Assembly: GCA_038728585.1 (NCBI GenBank)
Contig: JAVYTR010000002.1
Coordinates: 124,001 to 188,000, forward strand
Direction: 5' to 3'
Origin: Conexivisphaerales archaeon
GTDB taxonomy: Archaea > Thermoproteota > Nitrososphaeria > Conexivisphaerales > DTJL01
Length of the DNA: 64,000 nt
The notes under the pieces are model-generated. The model saw only the letters and a list, made by a program, of their open reading frames with translations. It was not told the origin of the DNA and made no database searches. A program made the position numbers and the translations under genes. Positions 1 through 64,000 of the stretch are shown here, piece after piece (position 1 is the stretch's first letter; every line of letters starts with the position of its first letter).

Positions 1-257
1 TATGTGACGAAATAGCACTGGCGAAGGCTGTTGCTGAGGGCTGGATAGCGGGTGCAGGTATAGATGTCTTTTCACAGGAACCGCTTCGGATTGACCATCC
101 TCTTGTCCAGGCTGCAAACGAAGGTGCAAACCTTATTCTGACCCCTCACATAGCCGGTGCAACGAACGAAGCCAGGATGAGAATTATACAGTTTACAATA
201 CAGAACGTAGCCAGAGTTCTGATGGGAGAAAGGCCAGAGAATGTGGTCAATCTATGA
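1..257 (+). CDS. D-isomer-specific 2-hydroxyacid dehydrogenase, C-terminal part
   Basis: This is the last 84 residues of a gene that starts before the window; the reading frame opens at base 3. Two landmarks of the NAD-dependent D-2-hydroxyacid dehydrogenase family are visible: GIDVFSQEP and, further on, TPHIAGAT, whose His is the catalytic acid/base in this family. Members reduce or oxidise 2-keto/2-hydroxy acids such as hydroxypyruvate, glyoxylate or 3-phosphoglycerate; the substrate cannot be told from this fragment. The stop codon overlaps the start of the ThDP enzyme that follows (ATGA), so the two are almost certainly translated from one message and may act on a shared 2-keto acid. Confidence 0.9.
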   Translation, partial: CDEIALAKAVAEGWIAGAGIDVFSQEPLRIDHPLVQAANEGANLILTPHIAGATNEARMRIIQFTIQNVARVLMGERPENVVNL

Positions 258-1903
258 ATGTATCCAAGCTAATAGTCTCTTCGCTGAGTAGGCTTGGCGT
301 CGCTAGGGTTTACGGGCTGATAGGTGTATCTATTCTCGACCTGCTCGATGCGTTCAGAGAATCATCGATCAGATACATATCGACAAGGCACGAACAAGTA
401 GCAGTAAGCATGGCCGATGCTGAAGGGAGACTATCGCACAAGCCCGGAGTAGCAGTTGTTCATGCAGGTCCAGGAATGTTGAACTCAGTAATAAGCATAG
501 CCGGCGCATACAAGGATTCATCTCCCCTTCTGGTGATTGGTGGAGGTGTAAGAAGGAGGATGAAAGGCCTGGATAGCTGGCTTGAAGTGGACCAGGCAAG
601 TATTCTCAGGCCTGTCACCAAGTTCTACGCAAGGATCGAGAAGCCGTCAGAGACATCAAAGGTCATAGCAGAGGCCTACTCTGCGAGTATCTCTCCTCCC
701 TATGGCCCCGCCTTTGTGGAAGTGCCTGAAGATATATGGGAGGCTGAAGCAGGAGAAGAAATTGCTGAAGTAAAACCTGAACCTCCGCCTCTGCCAGATG
801 AGGAAAAGGTATCAAAGCTTGTCAAGATGCTGGAAGAATCATACAGGCCTCTCATACTTGCAGGCGGAGGAGTGAATAATGCAGAGGCTTCTCAGTATCT
901 GATAAGTGTAGCCAAAGCTAACTCGATACCTGTCGCAATAACAGGAAACGGAAGGGGTTCCTTTCCAGAGGATGAAGACCTGTTCGTTGGTAGGGCAGGG
1001 TTCGGAGGAGGAAGCATAGTTGCTGATTATGCGCTCGAAGAAGCTGATCTTGTGATCGCTGTAGGAGCTGGAATCTCTGATGTCACTACATACGGTTATT
1101 TGGTGACTCCCAAGGGTAAGAAGGTGGCGGTTGACCTTGACAAGCTAGCTGAAAGAAAGCCTATCAATCTGTCTCTTCACCTCTATTGTGATGCAACTTC
1201 TTTCCTGAGTATCCTCTTAAATTCGGATATCAGAAGGACTGATAGAAGGGAATGGCTTGAAGCTATTGCTAGAAAGAAAGAAGAATGGAACCAGATGCTC
1301 GAAGTTTCGGCTGCCAAGAGCGAAAGAGGATATGTCAACCCATCCAAGTTCTTCAAAAGAATGAATAGTGCATTAGATGAAGATGTTATAATAACAGCAG
1401 GACAAGGAGTGCATATAGTTTACACCTATGACTACCTGAAGCTCAGAAGGCCTGGCAGCTTCCTTGCAGCAACAAATCTCGGTGCGATGGGGTTTGCGTT
1501 TCCAGCAGCGCTCGGCGCAAAGGTATCACGGCCAGAAAACCATGTCATTGCCGTCCTGGGTGATGGAGAATTCTTGATGACGCTTCAGGACCTTGAGACT
1601 GCTTACAGAGAGAAGATAGGTGTAAAGATTATTGTGGTGAACGATAACACCTACAGAGTTCTTTATTTGAGACAGAAACTGCAGAAGATGGGAAGATTGA
1701 TCGGAACCAGCCATTCCAATCCTGACATCATAAAGCTTGGAGAAGCGTTTGGCATAGATGCTCTGAGCATCGATTCAGATGAGCAGATAGATGAAGGTAT
1801 AGACTTCGTAATGAAAGATAAGCGGTCGCCATCCATCCTGGAGTTGAAGATAAACCCTGACGATGTGCCTCCTCTCAACCTTGAACCGTCTTCAAGGTTC
1901 TGA
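254..1903 (+). CDS. Thiamine-diphosphate-dependent enzyme (acetolactate synthase/2-keto acid decarboxylase type)
   Basis: A 549-residue protein with the three-domain layout of the ThDP decarboxylase/acetolactate synthase family. The activating Glu is E47 in a RHEQ context near the start of the N-terminal domain, and the cofactor motif runs from GDG at about residue 436 to NDN at about 463. This family cleaves or condenses 2-keto acids (pyruvate, glyoxylate, benzoylformate, sulfopyruvate). I cannot pick the substrate. No regulatory small subunit lies next to it, which argues mildly against a biosynthetic acetolactate synthase. It is translationally coupled by a 4-base overlap to the upstream 2-hydroxyacid dehydrogenase, so a pathway that both reduces and decarboxylates one 2-keto acid is a reasonable inference. 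Confidence 0.85.
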   Translation: MNVSKLIVSSLSRLGVARVYGLIGVSILDLLDAFRESSIRYISTRHEQVAVSMADAEGRLSHKPGVAVVHAGPGMLNSVISIAGAYKDSSPLLVIGGGVRRRMKGLDSWLEVDQASILRPVTKFYARIEKPSETSKVIAEAYSASISPPYGPAFVEVPEDIWEAEAGEEIAEVKPEPPPLPDEEKVSKLVKMLEESYRPLILAGGGVNNAEASQYLISVAKANSIPVAITGNGRGSFPEDEDLFVGRAGFGGGSIVADYALEEADLVIAVGAGISDVTTYGYLVTPKGKKVAVDLDKLAERKPINLSLHLYCDATSFLSILLNSDIRRTDRREWLEAIARKKEEWNQMLEVSAAKSERGYVNPSKFFKRMNSALDEDVIITAGQGVHIVYTYDYLKLRRPGSFLAATNLGAMGFAFPAALGAKVSRPENHVIAVLGDGEFLMTLQDLETAYREKIGVKIIVVNDNTYRVLYLRQKLQKMGRLIGTSHSNPDIIKLGEAFGIDALSIDSDEQIDEGIDFVMKDKRSPSILELKINPDDVPPLNLEPSSRF

Positions 1904-1934
1904 GGTTTAGAGGCCTTACTCTAACTGTGTTGCA

Positions 1935-1944
1935 TTTATATTTT
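1935..1944 (+). promoter_or_regulatory. TATA box for the MFS gene
   Basis: A TTTATATTTT box is centred about 28 bases before the ATG at 1968. That spacing puts transcription start at or within a few bases of the start codon, so the message is probably leaderless. Confidence 0.55.
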
Positions 1945-1967
1945 GGCTGTATTGGCATAGTTGATGC

Positions 1968-3209
1968 ATGATTCAGGAAGCAAAAGGCTACCGCTGGGTG
2001 GTGCTGGCAAGTTATACCTTTGTAGCCTTTGTCTCCCAACTGATCTGGCTGAACTTCGCAGGCATTGCAGAGCCGCAGCTTACAGCGATATACAACGTAG
2101 GAATAGACCAGGTAGGTTATCTGGCCGCATTCTGGCCGCTTGTCTTCATACCTCTTTCTATTCCTACAGGCCTGAGCACCGATAGATGGGGGTTCAAGGT
2201 TAACGTTGCAATAGGAGCGGGAGTGATATCACTATTCTCCTGGCTCAGGTTGCTAGCAGGGCTTAACTTTAACCTCTTACTTCTGTTTCAGACGTTAGCA
2301 GGAATTGGTCAACCGTTCGTCTACAACGGAATCTCCAAAATGGCAGGTGCATGGTTTGAAAGAGGAGAACAGACACTTGCAAACGGGATAGGAACCATGG
2401 GCCAGATAGCTGGAATGATAGCTTCGCTCGTAATAACTCCTCTGATGGTACCTGATGCAGCGTATTCAGAGCTAAGGTATAATATGCTTGTGTTTGCACT
2501 GCTTTCTACTGTCGCTTTTGTGCTGTTTGCATCTCTGGCCAAAGAAGGAAGAGGCGATTCTAATGCACCAGCAAAATGGCGGTCAGTTCTTCACGAAATG
2601 GTTTCTGTTGGCAGGAAGAGAAACATAATTCTCCTCTCCTTCCTCTTCTTCATCGGAGTAGGTATATTCAGTGGGTTGATCCAGTGGACAGAAAGCATAC
2701 TCTCATCGAGGGGGCTGAGTCCTTTTTACGCTTCTCTTGTTGGAGCATCGATGCTCCTAAGTGGGATAGCTGGTATGGTTATCGTCTCTTACCTTGCAGA
2801 CAGATACAGGGTGCTGAAGACTTTTGTGGTGTTAAATAGCCTGATAACAGCTATCTTTCTGCTGCTCTTCTCCTTCAACCAGTCAGGGGTTGATTACACT
2901 TTTGAAGCTGTAATGATAGGATTCTTCCTTCTCTCCCTGGCTCCAGTGGGCCTGCAGATTTCACTGGAGACTGTAGGCGAGGAAAGGTCTGGAAGTGCTG
3001 CCAGTATTGTCTGGCTTTCGTCACAGGTTGGAGCACTCGTCCTGATTCTTCTTATGGCTTCATTCAGCCGGCTGATTTCAGGTCTTTCTGCGCCAGCATG
3101 GTTCTACTCTGTACTCTTCTGCTCGGTTCTGATGTTTGGAGCTGCAGGGCTGGGTATTTTGCTAGAGGATACAAGGAAGAAGGTGAATAGAATGAACCAA
3201 GGAGGATAG
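1968..3209 (+). CDS. Major facilitator superfamily transporter
   Basis: A 413-residue, very hydrophobic protein with about 12 membrane-spanning segments. After the second segment there is a STDRWGFK loop, the usual G-x-x-x-D-R-x-G/R-type signature of MFS carriers, and a related LADRYRVLK loop occurs in the second half, as expected from the internal duplication of the fold. The substrate is not evident; the arrangement resembles the FLVCR/organic-anion-like carriers more than drug pumps. The ATG at 1968 fits a TATA box 28 bases upstream. A HAD phosphatase starts two bases after the stop, and the end of this gene carries the ribosome binding site (GGAGGA) for it. Confidence 0.85.
   Translation: MIQEAKGYRWVVLASYTFVAFVSQLIWLNFAGIAEPQLTAIYNVGIDQVGYLAAFWPLVFIPLSIPTGLSTDRWGFKVNVAIGAGVISLFSWLRLLAGLNFNLLLLFQTLAGIGQPFVYNGISKMAGAWFERGEQTLANGIGTMGQIAGMIASLVITPLMVPDAAYSELRYNMLVFALLSTVAFVLFASLAKEGRGDSNAPAKWRSVLHEMVSVGRKRNIILLSFLFFIGVGIFSGLIQWTESILSSRGLSPFYASLVGASMLLSGIAGMVIVSYLADRYRVLKTFVVLNSLITAIFLLLFSFNQSGVDYTFEAVMIGFFLLSLAPVGLQISLETVGEERSGSAASIVWLSSQVGALVLILLMASFSRLISGLSAPAWFYSVLFCSVLMFGAAGLGILLEDTRKKVNRMNQGG
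3201..3206 (+). promoter_or_regulatory. Shine-Dalgarno site for the HAD phosphatase
   Basis: GGAGGA lies in the last codons of the MFS gene, five bases before ATG 3211 and eight before ATG 3214. Internal operon genes here can use a Shine-Dalgarno site, whereas many first genes look leaderless. Confidence 0.5.
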
Positions 3210-3210
3210 C

Positions 3211-3735
3211 ATGATGAATAGAAGTAAGGGTAGAGGCGACAGATGGCTACTCGCCATCGACCTTGATGGTACTGTCTGGGACCACCTTGACATATCGCTT
3301 GTAGACCCTCCTTACAGAAAGGTAGAGGAAGGTACCCTCGTGAACAACCAGGGTATAAGGGTCAGACTGAATGCAAGTGCTGTTGAGTTCATAAAATGGG
3401 CCAAACAGAATGGTGCCATAGTTGCAAGTCTTTCGTGGAACAAGCCAGCTAACGTTTTCGAAGCACTCCGCAAGCTGGGTATTGCTGAACTTTTCGACCA
3501 TCACGCAACAGACTACACTGCAGAGAAGGACAGGAGGCTGCTTGAGCTGTTGGAGAAGTTGAAGTCAGAAAAGCTGAACATCCCTGCTGATAGGGTAGTC
3601 TACGTGGATGACAGGGATATACATGTGGACGACATAAGGAAGAATGTCGGTGATGTCTTCTTCATTCATATCTGGAAGGGAGTGAAGGATTTTTCAGAAG
3701 CAAAGAGGTTGATACAAGAGAAGTTACTGAGCTGA
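3211..3735 (+). CDS. HAD-superfamily phosphatase, magnesium-dependent phosphatase-1 type
   Basis: A 174-residue protein with the full haloacid dehalogenase active site. DLDGT contains the nucleophile D17 and acid/base D19, SLSWNKP supplies the second-motif Ser, a Lys lies in the TAEKDRRLL stretch, and VDDRDIH near residue 131 carries the metal-binding Asp pair. The compact length and the tryptophan after the nucleophile motif (DGTVWDH) match the MDP-1 branch of protein/small-molecule phosphatases. It is co-transcribed with the upstream MFS carrier. The true substrate is unknown; a role on a phosphorylated small molecule carried by the neighbour is only a guess. Confidence 0.8.
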   Translation: MMNRSKGRGDRWLLAIDLDGTVWDHLDISLVDPPYRKVEEGTLVNNQGIRVRLNASAVEFIKWAKQNGAIVASLSWNKPANVFEALRKLGIAELFDHHATDYTAEKDRRLLELLEKLKSEKLNIPADRVVYVDDRDIHVDDIRKNVGDVFFIHIWKGVKDFSEAKRLIQEKLLS

Positions 3736-3745
3736 AGACAAAATA

Positions 3746-5335
3746 TCAGAGATTTCCAGAATAGCTGTTCAGCTTCTTCATGTCTTTCCTGTTTCTCCAG
3801 TAGTAACTTACAAAGTGAGAAAAACCTCTTCTATATATATCAGTCAGCTTTGAATCTGGTAGGTAGACCCTGGCCACGTCAGACGTTATCTCGTCGCTAT
3901 TGATACTTTTCATACCAAGAGCTGACAGCAGGGCAGCACCTCTAGCCGTGGAAAGGTTTGGTGCCTTTACAACACTAATTTCTCTTTCAAGAATGTCTGA
4001 AAAGATCTGAGGCCAGACATTGGATAGTGCTACTCCTCCAGACATTACAAGTTGCGGCCTGGCTGAAGTCGAAGATGATATGAATCTCTCGACTGAAGCA
4101 AGAAGCCATCTTGCGTTGTACGCAACACCCTCCATAACTGCCCTGAAAAGGTCCTCCCTTCTGTGCTCCAGCGAAAGGTTGTAGAAACCTCCCCTTACGT
4201 ATGGATCCTCAACTGGGGTTCTTTCTCCGAAGAGCCAGGGAAGAAAGATCAGGTTTCCAGAGGCAGGTTTCGCCGACGATACCATTCTGTCGATGTTTTC
4301 ATACTTTTCGTCTCCGGATAAGCCCATAATATTGCTGATGAATTCGAGACAGTTACCTGCATTCTCCTGTTCCGCGGCAACAAAATACAGGCCTGGCAAA
4401 GATGATGGTAAAGATGCCATGTTGTGAAAGATATCTGTCTTTTTTTGCGTGATGTGGGTTGTGATCCAAGCAGAGGTCCCTGCGTACAAGAGCAAGGAAC
4501 CTGCAGATACGCAGCCAGAACCTATCAGAGAACACTGCATATCTCCTGAGCCTGATATTACCTGCACCCCGTCCTGCAGACCCAGCTCGGAAGCTATGGC
4601 ACTCTGAAGAGCTCCTACAGTATCTAGGGGTGAAACCAGTTCTGGAAGCTTATCTCTGTCAACCTTTGCCATTCTGATAAGTTCATCATCGTATTTTATT
4701 CTGTTTGGGTTTCTGTTATCTGTCAACCAGAGCAGAGCTATGTTATCCCAAGAAGCTTTGAATTCTCCAGTCAGCTTCATCGCAATGTAGTCTTTTGGTT
4801 CCAGAAATTTGTAGGTTGACTCGTACAGCTGGGGAAATTCGTTCTTGATGAAGAGAATATGAGCCAGTGAGTCCTTTCCGGAATGGGCTGGAGCACCTGC
4901 AGTCTTTCTCAACCATTTGTACAGCTTGTCCACCCTGTAGCCGGAAAGCGAAGGAAAGCCAGAAGTCAGCTCTCTGACATATTTTCTTCCCCTTGTATCC
5001 ATCCAGATAATAGCGTCGGCAAGCTCTCTACCATCATCCCCCACGGGTACTGTACCTGACCACTGCCCCGTCAGCCCTATGGCCTTGACTGAGTAACTAC
5101 CAGATGCTGCTCGGGCAACCATGCTTATGCCTTTTTTAACAGCATCGAACCATATAGTAGGGCTCTGCTCCGCCTTCCCTCCTTCACCTATGCTTACCCC
5201 GTAAGATGTCTTGTGGTATGCAACTATCTTCCCAGACCTATCAGTAAGCACAACCTTGCAGGATGATGTACCGAGGTCCACTCCTATGAAGCCTTCCTCC
5301 AAGTATAGCCAACCTCTAGCTGTACAGCCATTCAA
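3746..5335 (-). CDS. FGGY-family carbohydrate kinase (xylulokinase-like)
   Basis: A 529-residue member of the FGGY kinase family, which transfers phosphate from ATP to a sugar or polyol. The N-terminal ATP-binding beginning GVDLGTSSCK, the GLTGQWSG segment, the catalytic Asp in SGSGDMQCS and the second phosphate motif VMSGGVALSN are all present, so it should be active. Specificity is uncertain; sequence flavour is closest to xylulokinase. The ATG at 5335 overlaps the end of the upstream lyase-like gene by 20 bases. An internal TTG at about 5299 that gives a LEEGFIGVDLG start is an alternative. Tight coupling to a sphingosine-phosphate-lyase-like enzyme suggests that this kinase may make the phosphorylated substrate for it. 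Confidence 0.85.
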   Translation of the reverse strand: MNGCTARGWLYLEEGFIGVDLGTSSCKVVLTDRSGKIVAYHKTSYGVSIGEGGKAEQSPTIWFDAVKKGISMVARAASGSYSVKAIGLTGQWSGTVPVGDDGRELADAIIWMDTRGRKYVRELTSGFPSLSGYRVDKLYKWLRKTAGAPAHSGKDSLAHILFIKNEFPQLYESTYKFLEPKDYIAMKLTGEFKASWDNIALLWLTDNRNPNRIKYDDELIRMAKVDRDKLPELVSPLDTVGALQSAIASELGLQDGVQVISGSGDMQCSLIGSGCVSAGSLLLYAGTSAWITTHITQKKTDIFHNMASLPSSLPGLYFVAAEQENAGNCLEFISNIMGLSGDEKYENIDRMVSSAKPASGNLIFLPWLFGERTPVEDPYVRGGFYNLSLEHRREDLFRAVMEGVAYNARWLLASVERFISSSTSARPQLVMSGGVALSNVWPQIFSDILEREISVVKAPNLSTARGAALLSALGMKSINSDEITSDVARVYLPDSKLTDIYRRGFSHFVSYYWRNRKDMKKLNSYSGNL

Positions 5336-6719
5336 CTATGTTTTTGATGAAGAGCTTTACGTCTTCCTTGGGAAGCGAAGAAGCCATGCCATATATCGGG
5401 GCTAAAGGAGCTGAGGTTATCCTTCCTTCTTTCACATCGTTCAAAGAGTTTGCAAGGTCCGTTATGAACTTCTCCTTAACCCCCCTTGATGTATGCCTCA
5501 TAGTCAGCGCTATATGAAATGCTGATGGGTTCATCAGACCGTTGAGGAACCAGCCTCTCCTGCTCATACCCTCCATAACAAGATAGGGGTTGTATTCTTC
5601 TGACGAAAAGGCAATCACCCAAAAAGGTTTGCCAAGTATCTTCAGTCCGTTCATATTTTTAGCTCTGCTGATGATGTATCTTCCAGTATCCAGTATTCTC
5701 TTTGCAGCCCTGACATAGCCTTCTTCACCCAGTGCAACCATAACTGCCCATGCTGCGACTATCGGAAACCCAGCTCTGCTGCCTGCCATCGTTGGCGTGA
5801 AGTATATCCCTCCCTGCCAGTCAGTAGCAGCGTAGACCTGCTCATGAAAGAGCTCGCTGTTGCGATACAGTATAACAGAAGTCCCCTTGGGTGCAAACCC
5901 ATACTTGTGGGTATCGATCGATATTGAAGTCACCCCATCGTTTCTGAAGTCAGAGACGGGTACTTCGTAGCCTGCCTTCTCCGCAAAGGCGTTAATGAAA
6001 CCACCCAGGCAGGCATCTACATGCATACCGATCTTTTTGTCGGAGGCTATTTCTGAAAGCTGTTTGATATCATCATAGGTACCGAACGGGAAGCAGGGTG
6101 CGGAGCCTACAATTGCCACTGTGCCACTTTCTATCGATTCTTTCACTCTTTCTGTATCTACAGTGAAATCCTCCTTCAGAGAGACGTATATGGGCTTCAG
6201 TCCAAAGTATTCACAGGCCTTGGAAAAAGCGGCATGTGCAGACACTGGGATGATGATGCTCGGCGATGTAATTCCCCTCTTCTTGACAAAGTAATCCCTG
6301 TATGCTTTCATCGCAAGAAGAATGCTCTCCGTCCCGCCCGAAGTTACAGAGCCTCTGACAGAATCATCGCCATGCATTAAGGAGCTTGTCATCGAAACTA
6401 TTTCAGCCTCAAACTTTGTCAGGCTCGGCCAGATATCTACGTGAAGAGGATTACTTTGAGAGTAGAAACGAAATATTCTGTGCAGAAATGAAACCAGTTC
6501 AGGCGCTCCATGATAGACCGCTCCGGACACCCTGCCAGCCCTCCAGCCAGTATCTTCTCTGCTGGATACATCGGATAGAAAGGAGAGGATTTCTTCCTTT
6601 GGTAGCCCGTCCTTCGGAAGCCGCTTGAATTCCATAGGCTTACCTGCATACGGTTTAAGGCTGCTCTGCAGGTATCCGAGTAGAGAACCAAAACCCTGCT
6701 CCTCGCCCTTGTCTGACAT
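5316..6719 (-). CDS. Sphingosine-1-phosphate lyase-like PLP enzyme
   Basis: A 467-residue fold-type I PLP-dependent lyase. The family signatures are SNPLHVDIWPSL, TSGGTES (128-132), HVDACLGGF with the PLP-pairing Asp at D235, DTHKYGFAPKG with the Schiff-base Lys at K272, and TDWQGGIY followed by AGSRAG. These match eukaryotic sphingosine-1-phosphate lyase closely, to the end of the protein where an IYGMA motif is retained. The eukaryotic N-terminal membrane anchor is absent, so the protein is probably soluble. Known members split a phosphorylated amino alcohol into ethanolamine phosphate and an aldehyde; the natural substrate in an archaeon is unknown. A group II amino-acid decarboxylase role is less likely given the DTHKYG-APKG signature. 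Confidence 0.85.
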   Translation of the reverse strand: MSDKGEEQGFGSLLGYLQSSLKPYAGKPMEFKRLPKDGLPKEEILSFLSDVSSREDTGWRAGRVSGAVYHGAPELVSFLHRIFRFYSQSNPLHVDIWPSLTKFEAEIVSMTSSLMHGDDSVRGSVTSGGTESILLAMKAYRDYFVKKRGITSPSIIIPVSAHAAFSKACEYFGLKPIYVSLKEDFTVDTERVKESIESGTVAIVGSAPCFPFGTYDDIKQLSEIASDKKIGMHVDACLGGFINAFAEKAGYEVPVSDFRNDGVTSISIDTHKYGFAPKGTSVILYRNSELFHEQVYAATDWQGGIYFTPTMAGSRAGFPIVAAWAVMVALGEEGYVRAAKRILDTGRYIISRAKNMNGLKILGKPFWVIAFSSEEYNPYLVMEGMSRRGWFLNGLMNPSAFHIALTMRHTSRGVKEKFITDLANSLNDVKEGRITSAPLAPIYGMASSLPKEDVKLFIKNIVEWLYS

Positions 6720-6740
6720 AACTTGCCTTGCTGGTCAGCT

Positions 6741-6750
6741 GATATTTAAG
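6741..6750 (-). promoter_or_regulatory. TATA box for the lyase/kinase operon
   Basis: Read on the minus strand, CTTAAATATC is centred 27 bases before the ATG at 6719, giving a leaderless or nearly leaderless transcript. Confidence 0.5.
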
Positions 6751-6780
6751 GTGGAATTTCATGTTGGAACATCCGTATAC

Positions 6781-6789
6781 GTTATATTA
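6781..6789 (+). promoter_or_regulatory. TATA box for the UbiA-type gene
   Basis: GTTATATTA is centred about 32 bases before the TTG at 6817. It is the best-placed box for the plus-strand gene and helps select that start over longer upstream readings. Confidence 0.4.
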
Positions 6790-6816
6790 CAGTCAGGACG
6801 AGCAGGCAGAGCAAGG

Positions 6817-7725
6817 TTGAGCGACTGGGACCCAGCTAGGTTGCCGGAGAATCCTAGTAAACTGGTTGCAATAATCAAGTTCGTAAGGGTAGAGCATACC
6901 TTCCTCAGCCTACCGATGGCTTATTCAGGTGCGTTTGTGGCGATAATGGGTATACCTCCGCTCAGGATCCTTGTTTTCATATTCGTAGCCCTCTTCTTTC
7001 TAAGGGTTGCAGGAATGACCATGGATAACCTGGTAGACCTCGAAGTTGATTCGTTGAATCCTAGAACAAGAAACAGGCCTCTTGTCACTGGTGCGATAAA
7101 GGTTAAGGAGGCGTGGGCAATGCTCCTAGTCAGCACTGCAGGTTTCTTTCTGTCAGCATACATGATAAACGTCTGGGCTCTTGTACTCTCTCCTGTCATC
7201 GCTGGTGTAGTATTATCGTATCCTTATGTCAAAAAGTATACTCACTTTGGAGCCTATCATATAGCACTGATAGAAGCCCTTTCTTTGTTCAGCGGTGCAG
7301 TTGCTTCTGCAGGAAGTTCAGCCGAAGGGATAGCTCAGCTTATGTCAAGCATCCCATGGCTTCTCGTCTTCTCGACACTCTTCTGGGCAGTTGGTTTCGA
7401 CCTTTACAATCATATAATCGATATCGACTTTGACAGGTCGGTAGGGGTTAAGAACCTCACAATTCTGCTTTCAGACAGGGCTCTGCAGTTTGCTGGGTTC
7501 AACCAGATAGCCTCTGTCCTGCTGGCGTTTATCGCAGATTTCGTATACAGGCTTGGCCCAATATCATATGCTGCAACTGCAGCTCATGGGTTGATCATGG
7601 CTTATGCGTATATGAGAGCTACAAGGCAGGATTATGGTTCAGCATTCAACTACAACATAGTATCTTCAATAGTTCTAGGTACTGGTATAGTTATTGACGT
7701 GGCCCTGGGCAGACCATGGTTATGA
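6817..7725 (+). CDS. ubiA: UbiA-family polyprenyltransferase
   Basis: A membrane prenyltransferase of about 302 residues with 8-9 hydrophobic segments. Both Asp-rich motifs that hold the prenyl diphosphate through magnesium are present: DNLVDLEVDSLNPRTRNRPL (N-x3-D-x3-D) near residue 70 and YNHIIDIDFDRSVGVKNL (Y-x3-D-x3-D) near residue 200. The opening FVRVEHTFLSLP is typical of the 4-hydroxybenzoate/menaquinone-pathway branch, so quinone synthesis is likely. The frame is open upstream as far as 6625, but that part runs through the divergent gene and has no family similarity. I place the start at TTG 6817 by family length and the TATA box. Confidence 0.85.
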   Translation: MSDWDPARLPENPSKLVAIIKFVRVEHTFLSLPMAYSGAFVAIMGIPPLRILVFIFVALFFLRVAGMTMDNLVDLEVDSLNPRTRNRPLVTGAIKVKEAWAMLLVSTAGFFLSAYMINVWALVLSPVIAGVVLSYPYVKKYTHFGAYHIALIEALSLFSGAVASAGSSAEGIAQLMSSIPWLLVFSTLFWAVGFDLYNHIIDIDFDRSVGVKNLTILLSDRALQFAGFNQIASVLLAFIADFVYRLGPISYAATAAHGLIMAYAYMRATRQDYGSAFNYNIVSSIVLGTGIVIDVALGRPWL

Positions 7726-7994
7726 TATTTAGCTATAAGCAAAGTTAGCTTGGCGACAACACGAGATGATACAACTCTCTACTAGTCTGAGCCAAGTTGA
7801 GAAATTGCCTGATTAAACCGTTCACATCCATGAAAGTTTCTGTTCATAAGTAGGGCTACAACATGCTCTTTTCACTTCATTTTTTACGAGCTTCAGACTG
7901 ACCCATTCCTATATACCTTGATCAGTGCATGTGTTTTTCTGACTTAAAGCGATCACATGAAGTCTGTACTTCGGGTAAGGTAGCTACTCCTTGC

Positions 7995-8900
7995 CTACAG
8001 GTGTACTAGGAAGCCCATCTTTCCCTTTCTGTGAATGTAGTAATTTTCAAGGAATCTCTTCATCATCGAACGAAGTTTAGAGACCTTTACAGACTGGAAA
8101 GAGCCCTGCCAAGGATAATCGCTCCTTACATGAATACCCTTTCCTCTTCCAGTGTCGATGATGTTTATGAACATAGGCCTGAAGGGCTGATCATATCCTG
8201 CGATTCTCTTTGCAGTGTATACCCCCATTCTCATCGCAAGCTCTCCCAGCTTTGGGCCCATGTCTGCTGCATCGCCTGCTGCGTAAACTCCCTGCTTGAC
8301 CTCAAGGTAACTGTTGACCCTGAGAAAGGAGGAGAGGGGATGGGGAGGAGTTGGCAGAGGCAGGAGGTAATCAGCTGACCTGGCTGACTCTATCCCTGCT
8401 TGACTGACTAGCTTTCTCACGCTCTTCTCAACCCTATCGCCCAACCAGCTCAGATAGCTTCCTGAATAGCTGACCTTCTTTCCCAGTGCTTTGAGATAAA
8501 ACGCTATCTGTAATGCTAGGTATTCGTCGTACTTGTAGGCTGCACCTAGGCTAACTTCGTCAACCTTCAGCATCTGCATTATCATATGTTCAAGGTCCTT
8601 CCTTGAAGCACCGAGTGCGATTATGATGTTATCAGGCTCATACCTTGCCTTATCTGTACGAACAGTTCTTGAAGCCAGGTCTATCTCTTGCACGTTTTCT
8701 AGCCTGACAAATCTGGGCAGAGTAAAAGAATAACGGATATCTTTGCCAGTAACAGTCTTTCTTAACCATGCATTCTTTATATCGAACGAATCGTTTGCAG
8801 ATATTATGTTGGGCCTCAAACCTCTCTTTCTTAGTTCATAATAGGCATTGACCCCAGCGTAACCTGCTCCCAGTATGAGCGTATCCAATTGAGGCCACAC
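7995..8900 (-). CDS. Short NADH-dehydrogenase (NDH-2)-like FAD oxidoreductase
   Basis: A 301-residue flavoprotein with an N-terminal FAD-binding GAGYAGVNA motif, an IIIALGAS strand in the middle and the second FAD motif VYAAGDAADMG near residue 215. The order of motifs matches type II NADH:quinone oxidoreductases and sulfide:quinone reductases, which are usually about 400 residues. The NAD-binding Rossmann insertion with its own GxGxxG is not recognisable: the region around residues 140-175 reads KVSYSGSYLSWLG instead. It may accept electrons from something other than NADH, or bind it in an altered way. A C-terminal basic, amphipathic stretch (MMKRFLENYYIHRKGK) could touch the membrane. Confidence 0.7.
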   Translation of the reverse strand: MWPQLDTLILGAGYAGVNAYYELRKRGLRPNIISANDSFDIKNAWLRKTVTGKDIRYSFTLPRFVRLENVQEIDLASRTVRTDKARYEPDNIIIALGASRKDLEHMIMQMLKVDEVSLGAAYKYDEYLALQIAFYLKALGKKVSYSGSYLSWLGDRVEKSVRKLVSQAGIESARSADYLLPLPTPPHPLSSFLRVNSYLEVKQGVYAAGDAADMGPKLGELAMRMGVYTAKRIAGYDQPFRPMFINIIDTGRGKGIHVRSDYPWQGSFQSVKVSKLRSMMKRFLENYYIHRKGKMGFLVHL

Positions 8901-8955
8901 TTATGCATGCTGAGCTTCCTGAGGTTGATACAGAACGAAAAGATGAACTATCGAT

Positions 8956-10479
8956 TCAACCATACCTCTCTTTCAGCACCTTCTTGTCTATCTTACCGAC
9001 GCTGGTGAGCGGTATATCGTCAACAAATATCAGCTCTTCAGGTATCCAGAAGGAAGCGATCTTTCCGTTGCTTGCTGCTTCTTTCAAGCGTGTTGTAACA
9101 GCCTGCTCAAGCCCTTCTCCCTTCTCTCTAGGCTTGATTATGGCAACAGGTCTTTCGCCCCATTTCTGGTCAGACTTTGCTATGACTGCTACCGATGCCA
9201 CACCTTTCACTTCTGATATCAGCGACTCCAGTATGCTTGTTGGGATCCACTCTCCTCCACTCTTCACAACGTCTTTTACCCTGTCAAGAATCTCAATACC
9301 TCCGTCTTCGTCAAGCCTTGCAACATCACCAGTCCTGAACCAACCTTCCGAGAACGATGCAGCGGTTCTAGCCTCATCTTTGTAATATCCTTCAGGCAAC
9401 CAAGGAGCCCTGATAAGAAGCTCGCCCATCTCGCCTCTTCGAGCTTCTCCGCCATCAGGCCTGACGACCTTTACATCCACGAACGGGACAGGGTGAATGG
9501 AATTTGATTGCTTATCCTTCTTCAGCTGCACTGCAGTTGCAAGCATATCTGTACCACCATATATCGTTGAGTATCTTATACCGAACCTTTCCATCATGTC
9601 TGCAAGACCCTTAGGAACAGGTGAACCCCCGACCAGAACCTTGAGACCTCTATCCAGACCCTTCAGCTCTTCCCCCCTGGGGCTGCTCAGAAGCTGGTAA
9701 ATCATGGTCGGAATCGCGTTCAACCAAGTAACTTTGTGCTTCAGTATAAAATCGATAGTTGTCTCTGCTGAGAACCTTCCTCCGAGAACGTATTTTGCTC
9801 CAAGATAAGCTGCATGATAGGGGCTCCCCCATGCCCAGAGATGGTAGAAAGGAATGAGAGGCATTATCACATCTTCGCTCGTCAGCTTTGCTGATGTGTT
9901 GAAGAGGCCTAACTGGTAGACAATGCTCATTCCTCCAAGAACTACCCTGTCGTTAGTGTAGAGAACACCTTTCGGCATACCTGTAGTTCCAGATGTGTAG
10001 AGGATGGAATACGGGTCATGACCAGAGATATAATCCTCCATATGCACATCGCTTCCTAACTTTACTCCAAAGTCGTCTTTGCCTCGCATCAGCAAGACCC
10101 TTTCAGGAGGTAGCCCTGATTTGCTGGCTAAAGGTGCGAAATCTTCTGAGACAAAGAGCCATTTGCATTCCGAATTTCTTAGTGTGTAGACAATATGTTC
10201 AGGCGGAAGCCTTATGTTTACAGGGTAAATTATGAACCCTGACAGAGCTGAAGAATACAGAAAGGCCAGAAAACGAATGGAGTTCCAGTCAGCTACCCCC
10301 ACCACGTCTCCCTTTTTGACACCTATCTGCTCGAGTGAAGAAGACAGCTTCATGACAATCGAATATAGCTGATTATAGGATATGCTCATCTCGTCCTGGA
10401 CTACTAACTTGTCTGGGAAGAGGTTGGCAGCCCTACGGAGAAAAGAAATTACCTTCAGTCCTTCACTCGCTGAACTCAC
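8956..10479 (-). CDS. AMP-forming acyl-CoA synthetase
   Basis: A 507-residue member of the ANL adenylating family. The phosphate-binding loop YTSGTTGMPKG lies near residue 160, the adenine motif appears as STIYGGTDML, the hinge-region GWFRTGDVARLDEDG near residue 390 is intact, and the C-terminal catalytic Lys is in VGKIDKKVLK. It should activate a carboxylic acid to its CoA thioester with ATP; medium- or long-chain fatty acids are the most usual substrates of this branch. The GTG start at 10479 overlaps the stop of the upstream acyl-CoA dehydrogenase by four bases, so the two form one unit for acyl-CoA formation and oxidation. Confidence 0.88.
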   Translation of the reverse strand: MSSASEGLKVISFLRRAANLFPDKLVVQDEMSISYNQLYSIVMKLSSSLEQIGVKKGDVVGVADWNSIRFLAFLYSSALSGFIIYPVNIRLPPEHIVYTLRNSECKWLFVSEDFAPLASKSGLPPERVLLMRGKDDFGVKLGSDVHMEDYISGHDPYSILYTSGTTGMPKGVLYTNDRVVLGGMSIVYQLGLFNTSAKLTSEDVIMPLIPFYHLWAWGSPYHAAYLGAKYVLGGRFSAETTIDFILKHKVTWLNAIPTMIYQLLSSPRGEELKGLDRGLKVLVGGSPVPKGLADMMERFGIRYSTIYGGTDMLATAVQLKKDKQSNSIHPVPFVDVKVVRPDGGEARRGEMGELLIRAPWLPEGYYKDEARTAASFSEGWFRTGDVARLDEDGGIEILDRVKDVVKSGGEWIPTSILESLISEVKGVASVAVIAKSDQKWGERPVAIIKPREKGEGLEQAVTTRLKEAASNGKIASFWIPEELIFVDDIPLTSVGKIDKKVLKERYG

Positions 10480-12128
10480 TTCTTTACCACCATTTCCACC
10501 TCGTCTATGTTGATTATTCTACTTGCAGTTTCCAATGCATTTGAATCTATTCCACTTCCCCTTACGAACCTATTGTTGTATATAGTTGCAACATCGATGA
10601 ATCTTTCAGAATCCATTGCATTTCCCAGATGCAAAAGCATAAGGGTTGCATAGGCATGGCCTACCCTTTCTAGCGTCTCCTTGGCATGGAACTGAGATTC
10701 CCTCTCTCCCATTCCTGCTAGAGAACTAAAAGATGAAACTATTGCTTTTCTGCCTTCTTCAAAGAGACCTCTGCCTTTTGATACCGTCTTCCCAAGTTCG
10801 TCGATATCGTTTAACATTGAAAGATGCGCCTTCTTCTTCACAATAACTTCAAGCATGTCAAGGGCCTGAATGTTGCTTGGCCCTTCCCATATCGGGGTTA
10901 TGAGAGCTTCTCTGTGCCATCTTTCGACTGCAAATTCAGTCAGAAAGCCCACGCCTCCGTGCAGCTCCATCGCCAGTTTTGTTACGTGTGAAGCCATGTC
11001 AGCAGTTAGATTCTTTGAGATATGTGTTAGAAGCCTGGCTAAATGATATCCTTCTGAATATGGATAGGTATCCATGCAGTACTTCTGAAAGAGGTCGATA
11101 GCTTTGAATGTTAAGAGCATAGTTCCTTCGATGTAGCTCTCCATCTCTATCAAATCCCTTGTGGCAAGTGGATGCTCTATCAACTTCTTTCCGAATGCGC
11201 TTCTATTCTTTGCATAGTAGTAGGCCTCAAGGTAGGCCTTTCTCGCGATTCCAAGAGCACCGACAGCGTTAGAAAGCCTTGAAACCATCAGGTTCTCCAT
11301 TGTATAGTAGATTCCCTTGTCAGCATCACCAAGCAGATGAGCTTCAGAATTGCTGAACTCCACCTCGCCCGTTGGAACACTGACTGTTCCACTCTTATCC
11401 TTCAACCTTCTGACAGAGAAGTTCTTCTTTCCTGCTGAATTCGTCGCTGGAACAAGAAAGAGTGCTATCCCCTTTGCACCGCTTTTAGCGCCTTTTGGCC
11501 TAGCTGTAACAAGCGCGAAATCCGCAAGCCCTGCATTGCTCGAGAAATACTTTGTATCGCCGTTCAGTACCCAGCCCCCTCTCTCTTCATCAGCTTGGAC
11601 AAGATTTGCTCCCAAGTCACTTCCTCCCTGCAACTCTGTGAACCAGGTAGCCCCTAGTTTTATCTCACCCCCTTCTCCGATCAAGGAGGGAAGAAGTTTC
11701 CTTGTCTCGTCGCTTCCATACTTCTGTATTGCAAAGGCAGTCTGGTTTGTAACAGTCAGTATACAGGATATTCCTGGGTCACCTATCAGATATATCGAAG
11801 CAAAATAACGGAACCAGTCTCGATTCCTGATCGGTCTCCTGTTAACTTCGAATTCCCTTATCAGCCTCTCAAGTGCAAACCTTTCTGCAGGCTCCAGCCA
11901 GACTCTATCAACCCTTTCTCCGTTTATTGACCAGTGAACCTGCCTTGGCTTTGCAACCTTATCTACATAGTCAGCAATCTCGTAAAGGTCTCCGCCTGCA
12001 AACCCCCCAAGTGAAGACAGGTCTTCGTTGAACCCAAAATATTTCAGCATAGTTCTGAAAGGAAAGTCTACCTCGTAGTGGTTCTTCCCATATGCATTAG
12101 ACATATATCTGAACGCAGAATCTATCAT
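10476..12128 (-). CDS. Acyl-CoA dehydrogenase (AidB/long-chain type)
   Basis: A 550-residue FAD-dependent acyl-CoA dehydrogenase. Visible signatures are the substrate/flavin segment GATWFTELQGGSDLGAN near residue 160, a YFSSNAG strand, and the C-terminal LHGGVGFLTE...IWEGPSNIQ block around residues 390-420. The extended length and that last block resemble the AidB-like branch, which carries an extra C-terminal helical domain, instead of the 380-residue short-chain enzymes. It opens an operon with the acyl-CoA ligase, which starts inside its stop codon. The role is probably fatty acid or branched-chain acyl oxidation; the electron acceptor is not encoded here. Confidence 0.85.
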   Translation of the reverse strand: MIDSAFRYMSNAYGKNHYEVDFPFRTMLKYFGFNEDLSSLGGFAGGDLYEIADYVDKVAKPRQVHWSINGERVDRVWLEPAERFALERLIREFEVNRRPIRNRDWFRYFASIYLIGDPGISCILTVTNQTAFAIQKYGSDETRKLLPSLIGEGGEIKLGATWFTELQGGSDLGANLVQADEERGGWVLNGDTKYFSSNAGLADFALVTARPKGAKSGAKGIALFLVPATNSAGKKNFSVRRLKDKSGTVSVPTGEVEFSNSEAHLLGDADKGIYYTMENLMVSRLSNAVGALGIARKAYLEAYYYAKNRSAFGKKLIEHPLATRDLIEMESYIEGTMLLTFKAIDLFQKYCMDTYPYSEGYHLARLLTHISKNLTADMASHVTKLAMELHGGVGFLTEFAVERWHREALITPIWEGPSNIQALDMLEVIVKKKAHLSMLNDIDELGKTVSKGRGLFEEGRKAIVSSFSSLAGMGERESQFHAKETLERVGHAYATLMLLHLGNAMDSERFIDVATIYNNRFVRGSGIDSNALETASRIINIDEVEMVVKK

Positions 12129-12257
12129 GAACTCTTTGTCGTCAACTTTTGCTTATATGCGTTTGCCTTGACTGTGGTAAAGATAAATGGAGTCGATGGC
12201 ATCTGATGTCAGGTTTTGACCGAAAGATGTTTTAGAAAGTTTTGTGAGCATAACCCT

Positions 12258-12611
12258 ATGATAAAGGCGAAGAGGGTATACGAGCCGGCAAAAGAATCTG
12301 ATGGATTTAGGTTTCTTATAGACAGGCTGTGGCCAAGAGGCATTAAAAAGGAGCAGCTCAAACTGGATTCATGGCTGAAGAGCATTTCTCCTTCAGACGA
12401 ACTCAGAAGGTGGTTTTCACATCAACCCTCAAAATGGGAGGAATTCAAGAGAAGGTACTATAATGAGATAAAAGACAAACCAGAGTACAGAAGACTTGTC
12501 GAACTTGCCAAGCAGAAAGACATTACACTTTTGTACAGCTCAAAGGAGACTGTATACAACAATGCCATTGCACTAAAGGAGTTTGTTGAAAGCGAAATAA
12601 GAAAGGTGTAG
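12258..12611 (+). CDS. DUF488 family protein (YeaO-like)
   Basis: A 117-residue protein of the DUF488/YeaO family. The start chosen is ATG 12258 because the family begins with a KRVYEP-type segment immediately after the Met, followed by the highly conserved DRLWPRG and, mid-protein, SDELRRWFSHQPSKW. An earlier in-frame start at 12216 would add 14 residues unlike the family. No biochemical function is established for the family; a role in metal or stress response has been suggested only by context elsewhere. Here it stands alone, convergent with the VKOR gene. Confidence 0.8.
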   Translation: MIKAKRVYEPAKESDGFRFLIDRLWPRGIKKEQLKLDSWLKSISPSDELRRWFSHQPSKWEEFKRRYYNEIKDKPEYRRLVELAKQKDITLLYSSKETVYNNAIALKEFVESEIRKV

Positions 12612-12623
12612 CTCTGCCTATTC

Positions 12624-13040
12624 TCAGTGTTTGAGGATAACAAGGGCGAGACCTGTCAAAGCGTAGTTTACGAAGTAAAGGCTTATGCAGAAGGGGCAAA
12701 GTTTCCCGATAAGAACAAGCTGGTCATACCAGAGATATACTGTGAATATGTCACCTAGCAGGAGAAGAGGAAGAAGAACAAAGACGTTAGTCTCTTTTCT
12801 GCCGAGTGAACTGAAGGCTAGGGAAAGAGCAAAGAGAAGAGGGAACCAGACAAGCCCGAACACATACATCGGAATACCAAAAAATCTGCTGTAAGGGCTG
12901 CTTGCAACTGCACCGCAGCTGAAGAAGCTGTTTATATTGCAGACAGTGAAATCAGCGGTCAGATATTCATATGTCAGTATAACCGCAATAACGATACCTA
13001 GCGCTGAGAGGGCTATGAAAGCAACGGAGAGTCTGTTCAT
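12624..13040 (-). CDS. Vitamin K epoxide reductase (VKOR) family membrane protein
   Basis: A 138-residue, four-helix membrane protein. The family's outer-loop cysteine motif is present (FTVCNINSFFSCGAV, with the following Ser and GIP segment), as is the membrane-edge redox centre CPFC near residue 115. VKOR homologues in prokaryotes re-oxidise an extracytoplasmic thioredoxin-like partner and pass electrons to quinone, doing the job of DsbB. Its start codon overlaps the stop of the DUF929 gene upstream (ATGA), and that protein carries a CPYC thioredoxin-like centre predicted to face outside. The pair is therefore best read as a disulfide-forming system. Confidence 0.88.
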   Translation of the reverse strand: MNRLSVAFIALSALGIVIAVILTYEYLTADFTVCNINSFFSCGAVASSPYSRFFGIPMYVFGLVWFPLLFALSLAFSSLGRKETNVFVLLPLLLLGDIFTVYLWYDQLVLIGKLCPFCISLYFVNYALTGLALVILKH

Positions 13041-14011
13041 TCAGGATTCACTCGTCCAACGTGAAAATAAGAAGGGGAATATGTGGCTTGCACTGTTGAT
13101 GCATATGTGAGCAAAGGAGTTGCCGGACTGAATGAGGCAAGGACGACGTTTGCGTATGGGCTGTTGCAGACGTCAGCAGGCTTTCCTCCGTCAACTTTGC
13201 ATATTGCAGTTATTATCGCATCAGCACCAGCTACTATCTGCTGTGTTACTGGATTGCTCTTGTTATTCAGCTGAGAATATATCTGCTCCCATGACAATCC
13301 CTTCAGTATGGATGGGTCATATGGAGAGTGAAGAAGCAGATACTGATTCGCTATGTCCAGAAACGGTATAGAACCGGTAGGGTCATACTGATTCCAGAGC
13401 TGATTTTCCTGCTGCCCAACTGCTTGAAGCGGCTTTCCCTGCCTGTCGAAGGCCTCTATCGCAACGAAGGAGATGTAATTGCTTGTGTAACCCACATGGC
13501 TGAAAGTTACAGTCGATACATTCATGTCGTTTACCCCGGAAAGCATGTACTCAAGGCCTGAAATATTGCCGAATCTGGAGAGTGCAATCGAAAGGCTCCA
13601 CCTCAGACCTGCACAGTAAGGACAGAAGTCGCCTCCTATGTAGAGTATTTCTGGCAAACCGCTTTTGTTCAGGGGAGAGCCTGAGATAGGCACCGGGTAG
13701 AACTCCAGGGTGACGTTTGTCAAGGAGTTAAGCGTGGAATCGCTAACACCTGTCAGACTAGCATAAAAATCCTGAGATATTGGAGAGCCTAGTATAGATG
13801 GATTGTTATTGTTGTGAGGAAGTTGTGTATAGATCAGAAAGCCCACACCTGCAACAGCTACTATGATTATTATGAAGACTACGGTGTAGAAGTGCCTGGG
13901 CAACTCTCTCTTCGGACCTTCGAACTTTACCTTCGGATGTACAGTCCTGTGGTGCTGCTCCAGAGATTCAACCGTGCTGAAAGATTTACCGCAGACCCTG
14001 CATTTTGGCAT
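13037..14011 (-). CDS. DUF929 thioredoxin-like membrane protein with N-terminal C2H2 zinc finger
   Basis: A 324-residue protein in three parts. Residues 1-25 form a C2H2 zinc finger (CRVC followed by two His in an HHRTVH context). Residues about 43-63 are one membrane helix. The remainder is a DUF929 domain with a CPYC redox pair in GGDFCPYCAG and two further Cys near the C-terminus. The positive residues before the helix place the finger inside and the CPYC domain outside the membrane. The outer domain likely oxidises thiols in exported proteins, with the overlapping VKOR gene recharging it. A zinc finger on the inside is unusual and could bind nucleic acid or a partner protein; nothing here shows which. 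Confidence 0.8.
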   Translation of the reverse strand: MPKCRVCGKSFSTVESLEQHHRTVHPKVKFEGPKRELPRHFYTVVFIIIIVAVAGVGFLIYTQLPHNNNNPSILGSPISQDFYASLTGVSDSTLNSLTNVTLEFYPVPISGSPLNKSGLPEILYIGGDFCPYCAGLRWSLSIALSRFGNISGLEYMLSGVNDMNVSTVTFSHVGYTSNYISFVAIEAFDRQGKPLQAVGQQENQLWNQYDPTGSIPFLDIANQYLLLHSPYDPSILKGLSWEQIYSQLNNKSNPVTQQIVAGADAIITAICKVDGGKPADVCNSPYANVVLASFSPATPLLTYASTVQATYSPSYFHVGRVNPE

Positions 14012-14154
14012 CTGCTAAAACACCACCAGCCTGCCTATCAGCTCCACGCAGTATTCCGCCTCTCACCCACTACTTAATCCATTCGATTCTTCTAAAATTC
14101 TGGCTAAAACCTCTGACCACTGCCACCTGTAATCCTTTCACCTGTGTTCAGATG

Positions 14155-17028
14155 CTACCTGCTATCCTGCCAGAAGGGCCTTGTTGCTATGAACTTGAGC
14201 TTTGCGTCCAGAAGACTTCTATAAAAGTCATCTTCGCTTTCGGCCATTCTTGCAAGTATTCTGCTTGCTGTCTGAGGTCCTATGCCATAGACTGACAGAG
14301 CTTCAACGCCCTTCTTGCCATATGACAAAACAAGGTCAGCCATTCTTCTGAGCCTGGCAAGTTCATCTCTCTCTTCAGCAGTCAAGCTCTGGTTAGAGAG
14401 TTTCTTCTTTACAAGCTCTGTAGGCTGGTTGACCTGATAGAAGAGGGGGGAGAGGAGTCCTGAGCCACAGTTCTGGCACCTTGGCTCTTCAGCCAGGTCC
14501 CTTATTGTGATCGTTTCAGTAAGGTTGGCACACTTAAGACAGAGCAGCTGCAGGCTAGTCCCCATGATAAAGAGCTTCATCCTTTGCACAGTAGATTTAG
14601 CAAGGCTTTCAGGAGCAACAGACTCCGGGAACTCCAAGTACCTGTAAAGCATATGATAGGCAATCGGTGTCGGTTTCTCTTTGCTCTGGTACCATGCCAG
14701 CTGAATGTTCCCCAGAGCTATCTCTTTGAGTATTTTCTTAGCTCCTTCCAAGTCTATCTTGTCAAGTGATGTTTCCTTCATTGCCTCAATGTAGACAGGG
14801 GTGTTCTCAAACCGTGTGGGCAGAGAACAGAGGTTCGGATGAGATATGTATCTTCCTCTGTTTATTGCACCGAACCTCTCTGCTATTACCTTTACCCTTT
14901 CAGGAAAAGGAAAGTTTCTCTGGGCAGCTACTCTGTAGAGTTCCTCAAGCTGTTCACCTGATAACGAAAAGAGCTGTTTTGACAGTGACTCTACCCCTAT
15001 CTCTTCAGCATCCACAGTGAGCTCGAACAGCACCCTGTAGCCATCAGCCCACCAGAGCCTCACCAACCCTTTTCTTGAAAGGTACTCCTCGAAAGTCAGA
15101 GCGAAAGTTCTGTTTATCTTTTCTCCGAAGCAGAGGTGTATAATGAGGTACTTTTCGAACCCCTCAACAAGTATCAGCCTGTCTGACGGTACTGGGGCAC
15201 CCATCCTGATATGCTCGTCGAGCTCCTCGACGACCTTCGAGATCGATTCTGCATCTGAATGCAGCTCATTAGCAAACCTTTCTATCACCTCTGAAAGATT
15301 GCTGCTTGATATTGCTTGGCTGAGTACTTGCCTCAGCCTTCCCGTCTCTCTTGCTATTCTTTCAGGAATCGGTAAAAGCTCTCCATCCCATCCTGGTACA
15401 GCTGCAAGCGGGTCATCAATCGAAGTAACGTATATCTTTCTATCATCAGCTATCTTTTCTATCTGCCATACTCTCCCCTTCAGAATGATATGCACACCGA
15501 CTTTTGCATGCAGGAGGACAAATTCCTCACCAAGTATACCTATCTTTTCGTTTGTGGCTGCATCTATCACCAAGTACCTTATCTCGTCAGGTATCATGGA
15601 GAGGTTCCCAAAGTAGTATTCTCTTGTGCCCCGTGTTGCTTGAAGAAGACCCTTCTCCTTTTCGAACCTGAGCTTTCCCAGCTCATGAAGATAACTGATG
15701 ACAAGATTTAGCGTTTCTCTTGTGAGGGCTACGTATGGAGTAGCTCTTCTCAGCTTCTCAAGAAGCGAGTCTATACTGACCATGCCGAAATCCATAAGGT
15801 ATCCTGCAATCTGATGAGCCAGAACATCTAGAGGCTCTTTGTAAGATGATGTTTCTTCTATTCTGCCTTCCTTGGCCATGCCTATAACTGCACAGGACTC
15901 GAGCACATCCTCTGCAGAAACTGCAATTACTTCGCCTCTTGACAGTCTTCCAATTCTGTGTCCAGACCTGCCAACCCTCTGCAGAAGTGAAGCAACCTGT
16001 CTTGGAGACATGTACTGTACAACCAGTTCAACACTTCCTATATCGATCCCCAGCTCCATTGTACTTGTGCAGACCAGCGCCTTTATCCTGCCGCTCTTGA
16101 AAGCGTTCTCTACCCTTTCCCTCTCTTCCCTGGGAAGAGAGCCGTGGTGCACAGCCACATCTTTTCTTATTCTTGATAGCTTTTCTCCCAGCATTTCAGC
16201 AATTGTCCTGCTGTTTACAAAGATCAGAGTGGATGAATGGGTTTCGATGAGTCTATCGATGAGGGAAAGCCTTGCTGCCATGTCGGGAGGAGAGTAAGTT
16301 TCTTCACCAATCTGGTATGTTTCCTCGTCAGCCACTGGCATTCTGACGGTATAGTTGTACCTCTTTTCAGCCTCCACGTTGACTATCCTGTGTTCCCTTG
16401 ACCCAAATATGAATCTGGCTGCATCTTCAGGATTACCTACTGTGGCTGATAGTGCGATAAGCTGGAAGTCTGGAGCCAACTCCCTCAACCTTTCAAGCGC
16501 TACAGCAAGCTGGGTTCCCCTCTTGCTATCCAGAAGCTCATGCAATTCGTCTACAACGACCGCAAGAAGAGACGAGAGATGTTTCCTCATTCTCCTACCT
16601 GGCAGAATCGCCTGCAAAGTTTCAGGAGTACTGATAAGCAAATCAGGAGGCGTCTGACTCTGCTTCATCCTTTCCTTCCTTGGTGTATCACCATGTCTTA
16701 CCTGGATTGTGAAGCCGATTTCGGTGCATATATCCTGAAGACGCTTGAGCAGATCGCGGTTCAGGGCTCTCATTGGAGTGAGATAAAGAATAGAAATACC
16801 ATCAACCTGCTTCCTGGTCAGCATTCTGCTGAAAAGGGGAAGAAGTGCTGCTTCTGTCTTTCCTGAACCTGTAGGAGCTATTATCAGCACATTCTCTCCC
16901 CTTGCTATCAAGGGAGAAGCTGCCTGCTGAGGTGGAGTCGGCCTTTCTATCCCCTGCAATTTAGCCGCAAGTCTGACCTTTTCCTGCAGATAGGAGAAGT
17001 TATCATAGGTATCTTGCCCATCAGGCAT
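14155..17028 (-). CDS. lhr: Lhr-type superfamily 2 DEAD/DEAH helicase
   Basis: A 957-residue helicase. The motor has motif I APTGSGKTEA, motif II VVDELHE, motif III ALSATVGN and motifs V/VI in STMELGIDIG and LLQRVGRSGHR, all in the first 360 residues. After the motor come the winged helix and long Lhr-core domain, then a zinc-ribbon-like set of cysteines (CLKC...CQNC, about residues 838-873) and a helix-hairpin-helix-like tail (ALSVYGIGPQTASRIL). Lhr enzymes move 3' to 5' on DNA or DNA/RNA hybrids and work in repair. The protein is complete, is not in an operon, and starts at ATG 17028. Confidence 0.88.
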   Translation of the reverse strand: MPDGQDTYDNFSYLQEKVRLAAKLQGIERPTPPQQAASPLIARGENVLIIAPTGSGKTEAALLPLFSRMLTRKQVDGISILYLTPMRALNRDLLKRLQDICTEIGFTIQVRHGDTPRKERMKQSQTPPDLLISTPETLQAILPGRRMRKHLSSLLAVVVDELHELLDSKRGTQLAVALERLRELAPDFQLIALSATVGNPEDAARFIFGSREHRIVNVEAEKRYNYTVRMPVADEETYQIGEETYSPPDMAARLSLIDRLIETHSSTLIFVNSRTIAEMLGEKLSRIRKDVAVHHGSLPREERERVENAFKSGRIKALVCTSTMELGIDIGSVELVVQYMSPRQVASLLQRVGRSGHRIGRLSRGEVIAVSAEDVLESCAVIGMAKEGRIEETSSYKEPLDVLAHQIAGYLMDFGMVSIDSLLEKLRRATPYVALTRETLNLVISYLHELGKLRFEKEKGLLQATRGTREYYFGNLSMIPDEIRYLVIDAATNEKIGILGEEFVLLHAKVGVHIILKGRVWQIEKIADDRKIYVTSIDDPLAAVPGWDGELLPIPERIARETGRLRQVLSQAISSSNLSEVIERFANELHSDAESISKVVEELDEHIRMGAPVPSDRLILVEGFEKYLIIHLCFGEKINRTFALTFEEYLSRKGLVRLWWADGYRVLFELTVDAEEIGVESLSKQLFSLSGEQLEELYRVAAQRNFPFPERVKVIAERFGAINRGRYISHPNLCSLPTRFENTPVYIEAMKETSLDKIDLEGAKKILKEIALGNIQLAWYQSKEKPTPIAYHMLYRYLEFPESVAPESLAKSTVQRMKLFIMGTSLQLLCLKCANLTETITIRDLAEEPRCQNCGSGLLSPLFYQVNQPTELVKKKLSNQSLTAEERDELARLRRMADLVLSYGKKGVEALSVYGIGPQTASRILARMAESEDDFYRSLLDAKLKFIATRPFWQDSR

Positions 17029-17136
17029 TGATTGTGCGCTGCTGGAATTAGCATGCTGGCTAATAAATTAGCTTGGGCTGAGCATGATAGATGAACAAAA
17101 ACATAAGCTGCGATCGCTTCAACCAATGAATGAAAC

Positions 17137-17454
17137 TTACCAGACGGCGGGTAGCTTCTCAATAGAGGAAGTGATTTCTTCCATCGTAGTCGTCATGTAG
17201 AACTCGAAGTCATTCCACTGCCCAAGTCCACTTTCGTATATCATGTCCCTTACTGCTTCAGCGTTCGGTGCCTGCATTACCCAGAGAACCTTGTGTCCCG
17301 GGTCCAGATGGAGCATCGTCTCCGCAGTGATATGGTACTTCTGAAGCAGAGGTTGAAGGTCCTTCCCTAGATTCTTTCCTCTTTCCCTGAGTAGTTTGTG
17401 CGATGATGGACAGCTGTTTGGTGGATGGTTCGAGATTACGACATATCTAGTCAT
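17137..17454 (-). CDS. Small alpha/beta protein, possibly ferredoxin-like fold
   Basis: A 105-residue protein that I do not recognise with confidence. It opens with a beta strand (TRYVVISNHPP), has a helix rich in basic residues, then LHLDPGHKVLWVMQAPNAEAV and a final strand-helix. This beta-alpha-beta pattern with an HKVLWVMQAP strand resembles the dimeric ferredoxin-like families such as DUF3303 and GYD, which bind small ligands or haem. A Shine-Dalgarno-like AAGGAG sits upstream. It lies between the Lhr gene and a medium-chain dehydrogenase on the same strand, with its own TATA-like region near 17486. Confidence 0.55.
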   Translation of the reverse strand: MTRYVVISNHPPNSCPSSHKLLRERGKNLGKDLQPLLQKYHITAETMLHLDPGHKVLWVMQAPNAEAVRDMIYESGLGQWNDFEFYMTTTMEEITSSIEKLPAVW

Positions 17455-17497
17455 TGCATTCCAATTTTTCTAATACTCCTTAATAAAGTTTTGATAT

Positions 17498-18478
17498 TTA
17501 CAAAACAAACTGGACCTTTATCGCTTCGCCGCCTGAAGCTTCCCTGAACGCTTGCTCGAAGTCTTCAAGAGAATATGTTGATGTTAGAAGCCTCCTGATA
17601 TCAACACTTCCTTCTGCTAGTAGCTTGATTGCATCATCGAACGGCCCGCACCTTGAACCCTGTATCCTTACTTCCTTCACAACCGCCTTTGTTATATCAA
17701 ACCTTGCTTTCAGACCATGAGTGCTCTTTACGTGAATAGTTCCTCGTGGTCTGACCAAGTCAACTGCCATCGCTAACCCATCTTCATTCCCTGTTGCTTC
17801 AACCACGTGGTCAAAGCCGTTTCCATCCACAAGCTGAACACACTTTTCGGATTCCTCACTTGTGAATACAGCATCAGCCCCCAGCTGCTTTGCTATCTCC
17901 AGCTTGCTTCGTCTCTTACCCAGAACTGCGATAAGTGAAGGCCTTGCTAGCTTCAGCACCTGCAGTATGAGCAGAGCTAATCTACCACTCCCGACTATCA
18001 GTATGCTCTCGCCTTCTCTCACCGATGCCATCTTGGTCAACTGCACTGCTGCAGCCAGAGGCTCTATGAAGGCAGCTTCTTCGTCTGAGATGCTGTCGGG
18101 AACTTTGTGCAGGTTTCTCGCTGGAACGGAAAGCCTTTCTGCAAAACCTCCATCTCTGCTTATGCCAAGTGTCTGAATGTTCTTGCAATGGGTGTTCATA
18201 TTTCTTCTGCAGAAATAACAGGTTCCGCATGAGACGTTGATTTCAGAAACGACCCTGTCCTCCCTCCTAAGGTCTGAACGATGCTTTACTTCTTCGACTA
18301 CACCGAAGAGCTCATGTCCAAGTATAAGGGGCTCTCTTATCTTATAATCTCCCTTTGCTATTGCTATGTCAGTTCCGCAGATCCCTGCTCTTTTAATTCT
18401 GATTACAGAATCATCAGCCGCTACCTTCAAATTCACATCAAGGAGATGAAGACCTGATTCAAAGACCAGAGCTTTCAT
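17498..18478 (-). CDS. Zinc-dependent medium-chain alcohol dehydrogenase
   Basis: A 326-residue MDR-family dehydrogenase. GICGTDIAI supplies the catalytic-zinc Cys, GHELFGVVEEV the zinc His and Glu, and the structural-zinc lobe is intact as CGTCYFCRRNMNTHC. The nucleotide-binding region appears as ILIVGSGRLALLILQ. The sequence is closest in flavour to threonine/sorbitol dehydrogenases acting on polyols or amino alcohols. It sits alone with about 190 non-coding bases upstream. The exact substrate is not visible. Confidence 0.85.
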   Translation of the reverse strand: MKALVFESGLHLLDVNLKVAADDSVIRIKRAGICGTDIAIAKGDYKIREPLILGHELFGVVEEVKHRSDLRREDRVVSEINVSCGTCYFCRRNMNTHCKNIQTLGISRDGGFAERLSVPARNLHKVPDSISDEEAAFIEPLAAAVQLTKMASVREGESILIVGSGRLALLILQVLKLARPSLIAVLGKRRSKLEIAKQLGADAVFTSEESEKCVQLVDGNGFDHVVEATGNEDGLAMAVDLVRPRGTIHVKSTHGLKARFDITKAVVKEVRIQGSRCGPFDDAIKLLAEGSVDIRRLLTSTYSLEDFEQAFREASGGEAIKVQFVL

Positions 18479-18670
18479 CGCATTCCCATCAGGTGATGCC
18501 GTATCTATCTGTTTGTGTTCAATCAGAATTGCCTGGTTTGATTGCAGAAGTATCGCATTCCTTCATCTTGCATTCTATACGGAACAGAATCATCTCCTGA
18601 ACCATGGATGCGGGGTCAGATTGCAATCTCAAAAGAGGTAAAGAATTTTCAGTGTGTCGGGAAAAGGGGG

Positions 18671-19090
18671 TTATGTCTGCTCAATCACCTTTTTTATGGT
18701 CTTGAATACATATTCTGCATCCTTGAGAGAAATTAAAGCATCGTTCTTGGAAAAGAGGCTACCTGGAGGCTTGTTTGCTACCTCCAGGCCATACATGCTT
18801 GCAGCTCTCTTACTCGCCAAATCAGAAGATATCTCCGATATTCTGTCGACTTCGCTGCGGAGCCAATCGGGAAACCTGTCAATCACTTGCTTCAGTATCT
18901 TGCCTATGTCGTGCTCCTTCGGGTATTCTACATTTCTTGACCTGAGCGCTGCCTTCAGCGAGAGTTCAACACACTCCTGACTGAACCTGACAACGTCCGG
19001 GTAACTGGCTTCGGATAGCGCTAGCGATGCACTTTTGAGTCTTGTTTCTGCTCTTTTCATGTAATCCTTTGCCATCTCGAGCAGATCCAA
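18671..19090 (-). CDS. HEPN domain protein
   Basis: A 139-residue all-helical HEPN protein. The conserved core is visible as SYPDVVRFSQECVELSLKAAL followed by KEHDIGKIL, which matches the classic HEPN family (nucleotide-binding, PF05168 type). The R-x4-H-x-Y motif that marks the active RNase branch (HepT/DUF86) is not seen. The only R...H near the expected place has seven residues between. It starts 13 bases after the stop of a minimal-type nucleotidyltransferase, forming the well-known MNT/HEPN pair. Translation may begin at TTG 19090 or ATG 19075. Confidence 0.8.
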   Translation of the reverse strand: MDLLEMAKDYMKRAETRLKSASLALSEASYPDVVRFSQECVELSLKAALRSRNVEYPKEHDIGKILKQVIDRFPDWLRSEVDRISEISSDLASKRAASMYGLEVANKPPGSLFSKNDALISLKDAEYVFKTIKKVIEQT

Positions 19091-19103
19091 TCAAGACACC
19101 CTG

Positions 19104-19823
19104 TCATGCAGATTTGGGGAGAAGCCAGTAGTAACTGTCGTCAGGTAACGTTATCTTCCTCGCACCTCTCTGATAGAGCTTCATCTTCAGTTCATTAAGC
19201 TTGCTCTTGACAAACTCACCCTTGTCTATTATTGCTATAGAGCCTTCTGCCAGGTCAAGAAAGAAAGGCTGTTCAACATCGAGTTCCTGAGGGGTGATGC
19301 TGAGTACATCTATGAGAGGATATATGTGTTCTTTCTGCCAGAGCAGATTCAGCCATGCCTCCAGATGATGGGTATAGATGATCGAATTTAACAGCCTTAC
19401 CCTTCTGAAATATTCTTCAGGAAGACCTGATGAGACGACGAAGATGTCTATATCGCTTTCCCTTGTGGTCTTGTTTCTTGCGAGAGAGCCGAATAATAAC
19501 AGGCTCTTGAGGTCCGGTCCTAGCTCTTCGATCAGTTTAGCCACTGCAAGTTCACAGACTGGAAGCCTCAACTCGTCCTTGATGAGGCTAGGCCATCTGT
19601 TAATCGAAGACTGTATAGCTACAATAGGGTGAACAAGCCTGTATTGTCTTTTTTTAAACACTCTTACCCAGCCTCTTTGTTTAAGCCTAAAGAGAGCAAT
19701 CGAGGTCAGCTCACTTTCAGGAAATACTTGCTTGGCGACTCTGACTTCGAACGGAAGAAATCCAAAATGTTGCATGAGTATTGCATAAGTGTTCAGTAGC
19801 CACGGCGGCAGACCTGAATTCAT
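19104..19823 (-). CDS. Nucleotidyltransferase-domain protein with N-terminal winged helix (MNT-type)
   Basis: A 239-residue protein. Residues about 1-75 look like a winged helix (SELTSIALFRLKQRGWVRVFKKRQYRLV). Residues about 105-150 carry the polymerase-beta-like nucleotidyltransferase core with the exact GS-x10-D-x-D motif (GSLARNKTTRESDID). MNT proteins paired with HEPN can act as antitoxins that add AMP to the partner. The fused DNA-binding-like domain suggests autoregulation, and a perfect 7-3-7 palindrome overlaps its own start codon. A TATA box lies 29 bases upstream. Confidence 0.82.
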   Translation of the reverse strand: MNSGLPPWLLNTYAILMQHFGFLPFEVRVAKQVFPESELTSIALFRLKQRGWVRVFKKRQYRLVHPIVAIQSSINRWPSLIKDELRLPVCELAVAKLIEELGPDLKSLLLFGSLARNKTTRESDIDIFVVSSGLPEEYFRRVRLLNSIIYTHHLEAWLNLLWQKEHIYPLIDVLSITPQELDVEQPFFLDLAEGSIAIIDKGEFVKSKLNELKMKLYQRGARKITLPDDSYYWLLPKSA

Positions 19824-19838
19824 TACCTAACAGGTAAT
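19822..19838. promoter_or_regulatory. Perfect palindrome over the MNT start codon, likely operator
   Basis: ATTACCT-AAC-AGGTAAT is a perfect 7-base inverted repeat with a 3-base centre. It overlaps the ATG (19821-19823 on the minus strand) and sits just downstream of the TATA box at 19848-19856, where a bound protein would block transcription. The winged helix in the MNT protein is the obvious candidate to bind it. Confidence 0.6.
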
Positions 19839-20156
19839 AATTTCTAGCTTATTAAGATTTGCTGCCATGCAGTAAAAGACAGCATTCCATCTTTCAAAGA
19901 TAGAAAATGCTAATCTTCTCAGGCGATTTTACTCAATCATAGAGAGGAACAGGTGATTGAAGTAATGATGCTGCAGCCGTGCAAGCAAACAATAGATGAG
20001 GTGAGTATCAGACCTTTGCATCTCTACTGCCTTGGAGAAATCGCAACCATTGATATAGCAACGTTGCTTTTTGACAGTTCAGGTCAAACAACAGATAAAA
20101 GATTCTGAACAGAATTTATCTGACATCTATCTTCCTAAACCCTAGCTTCATAATAA
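19839..20156. other. Intergenic region without a confident gene
   Basis: This is most of the longest gap in the window (19824-20200), between the divergent MNT/HEPN pair and the exported protein gene. It is AT-rich and holds the promoters of both sides at its ends. A 51-codon frame opens at GTG 19953 and closes at 20108, but it has no recognisable motif, no clear TATA box at the right distance and no neighbour support, so I do not call it a gene. I see no RNA-like structure. Confidence 0.5.
19848..19856 (-). promoter_or_regulatory. TATA box for the MNT/HEPN pair
   Basis: CTTAATAAG read on the minus strand, centred 29 bases before ATG 19823. The box itself is a near-palindrome. Confidence 0.5.
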
Positions 20157-20165
20157 TTAAATATA
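20157..20165 (+). promoter_or_regulatory. TATA box of the exported 18-cysteine protein gene
   Basis: TTAAATATA lies about 40 bases before ATG 20201. The resulting short leader would contain the purine-rich AAGGAAAGGA directly before the ATG, a plausible ribosome binding site, so this gene is probably not leaderless. Confidence 0.5.
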
Positions 20166-20200
20166 ACCTCTCGGTCTCAAGCCGCTTTTGAAGGAAAGGA

Positions 20201-22252
20201 ATGATAAGAACCGGAAAGGCAATTGTGTTATCACTAGTCGTAGTCTTAAGCATGATGTTCCCTAACTTTGCAGTTTATGCAGCAACTCCTTCAGTCAGCC
20301 TTTTCAGGCCATCTGCTCCGACTTTTGTGGGTACTGCTGGCAATTTCCTGTCAGGACCTTACACAGTTCCCTCAGCTTTTACCTCAGGTACAGCTCAGTC
20401 GTCATCTACCTCTACGTCCTCTCCTCAGGAGTACACTCCAAATAACGACCTTAATGTAAAGAACGTCAATTCTATGGCTGTACCAGACCCTCCTTCAGTA
20501 AGCTGTCCAGGTGTAAACTGTCAGAGTGTCAGTAGTGAAGCAGGGGGAGCAACTACCCAGAAGTTTGCCCTTAACGCCGCCCAGAACCGCCAAACTTTTG
20601 GCTACACTATCGAACCTCCTGACCAAGGGCTCTGCGCGAACAGTCAGTACGTTATGGAGATAGTCAACGTGGGAAATGTACAGGTGTTCAGCGCATCTAA
20701 TCTGCAGCCCGTCTCAGGAGTTGTTTCCCTTGACAGTCTGATGGGCCTGACATCACTGGGATGGGGGAGCGGAGGAGATGTAATGTGCCAGTACGACCCA
20801 GGCAACGGTGGACACTGGATAATCACAGAGTTCGTTTCAACAACTCCAGAACCATTCAGCCCGTTTTCGGGATGCTTCGCTGGTGTGTTCGACACATGTA
20901 GAGAAGGCATAGCAGTTAGTGTGAGCAACAATCCAATGGGCTCTTACTATGTCTACTTTCTAGATCCGAACAAAGTGAACAACGACCCAGGTAAAGGCTA
21001 TCTTTTGAACGACTTTACAAAGATAGCGATCTCTGGTAACGCATTGCTGCTCTTTTACGACGAATTCAACCTGAACAGCAGCACAATTCCCCGCTGTCCT
21101 GAATTCGGATGTTTCGGGTTCAACGGTGCGCAAGAGTTTGCATTTAACAAGAATGCATTGGAGCAGGGGAAGCCTGCGAGTTCAGTCAACGTCGCATATG
21201 AGAACATGGGAAACGCTAAGAACCTCTATCCTATACCTGAGAACAGACCTTTCCAGCCTGAATCTGCCAGCTGTTTTGCTGGTCGCTATGCCGGAGCTGT
21301 ATGTTGGTATCAGGTTATACCAGCTCAGACAAGTGGCGGATCATCTGATACAGACCAGGCATACATGGTCGCAGCGTTGGACTTCTTCGGTATGGGGGAT
21401 AACCGCTTGGCCGTCTTCTCCTGGAATGGCCTGTCAGGCCTGAGCAGCGAAAACTGCAGCAAGTGCAACAAGATAACGTTCGGAGGAGAACTTCTGACTA
21501 CACAGCTTGTGTACATGGACGAAGGATTTTCTTGCCCCGCATCACAAGGTGGATTCTGCGGACTGGGCTCACAGAGGAGCGGCCTGACTCCGCTCGGTGA
21601 TCTATGTACTGTATTCGGCCTAAACTCTACTGCTGTATCATCCTGCCCTGAATCAGGTATTGCGAGCAACGGCGACGGAACAACACAGGCCTGGAATTCT
21701 GGAGGTGTTGTATGGACTTCTGTAAGCACCCTGATTGTTCAGAACTACAAATCGGGCAAAAGTGAAACCCATATAGGGGTTGCTTATTGGGCAGTCAATC
21801 CTTCAGAAATTGAGATAGTCAAACAGGGGTACGTGACTGCTGCACATGCGGACCTGGAGTTTCCCTCAATAGCAGTAAGTCAGGATGGAAACGCTTTGAT
21901 GGCCTTCACCTTATCAGGGAGTGATTACTATCCCAGTTCTGCCTATGTATGGCTCGGTAGCGGACAATCTATACATATCACTGCGGCGGGCAAAGCGCCT
22001 CAGGATGGATTCACAGAGTATCTGGGTTACCCACCAACATCTAATACGAGACCGAGATGGGGAGACTACAGCCAGGCTGTGTTTGTGCCAGCTACGGGGA
22101 AGATATTCTTCGCAACCCAATACATACAGTATCCTAACTGCAACGACCAAGCATTCCTTAATGGAGCTCTAAGTGGAACAGGTCTGACATGCGGCGGGAC
22201 TAGGGCAATATTTGCAAACTGGGGAACATCAATAAGCTACATCAGCAGTTGA
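20201..22252 (+). CDS. Large exported cysteine-rich protein
   Basis: A 683-residue protein with a clear Sec-type signal peptide (basic MIRTGK, then a hydrophobic stretch, cut probable after VYA near residue 27). A Ser/Thr-rich linker runs to about residue 75, followed by a long domain rich in Gly, Asn and aromatic residues. There are 18 cysteines, all after the signal peptide, many in close pairs such as SCPGVNC, RCPEFGC, NCSKC and SCPASQGGFC. I see no C-terminal membrane anchor or catalytic signature. The even cysteine count and their spacing suggest several disulfides, for which the VKOR/DUF929 pair in this window would be the natural catalyst. The function is unknown; the domain may be a beta-propeller-like enzyme or an adhesive surface protein. 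Confidence 0.75.
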   Translation: MIRTGKAIVLSLVVVLSMMFPNFAVYAATPSVSLFRPSAPTFVGTAGNFLSGPYTVPSAFTSGTAQSSSTSTSSPQEYTPNNDLNVKNVNSMAVPDPPSVSCPGVNCQSVSSEAGGATTQKFALNAAQNRQTFGYTIEPPDQGLCANSQYVMEIVNVGNVQVFSASNLQPVSGVVSLDSLMGLTSLGWGSGGDVMCQYDPGNGGHWIITEFVSTTPEPFSPFSGCFAGVFDTCREGIAVSVSNNPMGSYYVYFLDPNKVNNDPGKGYLLNDFTKIAISGNALLLFYDEFNLNSSTIPRCPEFGCFGFNGAQEFAFNKNALEQGKPASSVNVAYENMGNAKNLYPIPENRPFQPESASCFAGRYAGAVCWYQVIPAQTSGGSSDTDQAYMVAALDFFGMGDNRLAVFSWNGLSGLSSENCSKCNKITFGGELLTTQLVYMDEGFSCPASQGGFCGLGSQRSGLTPLGDLCTVFGLNSTAVSSCPESGIASNGDGTTQAWNSGGVVWTSVSTLIVQNYKSGKSETHIGVAYWAVNPSEIEIVKQGYVTAAHADLEFPSIAVSQDGNALMAFTLSGSDYYPSSAYVWLGSGQSIHITAAGKAPQDGFTEYLGYPPTSNTRPRWGDYSQAVFVPATGKIFFATQYIQYPNCNDQAFLNGALSGTGLTCGGTRAIFANWGTSISYISS

Positions 22253-22258
22253 CAAAAA

Positions 22259-22274
22259 TTATTTTTTTATTCTT
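22259..22274 (+). terminator. T-rich terminator after the exported protein gene
   Basis: Seven bases after the stop codon begins TTATTTTTTTATTCTT, including a run of seven T. Archaeal RNA polymerase commonly stops at such runs. No strong hairpin precedes it. Confidence 0.5.
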
Positions 22275-22364
22275 AAAGCCTAACATGGGTTATGCTGCAG
22301 ATCATAGGACTTCAGACAGTTCTACAATTGCAGCTTGAGAAGAGATAGGGTGTATGACCTTTCT

Positions 22365-23591
22365 CTAAAGACCCAACGATGAGCGAACTATGGAAAACAG
22401 CTCCCTTGCAGCCATGGAAGGATGCTTTACAGAAAGCCTTACGATCGTGCTTGGTGTGAAATCAGCCTTGATGAAGGTAAGGAATTCATCGCAACTGAAC
22501 TGGTCTATCATGGCTATCTCTCTGTCCCAGCCTTCATCGTCAAGTCCAAGCCATCTGGATTGAACTTTACTTGCAGTTTCTATTCTTCTCTTCATTTCAT
22601 TCTTCACCGTGGCTTCATACCTGCTGGAGAGGTATTCTTTCCCGGTTCTGAGCTGGTCTGCAGCTGATTCTCCGCATAACCTGCCGTACTTTATGGCAAA
22701 GCGAATCCCCTCCAGCACCAGCGGGTTCACCTGGCCTGCCGCATCGCCCACCATAGCGTAGCCATTTCCGACAAACCAGTCTCTGAGACCTTGGTTGGGA
22801 ACCATACCAAAGTGAAACTCTATGGGTTCTATCCTTCCCAGGTCAGCCAGAGGACCCGGCCTCTTAGAAAGAAGATTGTCAAGCCAGTCTGCCGGGTTGA
22901 TATCTGAATCAGGTTTCCCTATTCCTACGCCTATCCTTGCCCTTTTCTTTCCCAGCGGGAAGACCCAGGCATACCCAGCAGGAGAATATTGCTTTCCGAC
23001 CATCAGCATCCAGGAATCTTCGTCAAGTTTGTCAACATAAGCCTCATACTCAGCCCCTACGCCAAACCTGCTCCAAGCATTAACACCTTCCACCTGCTTG
23101 GTCAGGAAGGAATGAAAACCACTTGCATCTATCAGTACATCCTGACCGAATTCTACAGATTTGCCTCCTCTCTCTGAAGAAACCACACCAGTTATTTCAG
23201 TTTGTTCCGGCTCTGAGTTAGTGACAACCTTGCTTGCCCTGCAACCCAGAAATATTTCAGCCCCCTTATCAGCAGCATTCTCAGCAAGTCTTTGATAAAG
23301 AGCTCTTACATTCAGGACGCATGCTGCATCACGAGAGCATGATATTTCTGAGGATCCTTTTGGAGAAAAGAACCTGAAAGAATGTATCGGATGGTAAAGC
23401 TCGCTTGGGATCCCGAGAGCTTCAGCATCGCTCTGCCAAGTGACGCCGCTCGTCCTGACACGCATTGCGACCGCATCTTCCTGCTCAAGAAGTGCCACCT
23501 TCATTCCTTTTGAAGCTGCAGATTCAGCCGCAGAGCAGCCAGCCGGGCCAGCTCCTATTACAACGACGTCAAATTTTCTCTTTGATTGCAT
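22365..23591 (-). CDS. Geranylgeranyl reductase family flavoprotein
   Basis: A 408-residue FAD protein of the geranylgeranyl reductase/digeranylgeranylglycerophospholipid reductase family. The N-terminal dinucleotide motif VVVIGAGPAGCSAAESAA, the FAD contact near residue 285 (GYAMVGDAAGQVNPL followed by GIRFAI) and the intervening YAWVFPLGKKRARIGVG strand are characteristic. Family members saturate isoprenoid chains of archaeal lipids or of quinones. It is the second gene of a unit that begins with a 64-codon zinc-binding protein ending two bases before its start. The reductant is usually ferredoxin or F420, neither of which is encoded nearby. Confidence 0.85.
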   Translation of the reverse strand: MQSKRKFDVVVIGAGPAGCSAAESAASKGMKVALLEQEDAVAMRVRTSGVTWQSDAEALGIPSELYHPIHSFRFFSPKGSSEISCSRDAACVLNVRALYQRLAENAADKGAEIFLGCRASKVVTNSEPEQTEITGVVSSERGGKSVEFGQDVLIDASGFHSFLTKQVEGVNAWSRFGVGAEYEAYVDKLDEDSWMLMVGKQYSPAGYAWVFPLGKKRARIGVGIGKPDSDINPADWLDNLLSKRPGPLADLGRIEPIEFHFGMVPNQGLRDWFVGNGYAMVGDAAGQVNPLVLEGIRFAIKYGRLCGESAADQLRTGKEYLSSRYEATVKNEMKRRIETASKVQSRWLGLDDEGWDREIAMIDQFSCDEFLTFIKADFTPSTIVRLSVKHPSMAARELFSIVRSSLGL

Positions 23592-23593
23592 CG

Positions 23594-23788
23594 CTACTCT
23601 GGCCTTGTCTGCTCAGTCCTTTTCATCCTCGGTCCGAAAACAAGGTCGGGAGGTGAATTCTGAAGAGGGTTTTCAGAATGGCACTTTTCGCATTCGTATC
23701 CTCTGTGATATATACAGTATCTTTCTGTCTCTGAACCGCATGTAATGCATTTCATACGCATCTTCCTCAGGTGTGGTAAGCCAACCAT
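23594..23788 (-). CDS. Small CxxC zinc-binding protein
   Basis: A protein of at most 64 residues with two CxxC pairs, CITC and CEKC, separated by about 16 residues that include a His (IYHRGYE), the pattern of a small treble-clef or zinc-ribbon protein. The C-terminal third is polar and probably disordered. Start choice is open: ATG 23788, ATG 23761 or ATG 23755, all before the first CxxC. It ends two bases before the geranylgeranyl-reductase-like gene, so it is likely its operon partner. A TATA-like GATATTTT on the minus strand is about 30 bases before ATG 23788. Confidence 0.55.
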   Translation of the reverse strand: MVGLPHLRKMRMKCITCGSETERYCIYHRGYECEKCHSENPLQNSPPDLVFGPRMKRTEQTRPE

Positions 23789-23798
23789 CGGGAAACAA

Positions 23799-23806
23799 AC
23801 TTATAA
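23799..23806. promoter_or_regulatory. Palindromic TATA element between two divergent mini zinc-protein genes
   Basis: CTTATAAG reads the same on both strands. It is centred 28 bases before ATG 23830 on the plus strand, the right distance for a leaderless start. On the minus strand it could start transcripts near 23777, ahead of the ATG choices at 23761 and 23755. Confidence 0.5.
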
Positions 23807-23829
23807 GTCTCTTGGGAAAATATCTGTCT

Positions 23830-23925
23830 ATGCAGTGTCCTGTCTGCAATTCAGCCATGATAGAAGTCCATTGCAAGGCGATTTGCAGAAGCTGCGGCTA
23901 TATCATTGACTGCTCTGACTGGTAG
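23830..23925 (+). CDS. 31-residue zinc-ribbon miniprotein
   Basis: This tiny gene has strong internal evidence. It encodes two CxxC knuckles (CPVC at residues 3-6 and CRSC at 19-22) plus Cys15 and Cys28, with the segment EVHCKAICRSCGY and a closing DCSDW. That pattern recurs in very small archaeal and bacterial zinc proteins as I know them. The TATA element 28 bases upstream supports a leaderless transcript. It is divergent from the other small zinc protein. No function is established; such proteins are thought to bind partners or nucleic acid. Confidence 0.65.
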   Translation: MQCPVCNSAMIEVHCKAICRSCGYIIDCSDW

Positions 23926-23981
23926 AGTTTTAAAAAAATCGATGCGAGACGGACCAGCACAGGCCCGAGACTTCAGGCCGC

Positions 23982-24254
23982 TTACTTTGTCAGCAGGATC
24001 TCTATACTGCTGACGTTGCTGGTTGCACCCGTCTCGCTGTCCTTGACTTGCTCGGTGTCTATCCTGATTTCCTTGACTTGCACGTCTGGCGAGAATTTCT
24101 TCCTCAGTATCTCAGCCGAGTCTACAGCGGTGCTTATGGAGCGACCTCTAGCCTTTATGGTCACTTCATTAGCCCCGTTCTGGAACAGGGTCAGACAGGC
24201 GAGTACATAGTTCATTACGGGTTTCTTTCCTATGAATACGGTGTTGTTCGACAT
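23982..24254 (-). CDS. albA: Alba DNA/RNA-binding protein
   Basis: A 90-residue Alba-family protein. It has the N-terminal [18 protein letters not shown] segment with the nucleic-acid-contact Lys pair, a [19 protein letters not shown] core and a basic loop [12 protein letters not shown], as in archaeal Alba chromatin proteins. Alba coats DNA and RNA as dimers in many archaea. Unusually for this window, the start has a good Shine-Dalgarno site (AGGGGAG on the minus strand, plus coordinates 24261-24267) about eight bases upstream, with a TATA box beyond it. Confidence 0.92.
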
Positions 24255-24292
24255 ACTAGACTCCCCTTCTAAGCTATAGCTGAAATTGTACC

Positions 24293-24303
24293 TTTTAATA
24301 ACT
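24293..24303 (-). promoter_or_regulatory. TATA box for the Alba gene
   Basis: AGTTATTAAAA on the minus strand lies about 40 bases before ATG 24254. The short leader between carries the Shine-Dalgarno site AGGGGAG. Confidence 0.45.
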
Positions 24304-24366
24304 TTTCTTTTTGTGATTAAAACGGCTCAGCTGTATAGAGGCCAGATTTAAGCCTTCTGAGCTACT

Positions 24367-25677
24367 TCATCTGTAGGACTTGGTTCCCCACTTCTTCAGA
24401 GCAGTCTTGAGCTCCTTGCTTTTGTCAGCATAATCCTGAATATCTATACCATTCATGTACGCATCTATGGCATCCCTCAGGGCCTTCGCCCCAGCTCTAC
24501 CGCCATCAGGATGACCCCATATCCCTCCTCCCATCTGGACTATGATATCTGTCCCCAGCATATCAAGTAGAGGGTACAGTATACCAACGTGCAGCCCACC
24601 TGAACTGACAGGAAAGACATCCTTCAATCCATGCCAGTCTTGCCTGAAAGCAGGAAAGGTTGGGCTTCTATTCTCTCTAGAAAGGTTGGAGGTTAGCTTC
24701 TCTTTCAGCGTCAGCACTTCTTCCCTGCTGCTCTCCAGCTTACCTATCACTGTACCTATATGAAGCTGGTCCACACCTATTAGCCTGGCGGTCTCAGCAA
24801 CAACAAGCATAGACATCCCATGCTTTGGATTTCTCGTGAATGCGGCGTGGAAAGCTCTGTGTGCATGTATGGCTAGACCCAGCTCTTCGCAGGTTCTCTT
24901 TATAGTCTGAAGTGCTGCCCAGCCTGTGGTCAAGATATCCACCATGACATACTCTCCTCCAGCATCCTTCACAAGCCTAGCTCTCTTCTTCATTTCATCC
25001 GTCTCAGCTGTGATGTTTATCAGGTAGCTCTTCTTCTCTCCTGTCTCCTTTTCAGCCTTGTCCCTCAGTTTGAACGTAGTATCCACTCTCTTTTGGAATG
25101 TGTTGAACGACTGGCTGGAGAGGTTCTCGTCATCCTTGAGCAGGTCCAAGCCGCCAATCCAGGCCTGATAGCCGTTCTGGGCATGTTCCTCGTAAGTAAG
25201 ACCTACCTTGGGCTTTGGGACAGAGGCGGTCAGAGGCCTTGCCTTCACCTTCATGAAACTCCTGATACCCTCCTTCCCGAATAGCGGGCCAGAAAACGAC
25301 CTGACTATACTTCTTGGCCAGCTTACGTCGATGAGTCTGAGATTTTTTACCGCCTTCATACCGAACACGTTTCCTGCTATGGAGCTCAGAATTTGTGGCA
25401 TATTACCAAGTTCAAAGAGCTCCGAAGGATAGGAGACTTTCACAAAGTTTCCATCTATCTCATAGGCAGCAGCCATCAGCCTCTTTACGAGAGGGGTCAG
25501 GGTTGTCAGCGTCGACCATGTCCCCACGCTGCTTTCAGAGGCAACCCTTCCAGCTGCATCTTCCATTGTGAATCCTTCTGCAGGCTCGACATAAAACAAA
25601 GCAACAAGCTCATCATCACCTGGCTTGTAACCCAGGCGGACGAAGTCGTGGTACCATTCCACAGAATCTTCGGGCAT
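24367..25677 (-). CDS. rbcL: Form III ribulose-bisphosphate carboxylase large chain
   Basis: A 436-residue archaeal RuBisCO. All catalytic positions can be matched to the spinach enzyme: Glu60/Thr65 in ESSVGTWS, Asn123 in GNVFG, Lys175/Lys177 in PKPK, the carbamylated Lys201 with Asp203/Glu204 in GGLDLLKDDEN, His294/Arg295 in AHRAFH, His327 in LHIGT, Lys334 in IGKLE, and the phosphate loops SSGG and MGGGIWGHP. It should therefore be active, unlike form IV. In archaea, form III works in AMP/nucleoside breakdown to 3-phosphoglycerate. I start at ATG 25677, where family similarity begins (MPEDSVEWYHDFV) and a TATA box sits 29 bases upstream; the frame is open 30 codons further. It lies beside cytosine deaminase and a nucleobase permease. 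Confidence 0.93.
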   Translation of the reverse strand: MPEDSVEWYHDFVRLGYKPGDDELVALFYVEPAEGFTMEDAAGRVASESSVGTWSTLTTLTPLVKRLMAAAYEIDGNFVKVSYPSELFELGNMPQILSSIAGNVFGMKAVKNLRLIDVSWPRSIVRSFSGPLFGKEGIRSFMKVKARPLTASVPKPKVGLTYEEHAQNGYQAWIGGLDLLKDDENLSSQSFNTFQKRVDTTFKLRDKAEKETGEKKSYLINITAETDEMKKRARLVKDAGGEYVMVDILTTGWAALQTIKRTCEELGLAIHAHRAFHAAFTRNPKHGMSMLVVAETARLIGVDQLHIGTVIGKLESSREEVLTLKEKLTSNLSRENRSPTFPAFRQDWHGLKDVFPVSSGGLHVGILYPLLDMLGTDIIVQMGGGIWGHPDGGRAGAKALRDAIDAYMNGIDIQDYADKSKELKTALKKWGTKSYR

Positions 25678-25700
25678 AGGGTAGCGTGGCAGAAATGATA

Positions 25701-25710
25701 GTAGATAAAC
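25701..25710 (-). promoter_or_regulatory. TATA box of the RuBisCO gene
   Basis: GTTTATCTAC on the minus strand, centred 29 bases before ATG 25677; it supports the shorter start. Confidence 0.4.
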
Positions 25711-25789
25711 GATTGTGTATTTACAGGATGAAGTATTATTATAGGCCTGTCTGAGTTTCTTCACCAAGCAATGCCAGAATGCAGACTTT

Positions 25790-27028
25790 TCAGATAGAAA
25801 GAGCGGTCTTTAGTTCGTTTCTTTCAGCAACGACCTTTCCATTTTTGATAACAGCAAGCGGTGGAAGAAGTTTCGAGAGCGCTTCCACTTCATCCCTTGC
25901 ATCCAGAAGAACGAGATCAGCCATCTTACCAGGCTCTATTCCATAACTCTTTTCGATGCGCAGAGCCTTGGCGGGGTTGACTGTTATCATGTCGAACGAA
26001 CGCTTTATTTCTTCTATTCCGGTTAACTGCTCCAGATGGACTGCCATGAACAGAACCTGAAGCATATCTCCTTTCCCAAGCGGATACCAGGGGTCCATGA
26101 TACAATCATGGCCAAGAGCAACGTTGACTCCTGACTGCAGCAGCTCCTTGATCCTAGCTATACCCCTTCTTCTTGGATACCCATCGAACCTTCCCTGCAG
26201 GTGCACATTGACCAGAGGATTCGATACTATAGTTATGTTGCTTCTCTTCAGCAAAAGTAAGAGCTTCTGCATGTAAGAACCGTTGTAGCCGTGCATCGCA
26301 GTAACATGGCCTGCGGCAACCCTTCCTTGGAAGCGCTCTCTGATCGTCTTTGCTGCGAGCACTTCCAGAAATCTTGAATTCTCATCATCTGTTTCATCAA
26401 CGTGACCGTCTATATCCTTCTTGTACCTCTTGGCTAGCTCGAAGGCAAAATCTATGGATCTAATGCCATCTTCCCTTGTGTACTCGTAATGAGGTATTAT
26501 ACCAACATTGTCGGCACCCATTTCTACAGCTCTTTCAAGAAGCGTTGCGTTACCAGGGTCTGTTAGTATTCCGTTCTGCGGAAAGGCTGTTATCTGAATG
26601 TCTATCACTCCTTTGTATTTCTCCTTCACCTTCAAAAGAGCCTTCAGAGTTTTGAGGTCTGGGTCTGAAACGTCTGCATGTGTTCTCAGGCGTGTCGTTC
26701 CGCAAGAAACTATCATTTTAAGAGCTCTTTCAGCCCTTGCAATTATGTCATCGACTGTAAGCCTCTTTTTGGCTTTGTTCCAGAGCTCTATCCCTTCGAG
26801 CAGCGTCCCTGATAAATTGTAGCCGTACATCCCCTGAGTGAGGACAGAATCCAGGTGAAAGTGCATGTCTGTGAACGATGGCAATAGCAGCCTGCCATCT
26901 GCTTTAACGATTCTATCAGCTTCGGCCTTGATTTGACTCTTTACTGACTCTATTTTTGAGCCATCTACCAAAACGTCGAATTTTCCTTCTATTCCTCTCA
27001 GCCTTACTTCTTTAAACAGTATGCTCAA
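25790..27028 (-). CDS. codA: Cytosine deaminase
   Basis: A 412-residue amidohydrolase that follows E. coli CodA with a constant offset of five residues at every active-site position. These are metal His in HFHLD (H56, H58), the substrate Gln in AFPQNG (Q151), H209 and the proton-shuttle E212 in GHVDETDDENSRF, H241 in AGHVTAMH, D308 in GHDC and W314 in DPWYPLG. NPLVNVHLQGRFD is also retained. It should hydrolyse cytosine to uracil and ammonia. One change stands out: the residue after the metal Asp is Cys309 where CodA has Asp314. TTG 27028 is chosen because a TATA box lies 28 bases before it and family similarity starts there. It is divergent from an NCS1 permease gene. Confidence 0.88.
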   Translation of the reverse strand: MSILFKEVRLRGIEGKFDVLVDGSKIESVKSQIKAEADRIVKADGRLLLPSFTDMHFHLDSVLTQGMYGYNLSGTLLEGIELWNKAKKRLTVDDIIARAERALKMIVSCGTTRLRTHADVSDPDLKTLKALLKVKEKYKGVIDIQITAFPQNGILTDPGNATLLERAVEMGADNVGIIPHYEYTREDGIRSIDFAFELAKRYKKDIDGHVDETDDENSRFLEVLAAKTIRERFQGRVAAGHVTAMHGYNGSYMQKLLLLLKRSNITIVSNPLVNVHLQGRFDGYPRRRGIARIKELLQSGVNVALGHDCIMDPWYPLGKGDMLQVLFMAVHLEQLTGIEEIKRSFDMITVNPAKALRIEKSYGIEPGKMADLVLLDARDEVEALSKLLPPLAVIKNGKVVAERNELKTALSI

Positions 27029-27050
27029 CTGACCAGCATTATCTAGCCCG

Positions 27051-27060
27051 GCATTTAAGA
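27051..27060 (-). promoter_or_regulatory. TATA box of the cytosine deaminase gene
   Basis: TCTTAAATGC on the minus strand, centred 28 bases before TTG 27028. It would be inside the gene if translation began at the earlier TTG 27073. Confidence 0.45.
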
Positions 27061-27150
27061 TTTGTAAGATCAAAATGATGTCAGGTATTCAGAAGATAAG
27101 ATAATTCAAATTTGATACAGAAAGTATGCATCAGATTGAAAAAGAGAAGA

Positions 27151-27159
27151 TTTTTAAGC
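27151..27159 (+). promoter_or_regulatory. TATA box of the NCS1 permease gene
   Basis: TTTTTAAGC is centred 27 bases before GTG 27181, supporting a leaderless GTG start. Confidence 0.45.
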
Positions 27160-27180
27160 AATTTTAGCATAAAACAGGGC

Positions 27181-28863
27181 GTGAGCAAAGAACAAGACAG
27201 CAGCAATGCTGCACCAGAAAGCAAGGTCCTAGTTGTTGACCGAGTTAGTTCTACTAAATTTTACCCGGATAAGGGATACGTCGAACTGACCAAAGAGTTT
27301 TCAGAGGAAAAATATCTCTGGAACCAGGACTTCCATCCCACTCCAGTCAAACTGAGAAATTGGGGCTCCTGGACATTTTTTGCAGTCTGGTTCGGAATGG
27401 CAGTTGAGGTTGAATCGTGGGCCCTTGTTTCGATTGGTTATTCTTTTGGACTCAACTGGTTCTGGTCACTACTTTCGGTTGTGTTGGGTAATGCAATAGT
27501 ACTCATTCCGATGATAATCCAGAGCCATGGTGGAGCTAGGTATGGAGTGCCTGAGACACCACTTACTCGAAGCAGGTGGGGGATATACGGAAACTGGATA
27601 CCTTCTATACTGAGAGGGATAATTGGCGCAGGATGGTGGGGGATCGATACATGGATAATCGCAGAATGCTTCGGTGCAATGTACATAATTTACAATCACC
27701 AGCTTCCTTCGCTTTTGGCAGCAGTCCAAAACGGGACCGCTACTCCCTTCACTATAGCATCTATCAACCCTACCCTCTTCTGGACAGTCTTTCTGCTCAC
27801 CATAGTGGTGAGGCTGATTCTGCTTTACCTCTCACCCCCAAAGACTGGGCAGAAGGTTCTGAAGCTGATATCGTGGACCGTACCTTTCATAGGTTTCATA
27901 GGGTTTGGAATACTTTTCTACAGCATGATGTCTTTATCTGGCTGGCAATGGACTGCTATTCTTGATACACCAACGCAGGTAAGCGGTTCTGACTTCTGGT
28001 ACGCATTCATAGGCCTTGTGAACGCCAACGTGGCTTTCTGGGCTACCATGGCGATAAGCATGCCAGACTACACAAGATACGCAAAATCACAATTTGCGCA
28101 AACTATGGGGCAGATTCCACTACCCCTTCTTATGCTCGGAATAGGAGCTCTTGGCCTTGTAACTACAGGGGCATCACTTGTCTACTTCAAGACCCCTATC
28201 TGGGACCCAGTTTTGCTTTCAGCTCTTGTGATCAGCAATCAGCCAATCGCCTACCTGACCCTTTTCCTTCTTATGCTGGGCATCATAATAGTCAACATTT
28301 ATGCTGATACAGTAGGCCCCGGCTATGACTTCGCCAACATCTATCCCAAGAAGCTGAGCTGGTTCAGAGGGGTTTTGATAGTTGTTCTGATAGCTGCTGT
28401 ACTTCAGGCGTGGAGCTACTACTTCAATGCAGCGAGCTATGTGGAGAACTGGTTACTGACCTATGGTGCGTTGCTTGGAGGTGTGGAAGGAATCATAGTC
28501 TTCGATTATGCACTAATCAGGCGCTTCAAGTTCGAGGTCTTCGACCTTTTCTACTCCAAAGGAAGGTTCAGATACTTCAAGGGCTTCAACCCAGCTGCAC
28601 TGATATCCTTCATAATCACAATGATTCTTGTATTTCCGCCCAATTTCTATCTCCCCACCTCTTTAGCCTCTGCCTCTCTGTACCCGTATCAGGGCTGGGT
28701 CTTCCAGAATTCCTGGATATCTGCAATATTGATTTCGGGACTGGTCTATACTCTTCTGATGATAGCCTGGGTCTTACCAAAGTACCAGCCCGAACTCAAG
28801 GGAAACATCTTCAAAGGCTATATTGCTGAAGATACGTTGAGGATATTTGAGAAAGAGGATTGA
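27181..28863 (+). CDS. NCS1-family nucleobase:cation symporter
   Basis: About 560 residues with roughly 12 membrane helices after an 80-residue hydrophilic N-terminus. The helix-1 region WNQDFHPTPVKLRNWGSWTFFA and the helix-3 segment RGIIGAGWWGIDTWI are typical of the nucleobase:cation symporter-1 family, which imports cytosine, uracil, allantoin, hydantoins or purines. Divergence from a clear cytosine deaminase makes cytosine the favoured cargo. The start GTG 27181 is set by the TATA box. A TTG at 27112 would extend the frame by 23 residues of basic sequence with no support. Confidence 0.85.
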   Translation: MSKEQDSSNAAPESKVLVVDRVSSTKFYPDKGYVELTKEFSEEKYLWNQDFHPTPVKLRNWGSWTFFAVWFGMAVEVESWALVSIGYSFGLNWFWSLLSVVLGNAIVLIPMIIQSHGGARYGVPETPLTRSRWGIYGNWIPSILRGIIGAGWWGIDTWIIAECFGAMYIIYNHQLPSLLAAVQNGTATPFTIASINPTLFWTVFLLTIVVRLILLYLSPPKTGQKVLKLISWTVPFIGFIGFGILFYSMMSLSGWQWTAILDTPTQVSGSDFWYAFIGLVNANVAFWATMAISMPDYTRYAKSQFAQTMGQIPLPLLMLGIGALGLVTTGASLVYFKTPIWDPVLLSALVISNQPIAYLTLFLLMLGIIIVNIYADTVGPGYDFANIYPKKLSWFRGVLIVVLIAAVLQAWSYYFNAASYVENWLLTYGALLGGVEGIIVFDYALIRRFKFEVFDLFYSKGRFRYFKGFNPAALISFIITMILVFPPNFYLPTSLASASLYPYQGWVFQNSWISAILISGLVYTLLMIAWVLPKYQPELKGNIFKGYIAEDTLRIFEKED

Positions 28864-28921
28864 AAATAGGAAGTGTAATCTTTAGGCTTCTTCCCCTCTT
28901 ACCTATCCAATATTAAAAACG

Positions 28922-28930
28922 TTATTAATC
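28922..28930 (+). promoter_or_regulatory. TATA box of the VOC-family gene
   Basis: TTATTAATC is centred 26 bases before GTG 28952. Confidence 0.4.
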
Positions 28931-28951
28931 GAAGACTTTGAACTTCACAAC

Positions 28952-29329
28952 GTGAGAGCGAAATTTGCCTATACGGGTATAAGAGTTAGCAGTATGGACG
29001 AGTCCATATCATTCTACACCGATGTTATGGGGATGAAGTTAGTGAGAAGGTTCAAGATAGGTGAGACGAAGGGAGAAATAGCCACCCTTTCCTCAGAAGA
29101 AGATGAAATTCTTGAACTCAACTGGTACGATAGAGAGAGCCAGTTTTATTCTGACTACGTGGTAGGCGAAGCACTAGACCATCTGGCCTTCAGGGTTGAT
29201 AGCCTCGAAGCTGCAGTAAATGAGGCAGAAAGTAAAGGCTACCCTGTTAAGGCAGAGATTAGAGCTGGAAACAGCAGATGGTGTTACATCCAGGACCCGA
29301 ACGGGATCTGGATCGAATTGTTTGAATGA
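28952..29329 (+). CDS. VOC/glyoxalase-fold protein
   Basis: A 125-residue protein of the vicinal-oxygen-chelate family with two beta-alpha-beta-beta-beta modules. Landmarks are YTGIRVSSMDESISFYTDVMGMKL at the start, LDHLAFRV mid-way (metal His) and DPNGIWIELFE at the end (metal Glu). In glyoxalase I the first module begins with a metal-binding His in an H-T-x-I-R-V context; here that place is Tyr (AYTGIRV), so the metal site may be altered and the reaction is uncertain. It is a single-gene unit, starting at GTG 28952 with a TATA box at the proper distance. Confidence 0.8.
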   Translation: MRAKFAYTGIRVSSMDESISFYTDVMGMKLVRRFKIGETKGEIATLSSEEDEILELNWYDRESQFYSDYVVGEALDHLAFRVDSLEAAVNEAESKGYPVKAEIRAGNSRWCYIQDPNGIWIELFE

Positions 29330-29478
29330 TTACATGATGATGAACTTAACCAAGTCGATTAACATCTGCAGCACTCATTTTAAGCTGAAATTAATGGCTG
29401 AAAAATACTTGGTAGATACCACATAGTGTGCTAACAGTCACTAGCACTTGTTGGGATTGACACAAAGTGTTTTACGGG

Positions 29479-29551
29479 TAGCCCGGGAAGGATTCGAACC
29501 CTCGTCGCCGGCTCCAAAGGCCAGCATGCTTGACCGCTACACCACCGGGCT
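29479..29551 (-). tRNA. tRNA-Gln (anticodon UUG)
   Basis: On the minus strand a full 73-base cloverleaf folds. The acceptor AGCCCGG pairs with CCGGGCT over all seven positions. The D stem GTGT pairs with GCAT using wobble pairs, and the anticodon stem CTGGC pairs with GCCGG around the loop CTTTGGA. The T stem GAGGG pairs with CCTTC around TTCGAAT. The anticodon is TTG, reading Gln CAA. The discriminator is A and CCA is not encoded. There is no intron. A TATA-like GGCTTATTAAC lies about 28 bases upstream, next to the end of the DUF354 gene. Confidence 0.95.
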
Positions 29552-29584
29552 GCAGAGTTCTCCCTTTATGGTGTTAATAAGCCA

Positions 29585-30637
29585 TTATCTTTTTTGCAAA
29601 TTATCTATTCTGGATGCAATAACCTCAGAAGGGTCTTCCATCGAAGAAAGTATCATCTTTGCTCTCGTTGCGAAGTTCTTGTTGGAATTTTCTTCAAGAA
29701 GCGTTGTAGCCTCCCTTATACATTCTCTTTCGTTTTTCACCTTTTTCAACAATCCGGACTTCGCAAGATAATTTTCAACATAAGTTGCTGGACCCTCGTA
29801 GGATGAAATAACAGGTACTCCTAGCAGGGCTGCTTCTGCGTTCATCGTCCCCCCGCCTCCCACCAGCAGTGAAGCTGAAGATATCAGGTTTGGCCCAAAG
29901 AACGGTTCTTTGCATATCACTACATTCGGTTCGTCAAGCATCTCAAGTTCCTGCTCTTGCTCATGGTATCTGGGAAGTAGAATTATCTTTCTATCCCTGA
30001 ATCTTTCGGAGAGCAGTTTTGCTACATTCAGCATGGAAAATTTCTGTTTCGACATGTATGAAGCTTGGGTCTCCGCGGTTCTGACGAGTAATCCTCCCTT
30101 TGCTGAACTTTCAAAAGCTGTAGGCTCCGGCCACAGGTCCCTTCTCTTGAGCCATACAGCTGGGTCAAGAGCCCTGTATGTTATTATCCTTTTGTTTTCG
30201 ATTCCATATCTGACCCAAGCTCTGGCTGGTATGACCCAGGGAGTGAAAAGAAGTGAAGAAAGAGGTATGGTCAATTTGGCCACCCATATCGAATGTGGTG
30301 AATCGTTCACTGATATGTGCATCACACCTAGGCCTGTCGCTACTCTGGCAGCTTCAGGAGAAGAAAAGGAGAGTGCCAGGTCTGGTTTTTTATCCCTGAC
30401 CAGAGGGAGAAGCTCAAGACTCCTTCGAAGACTTGCTTCCAGCTTTTCCTTTAAGTCCTTACCTCCATGTCTGCCTACAACATCTACATGCATGTTCAGC
30501 CTCTTCACCACATAATTCGTATCATGATAATCTCTAGTAGTGAACCAGACTTCGTGCCCGCTCTCTTTGAGTCTCTCTGAAACGAAGTGAAAGAAGATCA
30601 GCTGCTTCGGTGTCAGAGCGTCGATCCATATTCTCAA
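29585..30637 (-). CDS. DUF354 family protein (GT-B-like)
   Basis: A 350-residue DUF354 protein. The family's start is clear: IWIDALTPKQLIFFHFV followed by the strand EVWFTTRDY. The C-terminal half contains VGGGGTMNAEAALLGVPVISS, which resembles the donor-binding loop of GT-B glycosyltransferases and UDP-GlcNAc epimerases. The two Rossmann-like halves suggest a sugar-nucleotide-binding enzyme in surface polysaccharide or glycolipid work, but no reaction has been shown for the family to my knowledge. It stands alone between the tRNA gene and a divergent PPC-domain gene. Confidence 0.8.
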   Translation of the reverse strand: MRIWIDALTPKQLIFFHFVSERLKESGHEVWFTTRDYHDTNYVVKRLNMHVDVVGRHGGKDLKEKLEASLRRSLELLPLVRDKKPDLALSFSSPEAARVATGLGVMHISVNDSPHSIWVAKLTIPLSSLLFTPWVIPARAWVRYGIENKRIITYRALDPAVWLKRRDLWPEPTAFESSAKGGLLVRTAETQASYMSKQKFSMLNVAKLLSERFRDRKIILLPRYHEQEQELEMLDEPNVVICKEPFFGPNLISSASLLVGGGGTMNAEAALLGVPVISSYEGPATYVENYLAKSGLLKKVKNERECIREATTLLEENSNKNFATRAKMILSSMEDPSEVIASRIDNLQKR

Positions 30638-30754
30638 TGCGCAATACCCTTGCTCATCAGCATATTTAGCCCTGACATAAGTTGCTTATCTCATCGTTAC
30701 TGACACAAAGCAGACTAAAAACCAATGAAAATAAATATCAACCTCCCTAACCGG

Positions 30755-30763
30755 TTTTATATT
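30755..30763 (+). promoter_or_regulatory. TATA box of the PPC-domain gene
   Basis: TTTTATATT is centred 26 bases before ATG 30785. A GGTGAGG stretch at 30771-30777 could serve as a ribosome site if a short leader exists. Confidence 0.45.
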
Positions 30764-30784
30764 GATTATTGGTGAGGAACAGCC

Positions 30785-31189
30785 ATGGCAAAGTTATATC
30801 TTGTCGAGAAGGGAAACAAGATTCCTGAGAGTATTCTTGATATCGCAAAGAGAGAGGGAATAACAACAGCTAGGGTAGAGTGCATAGGGGCTGTCAGCGA
30901 AGTTGAACTCGCATTCTACAATCATCAGAGCAGGATGTATGAAACAAGAAAATACACAGAGGACATGGAGGTGACAGGCATGATAGGTAACGTATGCAGG
31001 ATCGATGAAAGGCTGATACTGCACATTCACGGGAACTTTGGAAGAAGAGACAATTCAGTGATAGGCGGACATGTCGTGTCAGCAACAGCAGACCCTTTCT
31101 TGGAGGTCGTCATGACAAGGACCGAGAACGAAGCTTTCAGAGAATATGACAGGGAATTGAATCTGAATGTAATTAAAAGGATAACATGA
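30785..31189 (+). CDS. PPC/DUF296 domain protein
   Basis: A 134-residue single-domain protein of the PPC (plants and prokaryotes conserved, DUF296) family. The two metal-binding histidine strands are visible as LHIHGNFGRRD and IGGHVVSATADPFLEVVM. Prokaryotic members are free-standing trimers that bind zinc; in plants the domain is linked to AT-hooks and DNA binding. No AT-hook is present here. The gene has its own TATA box and no operon partner, so its role cannot be inferred. Confidence 0.8.
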   Translation: MAKLYLVEKGNKIPESILDIAKREGITTARVECIGAVSEVELAFYNHQSRMYETRKYTEDMEVTGMIGNVCRIDERLILHIHGNFGRRDNSVIGGHVVSATADPFLEVVMTRTENEAFREYDRELNLNVIKRIT

Positions 31190-31349
31190 TGTTGTTTCTT
31201 TGGGTGTAGATATTATTGTGCATCTCGAACCGGAAAACTTACGGGCCACGAAATGCTTCGAGCATCAATATATTCAACAGCTTTTCTTCATGTAAATTGA
31301 GAGATAAAGATCGTTCTGTTGCAGGCTAATTCATTCCAGAGTAGCACAC

Positions 31350-31910
31350 ATGAAGACCAGCACAGCAGTTTTACCAGCAACAGGAACTGTATTACTTTCA
31401 ACAGCTCTCCTCTTCTCCTATTATTATGCTGTCTATAATGCTGCCACCTTGCTAATCAGCATAATTCTTCCCATCTGCTATGCCATTTCACTGCTGGCCT
31501 TCGGAAGGATCAAAATCTTTGCCTATGCTTACCTTGCATACTTCTTTTCTCTGGTCGATGATGCTCCAGTCTACTTTGATTCTGTGCTGACATGGCCTGA
31601 AGTGACGGGTGGAGTGCAACATATCGGTTTAGAATTGATACTGCATATTCTTACGCTAGGATTCATGCTTTTTGCTTTAAGAGAGGCGATAAAACCTATT
31701 AGTCTACTTGAAAGGAGAATGATTCTTCCAATCTTCCTGATTCTCATAGCTTTCCTTCTCAGCTATGCGCAGAACATTCCGCTACAACCTATTTCATCTA
31801 TGGTTAGAGGTCAATGGTACCTTCTTGACATGTTTGAGCATGTCATCTCCCTGTTCTTTTTCGTATCCTCTATCTATGTTGTGAAGTATTCAAGAAGCAC
31901 CCGAGTCTGA
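31350..31910 (+). CDS. Six-helix integral membrane protein of unknown function
   Basis: A 186-residue protein that is hydrophobic almost throughout, with about six membrane helices, short loops and a basic C-terminus (KYSRSTRV) expected inside. There are scattered acidic residues within or between helices (LVDDAPVYFDS, a Glu at LELILH, LLERR). I do not recognise the family. It ends 13 bases before the end of a convergent GYD-type gene. Confidence 0.6.
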   Translation: MKTSTAVLPATGTVLLSTALLFSYYYAVYNAATLLISIILPICYAISLLAFGRIKIFAYAYLAYFFSLVDDAPVYFDSVLTWPEVTGGVQHIGLELILHILTLGFMLFALREAIKPISLLERRMILPIFLILIAFLLSYAQNIPLQPISSMVRGQWYLLDMFEHVISLFFFVSSIYVVKYSRSTRV

Positions 31911-31923
31911 CATATGCTCCTTC

Positions 31924-32184
31924 TCATTCTTTTCCATAGCTACCGAATTTATGATATTCTACGTCCTCCCTTTTGACTGCTACCAATGTTTCGGAAGAAA
32001 CGAGGTTAACTCTCCCCATAAGCAATTCTATGACAGATTTTTCATCGGGAGACTCGAATATCACTACCTCATCATACCTGCCTAAGGTTATGTAATGGGC
32101 CAGGACTTTGATGTTCCGCTTCCTAGCTTCCTGTCGAAGCATATCGGCATCCTGTTTGCTGGGTTGCTCCTTGAACTTCGCCAT
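31924..32184 (-). CDS. GYD-domain small protein
   Basis: An 86-residue protein of the GYD (PF08734-like) family. It has a MAKFKEQ strand, a helix, then the signature LGRYDEVVIFESPDEKSVIELLM and a final ETLVAVKRED strand. These are ferredoxin-fold dimers of unknown ligand. I choose ATG 32184 since a TATA box at 32204-32212 is centred 24 bases before it; the earlier ATG at 32199 would be only about nine bases from the box. Confidence 0.75.
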   Translation of the reverse strand: MAKFKEQPSKQDADMLRQEARKRNIKVLAHYITLGRYDEVVIFESPDEKSVIELLMGRVNLVSSETLVAVKREDVEYHKFGSYGKE

Positions 32185-32203
32185 GCTTATCAATATCATA
32201 TGA

Positions 32204-32212
32204 TATTATATG
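32204..32212 (-). promoter_or_regulatory. TATA box of the GYD gene
   Basis: CATATAATA on the minus strand, 24 bases (centre) before ATG 32184. It is inside a longer AT palindrome (ATATCATATGATAT at 32193-32206). Confidence 0.5.
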
Positions 32213-32258
32213 TAAGAACCGATATTAGAACATGCCGGTCTCGGTTGTTGCCACTGAG

Positions 32259-33176
32259 CTAGTTCTTAGATGGTAGGGCTATTATTGTTCTGCTTCCTTC
32301 CCTTGATATTACCAGCTTGTCCTTGTAAACCAGGTCATACAGGACAGAATTGAACAGAGCCAAGTAGACTGGTGGAAATTGCCTTTCGAAATCAGCCTCC
32401 AGTCTGTTCTTTGTGATACGACCAGAAGCTCTGACAGATTCAAGGATCCATTGCTCTATATTCTTTCTTGTCTGCAGCTGGTCCCTATCCTGCGCACTGT
32501 CAACGATAAGCTCAGAATCGACCAACTTCTGCATTTCTTGGTTGTCTAATATTGAGCTGATCAATTCAAGCTGTTCCTTAGCTATGCTCTTCTTGCCTTC
32601 TGAAGAGTGAATAGCTGATGGTGCTGTAGGAATGTCTGTTGGGCCTGTTTGTTCACGAACTTGGGGGAAAGTGTTCTGAACGACTTCGACCTTTGCTTTT
32701 TCTGGAACAGAAACTTTTTGCAAATACCTGAACTTCCAGGTGAACAACATAAGAGCTATTACTGCTAGAATTGAAAGAGCTGGTGCCAGACTGAGCAGGA
32801 TCGGCGGTGCGATTCCTTGAGACACCCCTGCTTCTATATAACCTAGGTAAGGAGTCCCAAACTGTAAGACAGCAATTGCTGCCAGAAAAGATAGAGGCAA
32901 AGCAATCGAGAGGATCCTGTGTCTCCTGTACAGGAGTGAAAGGGTTGAGGATTGGCTCCTCAGTATGAGCAGCAATACCATACCCATGTCGGCCGCTAAG
33001 GCGAGAAAGAAGGCTACCCATGCAAGAAGGGCAGTGCTAAATCCCATGTAGACTCCTCCTTCGATTCCTTTCAGATAACCTCCAAAATGCAAAACTACGA
33101 CGAGCAAAATCAGAGATAAGAGAGTAGAAACTAGCATATTGGTGTAGAAGCGAAATCTATCCGCAGGCGGAGGCAA
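32259..33176 (-). CDS. Membrane protein with twofold repeat and C-terminal winged-helix-like domain (copy 1)
   Basis: A 305-residue protein I cannot assign to a named family. It has four membrane helices in two similar halves. Each half carries a loop of the form Y-L-x-x-I-E-x-G-V-x-x-G (GYLKGIEGGVYMG and PYLGYIEAGVSQG) followed by a long hydrophobic helix, a strong sign of internal duplication. A Gln/Ser/Thr-rich linker (about 165-215) leads to a C-terminal 70-residue domain (RKNIEQWILESV...LFNSVLYDLVYKDKL) that looks like a winged helix. The next gene upstream is a paralogue with the same layout. TTG 33176 is supported by a TATA box 29 bases before it. The topology suggests a membrane sensor with a cytoplasmic effector domain; this is inference. 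Confidence 0.65.
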   Translation of the reverse strand: MPPPADRFRFYTNMLVSTLLSLILLVVVLHFGGYLKGIEGGVYMGFSTALLAWVAFFLALAADMGMVLLLILRSQSSTLSLLYRRHRILSIALPLSFLAAIAVLQFGTPYLGYIEAGVSQGIAPPILLSLAPALSILAVIALMLFTWKFRYLQKVSVPEKAKVEVVQNTFPQVREQTGPTDIPTAPSAIHSSEGKKSIAKEQLELISSILDNQEMQKLVDSELIVDSAQDRDQLQTRKNIEQWILESVRASGRITKNRLEADFERQFPPVYLALFNSVLYDLVYKDKLVISREGSRTIIALPSKN

Positions 33177-33200
33177 CCGACTATATAAGGGGCTGCATAC

Positions 33201-33210
33201 TAATAAACTA
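33201..33210 (-). promoter_or_regulatory. TATA box of the copy 1 membrane gene
   Basis: TAGTTTATTA on the minus strand, 29 bases before TTG 33176. A second AT box (CCTTATATAG, 33181-33190) is too close to that start but could feed an internal one. Confidence 0.35.
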
Positions 33211-33233
33211 AACGTGACCGAAAAGAATTAGCA

Positions 33234-34232
33234 TTATTGCTGTTTCTGTTCTTGTTTTGGCAGAGAGATCATCATTCTGTTTCCTTCCTTGGATGTCTCA
33301 ACCTTACCCTGGTAAATCAGGTCGTAAAGCACTGAATTGAATAAGGGTACGTACACCTTCGGAAACTGCTCCTCAAAGGCCATTTCAAGTTTCCCCTTCG
33401 GTGTCTTTCCTCCTATGTTTAGCGATAGGATTATCCACTCAGCTATGTTCTTCCTTGTCTGCAGGGCGTCTCTCTCGGACTGACTTAGAGAAGAAGAAGG
33501 AGGTGAAGAGGTGAGCAAAGGTAAGTCGCTGGGAGAGATTATTGTGCTCACTTTCTTGAGCACATCCTCTTCAACCTTTGGCTGTACAGAACTAGATGGT
33601 GTTGATAATGCTTCTTGCTGCGCATAGCTGGTCTGCTGTTGGGTCTGGGTCTGCCTCTGTGGTTGTAACGCTGGAGCAGGCTGGAACTTCACTTCACTGC
33701 TGGTAGGTTCTCTATTTGCTTCGATAACGGGAGAAGGACTGGCAGAGCCACCATTTGCTGTCGATAACAGTTCAGCCGGTCCGGAACCTTGCCTTATGAG
33801 GATCAGAGCCCCGAGCACACTGAACAGTGAAACAAGCGAAGAGATCTCCATCAGAGCAGGTGGTGCGACCCCTTCAGAAATACCACGCTCTATCGGAGTA
33901 AGCAGAGAGGTACCAAACTGGATACCAAGAATTAAGGCCAAAACAATAACTATGAAGAGAAGAAGAACTTTCTTCCTTTTTGAGACTATTGAGGAAAGCG
34001 ATACTCCACGGCTACGAAGAATGAAGAGAAGTGCAAGTGAAAGTGCTGCAACAAGTGAAAATATGGAAGATAACCATATCAGTACTGCAACAGGATATCC
34101 TACTTGCACACCGTTGCCTATGCTGCCAAGATATCCAGCCCACTGCAGGGAGCCCACTAGAACGACGATGAAGAGGAGTATGTAACCGACCCAAAGAACA
34201 ACTGGATTAACCCTTACACCCAAGGCAATCAC
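33234..34232 (-). CDS. Membrane protein with twofold repeat and C-terminal winged-helix-like domain (copy 2)
   Basis: A paralogue of the following gene, about 332 residues. It has the same four helices with the paired loops GYLGSIGNGVQVG and TPIERGISEG, and a longer low-complexity linker rich in Gln, Ser, Pro and Thr (about residues 150-235, with QPQRQTQTQQQ). The C-terminal domain (RKNIAEWIILSL...LFNSVLYDLIYQGKV) is the best-conserved part between the copies. The first-half loop has lost the Glu of the IE pair, while the second keeps it. The frame is open to ATG 34286, but GTG 34232 fits a TATA box at 34261-34270 and removes a stretch unlike the paralogue. Confidence 0.6.
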   Translation of the reverse strand: MIALGVRVNPVVLWVGYILLFIVVLVGSLQWAGYLGSIGNGVQVGYPVAVLIWLSSIFSLVAALSLALLFILRSRGVSLSSIVSKRKKVLLLFIVIVLALILGIQFGTSLLTPIERGISEGVAPPALMEISSLVSLFSVLGALILIRQGSGPAELLSTANGGSASPSPVIEANREPTSSEVKFQPAPALQPQRQTQTQQQTSYAQQEALSTPSSSVQPKVEEDVLKKVSTIISPSDLPLLTSSPPSSSLSQSERDALQTRKNIAEWIILSLNIGGKTPKGKLEMAFEEQFPKVYVPLFNSVLYDLIYQGKVETSKEGNRMMISLPKQEQKQQ

Positions 34233-34260
34233 TGCCCTTTGCACAAGTAACAGATGACAA

Positions 34261-34270
34261 TTTAATAAAC
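34261..34270 (-). promoter_or_regulatory. TATA box of the copy 2 membrane gene
   Basis: GTTTATTAAA on the minus strand, centred about 33 bases before GTG 34232, at the far end of the normal range. Confidence 0.35.
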
Positions 34271-34441
34271 GCACTAGCAGCGCCACAGGCCATTATTCAA
34301 TCTTTTGGGAAGTGTAGAACTGTTTCTAAAGAAGCAGGTGTTTAAGAATCAAGAATGCCGGCAGCGAAATGATGCCATCTTACATGCTGTCAAAAACCGT
34401 TCTGCTTTGCGTATTGTATACGATCACGCACCTACACCAAT

Positions 34442-35473
34442 TTACGTCTGTGACTTCTTGATACCAAACTGGAAAAAGAAGAACAGCAGTGAAGTACTTA
34501 CTAGCGCTGTTAAGAGGTAGAAATACACATCTGGAATGATGAATATATTCCGCACCAAGAGGAGAGTAACCAACACCACAGAGAGCGAAGAGAGGGTTAT
34601 CTTCTGATAAGCTGAAAGCAGCTTCCAAGGAACCAAGGATGGTGACGTCATCCTGAGCAACTGTGAGGTTAAAGCTTCGGCAGCTTGTATCCCCTTCCCT
34701 TCTTCAACCTCAAATGCGGCCTGCTGAAGCGCCAGCTCGAGTGGTCTTGTAGTCTTGGAGAAGTCTTCGTCCGAAACTCTCTCAATGGAGAAGTAGGTTA
34801 GCCTGCATGCTATTACAGCTATCTGTGACTTGTCGGCTTCCTCTGCGTCCTCAGTCAGCAGAATTCTCCTAAAGGTATCGGCTGAAGATGAATTCAGTTC
34901 ATAAATGATGCCGTATTCTGTTCTTCTCGAGTCCTTCAAGTCAAGTGCCTTTGCTACATCGAACCGCTGAAGGACAGATGCAACAGACCCTATGTCTGAG
35001 CTAACCAAATAGGATCTGATGCTGAGGTCTCCCTCGGTTCCCTTAACACCACATAGATACCTGACAAGAGGGGTCTGAGCAAGACCAAAGCTCATGGTCA
35101 GCGACAAGAACACGAGCAGGCTAACTGATGAATCAAGCAGCAGCAATGAGCCAGCAACACCAGCAGTGTAGATCTTTAGAAAGAAAAGCAGGAAGACTAT
35201 GGTAAAGGTAACAAATTGAACGTAAATGGGAGAGATGACTATCTTTGGATGGGACAAGAGACTCGCAGCTGTGCAGAATATCAGGCCTATCAAGTAGTAC
35301 AGAATTGAGAGAAAGATGATATTGTTCGGGAATAGCCTAGGTAAACTGAAAAACAGCGATGTTGCTGGGAATATCAAGAAGAGAATGTACAACAGGAAGG
35401 GAATGTTGATTAGCCCGCCAGTAAATGTAAGGAGTATTTCCTTGCCCGTTGACCGCTTACCTGATGAGCCCAA
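34442..35473 (-). CDS. Membrane protein with a central soluble domain, unknown family
   Basis: A 343-residue protein with four predicted helices in the first 150 residues, a hydrophilic 150-residue region (about 150-295) rich in charged residues, and two helices at the C-terminus. The central part has a helical pattern (FSKTTRPLELALQQAAFEVEEGKGIQAAEAL) and no catalytic signature I know. It lies directly upstream, on the same strand, of the two repeat membrane proteins, with about 210 bases between, so a shared role is possible but not shown. Confidence 0.55.
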   Translation of the reverse strand: MGSSGKRSTGKEILLTFTGGLINIPFLLYILFLIFPATSLFFSLPRLFPNNIIFLSILYYLIGLIFCTAASLLSHPKIVISPIYVQFVTFTIVFLLFFLKIYTAGVAGSLLLLDSSVSLLVFLSLTMSFGLAQTPLVRYLCGVKGTEGDLSIRSYLVSSDIGSVASVLQRFDVAKALDLKDSRRTEYGIIYELNSSSADTFRRILLTEDAEEADKSQIAVIACRLTYFSIERVSDEDFSKTTRPLELALQQAAFEVEEGKGIQAAEALTSQLLRMTSPSLVPWKLLSAYQKITLSSLSVVLVTLLLVRNIFIIPDVYFYLLTALVSTSLLFFFFQFGIKKSQT

Positions 35474-35625
35474 TACGCATAAGGAGCCTGAGAAGTTGGA
35501 ATAAAAGCGATACTCTTCTCGGTAACAAACTGGTTACAGATACGTAACACGCAGCGGCCTAGTATAAACAAACGTCAGTAATTTTAGAGTACAGTGATTT
35601 GAGGCACTGCACGCATAACATATGC

Positions 35626-36294
35626 TCAGGGTCTGAATAATAGAGCAACCAAAGAGAAAAGACCCAGAGTATAGATGCTATACTTGTAGAGATTAAAGAG
35701 AAGTAAACAGTTCTTCCAGTCCGGGGATTCTCTCGTCATGATCGAAAGGTGATGCATCACAACAACCATGATACCTGCGAAGACAGCAACCCCTAAAGCA
35801 AGAACAGAGACAGAGTCTGCCTGGACGTAGTATGACGCAAGAACAGGAAGTGAACCCCATGTTATCCCGAACGATGGGTAAGAATGGGCAACCTTCGGCT
35901 TTTCTCGTGGATAGGCTATTGCGGCGAAGCCTTCTACTGCGACAAATGCAAGGAGGTAAGGCAAGTCCCAGTTCACAGCTATGTAAATACCTAGCAGGAC
36001 CCCGACCAAAACTGACGAAACACCCACAAAAAGCAGGCCCCTGTATGGAATTCTGAAATACGGAGCGAACTTGACCCTGCTAGTTGCTATATCGATGTAA
36101 TGAGCACCAACAACAAGTCCAAAGAAAGAAGCTGCTAGAAGCAAAATATACCTTTCAAGACTGAAATAGGGCGACAATGCTTGCGAGAAAGTTATCCAGC
36201 TAAGAAACATCAGGCTGAACGGAACCCTGAGCCCGTACAGCCAAACGTTTCTGCTCCAGAATCCTGAGAGGTCTGGTTCTGCAGGAGGCTTCAA
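35626..36294 (-). CDS. Seven-helix membrane protein, possibly a remote UbiA-like protein
   Basis: A 222-residue protein with about seven membrane helices. The segment GAHYIDIATSR after the second helix and a WGSLP stretch are reminiscent of UbiA-fold prenyltransferases, but the two Asp-rich motifs are absent, so an active prenyltransferase is unlikely. TTG 36294 is chosen because ACTTAAATAAATC on the minus strand is centred 26 bases upstream. It is divergent from a UbiE-like methyltransferase gene. Family unknown. Confidence 0.5.
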   Translation of the reverse strand: MKPPAEPDLSGFWSRNVWLYGLRVPFSLMFLSWITFSQALSPYFSLERYILLLAASFFGLVVGAHYIDIATSRVKFAPYFRIPYRGLLFVGVSSVLVGVLLGIYIAVNWDLPYLLAFVAVEGFAAIAYPREKPKVAHSYPSFGITWGSLPVLASYYVQADSVSVLALGVAVFAGIMVVVMHHLSIMTRESPDWKNCLLLFNLYKYSIYTLGLFSLVALLFRP

Positions 36295-36311
36295 CGTTAT
36301 TTTGATAAACT

Positions 36312-36325
36312 CGGGATTTATTTAA
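36312..36325 (-). promoter_or_regulatory. TATA box of the seven-helix membrane gene
   Basis: CTTAAATAAATCCC on the minus strand, centred 26 bases before TTG 36294. Confidence 0.45.
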
Positions 36326-36333
36326 GTGCTGGT

Positions 36334-37092
36334 TTGCCAGAAAAGCAGAACTTTACCGACCAAACCAGATTGGCAGCGTCTCAGCTTAAGGAGCTGTCAA
36401 AATCAATATTCTCTTCCCTTTACCCGAATTATGACAGAGTTGTGATGTACTTTACGTTCTTTCACGATAGAAAATGGAAGGCCTACCTGCTGAACAGGGC
36501 TAAGCTAAAACGAGGGAGCATGGTTCTTGATATAGGGATAGGTACTGGGATTCTTGAAGACATTGTTGCTGCTAAATCTTCTCCGGAATTCGTGGGGATA
36601 GATATGTCTGCAGATATGCTGAAGGAGTGCATGAAAAAGAAAATAAGCAAAGTGAGCGACCTGATTCAGGCTGACGCAGAGCACCTGCCCTTTAGAAACT
36701 CCTCCTTTGGTGCTGTTCTTTCATGTTATGTTGTAAAGTATTGCAGAGCTAGTGAGTTTGTCTCACAGGCTTTTGCAGTTCTGAAGCCTGGAGGCATTCT
36801 GGCCTTCTACGACTTCGCCAGACCGATGAGGCGAATTAGCCTGCATTACGTTTACGTCTGCTTCATCTTACCTTTACTGGGCCGCATATCTGCAAGGACA
36901 GTCAAGTGGATCAGCCCCACGATGAAGGAGCTGCCTAAGGTGATCATGAACTCAGAATGGGAAGCTACAATCCGCTTGTTTCTACGTTCATCAGGCTTTG
37001 ATACAACAGTAAACGAGCTGTTATCTTCAAAAGGCGCAAGGCTGGTGGTGGCGAAGAAAGAAGCAGCTATGCAGCAGCCGCATCGTTTTTGA
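36334..37092 (+). CDS. Class I SAM-dependent methyltransferase, UbiE-like
   Basis: A 252-residue methyltransferase. Motif I is VLDIGIGTGILEDI near residue 66, followed by FVGIDMSADML and the acidic motif QADAEHLPF, then LKPGGILAFYDFARP, all as in UbiE/MenG quinone C-methyltransferases. The extra N-terminal 40 residues include a PNYDRVVMYFTFFHDRKW segment also seen in that family. It likely methylates a quinone or lipid ring. The probable start is TTG 36334, with a TATA-like stretch near 36300. Its stop overlaps the next start by four bases (TTGA), so it opens the MoxR/DUF58 operon. Confidence 0.75.
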   Translation: MPEKQNFTDQTRLAASQLKELSKSIFSSLYPNYDRVVMYFTFFHDRKWKAYLLNRAKLKRGSMVLDIGIGTGILEDIVAAKSSPEFVGIDMSADMLKECMKKKISKVSDLIQADAEHLPFRNSSFGAVLSCYVVKYCRASEFVSQAFAVLKPGGILAFYDFARPMRRISLHYVYVCFILPLLGRISARTVKWISPTMKELPKVIMNSEWEATIRLFLRSSGFDTTVNELLSSKGARLVVAKKEAAMQQPHRF

Positions 37093-37901
37093 ACACCCAT
37101 GCTGCATATAGATTGACTGAGCGGTTGCTGGATAAGCTGAGTTTGCTCAAGACTGCACCCTTTCTGATTCTTGCATTAATCATGGTTATATCGTTTCTTA
37201 TTTCGACTGCGTCTTTCGAGCAAAGTAATACAATGTTCCCTTCACCGTCATCACCTGTCAAATGCTGCGGTATCGGTGAAAGAAGCCCAAACGATGTTGG
37301 AACCCTCATAATAGGAATAAACACAGTCTACAACATAACACCTCCGGTGCTGGTGTCCGAAGATTTCGACGTCATTATCGCTGGTGAGGGTCAGAACATA
37401 AGCTTCAGACAATTGAACGGAGACACCAGCATAAATATCCTGCAACAGGGCAACTATACCGTTGAAATAACTAATTTGGTAGAATCGGTTAATGCGCAGG
37501 TGAAGGTAATAAAGAACCAGACCACCACACTTTCTGTCCAGTTTACTACAATGACAGCTACCGGCTCGTTCTTCGTCGCGACTGAATCGCCTTTTACTTC
37601 ATTTTCAGTGCCGATGAGCACCATATCTGTTCTAGCTGAACCCTCGGTCTCTGTATATCCGGAAGCTTCATGGACGCTCTTGACCTCATCGGCATCTTAT
37701 CCCAACAATCCTGTATCGTTGAACACATTAACCCCTGCTGACATCACCGTGTCAACACTGAAGCTGGTAAATTGGTACCAAGTTCCTCAAGGAACCTGGC
37801 TTGTATTCTCCCTGAAGGATCCGATGAACCTGAGTGCAATAAAATCAATAGCTGTAATTGAGCAGTATGCTACCTATGAGGTGTTGCTGAATGCAACCTG
37901 A
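37089..37901 (+). CDS. Membrane-anchored exported protein
   Basis: A 270-residue protein with one N-terminal membrane helix (about residues 24-42, FLILALIMVISFLIS) and the rest outside. The outer part is rich in Thr, Ser, Val and Asn, with beta-sandwich-like strands (GNYTVEITNLV) and several N-x-S/T sites that could be glycosylated. No catalytic motif is visible. It starts at TTG 37089 within the stop of the methyltransferase and overlaps the next gene by 11 bases, so it belongs to the MoxR/DUF58 operon. It may be a structural or cargo protein. Confidence 0.65.
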   Translation: MNTHAAYRLTERLLDKLSLLKTAPFLILALIMVISFLISTASFEQSNTMFPSPSSPVKCCGIGERSPNDVGTLIIGINTVYNITPPVLVSEDFDVIIAGEGQNISFRQLNGDTSINILQQGNYTVEITNLVESVNAQVKVIKNQTTTLSVQFTTMTATGSFFVATESPFTSFSVPMSTISVLAEPSVSVYPEASWTLLTSSASYPNNPVSLNTLTPADITVSTLKLVNWYQVPQGTWLVFSLKDPMNLSAIKSIAVIEQYATYEVLLNAT

Positions 37902-38238
37902 CTGGTTATTTTCCGTTTATTTTCTTATTCCTCTTAACATCATCTCTTATTCTTCCGCTCTGGTTGCATTGTTCCTCTTGAAAAGAAAGGAACAGGAAGA
38001 AGCTAGCCTTCTGGACCAGTTCAGAAGACTGAACGAATATATGATGAGAAGAGGTTGGAAAGCTATGACGTGGAGAGAATTCTTTCAGAGGGTTGAAAGT
38101 GAAGTTACCAGTTTTGACAGGAATGAGGTAGATACTGCACTCAGTTTTTACGAAGCTTACAGGTACGGAAATAGAGAGCCGCCCAAATTCTCAAGCAGAA
38201 CCATCTCCGAACTCATAAAGAAGCTTGGAGGCGATTGA
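37891..38238 (+). CDS. Small membrane protein with DUF4129-like C-terminus
   Basis: A 115-residue protein with one N-terminal membrane helix (about residues 5-27) followed by a charged cytoplasmic part. Its C-terminal segment TWREFFQRVESEV...VDTALSFYEAYRYGNREPP matches the DUF4129 pattern, an RYG motif after a short helix, which normally sits at the end of membrane transglutaminases encoded next to MoxR and DUF58. Here that tail is a separate small protein and no transglutaminase is seen. It overlaps both neighbours (11 and 14 bases). Confidence 0.6.
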   Translation: MQPDWLFSVYFLIPLNIISYSSALVALFLLKRKEQEEASLLDQFRRLNEYMMRRGWKAMTWREFFQRVESEVTSFDRNEVDTALSFYEAYRYGNREPPKFSSRTISELIKKLGGD

Positions 38239-39187
38239 AATAGAAACAATCGAAGGGAGGAAACTGAAGGAAGAAACCTTATCAGAAATATCCAAGGTAG
38301 TTTTGGGTAGAGACAAGGAAGCGGAGATCCTTCTAGTCGCTTTACTGGCTCAAGGCCATGCAATACTTGAAGGTGCGCCTGGTGTTTCAAAGACGCTTCT
38401 CGCAAAATCGTTTGCAAAATGTCTTGGATTAGACTTCAGGAGAATACAGTTTACACCAGATATGTTACCTCTGGATATACTGGGAGGTTTTATCTTTAAC
38501 GTGAAGGAAAGAATGTTTGAATTTAGAAGAGGACCTGTCTTCACCAACCTTCTGCTGGCAGACGAGATAAACAGAGCTCCCCCGAAGGTTCAGAGTGCTC
38601 TGCTCGAATCGATGCAGGAGAGGCAGGTTACTGTTGAAGGTTATACCGAAAAGCTTCCAGAACCGTTCATGGTTATTGCAACTCAAAACCCTCTAGAGTA
38701 CCAAGGCGTATATCCGCTTCCTGAAGGTCAGCTTGACAGGTTCATGGTGAGGATCAAGCTAGGCTATCCAGACCCGAAGACAGAAGTAAGGATAATTCAG
38801 CGGAACCTGGAACAACTAGACCTGCATGAAATAAGGCAAGTTGCCAATAGAGATACTGTGAAGAGGTGCGAAGAGTTTGTGGGCAGAGTCAAGGTATCAG
38901 ATGAGCTGTTGGGTTACTTAGCTGCTATGGCAGAAAATACGAGAAAAGACCAGAGGCTGGAACTCCCCGCAAGCCCAAGAGCTGTAGTTCAGCTCGCTCA
39001 GGCTGCAAGAGCAGCGGCCTTTCTTGACGGGAGAGATTATGTCCTTCCTGACGATATGAAGAGAATGGCCAAGTATGTTCTGCCGCACAGAATGAGGGTC
39101 TCAAGGGAATACACTCTGAAAGGTGCAGACCTTGACACTGATAGAGTTGTCGATGAGCTGCTTAACGAGGTGATACCGCCACGGTAA
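38225..39187 (+). CDS. MoxR-family AAA+ ATPase
   Basis: A 320-residue MoxR ATPase. Walker A is GAPGVSKTLLAKSF near residue 55, Walker B LLLADEINRAPPK near residue 115, sensor 1 ATQNPLEYQGVYPLPEGQLDRF near residue 155 and the C-terminal sensor 2 region LPASPRAVVQLAQAA. MoxR proteins act as chaperones that help assemble or activate protein complexes, usually with a DUF58 or VWA partner as here. Translation starts at TTG 38225, inside the DUF4129-like gene. Confidence 0.92.
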   Translation: MEAIEIETIEGRKLKEETLSEISKVVLGRDKEAEILLVALLAQGHAILEGAPGVSKTLLAKSFAKCLGLDFRRIQFTPDMLPLDILGGFIFNVKERMFEFRRGPVFTNLLLADEINRAPPKVQSALLESMQERQVTVEGYTEKLPEPFMVIATQNPLEYQGVYPLPEGQLDRFMVRIKLGYPDPKTEVRIIQRNLEQLDLHEIRQVANRDTVKRCEEFVGRVKVSDELLGYLAAMAENTRKDQRLELPASPRAVVQLAQAARAAAFLDGRDYVLPDDMKRMAKYVLPHRMRVSREYTLKGADLDTDRVVDELLNEVIPPR

Positions 39188-39234
39188 GAGCAACCAGGGC
39201 AGGTAAAGAATTCATCTTTTCTTCTCTGATTATA

Positions 39235-40272
39235 TTGCTCTTGGGGTTGATATTCCAGTTCACCGCAGCTGAAGTGATTGGCACGGCTCTGGCATTCAGT
39301 GCTCTGATATCTTTTCTAATGTTGCGCTTCGGTAAAGAGAGAACAGTTGAGATAAGTATTCAGAGCCAGACTGTCAGACTTTACAAGTATCAGAAGGCTT
39401 CAATCCAATTGGTAGAGGGCGGAAGAAACAGCTCATGGCTAAGAAGGAGAATACACAAGGTAAACGGGCCGGCTGGAGTGAAAGCTGTTGGTGATCTGCA
39501 GGGCGGAGAAATTACTATCTCAGTGCAACCCCTTTATGCCGGATTGTTTGAAGGATTTGAATTCGGCATTGAAGTTAAAGACCCGCTTGGCCTTTTTTAT
39601 GTTTTGAAGTATTTTGAGCTCCCACTTGTAATAGAATCACTTCCCTCCTCCCTGCTGAGCTCGGTCAGAAAGTACGTTCCTGAAACTTTCAGCACTGGCG
39701 AGAGACCTTCAGGGAAGAGGGGGATGGGGCATGAAATCTATTCAGTTGAAAACTACACAAACTATTCGACTGCGAGAGATATAATGTGGAAGAGGGTTGC
39801 TAAACAGTCTGATGAAAAGATACTGGTAGGGGTAAGGGAAGCGTCAACGCCTGAAACAATAAGCATATTGGTGGCTGAGCTGAACGCTCCTGCAAGCGTT
39901 GAAGCGAAACTCGTGTGGAAAGACCTTGTGTGTGAGGCTTTGGCAAGGATAACCATTGCAGCATTGTCCATGGGCAGCAGGGTGGATGTATTCACACCCA
40001 GTAGCCATGGTGAAGCTGAGAGGATGGAAGATGTTTCAGACATGATAATGTCGATTTGGCGACCGATTGGGAGGCAGTATTCGGAGGTCAGTCCTCAATT
40101 AGCCATAGTACCTTTGTCAGATGTTAATGAGTACTTTCGCAAAGCTGGCAAGCTTATAGTCATACCCACAGACATCAGCAACAAACTGATTTCGATAGAT
40201 CATTCACCAGACATAATCTCCTTCACAGGAACCGAAGAGATAGAGTCACTTCTTGAGAGTGTGATGGCCTGA
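39235..40272 (+). CDS. DUF58 family protein
   Basis: A protein of at least 345 residues. A hydrophobic N-terminal hairpin precedes a beta-rich middle and the DUF58 core, with YTNYSTARDIMWKRVAKQSD around residues 175-195 and, later, a von-Willebrand-A-like strand (ISILVAELN). DUF58 proteins work with MoxR ATPases in envelope or complex assembly. The start is a puzzle: family-like hydrophobic sequence continues upstream to about 39184 with no ATG, GTG or TTG. TTG 39235 is the first standard choice and CTG 39226 the nearest alternative. The stop overlaps the next ATG by one base (TGATG). Confidence 0.78.
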   Translation: MLLGLIFQFTAAEVIGTALAFSALISFLMLRFGKERTVEISIQSQTVRLYKYQKASIQLVEGGRNSSWLRRRIHKVNGPAGVKAVGDLQGGEITISVQPLYAGLFEGFEFGIEVKDPLGLFYVLKYFELPLVIESLPSSLLSSVRKYVPETFSTGERPSGKRGMGHEIYSVENYTNYSTARDIMWKRVAKQSDEKILVGVREASTPETISILVAELNAPASVEAKLVWKDLVCEALARITIAALSMGSRVDVFTPSSHGEAERMEDVSDMIMSIWRPIGRQYSEVSPQLAIVPLSDVNEYFRKAGKLIVIPTDISNKLISIDHSPDIISFTGTEEIESLLESVMA

Positions 40273-41054
40273 TGAAAGGCAAGTTGATGATGAAGGCTCT
40301 AGGTTTCATGGTTGGGGGTTCTCTCTACCCCCTCTATGGATTGTTTCTTTTGCAGATGTATCAGCATCTGCAGTTCGCTACAGCCATCTCAGGAGTTGTC
40401 TTCGCAGCAGGCGCCTTCAGATTCCTACTGTATCTGGCCAGCCCGCTGGTAAGAAGCATGAGACTGCTGATACTTTTTAACATCTTTTCTATTGAAGTGT
40501 TTGCAATACCAGTTCTCGCATTCGTATATCTGACCACTTACAATCGTTTGCTTCTGACAGCCTCCATCCAGGTCTTTCTGACCTGGCCGGTTTCTCTTTC
40601 CGTCTTCTTTCTGCCAATAGCAATAATCAGGCTGAGCAAGGCCTTTTCGACAGGCGCAAGCTACCTGCTTCTCTATCCTCTGACGCTGTCGATTCTGAGC
40701 TATCTGGCTCTTCTTACCTTTTCTGCGCATCTCCTCCCGGTCGGGTCAGGAGTGAGTGCTCTTACACTGAACCTGCTTACACTTTTATTCTCATACCATG
40801 GATTTGCTATCTTTCCAGAATTCTCTGCAATCTCTATAGCAAGCCTTTGCATCACTACCTTTGTGCTCCTGACCTATCCTGCTGCAAGAGGCTCCCCGCA
40901 GGATGATGTCGGGCTGGGCGGACCTCTTACTTTATTGTCGGGTTCAGTTCTTGCTCTGGGAGTAATCTTCTCAGGCCAATCAGGTGCTGTTAGCTTGGCT
41001 GTTGCATCATCTTTTCTAGTTATTTTCGTACTTCTGGTGTTGACAAGAAAGTGA
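40272..41054 (+). CDS. Multi-pass membrane protein of the MoxR/DUF58 operon
   Basis: A 260-residue protein with about eight membrane helices and short loops, no recognisable motif and few charged residues in the helices. Multi-pass proteins without known function are common next to MoxR/DUF58 pairs. It is locked into the operon: one base of overlap with DUF58 at its start and four bases (GTGA) with the next gene at its stop. Confidence 0.65.
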   Translation: MKGKLMMKALGFMVGGSLYPLYGLFLLQMYQHLQFATAISGVVFAAGAFRFLLYLASPLVRSMRLLILFNIFSIEVFAIPVLAFVYLTTYNRLLLTASIQVFLTWPVSLSVFFLPIAIIRLSKAFSTGASYLLLYPLTLSILSYLALLTFSAHLLPVGSGVSALTLNLLTLLFSYHGFAIFPEFSAISIASLCITTFVLLTYPAARGSPQDDVGLGGPLTLLSGSVLALGVIFSGQSGAVSLAVASSFLVIFVLLVLTRK

Positions 41055-42772
41055 ACCTACAAGTGAATAAGGAAACCCGGTTTGTCAGAATCCTTCTGAT
41101 TCTGGCACCTTTGGTAGGTCTTTGCTACAACATCTCCCCCCTGCAGGTTTTTGGCATAACTCAGTCTCAGCAGGTTCAGCTCAACGTTTCTTATGGATAT
41201 GGACCCTCGCAGCTCCTTCCTTTCAACGGTATTCCGGTATTTACAAGCGGAGACCAGCTGTGGTTGGAAAACGATGGAAATGCCACTGTAAACGCTTCTA
41301 TGACTGACCCAGCAGGAAAATCAGTTGTAGGATTCTTGCCCCTTCCTGCAGGAGAGCCGGTTATGATGCATACATTCAGTGGCTCTGATGTTTCTGGATT
41401 ATGGAACATAACTTTGCAGGTGAAGGAGCAGAATTATTCATATTCCATCTACCTGACCAATTACACATCCATGCCCAAGATTACATTGGAAGGAGTGAAA
41501 GTCTACCCCAACGGAACTGCGTCAGCTATTCTGGGGACAGACCTATCCAACGAATACAATCCAGAATTTTGCATTTTTCCCACCTACAGATATTCATCGA
41601 ATGCTAGCGTCACAAACCTCTCTGTTCTTTCTAATTCTGCCCCAGTTCTTGACCTCTCTTCCTTTGCCAGAGGAGCATATGCAGAGCTCTTCGGCTCAAT
41701 ATATCATCCAAAGATAACTCTTGCCAACTTGCCAGGTGTTAGTGTAGAGGTCGATTTTCTTTACGATTATGCATCCTACACCAGCGCTCAGAAAAACGGC
41801 TTACTCATTCAGAACCTGCTTGTCTCAAGAGCATTCCTTCCATATTCAGCTCAAGCATCAAGCTTGGCTAAAACGGTTTATGGTAATGGCACTTACAACC
41901 TAACTTCAGTCTTTCTAACGCATCCAAGAGAGGGAGGTTACACTGCCAGGTTTCTGATAAGCAACGCCTCATACACTCTGACCCTCTACACCAGAGCGCT
42001 TGTACTGAATGATGGGACGGTCTTGACCCTCCAGAATTGCAATCCAGTTAGAGGCTCTCTGAATGCCCTTTCCTTCAACGTTCAGATACCTACTCAGGGA
42101 AATTCTACTTTTGAAGCTGTTCTTCTGTATGGAAGTTCCGGAGTAGAATCTTTTTCCATAGAGCAGATTGCGCTTAACCTGACTGATATAGAATTTCTTA
42201 CCTACCCGTGGAACACTGCTCCTGATTCTTTCAATGCAAGCTTGGGAGAGGGTCAAGGAATCTTAGCAAACGCTGAGAACGGTAACAACATGTATCTTTC
42301 TCTTGCCAATATTCCTTTTGTTGCAAAGGTGAATATCAGCTTCATGGGGGTTGAAAGAGGGATGACTATCCCAGTCAGTAAAACCGGTCTGCAACTCGTC
42401 TATATCAATTCTTCAAAACTTCTGGTAAACCTGACCGGTCAGAACTATATGACAGGCGATGGTGCAATCATAGTTATAACGTCATCTAGCCGTACAAATC
42501 TTTCAAGACCGCTAGCCCCAGGTGAAACTTTTTACCTCCCTGCAGGAGAATATAACGTGACTGCTATCTATAAGGGACAAAGCAAGTTCGTTAATGTAAC
42601 ACTGCAAGATGGAAAGGAAACGATTGTAACTTTTTCGTTTGAAAGACAAGGATACAGCTATCTTGAGGCTCTCTTGTACTCAGGAATTATTGGAGTAATA
42701 ATCTCGGTTTTGCTATGGGGATACTATCTTTACGCAAGGCGTAACGATAGGATAAGGATTAAACAGGTTTGA
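41051..42772 (+). CDS. Large exported protein with C-terminal membrane anchor
   Basis: A 573-residue protein with an N-terminal signal or anchor helix (about residues 12-35, VRILLILAPLVGLCY), a long beta-rich extracellular part and a C-terminal membrane helix (about 548-566, LEALLYSGIIGVIISVLLWG) ending in basic residues. The outer part has many N-x-S/T sites (for example NVSYG, NATVNAS, NLTG), which suggests heavy N-glycosylation. No enzymatic signature is seen; repeated NVT/NFT-type strands near the end resemble bacterial-Ig-like modules. It is the last gene of the MoxR/DUF58 operon and is the best candidate for the product that this machine assembles. The start is GTG 41051. Confidence 0.7.
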   Translation: MNLQVNKETRFVRILLILAPLVGLCYNISPLQVFGITQSQQVQLNVSYGYGPSQLLPFNGIPVFTSGDQLWLENDGNATVNASMTDPAGKSVVGFLPLPAGEPVMMHTFSGSDVSGLWNITLQVKEQNYSYSIYLTNYTSMPKITLEGVKVYPNGTASAILGTDLSNEYNPEFCIFPTYRYSSNASVTNLSVLSNSAPVLDLSSFARGAYAELFGSIYHPKITLANLPGVSVEVDFLYDYASYTSAQKNGLLIQNLLVSRAFLPYSAQASSLAKTVYGNGTYNLTSVFLTHPREGGYTARFLISNASYTLTLYTRALVLNDGTVLTLQNCNPVRGSLNALSFNVQIPTQGNSTFEAVLLYGSSGVESFSIEQIALNLTDIEFLTYPWNTAPDSFNASLGEGQGILANAENGNNMYLSLANIPFVAKVNISFMGVERGMTIPVSKTGLQLVYINSSKLLVNLTGQNYMTGDGAIIVITSSSRTNLSRPLAPGETFYLPAGEYNVTAIYKGQSKFVNVTLQDGKETIVTFSFERQGYSYLEALLYSGIIGVIISVLLWGYYLYARRNDRIRIKQV

Positions 42773-42821
42773 CATGCTTAAGGAGATGAACTGATAATCC
42801 TATGCTACAGATGGTCTAGCG

Positions 42822-43874
42822 ATGAGCACTAAGATAAAGTTCGGGCTGTTTGACCAGCTCGAGCTACCAGCTGGACAAGATTACGAAACCATGCTCAGGC
42901 AGAAATTTGAGATTGTTAGATTAGCTGACAGGCTGGGATGTTTTGATACCTTCTTCAGCACAGAAAGACATTTCACAAGGCTGTCTGTCAATCTCTCACA
43001 GAGCGCGCTTCTGTCAGCACTGTCTCAGATCACATCACAAATCAGATTATGTGCTCTGGTTTACGTTCTACCGATAAGAAATCCACTGCTTCTCGCAGAA
43101 GAGATCGCTATGCTTGACCATATAACTTCTGGAAGGCTTGAAGTGGGATTCGGAAGCGGTATATCTGAACTTGAGCTTAGATATTTTGGACTTAGTGCTG
43201 AAAGAGCCAGGCTAGTAAGCAGAGAAGCCTTCGATCTTCTCTTCAAATATTTTACTTCTTCATCCAATGAATTCAGCTTCACTGGGAGGTATTTCAAGTA
43301 TCACAACGTCCCAAGGCTGGTAAAGCCGCTTCAGAAACCCCATCCTCCTATTTGGATTCCGTCGCGCAACAGAGAGACTATGAAATGGTTGGGTGGGCTG
43401 GGGCTTAACACAGCTTGGATATTTGATTCATATGAAACAATCAAGACGGCATTTGATGTCTACTGGAAGAATTTCAAACCAAGAAACGGAATGCCCAAGG
43501 TCGGTATAGTCAGACATGTCTTTGTTGCGAAGTCTGACGAAACTGCAATCAGGACAATCAAACCAGCACTGATAAATTACGGAAGAGATGAGAGGTTTCT
43601 GTTCGGAAACAGAAAGAAGTCATACGCTAAGAAGAGAATAGGCTATGAGCCTTTTGACCTGTACGCCTTCGAAGACCCTAACTATATACTCAGCCATGAG
43701 ATTGCGATAGCTGGCTCCCCCAAAACAGTATCAGAGAAGATAAGAAAGGCTATTAGCATAACGGGAGCAAACTATTTCATTCCTTACATGGACTTCGGCA
43801 GTATGAAACATGAAGATGTGCAGGAAAGTCTGCAGCTCTTCTCATCTGAGGTTTATCCTGATTTCAGTGGTTGA
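42822..43874 (+). CDS. Luciferase-like (LLM) flavin/F420 monooxygenase
   Basis: A 350-residue TIM-barrel oxidoreductase of the bacterial-luciferase-like family. The start KIKFGLFDQLE, the TFFSTERHF segment, the YVLPIRNPLLLAEEIAMLDHITSGRLEVGFGSG block (about residues 85-115) and HPPIWIPSRNRET are characteristic. In archaea, relatives use FMN or F420. The substrate cannot be told. It begins 50 bases after the MoxR operon with a TATA-like TGATAATCC about 29 bases upstream and is probably transcribed separately. Confidence 0.85.
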   Translation: MSTKIKFGLFDQLELPAGQDYETMLRQKFEIVRLADRLGCFDTFFSTERHFTRLSVNLSQSALLSALSQITSQIRLCALVYVLPIRNPLLLAEEIAMLDHITSGRLEVGFGSGISELELRYFGLSAERARLVSREAFDLLFKYFTSSSNEFSFTGRYFKYHNVPRLVKPLQKPHPPIWIPSRNRETMKWLGGLGLNTAWIFDSYETIKTAFDVYWKNFKPRNGMPKVGIVRHVFVAKSDETAIRTIKPALINYGRDERFLFGNRKKSYAKKRIGYEPFDLYAFEDPNYILSHEIAIAGSPKTVSEKIRKAISITGANYFIPYMDFGSMKHEDVQESLQLFSSEVYPDFSG

Positions 43875-43887
43875 GTCTGCCAGAATT

Positions 43888-44172
43888 TTAGGTTACCTTT
43901 ACCTTCTCTTTCTGAGGCCTTGATTCCTTCTGCTGCTTCTCGAGTATTTCGATTCTCTTGCTGACTGCAGAGTTTACAGCTTTGAGTAACTCTATTCTTG
44001 CATTCCTGAGATGCACCAGGGAATCATAATACTCGGATGGCCATATTCTTTCAAGAAATTCGTCAAACACTTTGGGCGAGAAAGGCACGAAGACAGGCAC
44101 AGGCATAGGGACAAACGGGTAAGGAGCCCTCCTGCTCTTACCTGTATTCTTGGCAGGTTCTTCTCTCTCCAA
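43888..44172 (-). CDS. Small protein encoded with ArsA, unknown function
   Basis: A 94-residue protein. The first third is basic and proline-rich with VP/FVP repeats (PYPFVPMPVPVFVPF). The middle is an amphipathic helix (YYDSLVHLRNARIELLKAVNSAVSKRIEIL) and the C-terminus is Lys/Glu-rich. I do not recognise a family. It starts two bases after the ArsA-type ATPase stop, so it is almost certainly made together with it and may be a client, targeting or adaptor protein. Confidence 0.6.
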   Translation of the reverse strand: MEREEPAKNTGKSRRAPYPFVPMPVPVFVPFSPKVFDEFLERIWPSEYYDSLVHLRNARIELLKAVNSAVSKRIEILEKQQKESRPQKEKVKVT

Positions 44173-44174
44173 CC

Positions 44175-45347
44175 CTATTCACCGAAGACAATATGGAGAC
44201 TGTTGTTAATAAGCTTCGCTCCTTTTAGTTTGTACTTGAAGGTTATTGCTGGTAGCGGGATAAGCACTTCTGAACGGCCAAAATCCATCTGCAGGTGCAT
44301 TATCAGTTCATCTCCAATTCTCTCAACTTCTATGTTTTCCTTTGCAGGCAGGTTCGCACTCATGACAAGCTCGATTCCGTCTCTTTTGTTGATCACCTGC
44401 AAAGGCTTCCCCATATAGTATATCTTAGAAGGGTCTTCGTCTCCGAAAAGGTCCTTGGAAGCCTGTTCCAAGAGCTCGATGCCCTTCAACTCTTCTCTGT
44501 AGAGTTTCAACCTCTTCACGGGCAGAGGCTGAAAATCAGCCTCGACCCTCCTAGTATTTTCCTCCTGAGCACGCTTCATCTTTGAAAGATATGAGTCCTT
44601 CACTTCATCGGGCATTATTTTGTTCACGATTGCCAAGTCCGTGTTTATGCCATAGATTCCTGACTGCATGTAAGTTCTTTTCGCATTCATAATGCTGAAA
44701 GTGTCAGGGTTCATCACCAGCCTTACACTTGTCTTGCTGTAGTCGGTTAGGAGTCTTCTGACATCCTCCATCTTATCCAGGAGCTCGACCTGCTTGTCTA
44801 TCACATTTCTGGAAGGTAGAGGCATGCCTGTTATCGGTTCAAGCATCCTGCCAAGGTTGGCTGCTGGAGCGATCATCTTCATCAGCCGCCTACTGAACCT
44901 TCCTATCAGGTATGGTAGATAGAGAAGCCTGAGCGCTTCGCCCGATGGTACCATGTCCATGATAAGGACATCATAACTGCTCTTGGAATCGTAATCCTCA
45001 GCTTTAAGAAGGGCTGCCGCTCCAGTGCTACCTGGCATATTTGCGAGTTCGTATGCTACAGTCTCGTCTATGTCTTTGACCTTGAAGAGCTCCACAACAT
45101 ACTCCATTATTGTGGAATAATTTCTCATAGCTTCATCTACAGGGTCTATGTGAACCGCCCATATGTTTTCAGCTATCTTGGTCTCCTTCGCTCCTATTTG
45201 CACTCCAAAGACGTCTGAAAGAGTATGGGCAGGGTCGGAGGACATAAGAAGCGTCTTCAAGCCCATCTCAGAGCATCTTAGGGCTGTTGCAGAAGAGATG
45301 ACAGATTTGCCGACGCCTCCCTTCCCTGTGTAAGCTATTACCCTCAA
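44175..45347 (-). CDS. ArsA/GET3-family ATPase with C-terminal HSP20-like domain
   Basis: A 390-residue protein. Residues 7-15 hold the deviant Walker A TGKGGVGKS, followed by SSDPAHTLSDVFG (switch I type) and VDEAMRNYSTIMEYV, as in ArsA and GET3. A central helical region leads to a C-terminal beta-sandwich of about 75 residues (from DGIELVMSANLPAKEN to the end) that matches the HSP20-like domain attached to many archaeal ArsA homologues. No metal-binding cysteine triad of arsenite pumps is apparent, so protein targeting or chaperoning is more likely than arsenite export. The TTG start at 45347 has a TATA box (TTTTAAAAGG, 45375-45384) about 32 bases upstream. Confidence 0.88.
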   Translation of the reverse strand: MRVIAYTGKGGVGKSVISSATALRCSEMGLKTLLMSSDPAHTLSDVFGVQIGAKETKIAENIWAVHIDPVDEAMRNYSTIMEYVVELFKVKDIDETVAYELANMPGSTGAAALLKAEDYDSKSSYDVLIMDMVPSGEALRLLYLPYLIGRFSRRLMKMIAPAANLGRMLEPITGMPLPSRNVIDKQVELLDKMEDVRRLLTDYSKTSVRLVMNPDTFSIMNAKRTYMQSGIYGINTDLAIVNKIMPDEVKDSYLSKMKRAQEENTRRVEADFQPLPVKRLKLYREELKGIELLEQASKDLFGDEDPSKIYYMGKPLQVINKRDGIELVMSANLPAKENIEVERIGDELIMHLQMDFGRSEVLIPLPAITFKYKLKGAKLINNSLHIVFGE

Positions 45348-45420
45348 TTGAATCGCTCTGCTTAACTTCAGTCTCCTTTTAAAACATGCTCAGATTCTTC
45401 TGGATGATTATGGTAAATGG

Positions 45421-46779
45421 CTAGGCTTCTGCGGATTTGCCCAGAAGTCTGTACAGCAGTATCAGCAAGGACGATGTGTATGAGAGAGCTGCAATTGTAA
45501 CAAGGTACTCTCTGACAGGATGAAGCAGACTTAGATTACCTTGCAACGTAAAAAGAGCTGATATCCCTGCGCTGCTCCCTGCTACAAATATAGGGAAGCT
45601 GGATAAACCTATCACCAAAGCCATATTTCTCAGCATGAACAGAGTCCCGCTGGCCAGCGACCTGTTCCTTTCTCCTCCCTCGTTAACAGCCAGAACTGTT
45701 GAAGCAGTCCAGAAGAGAGTACCTCCTACTCCTGACAGAAACAGAATGATGAAGATGGATAAAACTGAGGTGTTGAGTATTGCGTATGAGAGGGTCAGAA
45801 CGCAGCTACCCTGCAGTAGCAGACCACTCAGCATGATGATAGTCCCCTTTCTGGTTCTGTCGTACAGGTAACCACCCAAAGGGCTTGTAATGAGAGAAGC
45901 TGAAGGATTGGCTGCCAGCACCATGCCAGCAGTAAGTGGAGATAGCCTTGCATCTGATTGCAGGTAGATGCTCATCGCATAGCTTACAGCGAAGAAGGAA
46001 AGGGCCTGAAGGGATGTTGCGGCCAGAAGAAGCGAGTAATTCCTGTTCCTGAGGAGGGATGCAGGGACAAGAGGAGTCTTTATCTGGCTCAGTGCAAAGA
46101 CAGGAGATAGCAGACCGGCAGCTGCGAGCCAGAATGAGTTTAGGAAAGATATTCCGGCTGTGAGAGGGACAATGAAGAGAAGAAAACCGACTATGTTGCC
46201 GATGTTTACCTTTGTCGACTTTTCTCCTGAATCTGCAGGTATATGCCCTATGCCAAGCATTATGGCTATGATTCCTATCGGTATGTTGATCAGGAAGATG
46301 TAGCGCCAATCAAAGGATACGAGCACGCCTCCCAGAACAGGTCCTACAAGCGCACCTACTGACCAGGCTATCGAATTTATTCCTATTGCTTTGCCATGCT
46401 CGCTGCTTGGGAATGCGCTGAGCAGTATAGGTATGCCAACTGTGCCCATGATTCCTCCTCCCACCCCTTCCACTGCTCTGAAGATTATAGCAGTCAGTAC
46501 ATTTGGTGAGAAAGCTATTACAAGCGATGATAATGTGAACGTTGCAAACCCTGCGAGATACAGTTTCTTCTTACCAAACCTTGTTGCCATGCCTCCGCTC
46601 GGGACCATCGTTGACGTTGTGGCAATGAGGTAGACTACGATTACAAGTGTCAGATATCCCAGGCCTGTATTAAAGTATGAAGCCATTGCAGGAATTGCAA
46701 GGTAGACTATCGTGGAATCAAGCGCTGTCATCAGAGCCCCCAAAGTTGTTACCGAAAGTACGGTGTATTTGGACGGCAC
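45421..46779 (-). CDS. MFS drug-resistance-type transporter (DHA2-like)
   Basis: A 452-residue carrier with 13-14 predicted helices. Helix 1 has the DHA2 motif TALDSTIVYLAIPAM, followed by the GGMATRFGKKKLYL loop and, in helix 5, the antiporter motif GIN-SIAWSVGALVGPVLGG. This set marks the EmrB/QacA proton-antiporter family exporting drugs or metabolites. It is a single-gene unit with about 200 non-coding bases upstream. Confidence 0.88.
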   Translation of the reverse strand: MPSKYTVLSVTTLGALMTALDSTIVYLAIPAMASYFNTGLGYLTLVIVVYLIATTSTMVPSGGMATRFGKKKLYLAGFATFTLSSLVIAFSPNVLTAIIFRAVEGVGGGIMGTVGIPILLSAFPSSEHGKAIGINSIAWSVGALVGPVLGGVLVSFDWRYIFLINIPIGIIAIMLGIGHIPADSGEKSTKVNIGNIVGFLLFIVPLTAGISFLNSFWLAAAGLLSPVFALSQIKTPLVPASLLRNRNYSLLLAATSLQALSFFAVSYAMSIYLQSDARLSPLTAGMVLAANPSASLITSPLGGYLYDRTRKGTIIMLSGLLLQGSCVLTLSYAILNTSVLSIFIILFLSGVGGTLFWTASTVLAVNEGGERNRSLASGTLFMLRNMALVIGLSSFPIFVAGSSAGISALFTLQGNLSLLHPVREYLVTIAALSYTSSLLILLYRLLGKSAEA

Positions 46780-46952
46780 TTCTTGACCCCCGAGCTGATA
46801 TCATATTTAACCTGTAAGCTGGAAGTCATTAGCCTGAGACTGACATAAAAGATGAAACGTCATGATGTTCAAGGGACACGGACCTTTGAGCATTAGATAA
46901 GGCATGTGAGAAAAAGAAAAGAATGAACGAACTATTTGGATAGGTATTTCAT

Positions 46953-46961
46953 CTTAAATAC
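46953..46961 (+). promoter_or_regulatory. TATA box of the Mrr-like nuclease gene
   Basis: CTTAAATAC is centred 28 bases before ATG 46985. Confidence 0.45.
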
Positions 46962-46984
46962 TTCCTAGTCCTATCAGGGCTGCA

Positions 46985-47413
46985 ATGGGCAGAGACCTGG
47001 AATCTGAAGTTTCGAAAATGAATTGGAAGGAGTTCGAGCTTCTCGCAGATGATATCTTTTCTTCATACGGAATGCAGACTATAAGAAATTATAGGCTGAA
47101 TAAGCCAAGAATCGAGGTAGACCTGATAGCAATCGACGAAGATTTTGCTTTCTGTGTAGACTGCAAGCACTGGAGGAGAACAGTTGGTGAAGCTACCATG
47201 CTCAGAATCGGAGATTCACAAGTCAGGAGAGCTAGAGCAGTGCTTAGGAAGTTTTCTTCGTTGAAAAGGGTTCTCCCTATGGTCTTGACTAGATATGATG
47301 AACAGTTGTTTGTTCTTTCGAGCGGCGTGCCTGTTGTGCCGATATCAAGGTTGAGAGGTTTTCTGGCAGAGTGGGAAGGTTATCAGGACAGAATGCTTGT
47401 TCTCGAAAGGTGA
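46985..47413 (+). CDS. PD-(D/E)xK nuclease, restriction-endonuclease-like
   Basis: A 142-residue single-domain nuclease. The catalytic set is visible: Glu in EFELLADDIF, IEVDLIAIDEDFAFCVDCKHW with the metal Asp and the D-C-K end of the PD-(D/E)xK motif, then a Gln-containing helix (SQVRRARAVL). This is the fold of Mrr-type and archaeal repair nucleases. Without a DNA-binding or ATPase partner in the window, defence and repair are both possible. Confidence 0.7.
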   Translation: MGRDLESEVSKMNWKEFELLADDIFSSYGMQTIRNYRLNKPRIEVDLIAIDEDFAFCVDCKHWRRTVGEATMLRIGDSQVRRARAVLRKFSSLKRVLPMVLTRYDEQLFVLSSGVPVVPISRLRGFLAEWEGYQDRMLVLER

Positions 47414-47514
47414 AGTCAAGAAGTTAGTCAATGATACCTGAGCAGCAAAGATTTGAGAAGTGAAATGTATCATGGATAAGAATAAACTCCTGAAACTGAA
47501 ATATTTGACATCTT

Positions 47515-48675
47515 TCAGCCTTCTGCCCTTTTTTTATTCTTATGCACCCAAGTGAGAAGAAACATCAGAGCTGACAAAATGAGCATTGCTATCCACGAGC
47601 CACGAGGCCCAAGTGAAGAGCCCTGTAAAGTAGAACCTAGCCAAGAGGCCATAGACCTACCAGCAGTTGCAGTTGCAGAATAATAACCCTGATAAGAGCC
47701 TTTTCTTGTTTGAGGTGCTGCCCTTGTGATCCAGATTTGCGATGGAACGACGAAGAGTATTTCGGAAAGGGTGATCACTGCCATCGAGACAAATAAATGA
47801 ATGCTGTTTGAAGTATAGAAGAGCAAGATGAAAGACAGAGCAGCAACAACAGATGAAAGCAGAATCACGTTATGTGAACCAAACCTTCTGAGCAGCCTCA
47901 TGACTGGCAGTTGCAAAGCTACTATTAGCAATCCGCTGAAAGAAAACAGGTAGCCCACGACTAAACTGCTCACACCCAGAAAGTAACCGGCATAGAGAGC
48001 GAAAGGCTGTATGTCTTGGCCTATAACGACGTAACCCAAAACGCAGATCAATATGAAGAATATGACGTTTCTGTCAGGAACTGGGCTATGCTTCTCCCTC
48101 TGCAGGTGGTATGTCGCCTCATTCAGCTTGTATGTTGTCAAGAACGTAAGGAGAGAGGTTAACCCACTGAAGACGAAGAGAAACGGGTAACCTGTGTAAG
48201 ACACAAGTACCCCTCCAAGTGCAGGACCCACCGCGAAACCCAGATTCGATGCCATTGCAAGCAGAGAAAAGTTTGTAATAGAATCCGTCTTCTCCTCTGC
48301 CAGAAGCGCAGCCTGCGCAGGCATTGAGAATCCTCTGAGCAGAGAGAAGAGTGGATATGTGAATACTATGACAGGCACGGATGCGTTTATCACAAGCAGG
48401 AATGCCATGTAGAACGAAGAAGCTAATCCGAACAGATAGCCTGCTGCTAAAGTCCTCTTTGGTCCCCAGAAATCAGACACATACCCAGCTATTACCTGCG
48501 AAGCAAGCGAAGCTAGACCTTGCAGAAGATACATGATACCTATGAGGAAAAGAGGTGCGTCACGCTGTACAGCTAGGTATATTGCAAGAAAAGGTATCGT
48601 TGCAGAGAAGCCTACAGACGTTATCATCCTGCCAAAAGTGATGTAGCGCGCATTCTTTGTTATTTCATTGAACAT
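47515..48675 (-). CDS. MFS transporter
   Basis: A 386-residue, 12-helix carrier. The loop after helix 2 reads GYVSDFWGPKRTLAAG, a normal MFS G-x3-D-x2-G-x-K/R-R/K motif, and a related MRLLRRFGSHN loop lies in the second half. The substrate is unknown. It is divergent from the adenine phosphoribosyltransferase gene, which starts about 100 bases away, so a nucleobase or nucleoside cargo is conceivable but unproven. Confidence 0.82.
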   Translation of the reverse strand: MFNEITKNARYITFGRMITSVGFSATIPFLAIYLAVQRDAPLFLIGIMYLLQGLASLASQVIAGYVSDFWGPKRTLAAGYLFGLASSFYMAFLLVINASVPVIVFTYPLFSLLRGFSMPAQAALLAEEKTDSITNFSLLAMASNLGFAVGPALGGVLVSYTGYPFLFVFSGLTSLLTFLTTYKLNEATYHLQREKHSPVPDRNVIFFILICVLGYVVIGQDIQPFALYAGYFLGVSSLVVGYLFSFSGLLIVALQLPVMRLLRRFGSHNVILLSSVVAALSFILLFYTSNSIHLFVSMAVITLSEILFVVPSQIWITRAAPQTRKGSYQGYYSATATAGRSMASWLGSTLQGSSLGPRGSWIAMLILSALMFLLTWVHKNKKRAEG

Positions 48676-48745
48676 TCATGGTCTCTCTGCGCAGAGACGC
48701 CAGAACCAAGGGATTAAATTCTTTGAGCCTTTATCCACACAAACG

Positions 48746-48757
48746 GCTAAATAAACC
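48746..48757 (+). promoter_or_regulatory. TATA box of the APRT gene
   Basis: GCTAAATAAACC is centred 26 bases before TTG 48777 and lies after the earlier ATG 48678, which excludes that ATG from the transcript. Confidence 0.5.
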
Positions 48758-48776
48758 ATTCAACGAGTCCTTGGGG

Positions 48777-49331
48777 TTGAGGATAGCTAATCCTGAAGAA
48801 CTAAAAAAGTTGATACGCCAACTGCCTGACTATCCTGTTAAAGGAGTTATCTTCCTAGACATAACACCTGTCTTCAAGAATGCCGAAGCTATGAAGTATG
48901 TGATCGATGAACAGTCCAAGCTATTCAGGAAGGGAGAGATAGACCTAGTCGCAGGAGTAGAAGCAAGGGGGTTTATAGTAGGTGCACCCCTGGCATACAG
49001 GCTTGGAGTAGGGTTTGTACCCATCCGTAAGCCAGGAAAGCTACCATGGAAGAAGAAGAAAGTAACGTACCAGCTTGAATATGGGGAAGAAGCGGTGGAG
49101 ATCCATATAGACGCAGTGGAAAAAGGTCAGAAAGTGCTTCTCGTCGACGACCTATTGGCTACAGGCGGAACTGCAAGAGCAGCAGCTTCGTTGATAGAAG
49201 AACTGGGCGGCAGAGTAGCTGGTATATCGTTTATAGTCGAGCTTGAGCATCTGAGGGGAAGAGAAAAGTTGACAGGCTATAAGGTGCATAGCTTGGTAAG
49301 ATACAGAAAGGGCGACGGTGTGCTTGTCTGA
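48777..49331 (+). CDS. apt: Adenine phosphoribosyltransferase
   Basis: A 184-residue purine phosphoribosyltransferase. The family start PDYPVKGVIFLDITPVF is present, with GVEARGFIVGAPLAY in the middle and the PRPP-binding motif VLLVDDLLATGGTA near residue 125, as in APRT. It should make AMP from adenine and PRPP, feeding the AMP pathway in which form III RuBisCO works. TTG 48777 is preferred: it gives the usual family length and has a TATA box at the right distance, whereas an ATG at 48678 would add 33 unrelated residues from upstream of that box. Confidence 0.88.
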   Translation: MRIANPEELKKLIRQLPDYPVKGVIFLDITPVFKNAEAMKYVIDEQSKLFRKGEIDLVAGVEARGFIVGAPLAYRLGVGFVPIRKPGKLPWKKKKVTYQLEYGEEAVEIHIDAVEKGQKVLLVDDLLATGGTARAAASLIEELGGRVAGISFIVELEHLRGREKLTGYKVHSLVRYRKGDGVLV

Positions 49332-49385
49332 GGCCTTCGAATGTTGAAGGAATTGCTCGTTTTTCAGCTATAAAATCGGCACAAT

Positions 49386-50153
49386 CTATTTCAGTATAAT
49401 GACAGTCTCTCCCTTATGCATTTCTTTGGGAGCACCTTTCCGATAAGAAGAAATCTCCATGTAGCCAGTGCTTCCTTCCACCAATCCCAAATCCTTCATC
49501 TCTGCATAAGATGGTGATAATCGAGCCATCCATTCTGTGTTAGCCACTCTTATGTAAAACTCTTTTTTACCTCGAGCCCAGCTTCTAAAGTCCTTACCAA
49601 TGACGTTCAGTATTGCGTTTCCAAAGTGGTCAACATGCAACACAGTTGCGTTAATTCTGCTCCTGAAGTAATCAGGGGCAGGAAAGGTAAACCTTTCTAT
49701 TCTGTTAACCTTTGGTCCAATTTCCGAAAAATCCAATCCGAGCGAGAGATGGGCCGCTGCAGGAGCGAATACATCCCTTCCGTCGAAAGTACTCCCTCTC
49801 CTGAGTATTATCTTTTCAGAGGTTATCTGTCTGATTTCTTCAATCCGATTGCTGTTGGCAGCTTCGTAAAGCAGCCCGTTATCAGGGCCTATCAATGTGC
49901 AGGTTCCTGTTTTGATGGCTATAGCTTTCCTGCTTGTGGCTACTCCAGGGTCTACCACTCCTATCAGGATGGTACCAGCCGGGACGAACTTTGTAGCTTG
50001 CTGCAGCAGAAAGGAACCATCCCAGATGTCGTACTTCTCAACACTGTGGGTTATGTCATATATTTCGGCTTCAGGGTTTATTCCCTTGATAACTGATTTC
50101 ATCTGGAAGACGTAGTGATCCTCTTCTCCAAAATCGGTGAGAATTCCTATCAT
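49386..50153 (-). CDS. SAM hydrolase family protein (DUF62, SAM hydroxide adenosyltransferase)
   Basis: A 255-residue protein of the DUF62 family related to fluorinase and chlorinase. Signatures are ILTDFGEEDHYV at the start, VVDPGVA near residue 67, GPDNGLLYEAA near residue 89, TFDGRDVFAPAAAH near residue 122 and HVDHFGNAILN near residue 175, the catalytic Asp/Arg/His set of the hydroxide-adding branch. The reaction is S-adenosylmethionine to adenosine and methionine. Its product adenosine links it to the purine genes of the window. Confidence 0.88.
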   Translation of the reverse strand: MIGILTDFGEEDHYVFQMKSVIKGINPEAEIYDITHSVEKYDIWDGSFLLQQATKFVPAGTILIGVVDPGVATSRKAIAIKTGTCTLIGPDNGLLYEAANSNRIEEIRQITSEKIILRRGSTFDGRDVFAPAAAHLSLGLDFSEIGPKVNRIERFTFPAPDYFRSRINATVLHVDHFGNAILNVIGKDFRSWARGKKEFYIRVANTEWMARLSPSYAEMKDLGLVEGSTGYMEISSYRKGAPKEMHKGETVIILK

Positions 50154-50192
50154 AGCTTCAGAACATGGAAGAAAAAGGTTAAAATTAATTTT

Positions 50193-51143
50193 TTAGCCGC
50201 TAGTCAGCATGAATTCTTTTACTCTTCCATCTTCCAGGTCTACAAGGGCTCCCCTCAACATTCCTTCCCCGTAATCGCTGCCAGGATTAAGGCAGAGGGT
50301 TCTTCCCAGCCAGGAAAAACCTCTGGATTCATGGATATGACCGTGCAGACCTAGCAGAGGCTGGTATTTTTCAATGCTGGCTCTTACAGCCTTACTTCCC
50401 ACGTTAACAACCTTCACCATCCCGAGCCCAGACCTCTCGTATTCAAGTTGTGAATTGACTGCGGGAGCCTTGTCCAGCTCTGTGCCGAAAGGAGGTACGT
50501 GGAGGTTGAATATGCTGGTTTGAGGGTTCTTGAGCTGTACAGCAAGACGCTCTATCATCTCAAGCAATTTCTCCTCGCTGACTTCTCTAGGACTCTTCCA
50601 TGGTGTGGGGTTTGCATAGCCTAAGGTTATCATTTCATACCCTCCAGGCAACTCCACAACCCTATCTTCTGGGTTTATCACGTGCTCAGTGTCTTTGAGA
50701 AGAGAATCCATTTCGAACTTATCGTCGTTGCCAGGAGATATGTAGCAGATAACGTCGCTTCCCTTTAACCTCTCGTTTGCGAGCTCCATCCAAGACCTGA
50801 GGACAGAAAGCATCTGGTCCATGAATATCTTCTCTACCGCTTGAGGATCATCAGCCAGTTTCTGCAATTCATCAGGGGTAGTCATGAAATAATAGAGCCC
50901 GTTGTTCCTCATAGATGTTAGATAGTCCTGCAGTTCCTTTTTCTTTACAGTCATCTCCTGCCCCTGGAAGTTCAGCCTGTATTTATCGTCAGAAATCTGA
51001 ACAACAGGGACTAGTGCTTTCCCTGTTATATCTCCACCCAGTATAAGAATATTGGCATTGTAAAATTTTGCCGCATTAAGGAACTTGCGGAAGCATCGCT
51101 CGGAGCCGTGCACATCGCTAACAAAAAATATCCTTGTCTTCAC
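50193..51143 (-). CDS. Calcineurin-like metallophosphoesterase
   Basis: A 316-residue phosphoesterase with the full two-metal site: SDVHGSERC (D-x-H), ILGGDITG, SPGNDDKF (GND where the family often has GNH), NLHVPPFG and the closing GLHGHIHESRG. An insertion of about 70 residues between the second and third motifs contains a helical segment. It ends in the protein strand VNVGS and a DLEDGRVKEF tail typical of YfcE-like enzymes. The substrate is unknown. It starts nine bases after the stop of the APC permease gene upstream on the same strand, so the two may be co-transcribed. Confidence 0.85.
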   Translation of the reverse strand: MKTRIFFVSDVHGSERCFRKFLNAAKFYNANILILGGDITGKALVPVVQISDDKYRLNFQGQEMTVKKKELQDYLTSMRNNGLYYFMTTPDELQKLADDPQAVEKIFMDQMLSVLRSWMELANERLKGSDVICYISPGNDDKFEMDSLLKDTEHVINPEDRVVELPGGYEMITLGYANPTPWKSPREVSEEKLLEMIERLAVQLKNPQTSIFNLHVPPFGTELDKAPAVNSQLEYERSGLGMVKVVNVGSKAVRASIEKYQPLLGLHGHIHESRGFSWLGRTLCLNPGSDYGEGMLRGALVDLEDGRVKEFMLTSG

Positions 51144-51152
51144 TTTCTCTAC

Positions 51153-52724
51153 CTAGTCTGGGGGAATCTCCTTGTAAGCTAGGTCTATATTTATTCCTCT
51201 TGACTTGTGATAGTTCTTTGAAGCAAGGTAGATTATTGCTCCAGCGATGAATGAACCTGCAGCGTAACCATAAGCAAATAGGTAGCCTGGAATACCGAAG
51301 AAAGATGCCGGTGAACCCCATACTGTTGGATTTTCAAGGAACTGGGAAATCAGGAACAGAAAGACTGCACTCATGGCCACTCCTGCTATCATTAGTGCCG
51401 CTCTGGAGTCGCCTTTTTCGTTTCTGGCAGCGTAGATTACTGCAGATATACCGATGAAGAAGAAGTATATCATTGATGCTATCACAGCTGCGAATAAGGA
51501 TTGAAGGCTGCCGTAGAGAAATGCTGCCGCACCTACAAGAAAGATTGTTATGATCAGGTCCATTGCATGTGCATTTACTGGTGAACCATACTTGGGACTG
51601 ATGTACGCAAGTCTGGTTGGTAGGAACCTGTCAAACGCCTGTGCGAAGACATACCTAGAAAAGACTATTATACCGTATGCAAGAATTGAAAGATTCCAGA
51701 CGATCCACCCAAGGCCTATAAGTGCCTGAAGTGCTGTAACGTTTGTGACCCCCATTGCAAGAGTCCAGAAATTGAACGAATAATCAAAGACCAGAGTCGG
51801 ATTGGAAAGAGCCGCGTTCACGAATGGTAAGCCACCAACGTAGTAAAGTGTGGCGAAGGCTGATGTTACTAAGACAAAAACAACTATGGCAGAAATAGGC
51901 ACATTCCATCTCACAGATGTTCTTCCCTTGATCTCTGAAGCTACAGCTGGTGCTGCGTTCAGCCATGGATAGACGAATATAGCGAAGAACGGGAGCATGA
52001 AAATAGTGTTGTTCAGGTCGAAGGAAGTACCTTTGTAGCTTGCTGCAACTTTGGAATAAGTCAGGTTGGAGTTACCGAGAGAATTCATATAGTTGACTAC
52101 ACCCTGATGACCGTATGCCAGAAGGGTGAATATTGCGAGGAGCAGAGTAATGATTCCGAAGACAGTCAGAACAGAAACAAGCTTGTACCCCACCTTTGGT
52201 TTGAATATGTTGATTGCTATCAGTATGGCGAATATCGCCGCCCCTAGTAAGAATTGATAGAGTGGTTGAGAGCCCTGTATATCGCCAGGAAGTGCTAGTC
52301 CTAGGAAACTCGAGTTCCCAAAGAACAATCCAACTGAACCGATGGCAAAGACGGCTGATAGGGTTATCAGAGCAAGGTATGCTAGAGTTTCAAGAGTATA
52401 GCCCATGAAGGAGAGAGAACTTCCAAAGAAACCCCCGAACGCCCTGCTGACCCATACATAATCTCCTCCAGTCCTGGAAACCCTTGAGGTCATCATTGAG
52501 TACACTACTATCTGAGGAATGGAGATGAGGAAAGCTATAATCGAACCTATTGCGAGGTTTACCCCGCTTACGTTTACCGCGACCATAGTGAACCCGATTA
52601 TACCCAGAGCTGCACCTGCGGACATGTTGCTTATGTTGAGAGCTATTGCATCAAGCATTGAAACCCTCTTTACAAGCCCTGTCGATTCCCTCACGAATAC
52701 TGTTGGCTGTTTTTGTTCAGCCAT
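51153..52724 (-). CDS. APC-family amino acid/polyamine permease
   Basis: A 523-residue permease with about 13 membrane helices. The first helix region LDAIALNISNMSAGAALGIIGFTM has the unwound Gly-rich turn of APC carriers. It is followed by SRTGGDYVWVSRAFGGFFG, the conserved TM2-TM3 loop. The hydrophilic start (MAEQKQPTVFVRESTGLVKRV) is cytoplasmic. The cargo is likely an amino acid or polyamine. It heads a pair with the metallophosphoesterase gene. Confidence 0.85.
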   Translation of the reverse strand: MAEQKQPTVFVRESTGLVKRVSMLDAIALNISNMSAGAALGIIGFTMVAVNVSGVNLAIGSIIAFLISIPQIVVYSMMTSRVSRTGGDYVWVSRAFGGFFGSSLSFMGYTLETLAYLALITLSAVFAIGSVGLFFGNSSFLGLALPGDIQGSQPLYQFLLGAAIFAILIAINIFKPKVGYKLVSVLTVFGIITLLLAIFTLLAYGHQGVVNYMNSLGNSNLTYSKVAASYKGTSFDLNNTIFMLPFFAIFVYPWLNAAPAVASEIKGRTSVRWNVPISAIVVFVLVTSAFATLYYVGGLPFVNAALSNPTLVFDYSFNFWTLAMGVTNVTALQALIGLGWIVWNLSILAYGIIVFSRYVFAQAFDRFLPTRLAYISPKYGSPVNAHAMDLIITIFLVGAAAFLYGSLQSLFAAVIASMIYFFFIGISAVIYAARNEKGDSRAALMIAGVAMSAVFLFLISQFLENPTVWGSPASFFGIPGYLFAYGYAAGSFIAGAIIYLASKNYHKSRGINIDLAYKEIPPD

Positions 52725-52862
52725 GGTAGGCCAAAGTCAGAAGGCGATTATATTAGCTTTTCTGGAGGTCTGAATAAAATTTACATAGTTGTTGCAAGAA
52801 ACAGAGATATATTTCAATAATTAGATACATTACTAGAAAATTGGTTTCTATTTTCCATCTTT

Positions 52863-54158
52863 TTATGCCTCAAAGAGATTGGCGTAGGCGGGAGACTTTG
52901 TAAACGTGTATTCCACCTCTCTATGCATCTCTCTAAGCCTTTCTATCCTCCTGATCACTTCGTTCTTTTCCCTTCTCTGCAGAGCTGATTGAACTATTTC
53001 AGCCACTTCAACCATGTCATTCTTATCCATTCCGAGCCTGGTTAGTTCTGCAGTACCCACCCTGATCGCCATAGGCTGTTTACTCTTCATACCTGGAATA
53101 GATTGTCTGTTGCAGAAGATGTTATACGATTCCAGCAGCCTTTCTGCAGCTATGCCTCCTCCATACTTTGATACATCAATTGCCAGCTGATGTGACTGTG
53201 TGAAGCCGAGATTCTCAGCAAGAACCTTTTCGCCCAGCTCAGCAAGCCTTGAGGCCAGGGCTTTTGCGTTATCAACGACAGCTCTTGCATATTTCTCACC
53301 GAATTCTGCGAGCTCTGCAAATGCTATAGCCTTTCCAGCAACGAGATTCGGATGATGGTTGCTTGTAAGGCCAGGAAAGATTCCTCTTTCTATCGCCTCC
53401 CTGTAACTCTCCTTTCCTACTATCGCACCTCCCTGAGGCCCAAAGAGAGTTTTGTGTGTGCTGAATGTCATAAGGTCAGCCCCCTCAGCCATCGGGTCTT
53501 GAAATCTCCTTCCAGCTATGAGACCAGCCACATGCGCCCCATCATAGAGTATTATTGAACCATGTTCATGTATAGCACTCTCCATCTCCTTTACAGGGTG
53601 AGGGAAGAGGAAGAGACTGGCTCCAAACGTAACTATCTTTGGCCTTCTGCCCTGCTTTACCATCTTCTTGAGCTTTTTGAGCGAGCTGTCCACTTCTATA
53701 TTCATAATTTCTGTGTCAAAGACGAAACTGTCAACGTCAAGACCATGAACCATCCAGGCCGATCCTGATTCCTCCTCTCCAGCTGACGAGACATGCCCTC
53801 CATAGAGTACAGGTAAGGATAGTATTGTGTCTCCTGGCGATGTTAGCGAGACGTAAACGGAAAGGTTTGCGAGCAGACCCGATGTAGGTCTGACATCTGC
53901 GAACTCTGCATGAAACAGCTTCTTCGCCAGTTCTACAGCTATCTTCTCAACTTCGTCCATATATCTGCATCCAGCATAGATTCTGGCGCCTGGAGGACCT
54001 TCTGCATACCTGTGGATCATATCTGAAGCAACTGCTCTCCTTACATCGATTGAGGTCAGGTTCTCGCTGGCTACAAGAGGAAGAGAAGAAGCGAACATCT
54101 GCTCATGTTTCTGAATGAGTTCTTTTACTTCGTTATACATGTGAAGGTTCTTCGACAT
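52863..54158 (-). CDS. Serine hydroxymethyltransferase-family PLP enzyme
   Basis: A 431-residue fold-type I PLP enzyme with the SHMT layout: SENLTS near residue 31, the YAEGPPGARIYAGCRYMDEVE block near residue 51, DGAHVAG near residue 206 and the PLP Lys K236 in FSTHKTLFGPQGG. Two places differ from ordinary SHMT. The segment after the Lys has Gln where Arg is usual (GPRGG), and the C-terminal motif that normally ends in SGIRIGTPA reads PMAIRVGTAE. The Arg for the substrate carboxylate is kept. It may be a true archaeal SHMT or a relative acting on another 3-hydroxy amino acid. A TATA box (TTTTAAAAGG, 54181-54190) is 27 bases upstream. Confidence 0.8.
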   Translation of the reverse strand: MSKNLHMYNEVKELIQKHEQMFASSLPLVASENLTSIDVRRAVASDMIHRYAEGPPGARIYAGCRYMDEVEKIAVELAKKLFHAEFADVRPTSGLLANLSVYVSLTSPGDTILSLPVLYGGHVSSAGEEESGSAWMVHGLDVDSFVFDTEIMNIEVDSSLKKLKKMVKQGRRPKIVTFGASLFLFPHPVKEMESAIHEHGSIILYDGAHVAGLIAGRRFQDPMAEGADLMTFSTHKTLFGPQGGAIVGKESYREAIERGIFPGLTSNHHPNLVAGKAIAFAELAEFGEKYARAVVDNAKALASRLAELGEKVLAENLGFTQSHQLAIDVSKYGGGIAAERLLESYNIFCNRQSIPGMKSKQPMAIRVGTAELTRLGMDKNDMVEVAEIVQSALQRREKNEVIRRIERLREMHREVEYTFTKSPAYANLFEA

Positions 54159-54180
54159 TGCATGGCTGCAAAGTCTACCT

Positions 54181-54190
54181 CCTTTTAAAA
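54181..54190 (-). promoter_or_regulatory. TATA box of the SHMT-family gene
   Basis: TTTTAAAAGG on the minus strand, centred 27 bases before ATG 54158. Confidence 0.45.
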
Positions 54191-54197
54191 TTTTGAA

Positions 54198-55328
54198 ATG
54201 AGTTCGAACGATAGATATGCTTTAATGCGAGTCAAACAATATGTCTGGCAACTGTTGAGCCATTCGCAAGAGGGAAGTGAGGACAAGAAGATTATTGTCT
54301 ACACGGAATCAGACGGCAGCAGGTATGAGGTGGAGTATCCTGCAACGTCAAAAATCGACGTCAGAAACATAGCAGATGCTCTTGAACTGCCAGCCTACCT
54401 AGATACTAATAGTCCGATGGTGAGCACTGCAGTTGTTGCTTTATGGGTTTCCTACAGTGCAGATGGGATTTTAGCGTTGCATAAAGAAATGGGCAGATTC
54501 AAGGAACCTCCTTCACCGTTACTAATGGGAGGCTTGGCGGTCAAGATGCTTTCCAGAACAGCAAACGAAAAAGGCCCAATGAACAGAAACGTGAAGGATA
54601 TCGACTATGTGGTTAGAAGGAGTCAGGGCGGTAATTTTGTCAAGTTGCTAAGCATTCTTTCAAACATCGCAGGCACAAGATTCTTTCATTTTCTGACCTC
54701 AAGTGACATGAGGTTCAACGCGCTGAGAGCCGGAGAGAGATACAGAATCAGGACTATCGACTGGAGTAGCTCAGACAGGCCAGAAGTAAGGTGGGTCGAT
54801 ATACTCATAGACAGGATAGAAATGAGACACAAGGTGGATGTGAGGGATGAATTTGATAGGGCGAAGAAGAATCTTTACACGATAGGCGTGGAAAAGCTGC
54901 TCCTCACCAAATGCCAGATGATTCAGGATATTGAGCAGACTGAATATGTAGCTATTCAGGAATCGGGGCAGGAATTCAGGATTCTGAGATATCCATTCTA
55001 CAAGACAGGAAGGTATCTCATAGGGATGGAGGAGAAGGACATGATGGACGCTGCTGCCCTGCTCTGTGACCATGCAGGGAATTCTGAGGTGATTGCTTCA
55101 CACCTGAGCGACCTGCTAAGAAAGGATGATAAGCTGCTTCAGACCTTCCGCCTGAACCTTGAGAACATCGAGTCCAGGAAGGACTGGCTGAGAGGCAAAG
55201 GAATATCAGAGGTTCAGCTTTCAAGAATAGATGAATCAATAGGAAATATACTGAAAAAGCTGCCGGAGAAGAGAAGATGGGATAAGCCATGGTGGAACAG
55301 GGACGTAGATACCCCTGTCATAAATTAG
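54198..55328 (+). CDS. Putative nucleotidyltransferase-fold protein, uncharacterised
   Basis: A 376-residue soluble protein without a familiar name. Residues about 105-145 carry LLMGGLAVKMLSR, then NRNVKDIDYVVRRSQGG, the spacing of the GG...(T/V)xDID core seen in AbiEii/MNT-like nucleotidyltransferases. A basic region RWVDILIDRIEMRHKVD with a possible third acidic residue follows near residue 200. The C-terminal 120 residues are helical and end in a Trp/Arg/Lys-rich tail (RRWDKPWWNRD). It is a lone gene between the SHMT-family and allantoinase-like genes; whether it belongs to a toxin-antitoxin, RNA-modifying or signalling process cannot be said. Confidence 0.55.
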   Translation: MSSNDRYALMRVKQYVWQLLSHSQEGSEDKKIIVYTESDGSRYEVEYPATSKIDVRNIADALELPAYLDTNSPMVSTAVVALWVSYSADGILALHKEMGRFKEPPSPLLMGGLAVKMLSRTANEKGPMNRNVKDIDYVVRRSQGGNFVKLLSILSNIAGTRFFHFLTSSDMRFNALRAGERYRIRTIDWSSSDRPEVRWVDILIDRIEMRHKVDVRDEFDRAKKNLYTIGVEKLLLTKCQMIQDIEQTEYVAIQESGQEFRILRYPFYKTGRYLIGMEEKDMMDAAALLCDHAGNSEVIASHLSDLLRKDDKLLQTFRLNLENIESRKDWLRGKGISEVQLSRIDESIGNILKKLPEKRRWDKPWWNRDVDTPVIN

Positions 55329-55391
55329 GGGCATGTCAACTTCAACGCAAAAAGATACAGTGAAATATGCTAAATGATTGACCAGTAGCTT

Positions 55392-56816
55392 ATGCCCGCC
55401 TACGACCTTGTAATCAGAGATGTTCGTATCGTAACCGGAAAGGCCATAAAAGAATCAGATATATATGTGAAAGATGGTAAGATAGCTAGAGTCGGGCTTA
55501 TCGAGCCTAGGCCACAGGCTGATGTGGTTATAGACGGCAACGGAAAGGTTGCCTTACCCGGGCTGGTAGATACCCATGTCCACTTCAGGGACCCTGGGAT
55601 GGTGCATAAGGAAGATTTTGAAAGTGGTAGCAAGGGCGCAGCCGCTGGAGGCACCACAACTGTCATGGATATGCCTACAACTCAACCTGTGGTGACTGAT
55701 GCTGCACTCTTCAGGGAGAAACTCCAGGCTATAGCAGGTAAGGCACTTGTTGACTACGGCCTCTATGGGGCTGCCGGAATAGAGAATTTGCATCAGCTTG
55801 AAGAACTGGCCAAGGTAGGTGCTGTTGCGTTCAAGACATATACCGTTTCTCCTCCATCAGAGAGGCTGAAGGAATATGCTGGAGCGTTGGTAAGAAGTGC
55901 TGCGGAGCTTTACAAGGTTATGGAAAAGTCTGCTGCAATAGGTCTTCTGCACTGTATACATGCTGAGGATGATTCTCTGGTGCAATATCTGACTACCAAG
56001 CTGAAGGAATCTGGCAGAAAGGATGCTGAAGCGCATTGCGAGTCAAGACCGAATCTTGCAGAGGAGCTTGCTGTTCATCAGGCAATAGGGATTGCAGAGC
56101 TGACGGGAGGTAAGGTGCATCTCCTTCACATAAGCACAAGGGAAGCAGTACAAATGATAAGGTCTGCAAAGGCAAGAGGGGTAAAGGTTACCGCGGAGAC
56201 CTGCCCTCATTACCTTTACTTTACGAAGAAGGATATGCAGAAGCTTGGACCTTATGGAAAATACAACCCTCCTGCCAGGTCCCACGAAGACATAATAGCA
56301 CTATGGGAGGGACTAAAAGATGGCAGCATAGATGCTATAGTCAGCGACCATGCACCTCATTCAAGGGAAGAGAAAGATGCTGGAAGGGAAGATATATGGA
56401 AGGCACCTCCTGGTACACCAGGGGTTGAGACAAGGCTTCCGCTGGTTCTGGCGAGAGCGGCCGGATGGGGCCTTGACCTGCAGGACGTGGTAAGGCTCTG
56501 TGCCACGAACCCGGCAAGGATTTATGGGCTAGGGTGGAGAAAGGGAGAAATTACTGAAGGGATGGACGCAGATATTGCACTGATAGACCCAAACGTTACT
56601 TGGAAGATAGACAGTTCTGAGCTTCAGACGAAGGCGAAAGAGACTGTCATCTTTGACCAGATGGAGGTTAAGGGACAGGTTTTCTGCACGATAGTAAGGG
56701 GCAGAGTCGTTTATGAAAGAGGAGTGGGTTTCGAAAAACCAGGAATAGGCAGCTTTCTACCCGGACAGCTTGCTGAATCAGCTAAGAAGGGAGGAGACAG
56801 ATTCCTTTCTAGTTAA
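55392..56816 (+). CDS. Allantoinase/dihydroorotase-family cyclic amidohydrolase
   Basis: A 474-residue binuclear amidohydrolase. The site is complete: HVHFRDPG (metal His pair), AFKTYT with the carboxylated Lys, HAEDD, LHIS and SDHAPHS with the catalytic Asp. Allantoinase-like features are FESGSKGAAAGGTTTVMDMP, AETCPHYLYFT, KYNPPARS and WKAPPGTPGVET. Dihydroorotase and hydantoinase share most of these, so the substrate (allantoin, dihydroorotate or a hydantoin) is not certain. PyrB/PyrI nearby favour dihydroorotase; the xanthine-dehydrogenase-type gene and other amidohydrolases favour allantoinase. The end overlaps a convergent amidohydrolase gene by 39 bases. Confidence 0.85.
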   Translation: MPAYDLVIRDVRIVTGKAIKESDIYVKDGKIARVGLIEPRPQADVVIDGNGKVALPGLVDTHVHFRDPGMVHKEDFESGSKGAAAGGTTTVMDMPTTQPVVTDAALFREKLQAIAGKALVDYGLYGAAGIENLHQLEELAKVGAVAFKTYTVSPPSERLKEYAGALVRSAAELYKVMEKSAAIGLLHCIHAEDDSLVQYLTTKLKESGRKDAEAHCESRPNLAEELAVHQAIGIAELTGGKVHLLHISTREAVQMIRSAKARGVKVTAETCPHYLYFTKKDMQKLGPYGKYNPPARSHEDIIALWEGLKDGSIDAIVSDHAPHSREEKDAGREDIWKAPPGTPGVETRLPLVLARAAGWGLDLQDVVRLCATNPARIYGLGWRKGEITEGMDADIALIDPNVTWKIDSSELQTKAKETVIFDQMEVKGQVFCTIVRGRVVYERGVGFEKPGIGSFLPGQLAESAKKGGDRFLSS

Positions 56817-58001
56817 AATTACCTTCCCTGAACGTATTACAAAGCTGGGTTTGGAGGCCTTTCTAAGCGCTTCTCTTGGTGAAGCAGCGTCGAGTATGTT
56901 CAGGTCAGCTCTGCAATTTTTCCCTATGCCGTAATCCTTCAGTTCAAGGATTCTGGAAGAGGAGAAAGTCGGCATATACAGTAGCTTTTTAATTTCGGAT
57001 TCTGAGTTCAGCTGCCCCTCATAAGCGAACAGCCAGGCGTTTCTGACCGGGTCAAAGTCCCCGAACGGGTTATAGGGGTCAACTATGTTATCCAGTCCAA
57101 ATGCAACGTTTACCCCGGCTGAAATAAGCTCCTTTATCCTAGTCACGCCTCTTGCAGGGGGTGTGGAGCCAGCACCGCTAACCATCATGGTGCAGGGATT
57201 TGATACGACGTTTATCCTTTCATCCCTTATCATTGCAATGACTCGTTGTGCATACGAATCATCATAGTATGCCAGAGCGATGAGATGGTCTGCGGTTGCA
57301 CGACCCTGAAGATGATGCTCTTTCACAGCTTTGATAAAGTATTCTACGTAGTTTGTGTATGGCTGAACATCTATATGCATATCAAGGGGCAGCTTTCTTT
57401 CCTCAGCGAGAGAGGCTAGCTTCTCTATCTGCTTGATAGCCTTCTCCTTGTCAGACTCTGCCTCAGGAAGACCTCCTACAGCATCAGCTCCTCTGTCCAG
57501 AGCTGCTTCTATCATCTCAAATGCTTCTTCATCCCTGAATATTCCTTCCTGGGGGAATGCTACTATCTGGATGGTGACAAATTCCTGATACTTCTTCCTG
57601 AGTTCTGACAGGGCTTCGAAAGACTTGAGACCTGCTATGCCATCTATATCTACATGTGTTCTTATGTATGTGACTCCGTTTGAAACCGCAGCCTTTATGC
57701 ACCTTTCTGCCCTTGTTTTCACACCTTCTTTGGTAAATCTCTTCTTCGCTTCCCTAACCAGCTTCCTGGCTTCAACCATGCTTCTAGCTTCTGGTAATTC
57801 TTCAGCAAGAAACGCCTTGTCAAGGTGAACATGCGGTTCGACGAATGAAGGCAATACAAGATTGCCGTTTGCGTCTATCTCCTCATCCGCATCCACGTCT
57901 ATCTTTTCTTCTAGCTTGGCGATTCTTCCTGACTCTAACAGTATGTCAAATTCATTCTTATCATCAAGACCTCTGCAATTTCTCAGAAGAAGCGTCATCA
58001 T
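56778..58001 (-). CDS. Cytosine-deaminase-like amidohydrolase with an altered active site
   Basis: A 407-residue homologue of CodA. Kept are the metal histidines (PHVHLDKAF), the FPQEG Gln, the His of HIDVQ, the His of ADHLI and the metal Asp in FGLDN. Changed are the proton-shuttle Glu217 position (Val in HIDVQ), Asp314 (Asn) and Trp319 (Tyr, DPYNPFG). A normal cytosine deaminase reaction is therefore unlikely; another ring or amide substrate is probable. It follows a pyroglutamyl-peptidase gene by 21 bases on the same strand, which may point to a lactam or hydantoin pathway. Confidence 0.78.
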   Translation of the reverse strand: MMTLLLRNCRGLDDKNEFDILLESGRIAKLEEKIDVDADEEIDANGNLVLPSFVEPHVHLDKAFLAEELPEARSMVEARKLVREAKKRFTKEGVKTRAERCIKAAVSNGVTYIRTHVDIDGIAGLKSFEALSELRKKYQEFVTIQIVAFPQEGIFRDEEAFEMIEAALDRGADAVGGLPEAESDKEKAIKQIEKLASLAEERKLPLDMHIDVQPYTNYVEYFIKAVKEHHLQGRATADHLIALAYYDDSYAQRVIAMIRDERINVVSNPCTMMVSGAGSTPPARGVTRIKELISAGVNVAFGLDNIVDPYNPFGDFDPVRNAWLFAYEGQLNSESEIKKLLYMPTFSSSRILELKDYGIGKNCRADLNILDAASPREALRKASKPSFVIRSGKVILTRKESVSSLLS

Positions 58002-58022
58002 AACTCAGCCCTGTGATACAGC

Positions 58023-58646
58023 CTATCTGAGTGAGGAGAGATGCCTTGCGCATACCCTCACTGCTATCTCTATTGCTCTTTTCTGCTGACCAATAGGCAT
58101 TGTAATGGTATCAATCTTTGGGTTTTTTATCATGTCGGGAAGAGGGGGGACATGAATAAAGCCAGAAATCTTCACAATGTCAGCATGAAGAAATGAATAC
58201 ATTGCTGTATTGCAGCAGTGTGTTCCTGCATGGTATGATAAGATAGCTGGTATCCCTGCGCCATTCAGCTCCTTAACTATTTCGTCAGCTGGAAGAGTGG
58301 AGCCGAGTGCAAGAGGCCCACCTTTGATTATGGGCTCGTCCCTGGGTTTGTTTCCGTAATTGTCTGGAACTACGGAGTCAGCAAAGAAACTGTTCATTAC
58401 GTTCAGAGCCACCTTTTCTACCCTTATCGCTTTCGTGTAGTCCCAGCCTGTTGATATAACACAGTCTGGCCTGACCTCATCAACAAGTTTTCTTGCCAGT
58501 TTTGGCAGTGCGTAAAAATCCTCAGGGAGTACCTTTCCGACCACCTCTGCTCCATCGATTACACTTCCATTCAGCTCTTCAGCTACCATTCCTGAAGGAT
58601 TTTTGTTGCCAGCCCAAGCCTCAAACCCCGTGATAAGAATACGCAT
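58023..58646 (-). CDS. pcp: Pyrrolidone-carboxylate (pyroglutamyl) peptidase
   Basis: A 207-residue C15-family peptidase. It starts RILITGFEAWAG, as the family does, and has the catalytic triad: Glu in IRVEKVALN near residue 78, Cys in GTHCCNTAMY near residue 142 and His in FIHVPPLP near residue 164. A DEPIIKGGP segment follows the second motif. It removes N-terminal pyroglutamate from peptides in the cytosol. Pairing with a modified amidohydrolase is unusual and suggests that 5-oxoproline or a related lactam is processed here. A TATA-like ACCTTAATC lies about 24 bases upstream. Confidence 0.88.
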   Translation of the reverse strand: MRILITGFEAWAGNKNPSGMVAEELNGSVIDGAEVVGKVLPEDFYALPKLARKLVDEVRPDCVISTGWDYTKAIRVEKVALNVMNSFFADSVVPDNYGNKPRDEPIIKGGPLALGSTLPADEIVKELNGAGIPAILSYHAGTHCCNTAMYSFLHADIVKISGFIHVPPLPDMIKNPKIDTITMPIGQQKRAIEIAVRVCARHLSSLR

Positions 58647-58717
58647 CGCTTTTTAAACCGATGATTAAGGTTAAAGGTTTTGCGTTGTTCTAAAATAGAA
58701 CTGAGAGACTAGGACAA

Positions 58718-58726
58718 TTTTTATAG
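58718..58726 (+). promoter_or_regulatory. TATA box of the PPOX-fold gene
   Basis: TTTTTATAG is centred 26 bases before the second ATG (58748) and 20 before the first (58742), so either Met could start the protein. Confidence 0.4.
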
Positions 58727-58741
58727 AACATCTTGGCATAA

Positions 58742-59134
58742 ATGAGAATGTTGGAGACTGATTCCTTTACGAAGAGGTTTGAAAATCATAGATACATAAG
58801 CATTGAAACTTACAGAAGAAACGGTGACGCTGTCAGGACACCTGTATGGTTCGTATCAGAAGGATCCTCGCTCTATATTAGAACCTACAGTGACTCTGGA
58901 AAGGCGAAAAGATTGAAGCTGAACGGAAAGGCTAGAGTTGCTCCATGCACCTTTCAAGGCGAAGTCCTTGGTGACTGGGTAGATGTGGAGCCTTCTTTTG
59001 CTGATAGAAGTGAAACTGCAAGAGTCTTGCGTTTATTCAGGTCGAAATACGGCATTCAGATAGCTCTGACATCTCTTCTTGCCTGGTTGAAGGGGAAGAG
59101 GTATGTCGTGATAAAATTGAGTGGAAAGTCATGA
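58742..59134 (+). CDS. Pyridoxamine-phosphate-oxidase-fold (F420/flavin) protein
   Basis: A 130-residue split-barrel protein. The strands YISIETYRRNGDAVRTPVWFV, LYIRTYSDSGKAKRLKLNGKARVAPC and GDWVDVEPSF match the PPOX family of small FMN or F420 proteins. RTYSDSGKAKRL is the place where F420-dependent reductases hold the cofactor phosphate. It could reduce a quinone, haem product or drug-like ring; no substrate is evident. It is convergent with PyrI, overlapping by six bases. Confidence 0.8.
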   Translation: MRMLETDSFTKRFENHRYISIETYRRNGDAVRTPVWFVSEGSSLYIRTYSDSGKAKRLKLNGKARVAPCTFQGEVLGDWVDVEPSFADRSETARVLRLFRSKYGIQIALTSLLAWLKGKRYVVIKLSGKS

Positions 59135-59563
59135 TGGTATCTTCTTACTTATTCTAAAAAGCTCTGGGACAATATCCTTCTGGTGAAGATACCTTCCGCA
59201 GTAAGTGCAAAGTAGAACTGCAGGCTTCCTTGAAACTACAGTGAATTCTGGTAAAGCTGGTTCCTTTGGCTGAGAAGTGACGCAGTTAGGGTTGGGGCAG
59301 CTTAGGATGTTTCTGAGAGTTGCTGGCAGGTCAGGTTCGAACCTCTCTTTGGTGTTGTCGTGCAGGATACTGATTTCAGCATCAGGATGAAGCAACGCAA
59401 GCTTGGCCGAGAGGTTCTCATCCATTTCAAGCCTCCTAACTTCTATGCTCAATCTTTCTCCTTCTCTGGTCAGCTTCACTTCTTTTGCGCTCTGAATCAG
59501 CAGCTCAACAAGTCGAGAAACGTCTGAAAGGCTGCAAGTCAGGACGAAGTCGCCTCTAACCAT
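59129..59563 (-). CDS. pyrI: Aspartate carbamoyltransferase regulatory chain, divergent
   Basis: A 144-residue PyrI-type protein. The C-terminal zinc domain is intact: Cys89 and Cys94 in CPNPNC, Cys119 and Cys122 in CTYC, followed by a helix. The region before it (KLALLHPDAEISILHDN) matches normal PyrI. The first 45 residues do not resemble the usual allosteric start, whose NGTVIDHI-like motif binds ATP and CTP, although a strand-helix pattern remains. It follows PyrB by nine bases. The chain may still hold catalytic trimers together, but nucleotide control looks doubtful. Confidence 0.8.
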   Translation of the reverse strand: MVRGDFVLTCSLSDVSRLVELLIQSAKEVKLTREGERLSIEVRRLEMDENLSAKLALLHPDAEISILHDNTKERFEPDLPATLRNILSCPNPNCVTSQPKEPALPEFTVVSRKPAVLLCTYCGRYLHQKDIVPELFRISKKIPS

Positions 59564-59572
59564 CTTTCTTTC

Positions 59573-60499
59573 TCACTCCACTATCAGACTGAGTAAGGCC
59601 ATTCTCACTGGTAATCCTAGGGCAGCCTGTTGAAAGTATCTTGCATGAGGTGTGTAGTCTACTTCCAGAGGTATCTCATCTATCCTGGGCAGATGATGCA
59701 TCACTATCATAGATTCCCTGGCTCTTCCGAGCATTCTTCCTGAAACGAAGTAGCTTCCCTTCACCCTCTCGTATTCAGCTGGGTCGTTCATTCTTTCCTT
59801 CTGCAACCTTGTTACATAAAGCACATCTACCTCAGGTATAACTTCTTCAACCCTGTCGGTTTCGATGAAATCCATTCCTTTTCCCCTGAGGTAATCCTTG
59901 ACCTCTTCCTTTGCTTTGAGTTCTGAAGGGCTGACAAGGTAGAGCTTCACATCTCTGTAGTGAGTCAGGCCAAGGCAGAGTGAGGAAGCCGACCTGGTGT
60001 GTTTTAAGTCTCCGAGTATAGCTATCTTTACCCCATCAATTCTGCCAAATTCGTTTCTTATGGTGTAAAGGTCAGTCAATGTCTGAGTGGGGTGATGCTG
60101 CGTACCATCTCCTGCATTGATGACAGGCACAGAGGCTATCTCTGCAGCAAGCTTCGCTGCCCCCTCAATCTTATGCCTGAGCAGTATCACATTACCGTAG
60201 CTGTCAGCCATACGAACAGTATCTGCAAGTGATTCTCCTGTTACCACTCTCGAGTATGATGGGTCTGCGAACCCTGTAACTCCTCCACCAAGTCTCAGCA
60301 TTGCTGCCTCAAAACTGAGCCTTGTCCTAGTGCTGGGCTCAAAGAAGAGTGTAACTAGTATCTTGCCCTGTAGGGTTTGAAGACCTGTCTTGACATGACT
60401 CTTCATTGAATCTGCAACTTCGAATATATAATCAAGTTCAGACCTAGTGAAATCTGTTATGGCTATGAAGTCTCTGCCTTTCAGGTTTGGCGAGCTCAT
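59573..60499 (-). CDS. pyrB: Aspartate carbamoyltransferase catalytic chain, with unusual active-site loop
   Basis: A 308-residue carbamoyltransferase that aligns with E. coli PyrB over its length. Conserved are STRT (56-59), R108, H136 and Q139 in HPTQT, R169, and R231/Q233 in TRLQKER, which bind carbamoyl phosphate and aspartate. Two places differ. The 80s loop reads SRVVTGES, with Thr87 where E. coli has the essential Lys84, and MHHLPR has His269 where Pro266 is usual. The codons are clear (ACA for Thr), so this is not a reading error by me. Either the catalytic Lys is replaced from elsewhere or the enzyme has a changed reaction. It is followed by a divergent PyrI. Confidence 0.82.
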   Translation of the reverse strand: MSSPNLKGRDFIAITDFTRSELDYIFEVADSMKSHVKTGLQTLQGKILVTLFFEPSTRTRLSFEAAMLRLGGGVTGFADPSYSRVVTGESLADTVRMADSYGNVILLRHKIEGAAKLAAEIASVPVINAGDGTQHHPTQTLTDLYTIRNEFGRIDGVKIAILGDLKHTRSASSLCLGLTHYRDVKLYLVSPSELKAKEEVKDYLRGKGMDFIETDRVEEVIPEVDVLYVTRLQKERMNDPAEYERVKGSYFVSGRMLGRARESMIVMHHLPRIDEIPLEVDYTPHARYFQQAALGLPVRMALLSLIVE

Positions 60500-60543
60500 G
60501 ACATGACAACCCAGCTACTTCTTATCTTTCTCTTCTGGCCTGC

Positions 60544-61428
60544 TCAGTCCTTCCATCTTGCTGCTAGCTCGTCCATCCTGCAGAACCATACGTCGTTCTT
60601 CTGCATGATGTACTGTATAGTCTGTTCGAGCAGCATGATCCTGTGTGCTCTTCCTATGCTTTCAGGATGAAGAACCAATGCGAAGAAGCCGTTCGGTTCG
60701 TTCTCATACGCATAATCAAAATCCATCCTCCAGATTTCGAAGACTTTTGATGGGTTGTCGAGCTTGGGGTAGAATGTAGAGACACCGAGGAAGTATGCCA
60801 GGTCATCCTCAATCAGCTCGTTCACAGGTATGTTGAGTAGGTTCACTTCCTTGCCGAATTCAGGAGGCCTGTCTGTGTGGTATACATCTCCATCTCTGAC
60901 CTTTGTAACCCTGAAATCATACGGCCCCATATGCTGGGAGATGTACTTGAAACCAAGGTCGATCATTATGCTGATCGTTCTTGAAGTTATTTCGTTAGCC
61001 TGTGGTATCTCAAAAGGTACCCTGTAGCCTACAGGTCTTTTACCTGTAGCCCTTTCTATCGCTTCTATTCCCTTAACGAAAGATTCTCTTTCTGCGTTTT
61101 CATCGAGAGAGGCAGGGCATTCATGGAAGTAACCATGATGCGCTATTTCGTGACCTCTCTTTGACAGGTCTCTGACCATCTCCGGATAAGTATCTGCAAT
61201 CACTCCAGGCGTGAAGAAAGTTGCTTTGATGCCATACTTGTCGAGCAACTTTGCTATTCTAGGGATGCCTGTTACTACCCCGAACTCCCCACGCGAGAAG
61301 TTGATCGGCCCGTAGTTTCCAGGTCCCAGCAGTCCTACTGCTCTCATCCTCAGCATTATCGACCATGCATCCAGGTCGAAAGATACACATACCGCAAGTC
61401 TTTTTCCTTCAGGAAGGATTATGGCCAT
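60544..61428 (-). CDS. Polysaccharide deacetylase-family hydrolase (PuuE/HP0310 branch)
   Basis: A 294-residue NodB-fold hydrolase. SFDLDAW near residue 16 has the catalytic and metal Asp pair, KATFFTPG near residue 70 the core strand and HEIAHHGYFHE near residue 95 the metal histidines, with YRVPFE further on. There is no signal peptide. This cytoplasmic branch includes cofactor-free allantoinase (PuuE) and peptidoglycan deacetylase relatives. Lying between a xanthine-dehydrogenase-type gene and PyrB, and near another allantoinase-like gene, it is more likely to open a ring such as allantoin than to act on polysaccharide. Confidence 0.8.
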   Translation of the reverse strand: MAIILPEGKRLAVCVSFDLDAWSIMLRMRAVGLLGPGNYGPINFSRGEFGVVTGIPRIAKLLDKYGIKATFFTPGVIADTYPEMVRDLSKRGHEIAHHGYFHECPASLDENAERESFVKGIEAIERATGKRPVGYRVPFEIPQANEITSRTISIMIDLGFKYISQHMGPYDFRVTKVRDGDVYHTDRPPEFGKEVNLLNIPVNELIEDDLAYFLGVSTFYPKLDNPSKVFEIWRMDFDYAYENEPNGFFALVLHPESIGRAHRIMLLEQTIQYIMQKNDVWFCRMDELAARWKD

Positions 61429-61515
61429 GAACGGCTTTCTACCTAAATATGCTTTAAGTCTTTCTTTACCCTAGTTCTTGTTCTTCTGTAGCCTTTTGCT
61501 CGTATGCTTCTGAAT

Positions 61516-63825
61516 TTATTCTGACCTTAGGATAAAAGGAAGAAAAGGTGTCGAATTGAACTTCAAATTCGGGTTCTGATGAAGCGTGGCTCTTCTTATG
61601 GCGTTGGCGATAGCAGCTGAGGGTCCAACTATACCACTCTCCCCTATTCCCTTTATACCAAGAGGGTTGAGGTTTGTTGGGGAGTCGAGGTGTTTTATAT
61701 CAAAGTTTGGAACTTCCTTGGCTGTTGGGATGAGATACTCCATGAATGAATTCGTCAGCAACTGTCCCTCTTCAGAGTATTGAAGTCCTTCGAAGAGGAA
61801 GCTGGCTATACCCTGAGTGATACCTCCATGAAGCTGACCTTCGACTATGTCAGGGTTTATCATCACTCCGCTGTCCTCTATGTCTGTGTAGTTCAGTATT
61901 CTGACTGCAGATGTTTCCTTATCGATTGAGACAAGGACCAGATGTAGACCTCCAGAAACTGTCAATCCTTCAGGCTCGTACACAGAGGTTGCTTCTAGAG
62001 GCGCTGGAATAGCTACAGCCTCATACGCTATCTTGGCCAATTGCTTCAGCGTAATCGACCTCGAAGGATCGTCTTTATGCTTAACCATCCCTTCTTCAAA
62101 GACTAGCGAATGTATAGGCACGTCGTAGAACTTCGAAGCAACGAGAAGCATCTGAGCCTTGAGCTGCTCTACGCATCTATACAGTGCTCCGGCGCCTACC
62201 ACTGCGCTTCTGCTCCCCCACGTGCCATAGCCGTAAGGTGTTGCTAGAGTGTCTCCATGTCTGACTTCTACTTCTTCTGGAGAGATGCCCAGCAGGTCTG
62301 CGCAGACTTGACTGAGTGTTGTTTCAAGCCCCTGACCGTGCGGAGAGAGAGCTGTTAAGACCTCGACCATGCCATCAGGAAGTATACGAACGGTCATTGA
62401 TTCGTAACCCTTGTGCCTTGCACCTGAGGCTGCCTGAATGAAGGAAGGGCCTATTCCCGCAGATTCAAATCCAAAGGCTATACCAACACTGAGAATTTCA
62501 TCTGGTCGTTCAGACCTTGATTGGCTTAGACTCTTCAGGATATTCTCGGCCTCCTTGAGCATAGAAACATAATCACCCGTATCTATGACCCTGCCTGTAG
62601 CTGTTCTGTACGGAAAAGACTTGGCTACGTTTATCTTCCTTATCGTTATCGAGTCTAACCCCAGCCTTATTGCAGCCTCGTCTACGAGCCTCTCCAGGAC
62701 GAAAGCTGCCTGCTGCTGACCGAAACCCCTGTAAGCTCCTACCGGAGTTTTATTGGTTGCAACACAGTCCAGCCTTATAGCTACATTCTCTATCATGTAT
62801 GGGCCTGTCATGTTAAGCAGGGTAAGATAGGGCGGACCCAAGCTCATAGGCCCATAAGAACCTACATCAGCTATTATGTGGTCTCTCAGAGCAAGTATCT
62901 GTCCTTCCTTGGAAACAGCTATTTCTGCATAATGAATCTGGTCACCTGAATGGACTGTCGATGTGAAGTCTTCGCTCCTTGTTGCTGTCCATTTCACCCT
63001 TCTACCCAGCTTCTTCGCAGCGTAGCTGACAAGCACTTCTTCCCTGTAGAGGTCTTGCTTGTTTCCGAAGCCCCCACCGACATCAGGAGCTATAACTCTG
63101 ATTTTGCTCTCAGGATGATTCAGCGTTTCTGCAAGCAGAGTCCTGACAAAATGCGGCCACTGAGTTGAAGAATAAACGGTCAGCTGAGATGATGACCTTT
63201 CGTAGTCAGCTATCGCGCCTCTAGGCTCCATCGCTGCACCATACTGTCTCGTAATGCTGAAAGTTTCAGATATTATAGCATCAGCATCCGCGAAGGCTGA
63301 CTCAACATCACCTCTCTTCAACTCGGTGCTGTAAACTACGTTGCTTTCCAGCTTTTGATGAATAGTCTGGTTTGCATTCATAGCCTTTATTGCATCTGTC
63401 AAAGGCTCCTCTGGCTCATAGCTGATTGCTATCTGCTCAAGGATGTCGTAAAGCTGGTAGGCGTCGCCTTCTATGACTATTGCTGCCAAAGGCTCACCGA
63501 CAAAGTTTGTCTTACCTATCGCAAGAGCCTTCCACGGTAGTTTCTTGCAGCCTGATGGAGCCGAAATCAAAGGAATCTCACGGGTATCTCTATCTATATC
63601 TTCGCCTGATATGCAGAGGAGCACCCTCGGGTCTTCTCTGATAGACGAAAAATCGACTTTGAAACCTGCCTTTGCATATTGGCTCCTTAAGATGCCGAGC
63701 AGTAGAGGCCTCTTATCGTTTATATCATCAACATACCTTGTCTCCCCTAACAATACTCTAAGGTCTTCCTTTCTCCTTATTCTCTTTCCTATGTATCTCC
63801 ATGAACTGTTTGCCAATAACTTCAC
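61516..63825 (-). CDS. Xanthine dehydrogenase/aldehyde oxidase-type molybdenum subunit
   Basis: A 769-residue large subunit of the molybdenum hydroxylase family. It has the N-terminal IGKRIRRKEDLRVLLG opening, the molybdopterin segments GGGFGNKQD near residue 240 and AYRGFGQQQA near residue 355, the SPHGQGLETTLSQ motif and the catalytic Glu in KGIGESGIVG near residue 730. AYRGFG rather than AYRCSFR points to the xanthine/purine branch, not CO dehydrogenase. The iron-sulfur and FAD subunits are not in the window. The GTG start 63825 has a TATA box 25 bases upstream. Its likely role is purine or N-heterocycle hydroxylation. Confidence 0.88.
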   Translation of the reverse strand: MKLLANSSWRYIGKRIRRKEDLRVLLGETRYVDDINDKRPLLLGILRSQYAKAGFKVDFSSIREDPRVLLCISGEDIDRDTREIPLISAPSGCKKLPWKALAIGKTNFVGEPLAAIVIEGDAYQLYDILEQIAISYEPEEPLTDAIKAMNANQTIHQKLESNVVYSTELKRGDVESAFADADAIISETFSITRQYGAAMEPRGAIADYERSSSQLTVYSSTQWPHFVRTLLAETLNHPESKIRVIAPDVGGGFGNKQDLYREEVLVSYAAKKLGRRVKWTATRSEDFTSTVHSGDQIHYAEIAVSKEGQILALRDHIIADVGSYGPMSLGPPYLTLLNMTGPYMIENVAIRLDCVATNKTPVGAYRGFGQQQAAFVLERLVDEAAIRLGLDSITIRKINVAKSFPYRTATGRVIDTGDYVSMLKEAENILKSLSQSRSERPDEILSVGIAFGFESAGIGPSFIQAASGARHKGYESMTVRILPDGMVEVLTALSPHGQGLETTLSQVCADLLGISPEEVEVRHGDTLATPYGYGTWGSRSAVVGAGALYRCVEQLKAQMLLVASKFYDVPIHSLVFEEGMVKHKDDPSRSITLKQLAKIAYEAVAIPAPLEATSVYEPEGLTVSGGLHLVLVSIDKETSAVRILNYTDIEDSGVMINPDIVEGQLHGGITQGIASFLFEGLQYSEEGQLLTNSFMEYLIPTAKEVPNFDIKHLDSPTNLNPLGIKGIGESGIVGPSAAIANAIRRATLHQNPNLKFNSTPFLPFILRSE

Positions 63826-63845
63826 ATCGGTGCAAAACTGTTTTT

Positions 63846-63855
63846 CTTTTAAGTA
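63846..63855 (-). promoter_or_regulatory. TATA box of the molybdenum-subunit gene
   Basis: TACTTAAAAG on the minus strand is centred 25 bases before GTG 63825 and overlaps the stop codon of the amidohydrolase gene upstream, so the hydroxylase gene can be transcribed on its own. Confidence 0.45.
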
Positions 63856-64000
63856 TTATGCGTATTCAGCCTGATGCCACTTCTATCGAGCAGTTCCACA
63901 GCTGCCTTTGCCGCTTCTTCGATTATCATAGGTTCGTCAAGAGTCAGAACCTTCCTTCTCTTCATTATCACCCTCCCATCGACTATCAGAGTATCCACAT
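63849..64000 (-). CDS. Amidohydrolase, C-terminal fragment (gene continues past the window)
   Basis: The last 49 residues of a gene that enters the window from the right edge, stopping at TAA 63849-63851. VDTLIVDGRVIMKRRKVLTL and the following DEPMIIEEAAKAA helix are the typical closing strand-and-helix of the SsnA/TrzN/guanine-deaminase branch of metal-dependent amidohydrolases. It precedes the xanthine-dehydrogenase-type gene by 23 bases on the same strand. An aminohydrolase for guanine, a purine derivative or a related ring fits the neighbourhood, but the catalytic part is outside. Confidence 0.7.
   Translation of the reverse strand, partial: VDTLIVDGRVIMKRRKVLTLDEPMIIEEAAKAAVELLDRSGIRLNTHNT

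Follow-up and report, generated by a model that had tools for sequence, protein, structure and literature searches.

A diverged PyrI without a recognisable nucleotide site, paired with an altered PyrB in an archaeal family, and its possible link to nucleobase or ureide breakdown

In the window, that is, the whole 64,000-nucleotide stretch of DNA analysed here, two adjacent genes on the minus strand encode a PyrB-like catalytic chain of 308 aa (59573..60499) and a PyrI-like chain of 144 aa with no recognisable nucleotide site (59129..59563). The latter is a real gene, with its ATG at 59563, nine bases after the pyrB stop and in the same frame, and its stop ending at 59129. A diverged PyrI of this type was found in five genomes, namely that of the window (G000), three relatives of the same family (G001, G002 and G003; with G000 they represent three genera), and Candidatus Marsarchaeota G1 BE_D; these five are referred to below as the clade. 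The PyrB chain scored 352.9 bits against TIGR00670 (cut-off, 236.95). In Pfam, the window PyrI scored 55.8 bits against the zinc domain PyrI_C, PF02748 (cut-off, 23.4), and its motif CPNPNC...CTYC (59198..59299, minus strand) keeps all four zinc cysteines, C89, C94, C119 and C122, as an earlier sequence-only reading of this DNA had claimed; four cysteines are present in 5/5 clade members. For the allosteric domain PF01948, no match was found at E values up to 1 in the window genome, the window PyrI or the PyrIs of the four relatives, and the canonical archaeal PyrI L069, serving as positive control, matched at 8.5e-32. Against TIGR00240 the window PyrI reached 61.4 bits (cut-off, 148.55), versus 163.6 for L069. 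All 12 PDB sequence matches of the window PyrI were PyrI chains, and the matches started at residues 24-38. The 3' end of pyrI overlaps by 6 bases a plus-strand gene at 58742-59134 for an F420-dependent PPOX-type oxidoreductase (TIGR03666 over cut-off), a homologue of which occupies the same place in G002.

The five clade PyrIs were aligned with 65 intact PyrIs, namely E. coli and 64 archaeal rows, after the frame-broken L070 had been dropped. Seven positions of E. coli PyrI were followed, of which H20, T82, N84 and K94 are ones that we take to belong to the nucleotide site. Together with D19, K56 and K60, they were invariant in 65/65 intact PyrIs outside the clade; the window PyrI kept 0/7, with L, T, R, E, E, S and R at these places, and each of the other four clade members kept one (H20 once, N84 once and K94 twice), counts to be read with the caveat that the alignment register is uncertain in so diverged a domain. 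Asp19, Lys56 and Lys60 are given as allosteric-site or nucleotide-linked residues in the accessible text of PMC6056424. Similarly, the motif GxV[IVL][DN]H was present in 65/65 intact PyrIs and in 0/5 clade members. A comparison with other archaeal PyrIs had been put forward with the sequence-only reading, and its outcome, no position kept in the window as against all seven in every intact PyrI, agrees with that reading. Two of its details needed revision, however. The lack of an ATP/CTP-binding segment had been placed in the first 45 residues, and the missing PF01948 match and the alignment fit this, but the loss extends over the whole N-terminal, allosteric-type domain of about residues 1-78 (59330..59563, minus strand), as delimited by an AlphaFold model, profile comparison and alignment. 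The end of this domain had been called intact; its later part is indeed related to the canonical domain (profile comparison: 42 columns, E 3.5e-5 when calculated for a single comparison, probability 72%), but the ligand positions are absent from it.

The distribution of constraint along PyrI also differed between the two groups. In canonical PyrI, the N domain was better conserved than the zinc domain, with median pairwise identities of 55.1% versus 42.2% (2080 pairs, in 120 of which N fell below C). The order was reversed in 10/10 clade pairs, the N/C identity ratio ranging from 0.26 to 0.66 versus a canonical minimum of 0.78 over the 2080 pairs, and N-domain identity among the five members was 15-48%. 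Nevertheless, the N domain is under constraint, with a pN of 0.335 versus a pS of 0.839 (saturated) when the window is compared with G002; the same comparison gave a pN of 0.168 in the zinc domain and of 0.078 in PyrB. By these measures, constraint on PyrI has shifted from the sensing part to the clamping part without disappearing. The change is common to five genomes and is not the decay of one gene.

AlphaFold models were obtained for the PyrIs of the window (pLDDT 87.5, pTM 0.79) and of BE_D (pLDDT 84.7, pTM 0.76), both from alignments five rows deep only. Each was predicted as a beta-alpha-beta-beta-alpha-beta unit plus a zinc domain, that is, a small PyrI-like fold. The best Foldseek matches were PyrI chains, 1pg5_B for the window model (2.5e-9) and 2yww_A for the BE_D model (4.8e-8). 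In VIA-align, the window model matched M. jannaschii PyrI (2yww_B) with Z 11.9 and an rmsd of 2.8 over 127 residues, and the ATP-bound E. coli chain 4kh0_B with Z 10.3; since the latter alignment starts at E. coli residue 14, residues 1-13 of E. coli PyrI have no aligned counterpart. PII-like proteins were also matched, weakly (best Foldseek E 0.039 for the window model and 0.025 for the BE_D model; VIA Z about 7), and ACT-type domains were matched weakly by the window model in Foldseek.

The catalytic chain has changed in step with PyrI, in accordance with the statement in the sequence-only reading that PyrB is altered. In the 80s loop (60239..60250, minus strand), R84 and T87 stand in the alignment for E. 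coli S80 and K84, and H269 (59693..59695, minus strand) replaces P266, turning HPLP into HHLP. For comparison we used the 74 distinct rows bearing RxQ among 88 rows, the other 14 being ornithine carbamoyltransferases by motif. The K84 equivalent was T in 5/5 clade members and K in 69/69 other ATCase rows; that of S80 was R in 5/5 and S in 68/68 others, with one gap; that of P266 was H in 5/5 and P in 69/69; and position 166 was T in 5/5 and G, S or A in 69/69. The clade PyrB keeps the STRT, HPTQ and RxQ motifs, and the aspartate-binding residues R167, R229 and Q231 were kept in all 74 rows, RxQ being present by the choice of rows. According to the available part of PMC4581275, aspartate is held in ATCase by R167, R229 and Q231; carbamoyl phosphate is bound by S80 and K84, which the neighbouring subunit contributes, and K84 in addition helps to position the alpha-carboxylate of aspartate. 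A quick tree, without bootstrap, was built from 79 rows, that is, the 88 PyrB/ornithine carbamoyltransferase rows minus ten (two partial, one with an internal stop and seven ornithine carbamoyltransferases) plus E. coli. The five clade PyrBs were monophyletic (SH-aLRT 100), the four of the family forming a group apart from BE_D (97), and the clade and the sister-family ATCases of the order met in a three-way fork.

PyrI-like matches were found in 42 of the 61 genomes searched, which comprised the window's and its relatives; BE_D (L033) was added by a scan of genome contigs for PyrB, in which two further loci, L034 and L037, proved to be the same places as the PyrI loci of G003 and G001. In an even sample of 398 genomes across the phylum, which left out the relatives G001, G002 and G003, 329 had a PyrI match, the window scoring 6e-65 and the next best 4e-27; 29 loci of this sample besides the window's were retrieved, and, with identical rows merged, each of their PyrIs had the canonical motif. 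Of 60 genomes around BE_D, 40 had a PyrI match, and only that of BE_D was clade-like (3.6e-59; next, 2.6e-27). Within the order, PF02748 matched 4/20 genomes, all of the window's family, and no PyrI gene was seen, by reading, beside pyrB in ten sister-family loci. A lack of PyrI in the sister families was considered on these grounds, but PF02748 overlooks at least one PyrI of the order, that of G005 described below. We also considered that the contig with the BE_D copy might be contamination by a member of the window's family, and rejected this on modest evidence, namely composition and the PyrB branch outside the family. In tetranucleotide composition, L033 correlated at 0.20-0.60 with six loci of BE_D and at -0.10 to 0.23 with 13 loci of the family, ranges that touch; BE_D loci among themselves gave 0.13-0.68.

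The neighbours of pyrB and pyrI are largely shared among the clade genomes. Directly upstream of pyrB in 5/5 loci is a gene for a PuuE-like hydrolase of the polysaccharide-deacetylase family (60544..61428, minus strand; 82-94% identical), and the three genes are contiguous in every locus. Beyond it lie the large subunit of a molybdenum hydroxylase of the xanthine/aldehyde/CO dehydrogenase family (61516..63825, minus), also present in G001, G002 and BE_D and not found on the G003 contig stretch, and the 3' end of a TRZ/SsnA-like amidohydrolase gene (63849..64000, minus) that runs past the window edge, with an adenine deaminase gene farther on, outside the window. By reading, no genes for FAD or iron-sulphur subunits adjoin the molybdenum hydroxylase gene. 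On the other side of pyrI are genes for a pyroglutamyl-peptidase-like protein (58023..58646, minus; PF01470), a CodA-like amidohydrolase of the cytosine deaminase family (56778..58001, minus) and a cyclic amidohydrolase of the hydantoinase/allantoinase/dihydroorotase type (55392..56816, plus), which scored 375 bits against the allantoinase model TIGR03178 (cut-off, 357.85) and whose nearest PDB chain was an L-hydantoinase (294 bits versus 239 for allantoinase and 218 for dihydroorotase). These are followed by a gene for a conserved protein of 376 aa without Pfam or NCBIfam match (54198..55328, plus), kept in G001, G002 and G003, where it adjoins the hydantoinase-like gene and is 44-59% identical over the matched parts; by a serine hydroxymethyltransferase gene (52863..54158, minus), kept in G001 and G002; and by a gene for a permease-like membrane protein (51153..52724, minus), read as APC type and without an NCBIfam match, which G001, G002 and BE_D also have. 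About 24 kb separate the permease end of the cluster from a second gene of the cytosine deaminase type (25790-27073; PRK07572 over cut-off). The adenine deaminase and the serine hydroxymethyltransferase were over their NCBIfam cut-offs; the PuuE-like, molybdenum hydroxylase, CodA-like and TRZ/SsnA-like genes were below family-specific cut-offs and are assigned at the family level only.

Counting pyrB and pyrI, 14 genes of the window locus were compared, of which 14 were found in G002, 12 in G001, nine in G003 and five on the short BE_D contig. At four canonical pyrBI loci, the same search gave two in BE_D, three in each of two Geothermarchaeota and two in Aciduliprofundum. The third gene at both Geothermarchaeota loci was an amidohydrolase, 30.5-32.0% identical, located after the canonical pyrI; a cyclic amidohydrolase thus also follows canonical pyrBI, and that neighbour alone is no proof of breakdown. 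From their sequences, the conserved neighbours look mostly catabolic, acting on nucleobases or ureides. By reading, neither uricase nor any other pathway-specific enzyme was identified in the cluster, so the substrate and direction of the clade PyrB are guesses.

The genes for the later steps of pyrimidine synthesis lie elsewhere. In each of G000 and G002, a different contig carries pyrE (by reading) together with pyrD and pyrF (both by Pfam), none of the 14 locus genes, including pyrB, pyrI and the cyclic amidohydrolase, had a match at that locus, and no other ATCase was found in either genome. G000 has two PF02729 genes, the clade pyrB and an ornithine carbamoyltransferase gene, the latter recognised by DxxxSMG and HCLP motifs although it also matched TIGR00670. 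In G001, which is 95% complete, pyrD and pyrF were not detected over family cut-offs; these genes lie close to each other in the relatives, so one gap could explain both absences. G003 had a partial pyrF match over cut-off. BE_D carries both the diverged pair and a canonical set of pyrD, a PyrK-like gene, pyrI, pyrB, pyrE and pyrF (pyrB and pyrI over NCBIfam cut-offs, the others by reading). PF02787, a domain of the carbamoyl-phosphate synthetase large subunit, was not found in G000, G001 or G002 and was present in 3/20 genomes of the order, one of them G003, so absence of the synthetase is not family-wide. Archaea without the synthetase can obtain carbamoyl phosphate from arginine via ornithine carbamoyltransferase, as stated in the accessible portion of PMC13260591. 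Given this route, a missing synthetase does not by itself implicate the clade PyrB. Carbamate kinase was over cut-off in 4/4 family genomes and in 17/20 of the order, and so common a gene is no mark of the window's family.

ATCase is a textbook allosteric enzyme, and the clade PyrB-PyrI probably no longer works as a feedback-controlled ATCase of that kind. Ordinary nucleotide feedback is very unlikely because PyrI has no recognisable ATP/CTP pocket and PyrB is altered in step with it; to this extent, the earlier proposal of a complex freed from normal pyrimidine feedback is upheld, but its implication of a pyrimidine-pathway enzyme that has merely been freed is poorly supported in view of the replaced S80, K84 and P266, the neighbours, the canonical pair of BE_D and the gene content of G001. 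We favour, at a probability of roughly one half, the reading that this carbamoyltransferase has been recruited to nucleobase or ureide breakdown, with PyrI kept as a scaffold. The zinc domain would still clamp the catalytic trimers, making PyrI a scaffold and not a sensor, and PyrB would act on a small ureido acid resembling carbamoyl-aspartate, adding or removing its carbamoyl group; this class of substrate is indicated by the retention of R167, R229 and Q231. The direction would most likely be breakdown: the PuuE-like and hydantoinase/allantoinase-like neighbours may open a cyclic ureide, PyrB may phosphorolyse the N-carbamoyl acid so formed, and carbamate kinase or ornithine carbamoyltransferase may then take up the carbamoyl phosphate. 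Assembly of PyrB with PyrI, the part of PyrI as a scaffold, the type of substrate and the direction are all inferred. The stricter version, in which a complete PyrB-PyrI has acquired a new carbamoyltransferase activity, phosphorolysing a ureido acid that resembles carbamoyl-aspartate and stems from nucleobases or hydantoins after ring opening, to give carbamoyl phosphate while the former sensor acts only as scaffold, is put forward tentatively, as a proposal that may well fail.

The main competitor is an ordinary biosynthetic ATCase that has merely lost CTP/ATP feedback, R84 of the 80s loop taking over from K84. Without the clade PyrB, the de novo pathway of G000 and G002 would lack a step, as no other ATCase was found there and pyrE, pyrD and pyrF are present; the retained aspartate-binding residues, the TIGR00670 score over cut-off and the nearby hydantoinase/dihydroorotase-type gene, with its counterpart after canonical pyrBI in two control loci, point the same way, and for the window's own genome a deregulated biosynthetic ATCase stays a reasonable explanation. 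On the whole, however, we consider it rather unlikely: all three catalytic-site positions are replaced in 5/5 members, BE_D has the clade pair in addition to canonical pyrBI beside pyrD, pyrE and pyrF, in G001 the pair occurs without pyrD or pyrF over cut-off (although the loss of a single stretch could account for this in a genome 95% complete), and the rest of the neighbourhood looks catabolic. Dual use, in which one enzyme makes carbamoyl-aspartate for pyrimidines and handles ureido acids in breakdown, in either direction, at the price of nucleotide control, would account for a single gene that serves genomes with pyrE, pyrD and pyrF and sits in a catabolic-looking island; we regard it as improbable, since both tasks would fall to one active site that has lost K84, and BE_D keeps two separate enzymes.

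Two further explanations concern PyrI itself. The retained fold of the models and their weak PII-like matches would suit an N domain whose diverged residues go on binding a nucleotide or some other small ligand, but this domain is poorly kept among the five members even though it is the more conserved half of canonical PyrI, and we give such binding only a slim chance. As to an artefact of frameshift, wrong start or misassembly, each of the five genomes is a metagenome assembly or has no stated origin; however, the open frame and architecture recur in all five and the N domain is constrained, which reduces its probability to almost nothing, and assembly artefact was set aside as the cause of the diverged PyrI on the ground that the same form is present in five genomes.

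Several known systems resemble parts of the clade PyrB-PyrI system. The class B-type ATCase holoenzyme of E. coli, Sulfolobus and M. jannaschii shares with the clade the adjacent pyrB-pyrI, the zinc domain, the TIGR00670 match, the STRT, HPTQ and RxQ motifs and, in the models, the PyrI-like fold, but the clade differs in S80 to R, K84 to T and P266 to H, in the absence of PF01948 and of nucleotide-site residues in the window, and in its neighbourhood. As described in the accessible sections of PMC4016543, the UGTCase Rxyl_2847 of Rubrobacter xylanophilus is an ATCase-like enzyme of a purine-degradation operon that phosphorolyses allantoate; among tested enzymes it is the nearest precedent for the proposed breakdown role. 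Pseudo-ATCases and UGTCase are like the clade PyrB in their ATCase origin, changed HPLP motif and context of purine-degradation genes. In the window locus, that context consists of adenine deaminase and allantoinase models over cut-off, with the cluster kept in the relatives and the other assignments at the family level. However, the same sections of PMC4016543 state that pseudo-ATCases have lost RxQ, which the clade keeps, list their motifs as HPLA, H[ST]LP or HSLP, with the clade's HHLP absent from Table 1, and describe no PyrI partner for pseudo-ATCases or UGTCase. UGTCase also keeps K106, the suggested equivalent of K84 (Table 1 of PMC4581275, a source available in part), whereas the clade PyrB has lost it. 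The candidate that the clade PyrB is itself a UGTCase or pseudo-ATCase was rejected because RxQ is kept. A separate authentic ATCase accompanies the clade pair in BE_D, and none was found in G000. The YgeW-type knotted carbamoyltransferase also lies beside xanthine-dehydrogenase-like and hydantoinase genes in nucleobase gene clusters, according to the same sections of PMC4016543, but belongs to another branch of the superfamily, the window PyrB scoring 38.4 bits to TIGR03316 versus a cut-off of 500. In Pseudomonas ATCase an inactive homologue is likewise kept as a partner, but it is a pseudo-dihydroorotase and not PyrI (PMC7053772, as far as its accessible text goes). We found no description of a PyrI without a nucleotide site, or of an archaeal ATCase-like enzyme of purine breakdown, in an open-access library that leaves out most subscription papers, judging mainly from titles and the openings of abstracts.

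In the clade, the two genes have stayed paired through the erasure of the nucleotide site in PyrI and the changes at S80, K84 and P266 in the catalytic site of PyrB, and form a natural series. Such a series could separate the parts of PyrI needed for assembly from those needed for signalling, and could show whether an ATCase-type enzyme works without K84. It also carries a warning for annotation, as TIGR00670 alone would label the clade enzymes ATCases. If the breakdown role is true, it would add a source of carbamoyl phosphate in G000, G001 and G002, where no PF02787 was found.

Two other pyrI sequences were encountered in the order. G003 also has canonical-type pyrI pieces in two frames (L070:2397-2847, minus strand, contig G003:C23), behind a 28-residue C-terminal piece of PyrB, which may represent decay or an assembly error; a coverage of about 2.8-fold is given for another G003 contig. 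In a sister family, G005 has an open frame of 393 aa (L071:1293-2474, contig G005:C2) that combines a PyrI whose allosteric domain is normal (PF01948, 101 bits) and a phosphoribosyltransferase-like part, read as PyrE from Pfam matches below cut-off, suggesting a possible PyrI-PyrE fusion. Its zinc domain was weak enough to escape PF02748 (PyrI_C E 0.032), and the profile thus missed this PyrI in the count for the order.
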